IMG/VR virus record: IMGVR_UViG_3300003323_001290
Location: 1 to 33,839 of that record
DNA: 33,839 nt
Reading direction: 5' to 3' (one strand)
Source: a virus
The position numbers and the translations under genes were made by a program. The notes under the pieces were generated by a model, which was given only the letters and a program-made list of their open reading frames with translations, did no database searches and was not told where the DNA came from. Shown piece after piece: positions 1 to 33,839 of this stretch. Position 1 is the stretch's first letter; each line of letters opens with the position of its first letter.

Positions 1-6713: not shown

Positions 6714-7055
6714 ATGCCATGCGACACCGTCCGCAGCGAGGGCCAGACCCTCGAGCAGCGCAACGACCAGGTCAAGAAGTCCCTCACGAAGCTGGAGCAG
6801 GCGCTCCGCGACAACCGCGTGCGCGTCAAGATCGGCGCGAACGGCGCCGTCGCGTTCGAGGGCTGGAAGCCCGAGGACCGCGACGACGTGACCGACGTCT
6901 GCGCCTACCGCACGCTCACCGCCCAGGGCAGCTCCGCGCTGCGCATGGCGGTGGCGCGCGCCGAGGCCCAGCAGGGCCGCAAGGTCAACCCGCACGCCGT
7001 CGCCGCCGGGACCCACAGCCACGACGGTGGCAAGACCTGGCACAAGGGCCACTAG
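6714..7055 (+). CDS. Conserved phage/bacterial protein of unknown function
   Basis: 113 residues from ATG 6714 behind AGGAG. The pattern MPCDT, a charged helix of about 25 residues, then IGANGAVAFEGW, TDVCAYRTL, ALRMAVARAEA and a C-terminal HSHDGGKTWHKGH matches, from memory, a small protein family common in phages and prophages and lacking a known function. The histidine-rich tail could bind metal. It directly follows structured element copy 7. Confidence 0.75.
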   Translation: MPCDTVRSEGQTLEQRNDQVKKSLTKLEQALRDNRVRVKIGANGAVAFEGWKPEDRDDVTDVCAYRTLTAQGSSALRMAVARAEAQQGRKVNPHAVAAGTHSHDGGKTWHKGH

Positions 7056-7058
7056 GTC

Positions 7059-7263
7059 ATGCCGAGCGACGAGGAGATGCAGCAACGACGCGACGCGAGT
7101 GCCCAGGTACCGCGCGTCGCGAAGGAGATGCGCCGGCTCGGTCTGCTCACGATGGGGCAGGTCGAGAGGTCGTACGGATTCGTGGTCATCACGATGTCCC
7201 CGACCGAAGCCGCGGCGTTCGCCCGACAGGCTCGCGCAGCTGGCACCCATCGAGGTCAAGTAA
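7059..7263 (+). CDS. Small hypothetical protein with apparent +1 frameshift
   Basis: ATG 7059 opens a protein-like frame (DEEMQQRRDASAQ, then EMRRLGLLTMGQVE, then SPTEAAAFA) that degrades after GCC 7221-7223 and would run to 7301. Skipping C7224 joins it to RLAQLAPIEVK and TAA 7261-7263, which ends just before the GTG of the next gene. The joined product is about 67 residues. The slip site reads GCC CGA. Either an assembly indel, a disabling mutation, or recoding; a similar C|CGA junction occurs in the gene at 13430. Confidence 0.5.
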
Positions 7264-7264
7264 C

Positions 7265-7633
7265 GTGCGCATCGCCTGCCACATCATCAGGCTGCACGTG
7301 AAGGGCGTCCTGCACAAAGCCTTCCGGGCCGGCAACATCGGCCTGGCCATGACGAAGCAACTCAACGAGACTCGCAAGTACGTCGTGCTCGGAACGTCCT
7401 ACGAGGACGCCCTCGAGCGCGTGCGCTCGAGGGTCATGCCCGAGCTCGAAACGAAGTACGAGTCGCTCGTCATCGAGTGGAGTCACGATGGTGACCGCGG
7501 CGACGTCGTCGAGCTGGCGAAGGTCGACGTGGAGACCCATCCAGGCACCAACATCCCGAAGGACGATGATCTCTGCTACTGCAGCGATCGAGAGTGCCAG
7601 CGCACGCACCCTGGCCAGAGGAGCAAGCGATGA
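7265..7633 (+). CDS. Hypothetical protein with C-terminal Cys pair
   Basis: 122 residues from GTG 7265; ATG 7349 is an alternative start (94 residues), and neither has a strong ribosome binding site. The N-terminal segment CHIIRLHVKGVLHKAF is amphipathic. The body has an alpha/beta look (KYVVLGTSYEDALERV, then SLVIEWSHDGDRGDVVELAKVDV) and the tail carries CYCSDREC. Its stop overlaps the next ATG (ATGA). Function unknown. Confidence 0.65.
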   Translation: MRIACHIIRLHVKGVLHKAFRAGNIGLAMTKQLNETRKYVVLGTSYEDALERVRSRVMPELETKYESLVIEWSHDGDRGDVVELAKVDVETHPGTNIPKDDDLCYCSDRECQRTHPGQRSKR

Positions 7634-8346
7634 CGAAGACGAAGCAGTGGGACGAGCACGACCGTCTCCGGCTGACCCGCGACTGCGAGCTGGGCAAGGA
7701 GGGCGAGACGCTGTTCGTGCTCGCGGTCGACGGGCCGTACATGAGCGCGCGCGTCGAGAGCGACCCGTCGCGCGTGGTGCGCACCGGCCGCGACTACGCA
7801 TACGCGACCAAGATCGGCGAGGGCATCCCGCCGGGCGCGTACGAGCTCGATCGCGACGTGCCGAATCCGAGGTCCGACGGTCGGTTCACGCGTGACTGGC
7901 GCAAGTCATACGTCTGGAAGAAAGGTACCCGGTTCGTGGTGAGGGAGTGCCATCGCGACGGCGCCGCGGCCATCGCCAGGCTCGGTGGCCTCACACCGGA
8001 TCAGATTGAACGCATCCGCGCTGCCGACGTGTACACCGTGGTGGAGCTCGCGGGAGACCGCTGGGCCACCAACCACCGCGTCGGCCCCGGCGACCAGGAG
8101 CAGTACGCGGCGCTCGCGGCGGCGCTCGTCCCGAGCGAGGAGTCCCTCTCCCAGTTCATGACCCGCATCGGGTGCGAGAGCGGGTTCGTGGAGTGGCTGG
8201 TCGAGCACGGGCACGTCCTGCGCGGGGACATCGAGCTCTGGTGGCACCGCTACCAGTACGGTGAGGAGGGCGACGTCGACCCGCCGGCCGTCGTCACCGT
8301 GCAGGACGACGCCGACGCCACGCTGGACGACGGAGGCGCGGCGTGA
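7630..8346 (+). CDS. Hypothetical phage protein
   Basis: 238 residues from ATG 7630, overlapping the previous stop. The first half contains strand-rich segments suggestive of a small beta barrel (LRLTRDCELGKEGETLFVLAV and GPYMSARVE). A lone helix-like region (LTPDQIERIRAADVYTVVELAG) follows, then a tryptophan-rich stretch near the C-terminus (EWLVEHGHV, IELWWHRYQYG). No known domain recognised. Its stop overlaps the GTG of the next gene. Confidence 0.7.
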   Translation: MTKTKQWDEHDRLRLTRDCELGKEGETLFVLAVDGPYMSARVESDPSRVVRTGRDYAYATKIGEGIPPGAYELDRDVPNPRSDGRFTRDWRKSYVWKKGTRFVVRECHRDGAAAIARLGGLTPDQIERIRAADVYTVVELAGDRWATNHRVGPGDQEQYAALAAALVPSEESLSQFMTRIGCESGFVEWLVEHGHVLRGDIELWWHRYQYGEEGDVDPPAVVTVQDDADATLDDGGAA

Positions 8347-8771
8347 ACCGACCCCAGCCGCCCCTCGCAGAGCGGCTGCGCCGCTCGCGCGTCGACAGGC
8401 GCGACCGCCAGGGCGCCGCGGGCGCGCGGCCGTCGCCTCCGCCTGGCGAGGCGCCGCTCCTCTGTGAGGACTGCAGCGAGGGGTGCCTCGGCCACCGGAA
8501 GCGGTGCGACTCCGTCGGCTGCGAGTGCCCCGCGCTGCCCGGCCACGTGCCGGTCAGGTACCGCTCCACGGAGCGGCGCGCCGTCGCGCTCGCGAACAGC
8601 GGCTACCTCGGGGACGACCGCGCGCTGGTCCACGCCGCGCTGCTGGTCGCCGCCGAGCGGTACGAGCGCGACGCCGCGCTGGTGCGAGGGCCGCGCGGCT
8701 CGCGGCTGCGCCAGCACTTCCGAGGCCAGGCCGTCCGTTGCCGCGTCATCGCGGACGCGATCGCGCCGTAG
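8343..8771 (+). CDS. Basic protein with central cysteine cluster
   Basis: 142 residues from GTG 8343 (GTGA overlap). The arginine- and proline-rich N-terminus is followed by CEDCSEGCLGHRKRCDSVGCEC, six cysteines that could coordinate one or two zinc ions, and a helical C-terminal half. The combination suggests nucleic-acid binding, but no family is recognised. It ends the operon; operator-promoter 3 begins 21 bases later. Confidence 0.65.
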   Translation: MNRPQPPLAERLRRSRVDRRDRQGAAGARPSPPPGEAPLLCEDCSEGCLGHRKRCDSVGCECPALPGHVPVRYRSTERRAVALANSGYLGDDRALVHAALLVAAERYERDAALVRGPRGSRLRQHFRGQAVRCRVIADAIAP

Positions 8772-8792
8772 GTTCGTGGCGTGAAGGTTCTT

Positions 8793-8822
8793 GTTGACAA
8801 CGTCAACAGGAAGCCTCATGCT
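8793..8822 (+). promoter_or_regulatory. Operator-promoter 3 (GTTGAC-AAC-GTCAAC)
   Basis: Arms at 8793-8798 and 8802-8807. TTGACA 8794-8799, 17-bp spacer, CATGCT (8817-8822). The flanks match operator-promoter 1 closely on both sides. Expected start near 8829, about 19 bases before ATG 8848. Confidence 0.8.
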
Positions 8823-8847
8823 CCCAACCACCCACAACGAGAGCGAC

Positions 8848-9132
8848 ATGCCCACCCTCCTGTTCACCGTCAACGAGGTCGCCGACGCGCTGATCGCGAA
8901 GGCACGCGACCTCAGCAAGCAGATCACCGACCTGTCCGACCTCAAGACGAAGCCGCTCGACCCGGGCGAGTCGGTGGAGGCGCGGTACCACAAGCTCGCC
9001 AAGCTGGGCAAGAAGCTCGCCGCGGCGTTCCAGGGCCTCGACGCCGTCATCACCGCGGCGGCCGGCGGTGCCGAGCCCGACCCCGCGCCGGCCGAGCCCG
9101 CCGGCCCGGACACCCCGAGCGGGGTCAACTGA
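8848..9132 (+). CDS. Small helical protein under operator control
   Basis: 94 residues from ATG 8848, with only a weak GAGAG upstream. A helical N-terminal domain (VNEVADALIAKARDLSKQI, then EARYHKLAKLGKKLAAAFQGLDAVI) leads to a Pro/Ala/Asp-rich disordered tail. It is the first gene behind operator-promoter 3, so it belongs to the regulon. Function unknown. Confidence 0.7.
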   Translation: MPTLLFTVNEVADALIAKARDLSKQITDLSDLKTKPLDPGESVEARYHKLAKLGKKLAAAFQGLDAVITAAAGGAEPDPAPAEPAGPDTPSGVN

Positions 9133-9175
9133 TCGACTTCCTCCAGAGGAAGACATCCACGAGATGACGAAGCGC
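9133..9175 (+). repeat. Duplicated leader, copy A
   Basis: This ~43-bp stretch around the ATG at 9164 is closely repeated at 9348-9390: both read TCGACT, then CAGAGGAAG, then ACGAGATGACGAA and CGC. The copy covers the ribosome binding site and the first codons, so two consecutive genes share one translation-initiation region. Confidence 0.65.
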
Positions 9176-9335
9176 GTCGACGTAGCTAACCCGCGTGCCC
9201 GGCGGCGCGAAGCCAACCGGGATCGCGCTCTGCCGGCGGTGCTCCTGCACCCGCCACCCGGACCTCCCGGCAAGGCAGGACGTCGGCGCAGGCAACGCAG
9301 ATCAGCGCGACGCGCCACACGACGAGAACACCTGA
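9164..9335 (+). CDS. Possible small cysteine-rich gene, frameshifted
   Basis: AGAGGAAG precedes ATG 9164, but that frame soon becomes arginine/proline-rich and non-protein-like, running into the next gene. Moving +1 near 9187 enters a frame reading RVPGGAKPTGIALCRRCSC, then TRHPDLPARQDVG, ending at TGA 9333-9335, typical of the window's small cysteine-rich proteins. GTG 9195 could start that frame alone (46 residues) but lacks a ribosome binding site. Damaged gene or sequence error. Confidence 0.35.
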
Positions 9336-9347
9336 GCGCTGCCGGGG

Positions 9348-9390
9348 TCGACTCCCCGCAGAGGAAGGCACCTACGAGATGACGAACCGC
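9348..9390 (+). repeat. Duplicated leader, copy B
   Basis: Second copy of the leader at 9133-9175. It supplies the ribosome binding site and the first codons of the gene at 9379. Differences are scattered substitutions, with a one-base length change. Confidence 0.65.
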
Positions 9391-9960
9391 GAGATCGACT
9401 GCCTGGTCATGGGGCTCGCCGCCGGTGGCACCACCTGCCTGTGGCTCGGATACAAGCTGCGCCAGCGCGTAGAGCGCTGGCAGGCCGGCCGCGCCCGACG
9501 TGCGCGCCGCGGCGCGAAGCCGACCCTCGTCCCGATCCCGGACGTCGTCGTCGGCATCAACCAGCGCCCCGAGCAGAGCGCGCGGCGCGTGCTGGTCGCC
9601 CGCAACCGGGTCATCCCGCTGACGCCGAAGCGCCACGTGGTCTACACGGACGTCGCGGGCGACCCGACCAAGGTGGCGCCGGCGCCGATCCCGATCGCCC
9701 CGCTGTCTCGCGAGGGAGCGGAGGAGATCGCCGCGCTCTGGAGAGGCGCGTGGCCGGACGTCGCCCGCATCTCGGACACCAAGATGCGCGAGCTCGAGGA
9801 CAGCGCCGTCCGCCGCGACGCGGTCGCCGCGCTCACCGGCGCCGGCTACAAGCGCGCCGCCGCGGAGGCCGCGGTGGACGCGTGCTCCCCGGAGGAGCGC
9901 GCCGGCGGCCTGGAGTCCTGGGTCGCGGCGGCGTTCCGGCGAGCCTCCGCCAAGCCGTGA
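9379..9960 (+). CDS. Membrane-segment protein with RuvA-domain-III-like C-terminus
   Basis: 193 residues. An N-terminal hydrophobic segment (about 8-24, CLVMGLAAGGTTCLWLGY) followed by a very basic stretch suggests a membrane anchor with the rest in the cytoplasm. The middle is proline-rich. The C-terminus (147-188: DAVAALTGAGYKRAAAEAA, then LESWVAAAFRR) has the three-helix pattern of RuvA domain III, the part of RuvA that recruits RuvB. A RuvB homologue is encoded 1.5 kb downstream on the same strand. The resemblance to UBA-like folds in general means the RuvA link is not certain; the RuvA DNA-binding domains are absent. Confidence 0.65.
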   Translation: MTNREIDCLVMGLAAGGTTCLWLGYKLRQRVERWQAGRARRARRGAKPTLVPIPDVVVGINQRPEQSARRVLVARNRVIPLTPKRHVVYTDVAGDPTKVAPAPIPIAPLSREGAEEIAALWRGAWPDVARISDTKMRELEDSAVRRDAVAALTGAGYKRAAAEAAVDACSPEERAGGLESWVAAAFRRASAKP

Positions 9961-10079
9961 GGCGGTGGCTGTACCTCGTCCCACGACTGGCGTGCGCGAT
10001 CGCCTGCGTGGTCGTCATCCTGATCGCGGAACCGCTGCTGGTGCTGCTGGCAGACCGGCGGCACGACCGAGGAACCTGA
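9957..10079 (+). CDS. 40-residue single-span membrane miniprotein
   Basis: GTG 9957 overlaps the previous stop (GTGA); the frame ends at TGA 10077-10079, two bases before the next ATG. One hydrophobic segment (LACAIACVVVILIAEPLLVLLA) is flanked by basic ends (MRRW at the start, DRRHDRGT at the end). Likely inserted in the cytoplasmic membrane. Function unknown; small lysis or membrane-stress roles are possible but unsupported. Confidence 0.6.
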   Translation: MRRWLYLVPRLACAIACVVVILIAEPLLVLLADRRHDRGT

Positions 10080-10080
10080 C

Positions 10081-11118
10081 ATGGACACGAACGAGAACCC
10101 CGAGCCCACGCCCGCAGAGAAGACCCTGCTCGAAGCCGCCACGGTGCTCGACAACGCCGGCGTGCCGCGCACCGACACCGAGCGCGACGGCGTGGGCATC
10201 AACCTCGAGCTCAACCTCGCGGGCCGGATCCTGTGGCTCGTGGAGCAGCGCAACGACGTGGACGCGCTCTTCAGGGAGGTCACCCAGGCGCTCGACGCGG
10301 CCGGCGCCAAGCACGTCCACGTGGTCGACCGGATCCGATGGCTGGCCAGCGACCGCGACGCCAAGGAGGCGGCCCGCGAGAAGGAGGCGAGGATCGCCAA
10401 CGAAGCGACCGGAGTCGCTCGCGAACGTGGCCAGAGCCTCATCGCTATCGAGCACGCGCTGCTCGACGCCGGCGCACCGGCGGGGCTCTCGAATATCGAG
10501 AAGGTGGTGCGGCTCAAGAAAGAGCGCGACGACGCCGTCGCCGAGCGCGAGCAGCTGCGCAGGATGCACGCCGGCGTCTCCGCCGACCTGGACCGGGCGC
10601 GCCGCGAGCACGAAGAGGCGCTCGGCGAGGCGGCCGGGCGCGAGCTCAAGCTGACCGAGGAGCGCGACGAGGTGTCGGCCGCGCTCGCCGAGGCCGGCGC
10701 GCCGGCCGTCACCGACGCGGCGCAGAACACCATCACGCTCGTGGGCCGGGTCCACTGGCTGGCGGCGCTCCGCACCCAGGCGGTCGAGGCCGCGGCGCGG
10801 GCGGTCATCGACGTCGCGTCCCTCAAGGAGCAGCTGCGCGCGAGCAGCCGGGCGGTCGACCGCCTCACCGCCGAGGTCAAGCGCCTGGAGTCCGCCGGGA
10901 GCGGCGTGCGGTTCGCCCTCACGTCCGAGCCGCGGGCGGCGGTCCTCCGCGCCGACATCGTCGTCGACGCCAAGAACGGCACGATCGTCAAGAACAGGCT
11001 GGGACCGCGCACCGCGACCAGGCCCGCCAGGCCCATCCCCGGCACCAAGAAGCCGTCGCGCACGAAGACGCGGGCGCGCCCCGGGAAGCGCACGACGTTC
11101 GCGGACGCGAAGCGATGA
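10081..11118 (+). CDS. Coiled-coil protein with four copies of an ALDxAG...RIxWLxxxRD motif
   Basis: 345 residues. Four imperfect repeats share a helix ending AG(V/A)(P/K), a variable gap, and R(I/V)xWL followed by charged residues: about 20-58, 69-92, 125-149 and 200-231 (third copy degenerate). Coiled-coil segments separate them (ERDDAVAEREQLRR and LTEERDEVSAAL). The last 60 residues are basic and disordered (RTKTRARPGKRTT), suggesting DNA or RNA contact. The same motif occurs once in the protein at 20396. No known family recognised. Coupled to 11115 by ATGA. Confidence 0.75.
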   Translation: MDTNENPEPTPAEKTLLEAATVLDNAGVPRTDTERDGVGINLELNLAGRILWLVEQRNDVDALFREVTQALDAAGAKHVHVVDRIRWLASDRDAKEAAREKEARIANEATGVARERGQSLIAIEHALLDAGAPAGLSNIEKVVRLKKERDDAVAEREQLRRMHAGVSADLDRARREHEEALGEAAGRELKLTEERDEVSAALAEAGAPAVTDAAQNTITLVGRVHWLAALRTQAVEAAARAVIDVASLKEQLRASSRAVDRLTAEVKRLESAGSGVRFALTSEPRAAVLRADIVVDAKNGTIVKNRLGPRTATRPARPIPGTKKPSRTKTRARPGKRTTFADAKR

Positions 11119-11522
11119 CGAGGAAGCTCGGCCACGTCCAGCGCGACGTCCTGGACGCGCTCCGGCGCCACGGCTGGTGGTCCAGCAACGGGATGAGCGG
11201 CTGGGTGTGGGACACCAAGAGCAACACGGAACGCGTCCTGCGGTCCCTCGTCGTCGCCGGCTACGCCGTGGCGGCCAGGGAGCCGGGCCGCGGGCTCGTC
11301 TACCGGCCGACGTCCGCCAGGGCAGGCCGCGTCGTCCTGAGCGACGGCTCGGTCGTGGACGGAGGCAGCCCGCTGGCGCTCCTGCAGGCGCAGTACCAGG
11401 TGCTGATGCGCCTGTCCAAGCAGTACAAGAACCACCAGCGCATCCAGTCCGCCGTCGCGGACGCCAACATGCTCGGCCTGGAGGTTGTCGACAGGCTGAA
11501 GGAGGCAGAGGAAGGACCATGA
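11115..11522 (+). CDS. Winged-helix-like protein
   Basis: 135 residues from ATG 11115 (ATGA overlap). Residues 5-65 look like a winged helix: GHVQRDVLDALRRHG, a WSSNGMSGWVWDTKSNTERVLRSLVVAG helical pair, then a YAVAAREPGRGLVYRPT wing. The rest is a helical segment. It is sandwiched by overlap between the repeat protein and RuvB, so it may act with them at DNA. DNA binding is inferred from fold appearance only. Confidence 0.65.
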   Translation: MTRKLGHVQRDVLDALRRHGWWSSNGMSGWVWDTKSNTERVLRSLVVAGYAVAAREPGRGLVYRPTSARAGRVVLSDGSVVDGGSPLALLQAQYQVLMRLSKQYKNHQRIQSAVADANMLGLEVVDRLKEAEEGP

Positions 11523-12523
11523 ACAAGGACCAGGACATCAGGCCGGCGTCGTTCGACGACTACGTCGGCCAGCGGCAGACGGTCGACGTGCTCCGGCGCG
11601 CCGTCGTCGCGGCGCGCCATGGCGACCGGCCGTGCGGCCACGTGCTGCTGGCTGGCATGCCCGGCTGCGGCAAGACCTCGCTCGCGCAGATCCTCGCCGC
11701 CGAGATGGGGACGAAGCTGCACGCCGCCGTGTGCCAGGCCATCGAGCACAAGGGCGAGCTCACCGGCCTGCTCACCTCGCTCGGTCGGCACGACGTGCTG
11801 TTCCTGGACGAGATCCACGGCCTCAAGCCGGCGATGCAGGAGCTCCTGTACACGGCCATGGAGGACGGCCACGTCGACCTGTCCGCCGGTAAGCGCACCG
11901 TGCGGCTCCCGCTGCAACCGTTTACGCTGGTCGGCGCGACCACGCGCGCGCACCTGCTGACCGGGCCGCTCCGGGACCGCTTCGCATACACGTTCCAGCT
12001 CGGCCACTACTCGACCGACGAGCTCGCCGAGATCGCCGGGAAGACGATGCGTCGACTGGGGCTTCACCTGCTCGCGCGACGCCCCGAAGAGAAGACCATC
12101 GTGGCCGAGGCGATCGCGCGTCGGAGCCGTGGCACACCGCGCGTCGCCAATCGCCTCGTGCGCGCGTGCCGAGACTTCATGGAGAGCGCCGGCGAGCACT
12201 CCGTCACACTCGAGATCGCCGAGGCGACGTTCGACGCGCTCGGGCTCGACTCGCTCGGGCTCGACGTCAAGGACCGCGAGTACCTCGGGATCCTGTGCGA
12301 GCGGCTCGGCTCGCCGGTCGGCGTGCTCACCATCGCCGCCCAGCTCGGCATCGAGCGCGGCGTGATCGAGGGCATCATCGAGCCGACGCTGCTGGAGCTC
12401 GGGCTCATCGCCCGCACCCAGAAGGGCCGGGTCGCGCTGCCGGCCGCCGTCAGGCACCTCCACGCGCACGCCGAGCGCGTCCGGGTCCAGCAGCTCGCCG
12501 AGCCCCAGCCGGAGGTTTCGTAA
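11519..12523 (+). CDS. ruvB: RuvB-type Holliday junction branch migration ATPase
   Basis: 334 residues, the usual RuvB length. All hallmark blocks are present: RPASFDDYVGQ at the start, Walker A GMPGCGKT (46-53), Walker B LFLDEIH (D97, E98), LYTAMEDGHVDL, FTLVGATTRAHLLTGPLRDRF (sensor 1 and arginine finger), RRSRGTPRVANRL, and the C-terminal winged helix with EPTLLELGLIARTQKGRVAL. RuvB motors drive branch migration with RuvA. The window has no full RuvA; a RuvA-domain-III-like tail (9379) and an Hjc-like nuclease (31512) are present. ATG 11519 overlaps the previous stop. Replication or recombination role for the phage is inference. Confidence 0.93.
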   Translation: MNKDQDIRPASFDDYVGQRQTVDVLRRAVVAARHGDRPCGHVLLAGMPGCGKTSLAQILAAEMGTKLHAAVCQAIEHKGELTGLLTSLGRHDVLFLDEIHGLKPAMQELLYTAMEDGHVDLSAGKRTVRLPLQPFTLVGATTRAHLLTGPLRDRFAYTFQLGHYSTDELAEIAGKTMRRLGLHLLARRPEEKTIVAEAIARRSRGTPRVANRLVRACRDFMESAGEHSVTLEIAEATFDALGLDSLGLDVKDREYLGILCERLGSPVGVLTIAAQLGIERGVIEGIIEPTLLELGLIARTQKGRVALPAAVRHLHAHAERVRVQQLAEPQPEVS

Positions 12524-12802
12524 ATGCGCATGTACGTCTGGCACCCGGAGTCGCTGAGCGACCACACCAACGGCGTCGTGTGCGTGGTGGCCGAGAGCAA
12601 GGCCGCCGCAATCACGCTCGCTGTCGACGCGCGCTACCCGCTCGCCAGCTGCAAGCGAGGCATGACCGCTTCGGAGCGGGCGGCCGTCGTCCGCGCCAAC
12701 CTCGCCATCCAGGGCGAGCGCCTGATGTTCCGCGCCGAGCTGTCGAGCGAGAAGCCCAAGGTGATCCGGCGCGGCGCCGTCATCGAGTACGGAGGATCCT
12801 AA
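12524..12802 (+). CDS. Small hypothetical protein
   Basis: 92 residues, ATG immediately after the ruvB stop. It begins MRMYVWHPESLSDHTNG and has a VVAESKAAAITLAVDA segment, the pattern of a small alpha/beta domain often seen in uncharacterised phage proteins. Its TAA overlaps the next ATG by one base. Function unknown. Confidence 0.7.
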   Translation: MRMYVWHPESLSDHTNGVVCVVAESKAAAITLAVDARYPLASCKRGMTASERAAVVRANLAIQGERLMFRAELSSEKPKVIRRGAVIEYGGS

Positions 12803-13059
12803 TGAAGATCGCGGTGACCAACCAGGCGGTGGCGCTCGAGGTCAAGCGCTGCTACTTGCCGATCGAGATCACCGACACCTGTCCGACGTGCGGCGTGGAG
12901 GTCACGAGGTACCTGAACAGCGACTATCTCAGCTTCCCGAAGATCAACACGCCGATCAACATGGCGATGTACCACCACATCGAGCTCCCCGACTCCGACG
13001 AAGAGCACTCGTGGAACGTGATGATCGTCTTGCGGATAATGGCCGAGGCTGCACCATGA
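12802..13059 (+). CDS. Small CxxC protein
   Basis: 85 residues from ATG 12802, with GGAGG upstream. Beta-rich N-terminus (VALEVKRCYLPIEIT) leads into a CPTC pair (C27, C30), then a segment ending NVMIVLRIMAEAAP. A single CxxC in a small protein may be half of a zinc site formed on dimerisation. No family recognised. It overlaps the next gene by four bases. Confidence 0.65.
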   Translation: MKIAVTNQAVALEVKRCYLPIEITDTCPTCGVEVTRYLNSDYLSFPKINTPINMAMYHHIELPDSDEEHSWNVMIVLRIMAEAAP

Positions 13060-13433
13060 AACGGTGCGTCGTGCTGCTCGCGCTGTCTGCGTGCACCACC
13101 GGCCAGCGCGTCGGCGCGCTCGCGGCCGGTGCAATGGTGCTGACCGCCTGCGACTACCGCCAGACGACGGCGCTCTCGGACGGCGGGCGGTGGGACGTCC
13201 GATCGCCGAGCGGCGGCCACTACCAGGAGCTCAACCCGCTGCTCGGCCGCGAGCCGTCGCCGGCAGCCATGGCCGTCTACGCGGCGGCGGCCGAGGCGTC
13301 CATCGCCGCGGTCGCCGCGTCGCGGCTCCCGGCGTGGGCGAAATACGCCGCGCTCGGGCTCGTCGCCGCGGCGGAGGCCGTCGAGGTCGCGCGCGCCGCG
13401 CCGGCCGCCGGCGCCTGCGGAGGTCGCCGGTGA
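13056..13433 (+). CDS. Putative phage lipoprotein
   Basis: 125 residues. The N-terminus is basic then hydrophobic (MKRCVVLLALSAC) with a lipobox-like LSAC ending at C13; a second, better placed LTAC ends at C32 after GALAAGAMV. Either would direct lipid attachment and export. The middle is hydrophilic; the C-terminal half is alanine-rich and strongly helical (about 73-118), possibly membrane-associated. Phage lipoproteins include superinfection-exclusion proteins and outer spanins, but nothing here distinguishes these. Confidence 0.65.
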   Translation: MKRCVVLLALSACTTGQRVGALAAGAMVLTACDYRQTTALSDGGRWDVRSPSGGHYQELNPLLGREPSPAAMAVYAAAAEASIAAVAASRLPAWAKYAALGLVAAAEAVEVARAAPAAGACGGRR

Positions 13434-13961
13434 GGCGCCAGCCGATCGAGCACGAGGTCAGGCTTAACCTGGACTCCGGCGCCAAGCTGACGATCGTCTA
13501 CTTCTCGGACCGTGAGCTCCGTTGGGTCTTCTCCTACCACCACCGCGCGTCCGGGATCTCCAACGACGTCCGGCTCGTCGCCGACTACCTCGACGGTGCC
13601 CTCGCCTCGCGGTTCAAGCTGTCCATGAACGTCGTCGTGCCGGCCCGCCTCGGGCAGGTCGAGTTCCTCGGCGTGGACATCTCCCCGGGCGCGAAGACGT
13701 ACCTGGAGTTCGGCTACGAGCGCGCGGTCCGAGTACCGGCTGGCCGAGGTCTGCCGCGGGATGCAGCGCGTGCGGGTCGACTACGTCAACGACGCGCTGG
13801 TCAAGCCCATCGAGACCCCGTTCCTGATCCCGGACCGCGTCCCCGTGGACGGCCGGGTCCGGTTCCCCTTCCTGCGCGAGGACGACGTCGTCGCGCACTT
13901 CGACCTGCCGCTCACCACGCTGCGGCGACCCGACACCAACACCGAGGTGACCAGACCATGA
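13430..13961 (+). CDS. Hypothetical protein with apparent +1 frameshift
   Basis: GTG 13430 (GTGA overlap) opens a beta-rich frame (VRLNLDSGAKLTIVYFSDREL, RFKLSMNVVVP, TYLEFGYERAV). After GTC 13727-13729 it turns arginine/proline-rich, while skipping C13730 enters EYRLAEVCRGMQRVRVDYVND, continuing protein-like to TGA 13959-13961, which overlaps the next ATG. The joined product is about 176 residues. Without the shift the frame reads through into the gene at 13958. Assembly indel, decay or recoding are all possible. Confidence 0.55.
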
Positions 13962-14278
13962 AACAGACCCACACCTACGCCATCCTGGAGCTGAGCAAGG
14001 CCGCGGTCGACGAGATCAGCGAGAAGCTCCGCGCCGCCGGCTACGATCACGCGTTCCACGACGGCGTCGTCGACATGCACGGCATCGCCGTGTCATACGA
14101 GCCGAAGGACAAGCACCCCTGGAAGGAGATCTACCGCGGCGCCGCCGTCAAGCAGTGCGAGACCTGCGGGATCCAGCGCCTCGGCGACCTGTGGCGGAAG
14201 CCGATCGTCCCGGGCATCGAGTCGACCGGCCCCGCGTGGTCCAGCGGTCCGTTCCCAGCTTGCAGGGAGACCGCATGA
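13958..14278 (+). CDS. Small protein with CxxC motif
   Basis: 106 residues from ATG 13958 (ATGA overlap). The N-terminal half resembles a small alpha/beta domain (TYAILELSKAAVDEISEKLRAAGY). CETC (C67, C70) and a further C-terminal Cys could bind zinc. The last bases overlap ATG 14275. It lies just before another CxxC protein; a shared role is inference. Confidence 0.7.
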   Translation: MKQTHTYAILELSKAAVDEISEKLRAAGYDHAFHDGVVDMHGIAVSYEPKDKHPWKEIYRGAAVKQCETCGIQRLGDLWRKPIVPGIESTGPAWSSGPFPACRETA

Positions 14279-14973
14279 CCGACTACAGACCTCCCACCAA
14301 GCAGCCCTGCTCCGACTGCCCGTTCCGCCGCAAGGCCATGCCGGGCTGGCTCGGCGCCGGCTCGCCGGAGAGCTTCATCGACTGCATGAACCGCGATGAG
14401 CCGCTGCCCTGCCACCAGACCATCGACTACGACGACCCAGAGTGGCTGGCGAAGTGGTCGGCACAGGAGACCGGGTCGATGTGCGCCGGGGCGCTGATCT
14501 TCATGGCGAACAAGATGCAGGCGCCGCGGACCCGCGGGTTCCCGACCATGCCGCCGGACAAGGTCAACGTGTTCGCGAACACCCTCGAGTTCGTACGGTA
14601 CCACCGCGAGGCCGGCGTCCACAGCTGGGACGACGACGCGCAGACCGAGGGAGCGCTGATGCAGCGCGAGATGATCCGGCGCAGCGCCGCGCTGGCCGGG
14701 CAGCCGATCGTCGACTTCGCCAGCCTGCCGGCGAAGGCGCGGCAGAAGGCCGCGCGGCACGCGCTTGACTCCGACGGGCTCTCCGCAACAGCCAGGATCC
14801 TCGACGCCCAGCAGCGCATTGCCTACGACGTCGCGAGCCTGAAGAACCCCGGCGGGCGCACGCCGGACGAGCGCGTCCCGCTGCAGAACGTCCCGGTCCG
14901 CAGCGAGCTCGGCAAGAAGATCCGCCAGAGCCTCATCACCGCGCGGGCGATGAAGCCGGCGAAGAAGCGTTGA
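14275..14973 (+). CDS. DUF6283-like cysteine motif protein
   Basis: 232 residues from ATG 14275. The N-terminal third carries PCSDCPFR (C12, C15), C37, PLPCH (C46, H47) and MCAGALIFMANK (C70). The CxxCP...CH...CAG order resembles, from memory, the DUF6283 group of small proteins, whose cysteines may hold a metal or iron-sulphur cluster. The C-terminal two thirds is helical and basic without a recognised domain. It ends just before operator-promoter 4. Function unknown. Confidence 0.65.
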   Translation: MTDYRPPTKQPCSDCPFRRKAMPGWLGAGSPESFIDCMNRDEPLPCHQTIDYDDPEWLAKWSAQETGSMCAGALIFMANKMQAPRTRGFPTMPPDKVNVFANTLEFVRYHREAGVHSWDDDAQTEGALMQREMIRRSAALAGQPIVDFASLPAKARQKAARHALDSDGLSATARILDAQQRIAYDVASLKNPGGRTPDERVPLQNVPVRSELGKKIRQSLITARAMKPAKKR

Positions 14974-14980
14974 CTCGTTT

Positions 14981-15010
14981 GTTGACAACGTCAACAGGAA
15001 CGTGTACGGT
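14981..15010 (+). promoter_or_regulatory. Operator-promoter 4 (GTTGAC-AAC-GTCAAC), leaderless layout
   Basis: Arms at 14981-14986 and 14990-14995. TTGACA 14982-14987, 17-bp spacer, -10 TACGGT (15005-15010). The seventh base after the -10 is the A of ATG 15017, so the mRNA would begin exactly at that start codon. Confidence 0.8.
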
Positions 15011-15016
15011 CACGAC

Positions 15017-17284
15017 ATGATCAGCTGCGCCGACGTCGCGCTGTTCTTCGACGGCGAGCTGCAGTCGAGGGCTCGCGAAGAGGCGTTCAGGAACCACGTC
15101 GCCAGCTGCGAACGCTGCCAGGAGAAGCTCCACGGCCTGATGCAGGAGGCAATCACGGTGTCGCGTACTCACAAAGGAAACCAAGACATGACCACCAACA
15201 AGTTCCCGATCTTTGCGAAGGCAGTGGCTGCATCCTTCCAGGCCATCTGCAACGCCTCGCAGGTCTACGTCACGGGCGTGGACGGCGACGCCCTATACCA
15301 GCGCTACCTGTCCGCCTTCCCCGCGGGCACCAACCCCATCTTCAAGAAGAGGACCGAGCACGACTGCTCGTGCTGCCGGCAGTTCATTCGACGCGCCGGC
15401 AACGTCGTCTCGGTCGACGACCACGGCGGCATCCGCACCATCTGGGACGAGGCGGCCGAAGAAGCACCGCACCCATACAACGTCGTGGCCGCCGCGCTGC
15501 GCGACGCCGTGCTCGCGGAGAGCATCGCCAACCTGTTCCGGGTCGGCCCGAAGGAGAACAGCTTCGGAGCCGCCACCACGCGATCGCTCGACGCCGGCGG
15601 CAGGGCGCTGACCTGGAACCACCTCCACACGGGCGAGATCCCCAGGACGCTGCAGGCCGGGTCGCCCGACCAGGTCCGCGGCGACTACCGCACCACGGTG
15701 CAGGTCTTCACGCGTGGGCTCGTCGAGCTGTCGCCCTCGGCCCTGGACACGGTGCTCGCGCTCATCGACGCCAACAACCTGTACCGCGGCGCCGAGCACC
15801 GGGACGCGGTCATGCAGTTCATGGCGGCGCAGAAGAAGTTCCTGGACATCAGGTCGCGGCCGAGGACTTCGCGGGAGCAGGCCGTCTTCGCCTGGACCAA
15901 CGCCGCCGGCCCCGCCTCGCGCTTCCGCAATACGGTGATCGGCACCCTCGTGCAGGACATCAGCGATGGCGTCGACATCGAGCGGGCCGTCGCCTCGTTC
16001 GAGACGAAGGTGGCGCCGACGAACTACAAGCGGACCTCGGCGGTCATCACGCCGGCCATGGTCCAGAAGGCGATGGAGACCATCGAGGCGCTGGGCCTCG
16101 AGTCCGCGCTGGAACGGCGCTTCGCCACCATCGGCGACATCTCGGTCAACGACGTGAAGTGGGTCGACGGCAGCGTCAGGCCCGCCATGAAGGGCGGGCT
16201 GGCAGACACCCTCATGCGGGCCGCCGCGACGGCTAACCCCAGGAGCACGAAGAGGGACGAGGAGCGCGCCGAGGACGTCGACCTCGACGACTTCGTCGAG
16301 CGGGTGCTGCCGACGGTGACGAGCATGGAGGTCCTGCTCAAGGGCGAGCACCTCGGCAACCTGATGTCCCTGACGGCGCCCGTGCACCCGGAGCCCAAGC
16401 GGCTGTTCCGCTGGAGCAACGACTTCGCCTGGAGCTACGGCGGCAACGTCGCCGACTCGATCGCCGAGCGCGTCAAGAAGGCCGGAGGCAGGGTCGAGGG
16501 CGCGGTCCTGCGGGTCTCTCTGTCGTGGTTCAACTACGACGACCTGGACCTGCACGTCTACGAGCCGGCGGGCCGCGGCGTCCACGGCCTGCAGGACCAC
16601 ATCTACTACCGCAACAAGCGCGGGGCGACCGGAGGCACGCTCGACGTCGACATGAACGCTGGCAGCGGCACGTCGCGCGAGGCCGTGGAGAACGTCGTCT
16701 GGACGGGCAAGGTGCCGAACGGCACCTACAAGGTCGTCGTCAACAACTTCTGCCAGCGCGAGACCAGCGACGTCGGATTCGTGGTCGAGGTGGAGTGCGG
16801 AGGCAAGCTCTCGCACTTCTCGTTCAACAAGACGGTCCGCAACGGACAGGACATCAACGTCGTCACCCTGCACATGAAGGACGGCCGCATCGAGCAGGCC
16901 GACATCGGTGACCCGGCCATCACGGCGTCCAACGTCTCCCAGACCAAGTGGGGCCTCTCGACCGAGCAGTACGTCAAGGTCGACGCCGTCACGCTCAGCC
17001 CCAATTACTGGGGCGACAACGCGGTGGGCAACAAGCACACGTTCTTCATCCTGCACGGGTGCAAGAACGACGAGCCGACCCGCGGCATCTACAACGAGTT
17101 CCTGCACCCGCGCCTGGAGCCGCACCGCAAGGTCTTCGAGGTCATCGGCGACAAGACCAAGTGCCAGCCCACGGACGGGCAGCTCTCGGGCCTGGGCTTC
17201 TCGTCGACCAAGCGCGCCACCATCCTGGCCCGGGTCCAGCAGGGCAAGAAGCAGCACCTCTTCAACATCCACGTCGGTTCCTGA
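15017..17284 (+). CDS. Conserved large phage protein with N-terminal anti-sigma-type zinc finger
   Basis: 755 residues from the apparently leaderless ATG 15017. Residues 1-36 form a zf-HC2/ZAS-type finger (C4, then HVASCERC with H27, C31, C34), the zinc fold of anti-sigma factors. The remainder, from M58 (ATG 15188, with AAAGGAAA upstream), matches from memory a ~700-residue family widespread in phages and starting at that methionine: TEHDCSCCRQF near 57-66 of the shorter form, VAPTNYKR, and a C-terminal YfaP/DUF2135-like beta domain (DLDLHVYEP, GGTLDVDMNAG, NGTYKVVVNNF). Two products may be made. The family's function is unknown to me; a regulatory role of the finger is inference. Confidence 0.8.
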   Translation: MISCADVALFFDGELQSRAREEAFRNHVASCERCQEKLHGLMQEAITVSRTHKGNQDMTTNKFPIFAKAVAASFQAICNASQVYVTGVDGDALYQRYLSAFPAGTNPIFKKRTEHDCSCCRQFIRRAGNVVSVDDHGGIRTIWDEAAEEAPHPYNVVAAALRDAVLAESIANLFRVGPKENSFGAATTRSLDAGGRALTWNHLHTGEIPRTLQAGSPDQVRGDYRTTVQVFTRGLVELSPSALDTVLALIDANNLYRGAEHRDAVMQFMAAQKKFLDIRSRPRTSREQAVFAWTNAAGPASRFRNTVIGTLVQDISDGVDIERAVASFETKVAPTNYKRTSAVITPAMVQKAMETIEALGLESALERRFATIGDISVNDVKWVDGSVRPAMKGGLADTLMRAAATANPRSTKRDEERAEDVDLDDFVERVLPTVTSMEVLLKGEHLGNLMSLTAPVHPEPKRLFRWSNDFAWSYGGNVADSIAERVKKAGGRVEGAVLRVSLSWFNYDDLDLHVYEPAGRGVHGLQDHIYYRNKRGATGGTLDVDMNAGSGTSREAVENVVWTGKVPNGTYKVVVNNFCQRETSDVGFVVEVECGGKLSHFSFNKTVRNGQDINVVTLHMKDGRIEQADIGDPAITASNVSQTKWGLSTEQYVKVDAVTLSPNYWGDNAVGNKHTFFILHGCKNDEPTRGIYNEFLHPRLEPHRKVFEVIGDKTKCQPTDGQLSGLGFSSTKRATILARVQQGKKQHLFNIHVGS

Positions 17285-17309
17285 CCACCTACCAGCGCAG
17301 AAAGAGAAA

Positions 17310-17720
17310 ATGACCATGCAGAACGTCTTCGAGTTCGCCACCCGCAACAAGCTCCGCTTCGCGTCCGTCCGAGGGGAGCTGTCCGTCGAGCAGCTGTGGG
17401 ACGTCCCGCTCCGGGCGCGCGACGGCTTCGACCTCAACGCCGTCGCCAGAGTCGCCAACAAGGCGCTCAAGGAGATCTCGGAGGAGAACTTCGTCGAGAC
17501 CGCCAAGACGACCGAGCACGCGCGCCGCGAGGCGGCCCTGGAGGTCGTCAAGTACGTCATCGCGACGAAGCTCGCCGAGGAGGAGGCGGCCAAGGCGCGC
17601 GCGGCCAGGAAGCAGGAGAAGGAGCAGCTCCTGGCCATCCTCGCCGAGAAGCAGGCCGGCAAGCTGAGCGAGCTGTCCGAGAAGGAGCTGCAGAGGCGGA
17701 TCGCGGCGCTGGAGGACTGA
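17310..17720 (+). CDS. Conserved neighbour of the large phage protein
   Basis: 136 residues from ATG 17310; ATG 17316 is better spaced from AAAGAGA and may be the true start. The pattern NVFEFATRNKLRF, GELSVEQLWDVPL, ALKEISEENFVE, a long charged coiled coil, and a C-terminal ELSEKELQRRIAALE matches from memory a small protein that commonly sits beside the large family above. The conserved pairing suggests they form a complex. Function unknown. Confidence 0.8.
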   Translation: MTMQNVFEFATRNKLRFASVRGELSVEQLWDVPLRARDGFDLNAVARVANKALKEISEENFVETAKTTEHARREAALEVVKYVIATKLAEEEAAKARAARKQEKEQLLAILAEKQAGKLSELSEKELQRRIAALED

Positions 17721-17774
17721 CTCGATAGCTGAGCGAGCCGCCGGGAGCGTCGTCAGGCAGAACAGGACAAAGAG

Positions 17775-18854
17775 ATGAGCACCGAACAGTACCGCGTCAC
17801 CAACTTCAAGGACGACACGCGCGCCATCATCGACAAGATGGTGGAGATCCTCGCGGAGTACAGCGACCAGAAGCTAAGCGCGAGACAGGTGTACTACCGC
17901 TTCATCGGCGGCAACTTCCTGCCCGACAGCTGGATCGACGTCGAGTACAACCGGAAGAAGGGCCTGCCCGACGACACGAAGAACACGCCGAAGAACTACC
18001 AGCGGCTGATCTCCATCCTGGTCGACGCGCGCTACGCGGGGCTCGTGGACTGGGACGTCATCGAGGACCGCGGCCGGGAGCCGCGGGTCCCGGGCGAGTG
18101 GGACAATGTCGACCAGATCATCGACGCGGCGCTCGACCAGTTCCGCCTGCCGCGGCGGGCCGACCAGCCCCGGCACCTCGAGCTCTGGGTCGAGAAGGAC
18201 GCCCTCGCCGGCGTGCTCGGCCCCATCGCGCGCCGCGCGCACATCCCGCTGGCCGTCAACAAGGGCTACAGCTCGGCCAGCGCGATGAAGGCCGCCGCCG
18301 ACCGCATGATCGCGGCGTGCGGCGTGAGCGCCGCGGTCCCGCAGTGCGGGAACTGCGCCGAGGACTTCGCCTTCCGCTACCCCGACGGTACCTGCAAGGG
18401 CTGCGGCATCAAGAAGGGCGACGTCATCTTCCGCTACAACGACGGCGACGGCGACCAGATCGAGGAGGTCGAGAAGGAGGTCGTCGTGCTCTACCTCGGC
18501 GACCACGACCCGTCGGGGGAGGACATGGTCCGGGACATCCGGGACCGCCTCACCGAGTTCGGCGTGCCGAATCTCGAGGTCGTCAAGATCGGCCTCACCA
18601 TCAGCCAGGTCCGGCAGTACGACCTGCCGCCGAACCCCGCCAAGGTCAACGACAGCAGGGCGAAGGCGTACATCGAGAAGTTCGGCAACGACAGCTGGGA
18701 GGTCGACGCCATCCCGCCTCGCGAGCTGAACCGGATCGTCGAGCAGGCCATCGCGCGGTACACCGACCGCGAGAAGCTCGCCGCCGCCGTCGCCCGCGAG
18801 GACGCCGAGCGCGCACGCGTGCGCGCCGCCATCCAGAGGAGCCGCAAGCAGTGA
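17775..18854 (+). CDS. TOPRIM protein related to TopoVI-A/Spo11, with inserted zinc ribbon
   Basis: 359 residues. An N-terminal winged-helix-like region (KLSARQVYYRFIGG, with YQRLISILVDARYAG) precedes a TOPRIM fold: ELWVEKDAL (E140), then YLGDHDPSGEDM (D243, D245). ITISQVRQYDLPPNPAKVN and DAIPPRELNRIV follow. This arrangement matches phage proteins annotated as TopoVI-A-like or TOPRIM nuclease-like. Between the two TOPRIM blocks lies a zinc ribbon (C191, C194, C207, C210). The tyrosine of Spo11-type cleavage would have to be one in the N-terminal YYRF. DNA cleavage or topology change is plausible but not shown. Confidence 0.8.
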   Translation: MSTEQYRVTNFKDDTRAIIDKMVEILAEYSDQKLSARQVYYRFIGGNFLPDSWIDVEYNRKKGLPDDTKNTPKNYQRLISILVDARYAGLVDWDVIEDRGREPRVPGEWDNVDQIIDAALDQFRLPRRADQPRHLELWVEKDALAGVLGPIARRAHIPLAVNKGYSSASAMKAAADRMIAACGVSAAVPQCGNCAEDFAFRYPDGTCKGCGIKKGDVIFRYNDGDGDQIEEVEKEVVVLYLGDHDPSGEDMVRDIRDRLTEFGVPNLEVVKIGLTISQVRQYDLPPNPAKVNDSRAKAYIEKFGNDSWEVDAIPPRELNRIVEQAIARYTDREKLAAAVAREDAERARVRAAIQRSRKQ

Positions 18855-18856
18855 CC

Positions 18857-19345
18857 ATGAAGCTCTCCCACCACGTCAGCGACGATGTGCTGCTCAAGGC
18901 ACTCGCGCTCCTGACTTCCCCGGTGTTCGGCGCCCTGGCCATGGCCCACCAGCTCGGAGGCGCGCCCTCAGAGCCCTGGCTCGTCATCGGGACGTTCACC
19001 TACCGGCAGATCGCCGACGAGATCGCCGAGCGCGGCCTGTCGCTCGACGGCCTCAAGACCTCGTGCTCCGACGTGCTCGTCGTCGACAGCCCGGTGACAC
19101 ACTGGATGTTCGAGTACGACCCTCGCCCGCGCTGCCCGCTGTGCTGCCGCCCGCATTTCGTCAGCCCGCGCGACGGGACCGAGCGCTCGTGCGGGCGCAA
19201 CCAGCGGACCTACTACCCGCCGGAGTGGCGGTGGACGAGGGCGACCGCCCAGGCCGCCGTCGAGGGAACGTATCGACCCGCCGCGCGACCGGAGGCGCGG
19301 CCGAGCCCTGGAGGGGAGGTGGTCAAAGCTCAAAAGCCCGTGTGA
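18857..19345 (+). CDS. Hypothetical protein with C-terminal cysteine cluster
   Basis: 162 residues from ATG 18857; in-frame GTG 18851, overlapping the previous stop, is an alternative. A helical N-terminal half (SDDVLLKALALLTSPVFGALAMAHQ) precedes an alpha/beta stretch and a cysteine group, CPLCC then SCGRN, typical of a zinc site. The last codons lie in a hairpin at 19336-19356. It is the last gene before the tRNA and terminator. Function unknown. Confidence 0.65.
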   Translation: MKLSHHVSDDVLLKALALLTSPVFGALAMAHQLGGAPSEPWLVIGTFTYRQIADEIAERGLSLDGLKTSCSDVLVVDSPVTHWMFEYDPRPRCPLCCRPHFVSPRDGTERSCGRNQRTYYPPEWRWTRATAQAAVEGTYRPAARPEARPSPGGEVVKAQKPV

Positions 19346-19379
19346 CAGGCACGGGCGAGGCGCCGGGCGTCATCCCGGC
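19336..19379 (+). other. Two hairpins between the last gene and the tRNA
   Basis: GCCCGTG (19336-19342) pairs with CACGGGC (19350-19356), spanning the stop codon of the upstream gene. GCCGGG (19362-19367) pairs with CCCGGC (19374-19379). No T-tract follows, so they are not standard terminators. They end three bases before the tRNA and might guide its processing or protect the mRNA end. Inference. Confidence 0.45.
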
Positions 19380-19381
19380 AC

Positions 19382-19459
19382 GGCGGTCGTGGTGAAGAGG
19401 AAACACACCGGGCTAGCACCCCGGCACGTCCCTGGCTCGAACCCAGGCGATCGCCACCA
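19382..19459 (+). tRNA. tRNA, anticodon AGC by structure (Ala), atypical
   Basis: Acceptor GGCGGTCG (19382-19389) pairs with CGATCGCC (19448-19455) over 8 bp, followed by A and encoded CCA (19457-19459). The D arm is GTG...CAC with AGAGGAA in the loop (G18G19-like). The anticodon arm is CCGGG-CTAGCAC-CCCGG, giving C32, T33, anticodon AGC, A37. The T arm is CCTGG-CTCGAAC-CCAGG. Odd points: 8-bp acceptor, a six-base variable loop, C where T54 is usual, and A34 for alanine, which is rare in bacteria. The intrinsic terminator follows nine bases later. Confidence 0.75.
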
Positions 19460-19467
19460 ACAACACC

Positions 19468-19490
19468 GCGCTCCCAGCGGAGCGCTTTTT
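19468..19490 (+). terminator. Intrinsic terminator after the tRNA
   Basis: GCGCTCC (19468-19474), loop CAGC, GGAGCGC (19479-19485), then five T (19486-19490). A perfect 7-bp GC-rich stem with a T-tract, the only convincing rho-independent terminator seen in the window. It closes the transcript carrying the tRNA. Confidence 0.9.
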
Positions 19491-19519
19491 CACGCCAATA
19501 ACCGCGAGGACGACTAGAC

Positions 19520-19708
19520 ATGACCCAGAAGCAATTCGACACCGAGATCCGCCGCCTGATGAACCGCGCCTTCCTGCTCCGCCAAGCGAACGACGGGAAG
19601 GTCAAGCTCCGCCGCGTCGAGGTGGCGAAGTGCACCGTGCCGGAGCACACCCGGTCGGCGCACACCCGCCTCATCACCCCGAAGGGCTGGAAGAAGCGCG
19701 CGTCGTGA
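19520..19708 (+). CDS. Small basic hypothetical protein
   Basis: 62 residues from ATG 19520. Helical N-terminus (FDTEIRRLMNRAFLLRQA), then basic strand-like segments (KVKLRRVEVAKCTV) and a lysine-rich end (GWKKRAS). First gene after the terminator; no clear promoter is visible in the 30 bases between. Its stop overlaps the next GTG. Function unknown. Confidence 0.65.
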   Translation: MTQKQFDTEIRRLMNRAFLLRQANDGKVKLRRVEVAKCTVPEHTRSAHTRLITPKGWKKRAS

Positions 19709-20088
19709 GCCTCGACGTCGTCAAGTTCATCAAGCAGCGCTCCAGCAATTATGGGGATGGTTACAGCGACGTCCTCGAGCTATTGGCCGAAGATCTCTCC
19801 AAGGCAATGGAGGTCGAGTACGTCGAGCCGCTGTACCGCACCGACTACTCGGGCACCGGCAGCGGGCCGTTCCCGGTCGACATGCTCCGCTACACCCAGT
19901 CGTGGCCGAAGACCGAGGGCGACGCCCGCGCGATCGAGGACAGCCACGAGCAGGCCGGGTACAACGACCAGTTCACCGTCCGGCTCACGAAGTGCCACCG
20001 CGACCAGGACCCGGGACTGTCCGAGGACCGCTGGACGTCGAAGTTCCGGTGGAAGCTGGTCGGGGTGGTCGAGACCGTCGAGCTCTGA
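19705..20088 (+). CDS. Acidic hypothetical protein
   Basis: 127 residues from GTG 19705 (GTGA overlap). Helix first (DVVKFIKQRSSNYG, then DVLELLAEDLSKAMEVEYVE), then an acidic middle, and a C-terminal beta stretch with aromatic residues (SKFRWKLVGVVETVEL). No motif recognised. Operator-promoter 5 follows 49 bases after its stop, so the ribbon-helix-helix gene downstream is separately controlled. Confidence 0.7.
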   Translation: MSLDVVKFIKQRSSNYGDGYSDVLELLAEDLSKAMEVEYVEPLYRTDYSGTGSGPFPVDMLRYTQSWPKTEGDARAIEDSHEQAGYNDQFTVRLTKCHRDQDPGLSEDRWTSKFRWKLVGVVETVEL

Positions 20089-20137
20089 AGGGCGTCGACG
20101 CTCCGGCCATCCTCCCACCGGCCCGCGAAATCCAAGC

Positions 20138-20167
20138 GTTGACAACGTCAACAGGAAACGATAGAAC
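20138..20167 (+). promoter_or_regulatory. Operator-promoter 5 (GTTGAC-AAC-GTCAAC), upstream of the RHH gene
   Basis: Arms at 20138-20143 and 20147-20152. TTGACA 20139-20144, 17-bp spacer, -10 TAGAAC (20162-20167). The seventh base after the -10 is 20174, one base before the second in-frame ATG (20175), so the transcript is almost leaderless. Confidence 0.8.
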
Positions 20168-20168
20168 C

Positions 20169-20399
20169 ATGAGCATGCCCCTGAAAAAGCGCAAGCCTGA
20201 CGACGGCGAGAAGAAGCCGCCCGGGAGGCCGAAGGTCCTGCCGCCGGAGCTGGACAAGCGGCACCAGCTCCGGTGCGCCTCGAAGGACTTCGAGGCGTGG
20301 GAGGAGTACAGCAAGGAGATCGGCTTCCCGAACGTCTCCGCCTGGCTCCGCAAGGTCGCCAACGACGCGCTCCCCAAGCGCCTCCGGTCCGCGCCGTGA
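20169..20399 (+). CDS. Ribbon-helix-helix DNA-binding protein, candidate regulon repressor
   Basis: 76 residues from ATG 20169; ATG 20175 (MPLKKRK) fits the predicted transcript start better. A basic, proline-rich N-terminal tail (KKRKPDDGEKKPPGRPK) precedes an Arc/CopG-like pattern: strand HQLRCA, helix SKDFEAWEEYSKEIG, turn FPN, helix VSAWLRKVANDAL. RHH proteins bind short palindromes as dimers of dimers. The gene sits directly behind one of the six identical operators, the usual layout for an autoregulated repressor. RHH identity is fairly clear; that it binds these operators is inference. Confidence 0.75.
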   Translation: MSMPLKKRKPDDGEKKPPGRPKVLPPELDKRHQLRCASKDFEAWEEYSKEIGFPNVSAWLRKVANDALPKRLRSAP

Positions 20400-21031
20400 G
20401 CCGCCCCGTCGACCCTCGGACCGAGGCGGACGCCCAGGTCGCGCGCGCCCTGCAGGTCGTGGTGGACGCCGACGAGGCGGAGGCCGAGCGGGGTGGCGCC
20501 GCCCGGGCGCGCCGCGACTACACGCCGGACGAGCTCGAGACGCTGTTCTTCACGCTCGGCATGGCGATCGTCCAGCTCAAGAAGCTGCCCGGCGGCCAGG
20601 AGGCGCACGACCGGGGCATCCGCCGCATGCGCGAGGAGCTGGGGAAGCGGGGCCGCCACGACCTCCTCGCCAGGCTCGACGCCGAGAGCGAGCTCCGGGG
20701 AGCGATGCGCGCCCTGGACGAGCTCGGCGTGCCCGCCTTCGCGCCCGAGGGGAGCCCGGTCTCCGCGGGGCAGCCCCTCGGCGTGGAGGCGCGCATCCGG
20801 TGGGTCGCCGAGCTCGCCCGGCGCCGCCAGGCGCCGGAGGCGAACAACGAGGAGGCCGTCAGGATCGTCCGGCGCACGTTCGGCGACGACGTCGACCTGA
20901 GCGAGGGCACGACCGGGCACCACCTCGTCAAGCTGGTGGAGCTGGAGCTCGCGCAGCTGCAGCAGCTCGGCGAGAAGCTCGTGGCGCTCGCGGTCCAGGT
21001 CCACCCTTGGAAGGAAGGAGCACCTCGATGA
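20396..21031 (+). CDS. Helical protein with one ALDELG...RIRWV motif
   Basis: 211 residues from GTG 20396 (GTGA overlap with the RHH gene, hence probably in the same regulon). Charged helices dominate. Residues about 105-143 (MRALDELGVP, a loop, then EARIRWVAELARRR) match the motif repeated four times in the protein at 10081. The C-terminal helices (LVKLVELELAQLQQLGEKLVAL) look like a coiled coil. Function unknown. Confidence 0.7.
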   Translation: MSRPVDPRTEADAQVARALQVVVDADEAEAERGGAARARRDYTPDELETLFFTLGMAIVQLKKLPGGQEAHDRGIRRMREELGKRGRHDLLARLDAESELRGAMRALDELGVPAFAPEGSPVSAGQPLGVEARIRWVAELARRRQAPEANNEEAVRIVRRTFGDDVDLSEGTTGHHLVKLVELELAQLQQLGEKLVALAVQVHPWKEGAPR

Positions 21032-21357
21032 CGATCGGACCGATGAACCGCCACCACCCGCCGTACTGTGGGCACATGTACCGGGAGGTCGTCCCGCCGT
21101 GCCCGCGCTGGCCGGCGCGCGTCGGGCGGGTCGCGCTGCGCCTGGTCGCCGGCGTCGCCCTGGCGCTGGCCGGCGCGCAGTGGGGCATGGGCGTCGCGCG
21201 GCGCGAGTGCGTCGTCAGGACGCTCTACGAGCCCGTGCCGACCCTCTGCGAGGACCGCCCCGGGATGTGGCGGCGCTGCCCGTGGGTCGGGGACGAGCGC
21301 TACGTCGACCACCAGCGCGAGCCCCTGCTCGTAGACCACTGGCCGACCCCGCCGTGA
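21028..21357 (+). CDS. Single-span membrane protein with cysteines
   Basis: 109 residues from ATG 21028 (ATGA overlap; AAGGAAGGAG nine bases upstream). One hydrophobic segment at about 36-55 (VALRLVAGVALALAGAQWGM), preceded by a basic stretch. Four cysteines in total, including a pair in the part after the segment (TLCEDRPGMWRRCP). If the N-terminus is inside, the tail would be outside and could form a disulphide. Function unknown. Confidence 0.65.
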   Translation: MTIGPMNRHHPPYCGHMYREVVPPCPRWPARVGRVALRLVAGVALALAGAQWGMGVARRECVVRTLYEPVPTLCEDRPGMWRRCPWVGDERYVDHQREPLLVDHWPTPP

Positions 21358-21602
21358 GCCCTCTCCGGCGAGACGGCCTCGCGGCCTGGGGAGTCCTGGC
21401 CGGCGGCCTGGCGTGCGGCGCCGCGCTGTGGGCGCTGGGCTTACGGATCGCACCCGCGGCCTTCTTCCTGGCGATGTACCTCGGCGCGTCCGCGGTCGTC
21501 GCCGGGTACCGCTGGCTGCGCCGGTACGGCACGACGTGGCCCGACGTCGCCGGGGACCAGGTGCGCGAGCTGGAGCGCCGGCGCCGCGAGGGCCGGCCGT
21601 GA
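21354..21602 (+). CDS. Two-span membrane miniprotein
   Basis: 82 residues from GTG 21354 (GTGA overlap). Two hydrophobic segments, about 12-30 (WGVLAGGLACGAALWALGL) and 33-52 (APAAFFLAMYLGASAVVAGY), are separated by a single short turn, and a charged C-terminal helix (VRELERRRREGRP) follows. The shape resembles a holin-like hairpin, but small two-span proteins do many jobs and no lysin is visible nearby. Function unknown. Confidence 0.65.
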   Translation: MSPLRRDGLAAWGVLAGGLACGAALWALGLRIAPAAFFLAMYLGASAVVAGYRWLRRYGTTWPDVAGDQVRELERRRREGRP

Positions 21603-29985: not shown

Positions 29986-30369
29986 TCAGCGGACGCCGCC
30001 GACGGCGCCCTGCTTCTTCAGGAAGGCGCGCTCGCGGTCGATCGCCTCGTCCCTGCCCTGGCGCCTCCAGTGGTCGTCGGCCCGCTTCTCGAGCCGCTTT
30101 CGCTCGCGCTCGCTGAAGTCGCTGTTGCCCTTCGCGATGGTCTTCATGTATCCGACGAACTCAGACATCTCGCGCGGCACGAGCCAGTTGTCGCAGACCG
30201 TGCCGTTGGCCTCGCCCTCCGCCGCGCAGACCTCCTCGCTGAGTGGCTCTCGGCAATACTGAGGGTCGTCGTCGCACGGCCGTTCCAGCTCGGTGTCGAA
30301 GTAGACGAACCGTGTGCAAGACGCCCCACAGCTCGGGCAATCGAAGTCGATGTATCGCAGCTGCCTCAT
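29986..30369 (-). CDS. Zinc-ribbon protein with charged helical tail
   Basis: 127 residues from ATG 30369, with AGGAGA upstream on the minus strand. The N-terminus has RYIDFDCPSCG (C11, C14) with further cysteines (PCDDDPQYC, EVCAAE, TVCDNW), an FmdB-like or rubredoxin-like ribbon. A charged helix follows (DFSERERKRLEKRADDHW, then DEAIDRERAFLKKQG). Overlaps the upstream gene. Function unknown. Confidence 0.7.
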   Translation of the reverse strand: MRQLRYIDFDCPSCGASCTRFVYFDTELERPCDDDPQYCREPLSEEVCAAEGEANGTVCDNWLVPREMSEFVGYMKTIAKGNSDFSERERKRLEKRADDHWRRQGRDEAIDRERAFLKKQGAVGGVR

Positions 30370-30902
30370 GTGTCCATTATCTCCTCTGCTACCGCCTCGA
30401 AGCGGCTCTTCGGCGCGTCGGGCTCGCCGGGCAGCTCGCCCTCGAGCAGCCGCGACGACGGGACCTCCATGGGGACCGGGACGACCGGCCGCGCCGATCC
30501 GATCAGCGCCTGCAGCGCCCGTCGCCGCTCGTCCTGCTGCGCGCGGATCTTCGCCGCGGTGGCGGCCCGGAAGAGCGCCTCCATCACCACGTTGTTCGCC
30601 GACCCGGTCGACAGGTCGTCCAGGTCGATCTCGACCCGATCGCGCTGGGAGCCGACCCGGACCGTGAAGCCGATCGCGTTGCGGGCGGTGCTGAACGTAC
30701 CCAGCTCGTCGACGCCCAGCATCGCGGCGAGCCTCTTCAGCGTGTTGTCTCCGATCATGGTCGGCCTCTCGGGTTCGAGTCCCAGCTGCTCGCGGGTCAT
30801 GCCGAACATGGAGCACACCGTGGACGTCTTGTACTCCACCCACCGCCGGTAGTCGTCGAGCTCGGGGTCGACCCCGAGCGGCTCCCACCCGACCTCGGTC
30901 AC
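30366..30902 (-). CDS. Hypothetical protein with a C-terminal SRF tail
   Basis: 178 residues from GTG 30902 (GTGA overlap). An N-terminal helical part (DPELDDYRRWVEYKTSTV, then DNTLKRLAAMLGVDELG) is followed by an alpha/beta stretch (NAIGFTVRVGSQRDRVEIDLDDL) and a proline-rich linker. The final 13 residues start SRFEAVAEEI, matching the end of the next protein and the start of the protein at 25634. Function unknown. Confidence 0.7.
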   Translation of the reverse strand: MTEVGWEPLGVDPELDDYRRWVEYKTSTVCSMFGMTREQLGLEPERPTMIGDNTLKRLAAMLGVDELGTFSTARNAIGFTVRVGSQRDRVEIDLDDLSTGSANNVVMEALFRAATAAKIRAQQDERRRALQALIGSARPVVPVPMEVPSSRLLEGELPGEPDAPKSRFEAVAEEIMDT

Positions 30903-31372
30903 AGGTCCCCCAGCTCGGCCATGATGGCGTGGAACCGGCTCGGCATCGGATCCGACACCGCCGGCGGCGTCGGGGAGGGCGCGGGCGCCGGCGGCGGCGT
31001 CGGCGTCGGCTCGGCGCGCTGGACCTGCCGCTGCGGCCCGTCGCCGTACGGGACGCCGAGCTGGGCCTCGGCGAGCCAGCGGCGGCGCGCGTCGGCCATC
31101 TGGTCGGCCTGGATCGCCGCGCGGGTCGCCCCGCTGATGGTCTTGCGGAGGTCGTCGGTCCGGCCGAGCGACTTGTTGAGCCCGTCGGCGAGGTCGGCGA
31201 GGCTCTTCGTCATCGTCTCCAGCCGGTGCCTCCCCTTCCCGAGGACATTGTTGTCGATGGTCGTGCTCTGCCAGACCCCGTTGACGCGCACGTAGAGCGC
31301 GACGCCCTTCGGCCCGTGCATCAGGTTGACCTCGTCGACGTTCAGGATCTCCGCGATCCTCTCGAGGCTCAC
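30899..31372 (-). CDS. Hypothetical protein with a C-terminal SRF tail
   Basis: 157 residues from GTG 31372. An alpha/beta N-terminus (LERIAEILNVDEVNLMHGPKG, then VALYVRVNGVWQ) and helices lead to a Pro/Thr/Ala linker (TPTPPPAPAPSPTPP) and a last 13 residues beginning SRFHAIMAEL. The layout of domain, linker and short conserved tail parallels the neighbouring gene at 30366. Function unknown. Confidence 0.7.
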   Translation of the reverse strand: MSLERIAEILNVDEVNLMHGPKGVALYVRVNGVWQSTTIDNNVLGKGRHRLETMTKSLADLADGLNKSLGRTDDLRKTISGATRAAIQADQMADARRRWLAEAQLGVPYGDGPQRQVQRAEPTPTPPPAPAPSPTPPAVSDPMPSRFHAIMAELGDL

Positions 31373-31515
31373 CGGCTCCTCCTGATCATCTCGGCGACCG
31401 ACTCCTTGTAGTCCACCATCTCCCGGTGGGCTGACCGGATCGCCTTGACGATGGCGTCCTTGTAGACCAGGTAACGCATGTGCATCAGGTGTAGCTGCAG
31501 CTGCCTGTTGTTCAT
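31369..31515 (-). CDS. 48-residue helical miniprotein
   Basis: ATG 31515; the stop overlaps the next GTG and the start overlaps the upstream stop. The sequence is one or two amphipathic helices rich in His, Gln and Arg (NNRQLQLHLMHMRYLVYKD, then AIRSAHREMVDYKESVAEMI). The perfect overlaps support it as coding. Function unknown. Confidence 0.6.
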   Translation of the reverse strand: MNNRQLQLHLMHMRYLVYKDAIVKAIRSAHREMVDYKESVAEMIRRSR

Positions 31516-32156
31516 GGCTCCGCCTTGTGGTTCGCGAGTCCCTTCGGCACGGGCTCGAGGTCGAGGAACACGTCGAGCAGCATCACGGCGACGTCCGGGC
31601 ACGGCGCGTAGGGCAGCGTGAACCTCGCCGCGAAGTCGTGGCGACACGACTCCCACGTCATCATCACGAGCCACGGTTGACGGTTGCGCCGGAACACGAG
31701 CAGCGGCTCCTTGTCCAGGTCGGCGCCACCGCCGGCGTGCCGGGTCTTCGGGCAGGACTCGAGGCACTGCTTCCACCACTGCACGATGCTCTTGTCGTGC
31801 TCGCGTCGTGTGCCGACGATCAGGTCGTCGAGCGTCCAGCCCTCGCGATGCTTCACCTCGACGTGGAACGGGAACGCCTCGTTCGCGCACACCAGGTCGC
31901 CGGCCACGCCGAACCTGGCGTTCGACCAGCCGCCGCTCTGCGGGGTGCGTCGGACGACCTCGCCGCACCACCGCGCGAACATCTCGGCTACCTCGAGCTC
32001 GCCGCGGTTGCCCTTCCGCCGGCTGTCCTTCCGGGTGCGGTCGGCCTCGACCTTCGCGACCGACGTGTGGGGCTCGCGCCGGGCCTTGTCGCGGCTCGGC
32101 CCCTTGCCGGCGACCGAACGCAGCTTCTGCTTCAGGGCGACGTTCCCCAGGATCAC
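31512..32156 (-). CDS. PD-(D/E)XK nuclease, Hjc-like
   Basis: 214 residues from GTG 32156. After a basic N-terminus comes KGNRGELEVAEMF (E53/E55), a helix, RRTPQSGG, AGDL (D87) and FHVEVKHREG (E100, K102), the E...D...ExK order of archaeal-type Holliday junction resolvases and related endonucleases. The C-terminal part is unassigned. Together with the RuvB homologue it could resolve phage recombination intermediates; that pairing is inference. Alternatives are other PD-(D/E)XK phage nucleases. Confidence 0.75.
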   Translation of the reverse strand: MILGNVALKQKLRSVAGKGPSRDKARREPHTSVAKVEADRTRKDSRRKGNRGELEVAEMFARWCGEVVRRTPQSGGWSNARFGVAGDLVCANEAFPFHVEVKHREGWTLDDLIVGTRREHDKSIVQWWKQCLESCPKTRHAGGGADLDKEPLLVFRRNRQPWLVMMTWESCRHDFAARFTLPYAPCPDVAVMLLDVFLDLEPVPKGLANHKAEP

Positions 32157-32368
32157 GTCTCGACCTCCAACAAGGGAACGCCGGCCATCGGCGAGGACAG
32201 CGCCCGGCCCTCCACGCCGAGCGTGATGACCCAGTCCCTGCCGAGACCGGGCACCCTCACCACGACGCTGTCCTCGGTCTCCTCGACGCGCACGCCGGCG
32301 AGGCCGTCGAGCGCGCCCCGGAGGCGCGCCAGCATCGACATCACCGTTGCCCGGTCGGGTCCCGTCAC
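32153..32368 (-). CDS. Small hypothetical protein
   Basis: 71 residues from GTG 32368, overlapping both neighbours (GTGA each side). A helix (ATVMSMLARLRGALDGL) is followed by beta strands (VRVEETEDSVVVRVPG, then DWVITLGVEGRAL), a small alpha/beta unit. It directly precedes the nuclease gene, so the two are translated together. No family recognised. Confidence 0.65.
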   Translation of the reverse strand: MTGPDRATVMSMLARLRGALDGLAGVRVEETEDSVVVRVPGLGRDWVITLGVEGRALSSPMAGVPLLEVET

Positions 32369-32709
32369 GACGCGGGCTCGTCGTCGGGCGTCGCGCGGCG
32401 CAGCGTGGACGCGGGCTGGTTCGGGCTGACCACGTGGCCGCCGGCGAGCGAGTCGCGCAGGTGCTTGGGCGCGGCCTCGGAGGTGAGGAACGCGTAGAGC
32501 TCGTCCGGGTACTCGTAGACCACCGACGCGACGGTCCCGGTCGTCCTGGCGACGCGCAGCCTGATCGCGCGCGCCTGGTCGATCATCAGCTGCCGCGGCC
32601 AGGGCACCGAGATCGGCCCCTCGATCTTGCCGATCTCGACGGCGAGCCACTCCGAGTGCTCATCGAGCTGCTTCTGCGCCAGCGCCACCAGGTCGTCTAC
32701 TTCGCTCAT
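32365..32709 (-). CDS. Small hypothetical protein
   Basis: 114 residues from ATG 32709. A helical first third (EVDDLVALAQKQLDEHSEWLAVEIGKIEG), then RLRVARTTGTVASVVYEYPDELYAFL, a helix-strand pattern, and a disordered end. It overlaps the methyltransferase gene upstream (its ATG lies in that stop). Possibly a partner of the methyltransferase, from position only. Confidence 0.65.
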   Translation of the reverse strand: MSEVDDLVALAQKQLDEHSEWLAVEIGKIEGPISVPWPRQLMIDQARAIRLRVARTTGTVASVVYEYPDELYAFLTSEAAPKHLRDSLAGGHVVSPNQPASTLRRATPDDEPAS

Positions 32710-33392
32710 GCCAGCTCCTCTCCGATGCAGGTCCAGCCGTCCCGGCGGCGCCGCGCGAACAGCTCTAGGTACGGGCCGTCCGACATCTTCTCGACGACGT
32801 CGGCGTAGAACTCGTCCGGCTTGGTGCTGTGGACGCGGGACGCCGGCGCGTCGAACACCGACCGGATGTTGCGCGCGAGCGGCTTCGGCCTCCCGCGCAC
32901 CGCGACGATGCACGCCTCGTGCTCGTTGCGGAGGTGCCACCCCATGCCGAAGTGGCGCTTGCCGTTCTTCTCGGTCGTCTTGCGCCAGATCAGCTCGGTC
33001 TTGGGAGCGAAGCCCCAGGCCCGGGCGACCGTGTACGCCTCCTCGACCATGGTCGGCGCGTCGATGTCGGCGCCGGCGCTCACACGCCACAGGAACAGGT
33101 AGGCGTCGTCGGCGACGCATGGCTCGGTGTGGATCCCCGGGGTGCGCAGGAGGTCGCCGCCGACGAAGTTCCGGTCCCGGATGTCATCCAGATTGAGGAG
33201 GCCGTAGTGCTTCGCGGCCCCGCGGCCCGGCCCAGGCAGCTTGTCGCCGAACGGCCACGGAGGGTCGGCGACGACCACACGAAACGGGTCACGCTGCGCC
33301 GCCCTGTAGATCTCCTCCGAGAGGATGAATGCGCGCTGGTTGTCCAGCCCGGCGGCCAGGAGACGAAGGAGCATGTTCGACCTAATGACCAC
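32706..33392 (-). CDS. MT-A70-family DNA adenine methyltransferase
   Basis: 228 residues from GTG 33392; ATG 33374 (MLLRLLAAG) is an alternative. VVVADPPWPFGD carries the DPPW catalytic motif (43-46), and KTELIWRKTT, FGMGWHLRNEHEACIVAVRG and the C-terminal PYLELFARRRRDGW are the standard later blocks, including the SAM-binding part. MT-A70 phage enzymes make N6-methyladenine, often to protect phage DNA or time its expression. It is the first complete phage gene inside the right boundary, and its GTG overlaps the truncated host gene. Confidence 0.88.
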   Translation of the reverse strand: MVIRSNMLLRLLAAGLDNQRAFILSEEIYRAAQRDPFRVVVADPPWPFGDKLPGPGRGAAKHYGLLNLDDIRDRNFVGGDLLRTPGIHTEPCVADDAYLFLWRVSAGADIDAPTMVEEAYTVARAWGFAPKTELIWRKTTEKNGKRHFGMGWHLRNEHEACIVAVRGRPKPLARNIRSVFDAPASRVHSTKPDEFYADVVEKMSDGPYLELFARRRRDGWTCIGEELA

Positions 33393-33735
33393 TGCACGGC
33401 TCCTTCCGCTCGACGACGGCGCCGTCGAGCACCGTCGAGTTCATGCCGATGAGGCAATCGTCGCCGATCGTGCAGCCGTGCACGACCGCCCCGTGGCCCA
33501 CGCTGACGCCGTCGCCGATCACCGTCGGCGCATCCTCGTCCACGTGCACGACGACGTTGTCCTGCAGGTTCGTGCGCTCGCCGATCGTGATCGAGTTGCG
33601 GTCGCCGCGCACGACGGCGCCGAAGAACACGCTCGACTCCGCACCGATCGCGACCTCGCCCACGATCGTGGCCTCGTCGACCCACGCGGTCGGATGGATG
33701 TCGGGCAGTCGGCGGTCGAACGGCACGAGAGGCAT
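33382..33735 (-). pseudogene. Gamma-carbonic-anhydrase-type protein, 3' end lost
   Basis: 117 residues from ATG 33735, left-handed beta-helix (hexapeptide repeat) type: HPTAWVDEATIVGEVAIG, SSVFFGAVVRGD, ITIGERTNLQDN. The three zinc histidines of the family are present (H64, H81, H86). Family members run to about 170 residues, with further repeats and a C-terminal helix. Here the match stops near V108, followed by a short unrelated end and TAG at 33384-33382. It is the 5' part of a host gene cut by the prophage. The remainder should lie beyond the prophage's other end. Confidence 0.8.
33408..33430. other. Dyad at the prophage/host junction, candidate attachment core
   Basis: GCTCGACG (33408-33415) and CGTCGAGC (33423-33430) are perfect 8-bp inverted repeats around a 7-base centre. 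They lie where the host gene's protein stops matching its family. Inverted arms with a 6-8 base spacer are the shape of tyrosine-recombinase core sites. The other prophage end is not in the window, so the match cannot be checked here. Confidence 0.4.
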
Positions 33736-33768
33736 GGTCCAAACCTAGGCCGTTACCATTGACGCACC
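33736..33768. promoter_or_regulatory. Divergent host promoters with leaderless layout
   Basis: Minus strand: TAGGTT (33747 to 33742) as -10; the seventh base after it is the A of ATG 33735. Plus strand: TACCAT (33754-33759) as -10; the expected start at 33766 leaves three bases before the ffh ATG at 33769. Neither gene has a ribosome binding site in this gap. The -35 boxes are not clear. Confidence 0.5.
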
Positions 33769-33839
33769 ATGGCGATCTTCGGCTCTCTCACCGACCGTCT
33801 CGCGGATACGTTCAAGAACCTCCGCGGCAAGGGCAAGCT
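33769..33839 (+). CDS. ffh: Signal recognition particle protein Ffh (SRP54), N-terminal fragment
   Basis: Twenty-three complete residues before the window ends: MAIFGSLTDRLADTFKNL, then RGKGK. This is the opening of the Ffh/SRP54 N domain (a short helix with SLxxRL, then LRGKGKL). Ffh binds 4.5S RNA and signal peptides for co-translational membrane targeting. A chromosomal housekeeping gene, it places the window's right end in the host. Its start fits a near-leaderless transcript. Confidence 0.85.
   Translation, partial: MAIFGSLTDRLADTFKNLRGKGK

Follow-up and report, generated by a model that had tools for sequence, protein, structure and literature searches.

A zinc-finger module at a predicted leaderless start runs in frame into a conserved phage protein

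Introduction

The locus described here raises the question of whether a conserved phage protein of the phrog_1735 family is made in a single form, or also in a longer form that carries an additional zinc finger at its N-terminus. The window, which is the whole stretch of 33,839 nucleotides of viral DNA that was analysed, contains a frame (15017-17284) that is open throughout and encodes 755 amino acids, with no stop between the finger and the core protein. If starts were called from family alignments, as is ordinary practice, annotation would give such a protein its short form only and miss the finger. The features of the locus are collected in Table 1. L062 and L063 are the two viral contigs that carry related fingers.

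Table 1. Features of the finger-core locus and of the genes that follow it, in window positions
Feature	Position	Strand	Evidence or remark
Palindromic operator GTTGACAACGTCAAC, overlapping the -35 box	14981..14995	.	Exact match; also found 5' of the finger in L062 and L063
-35 box TTGACA, 17-bp spacer to the -10 box	14982..14987	+	
-10 box TACGGT, TANNNT type	15005..15010	+	
Predicted leaderless start codon ATG, 6 nt past the -10 box	15017..15019	+	Same spacing in L062 and L063 (GTG)
Finger-coding segment, zf-HC2 type, 57 residues	15017..15187	+	Pfam, purifying selection in relatives, predicted structure
Shine-Dalgarno-like AAAGGAAA of the internal start ATG 15188	15173..15180	+	AAAGGAAA-type sites also in L062 and in the finger-less L002, L011, and L012
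Core protein, 698 aa, phrog_1735 family, from M58	15188..17284	+	
HDCSCC motif in the core	15359..15376	+	C117 and C120 shared by at least 90% in an alignment of 50 members
Beta domain resembling TerD, at model residues 497-634 of the core	16505..16918	+	VIA-align to TerD 3ibz
Next gene, phrog_2018	17316..17720	+	Downstream of the core in the window and L062; DNA synteny
DNA topoisomerase-like gene, phrog_6247	17775..18854	+	Directly follows the free-standing finger in L063

Results

The core protein matches the phrog_1735 profile over its full length (E 1.2e-230, residues 61-745 on 2-666 of 673). GenBank has 495 phage records with a family member, and viral contigs have at least 60 such loci; the family extends from phages of Klebsiella and Salmonella to genome bins of Methanobrevibacter. 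The close relatives L003, L004, and L005 begin exactly at M58, which agrees with the claim of the initial annotation that the family normally starts at this residue. A sequence search for a relative of the core among solved structures found none. The list returned by Foldseek for the whole core is unconvincing, and the TerD-like part alone stands out, aligning to TerD 3ibz in VIA-align with a Z of 9.9 over 130 residues and an rmsd of 3.3. The HDCSCC motif, which lies close to the N-terminal end of the core, is a possible metal site of the core itself. Further downstream in the window, ARAGORN calls a tRNA-Ala with the unusual anticodon AGC at 19382-19459; Rfam at its gathering threshold gives no tRNA at this position, and the call is perhaps degenerate or false. 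The Rfam scan of the window as a whole returned nothing.

The segment ahead of M58 contains the ligand pattern of an upstream Cys or His followed by Hx3Cx2C. The ligands are C4, H27, C31, and C34, of which the last three lie in the stretch NHVASCERC, and all four are conserved in 3/3 fingers (window, L062, and L063). The window finger scores 21.6 bits against Pfam zf-HC2 (E 2.4e-4), just below the cut-off of 22.2, and the fingers of L062 (30.7 bits) and L063 (31.0 bits) are both above it. The whole-protein model (mean pLDDT 85) predicts helices at residues 4-11, 18-30, and 32-50, followed by a disordered linker at about 51-60 with a pLDDT of 40. The L063 finger modelled alone gives the same three helices, and the window finger would probably fold around one zinc ion. 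The open frame and the ligands bear out the initial description of a ZAS-type finger fused in frame to a phage family of about 700 residues.

The kinship of the finger raises the possibility that it is a true anti-sigma module, which would bind a host or phage sigma factor, either free (L063) or tethered to the core (window and L062), and would shift transcription during infection. By sequence, the solved structures closest to it are those of the anti-sigma factor DdvA (E 4.6e-6) and of a 991-aa CHAT-domain protein with the same finger. Foldseek ranks zinc-bound RsiW and RslA first, each a weak match with E above 1, and VIA aligns the finger to RsiW with a Z of 5.5 over 54 residues, the zinc being absent from the model. 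These best matches in sequence and fold argue for an anti-sigma role, as do the sigma region 2 genes carried by six of the larger relatives in the core lineage, including L002, L004, L005, and L017. In class I anti-sigma domains (ASDI) helices 1-3 form a bundle, and helix 4, which lies past a flexible linker, binds sigma region 2 (PMC7406223). The predicted finger model has the bundle of helices 1-3 around the zinc site. Helix 4 is absent from the predicted structures, in which the free L063 finger ends within an extended helix 3 and the fusion passes through the disordered linker into the ordinary first helix of the core. The finger is therefore a zf-HC2 member that lacks one feature of anti-sigma domains, and the absence of the sigma2-binding helix weighs against the anti-sigma reading, although contact to sigma region 4 by finger helix 1 alone is possible. 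It also counts against this reading that no sigma gene was found in the window, L062, or L063, all three of which are fragments, and that the zf-HC2 model also picks up proteins that are not known to bind sigma. On balance, sigma binding is a fair lead that is less likely than not to hold.

A search with the finger alone as the query matched two viral contigs, L062 and L063, and a profile search of viral contigs with the finger returned the same two loci only. Across 28 related or operator-bearing viral records, zf-HC2 exceeded its cut-off in L062 and L063 only. GenBank phages gave unspecific matches (best E 0.8), and bacterial genome contigs gave no relative. Aeromonas phage phiA8-29, considered because of an alignment from query residue 24, was rejected; its frame is closed by a stop immediately ahead of the core and encodes no finger. 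The family comparison places the finger only in the window, L062, and L063 among the relatives examined, which gives three finger loci in all, two of them closely related, and the finger is a rare, local addition. The number of finger-carrying members is a lower bound, as the 60-locus viral-contig search for the core missed L062.

The L062 finger is joined in frame to the same core, and the resulting protein has 752 aa and starts with GTG. In L063 the finger has its own gene of 56 codons; the TGA of this gene overlaps the ATG of the DNA topoisomerase-like gene (ATGA), and the core and phrog_2018 are absent between the two. Because the finger occurs as its own gene without the core, it is a module in its own right and more than an extension of the core. 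The finger DNA of L062 and L063 differs by 8 substitutions in 55 codons, 7 of which are at codon position 3, so that the finger is selected as a protein; dS is 0.199 and dN 0.012 (dN/dS about 0.06), and the chance of at least 6/8 synonymous changes is 0.002. The ligands, the LFFD stretch, and KLHGLMQE do not vary between the window and L062, where the finger evolves faster than the core (dN 0.36 for the finger and 0.13 for the core). That the finger is an independent, selected module, free in one relative, is the main addition to the initial annotation, whose treatment of it as a protein module agrees with the purifying selection in the relatives. A comparison of L063:4956-6235 with window 14981-18854 showed similar AAGAGATG-type sequences at the ends of the segment missing in L063, which suggests a recombination between ribosome sites.

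The free-standing form in L063 also lends itself to the explanation that the fusion is an accident, in which the stop of a free finger gene was lost and the resulting 755-aa protein has no separate function. The core keeping its own start and ribosome site fits such an accident, as does the linker that is predicted to be disordered. However, the fused state is common to the window and L062 at 77% protein identity, and across this distance the finger and linker differ by whole codons only, with a stop in neither linker. An accidental fusion is thus doubtful.

The TTGACA and TACGGT boxes at a spacing of 17 bp constitute a sigma-70-type promoter. Its operator is present in 6 exact copies in the window, and sites with up to 3 mismatches number 49 where shuffled sequences give an expectation of 10.5. 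The distance of 6 nt from the -10 box to an RTG start codon is identical at the finger loci of the window, L062, and L063, and the intervening bases differ. For an unbiased test of this spacing, viral contigs were scanned for the operator and the -10 box only, so that the start codon was not a criterion, with an RTG background of 3.2% per position. ATG or GTG stands exactly 6 nt past the -10 box in 8/12 distinct operator-promoters of public viral contigs and the window (P about 4e-10), or in 7/10 when the window's own sites are left out (P 4e-9); two of the eight are related finger loci and the sites are not fully independent. Leaderless starts thus appear to be a habit of this promoter class. 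The class is nonetheless mixed, since the six operator sites of the window differ in leader and gap length, with ordinary leaders at three (22-25 nt past the -10 position) and gaps of 7 nt and 9 nt at two more. In M. tuberculosis, TANNNT elements have their centres 7-12 bp upstream of most starts (PMC3898074). The mRNA of the finger gene is predicted to begin, probably, exactly at ATG 15017. The leaderless geometry had been proposed for this codon in the initial annotation; it recurs in relatives far above chance, and the case is now stronger than a reader of the sequence alone could know.

Several further loci carry the operator. At L067:7777-7815 and L072:5412-5450 two divergent promoters share one palindrome, and in each the TANNNT box is followed 6 nt later by an ATG, which would give back-to-back leaderless genes from a single operator. 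At 20138-20400 in the window GTTGACAACGTCAAC lies just 5' of the gene for a basic protein of 74-76 aa, which is ribbon-helix-helix-like by eye and has no match in Pfam. A homologue of 81 aa is found in L062 and L063 behind an operator variant with the same 7-nt gap to the ATG. This basic protein may be an autoregulated repressor of these operators. Other operator-bearing loci (L083-L086) have neither the core nor the finger.

Another explanation is that only the core from ATG 15188 matters and that the finger segment is a translated leader, which would couple or set the expression of whatever gene follows. The segment resembles mycobacterial leader ORFs in standing first on a leaderless transcript and, in L063, in its ATGA coupling; its downstream gene is exchangeable (the core in the window, the topoisomerase in L063), and core family members elsewhere do without it. 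Selection nevertheless acts on its amino acids, including the four zinc ligands and KLHGLMQE, and not just on the openness of the frame, which makes a mere leader improbable.

The internal start is preceded by ACAAAGGAAACCAAGACATG in the window, by CAAAAGGAAAACCACAAAGATG in L062, and by GAAAAGGAAACCAGAGCATG in the finger-less L002. From this comparison the ribosome site looks inherited with the core, the finger segment having been placed ahead of it without a stop. Because the site is common to the finger-less L002, two nested products are likely, in keeping with the two nested starts noted in the initial annotation. No stop lies between 15017 and the core, and ribosomes that begin there must therefore produce the long form; we infer that both forms are made in quantity. 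Hybridisation of the internal site to a 16S tail of the actinobacterial type is moderate, at -6.1, near the random quartile of -6.4. Such energies separate real starts from random positions poorly and were therefore not used as evidence for the internal start.

Discussion

The preferred reading, with a probability of roughly 0.6, is that a finger module on a leaderless, operator-controlled transcript continues into a core with its own start and that two products are made. The finger segment would be a small zinc-finger module that is first on the transcript and is read from the leaderless start. In the window and L062 this module, lacking a stop codon, runs in frame into the core, which keeps its own ribosome site and start. 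Ribosomes starting at the 5' end would make the 755-aa finger-core protein and those loading at the internal site the 698-aa core. The finger would probably serve as a docking module for protein contact, built around one zinc ion, and by kinship its likeliest partner would be a sigma factor. Points against this reading are the moderate hybridisation of the internal site, the small number of finger loci, the faster evolution of the finger than of the core between the window and L062, and its assumption of efficient leaderless translation in the host; no WhiB gene was found as a pointer to an actinobacterial host, and the phage terminase is distantly like those of SPO1-type phages (about 33%). 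The bolder idea of a mobile mini anti-sigma finger, used free and as a removable tether that brings the TerD-domain core to a sigma factor or RNA polymerase, with leaderless versus ribosome-site-led initiation setting the ratio of tethered to untethered core, is very unlikely.

If two nested products are made, whether translation begins leaderless or at the ribosome site would decide the presence of an extra domain and not only the amount of protein. Should the finger bind a sigma factor, it would count as a very small modifier of transcription from a phage. The free 56-aa finger of L063 is a ready test object.

Several known systems resemble the finger-core protein in part. The core is like members of phrog_1735 over its full length from M58, and the finger is in no other member examined except L062. 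In mycobacteria, leaderless small ORFs are frequently linked through RTGA to the gene that follows (PMC4633059). The finger gene is like them in having RTG at its predicted 5' end after a TANNNT box and, in L063, an ATGA stop-start overlap. Unlike them, it runs on without a stop in the window and L062 and forms the N-terminus of the next protein, and the window promoter overlaps a phage operator. The finger shares the C...Hx3Cx2C ligands and the three-helix bundle with the ZAS or zf-HC2 domains of DdvA of Myxococcus, RsiW, and RslA, and a DdvA-type finger is also found on a 991-aa protein, as the phage finger is on its larger core. It differs from DdvA, RsiW, and RslA in being phage-borne, in having 56-57 residues without helix 4, and in having no neighbouring sigma gene in view. 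Gene 4 of phage T7 uses nested in-frame starts, each with a ribosome site, to make 4A, whose N-terminal zinc domain serves the primase, and 4B, which is shorter by about 60 residues. The T7 proteins have no sequence relation to the finger-core protein; they are like it in pairing a long zinc-domain form with a nested short form, and differ in that the long form described here is predicted to begin at a leaderless start.
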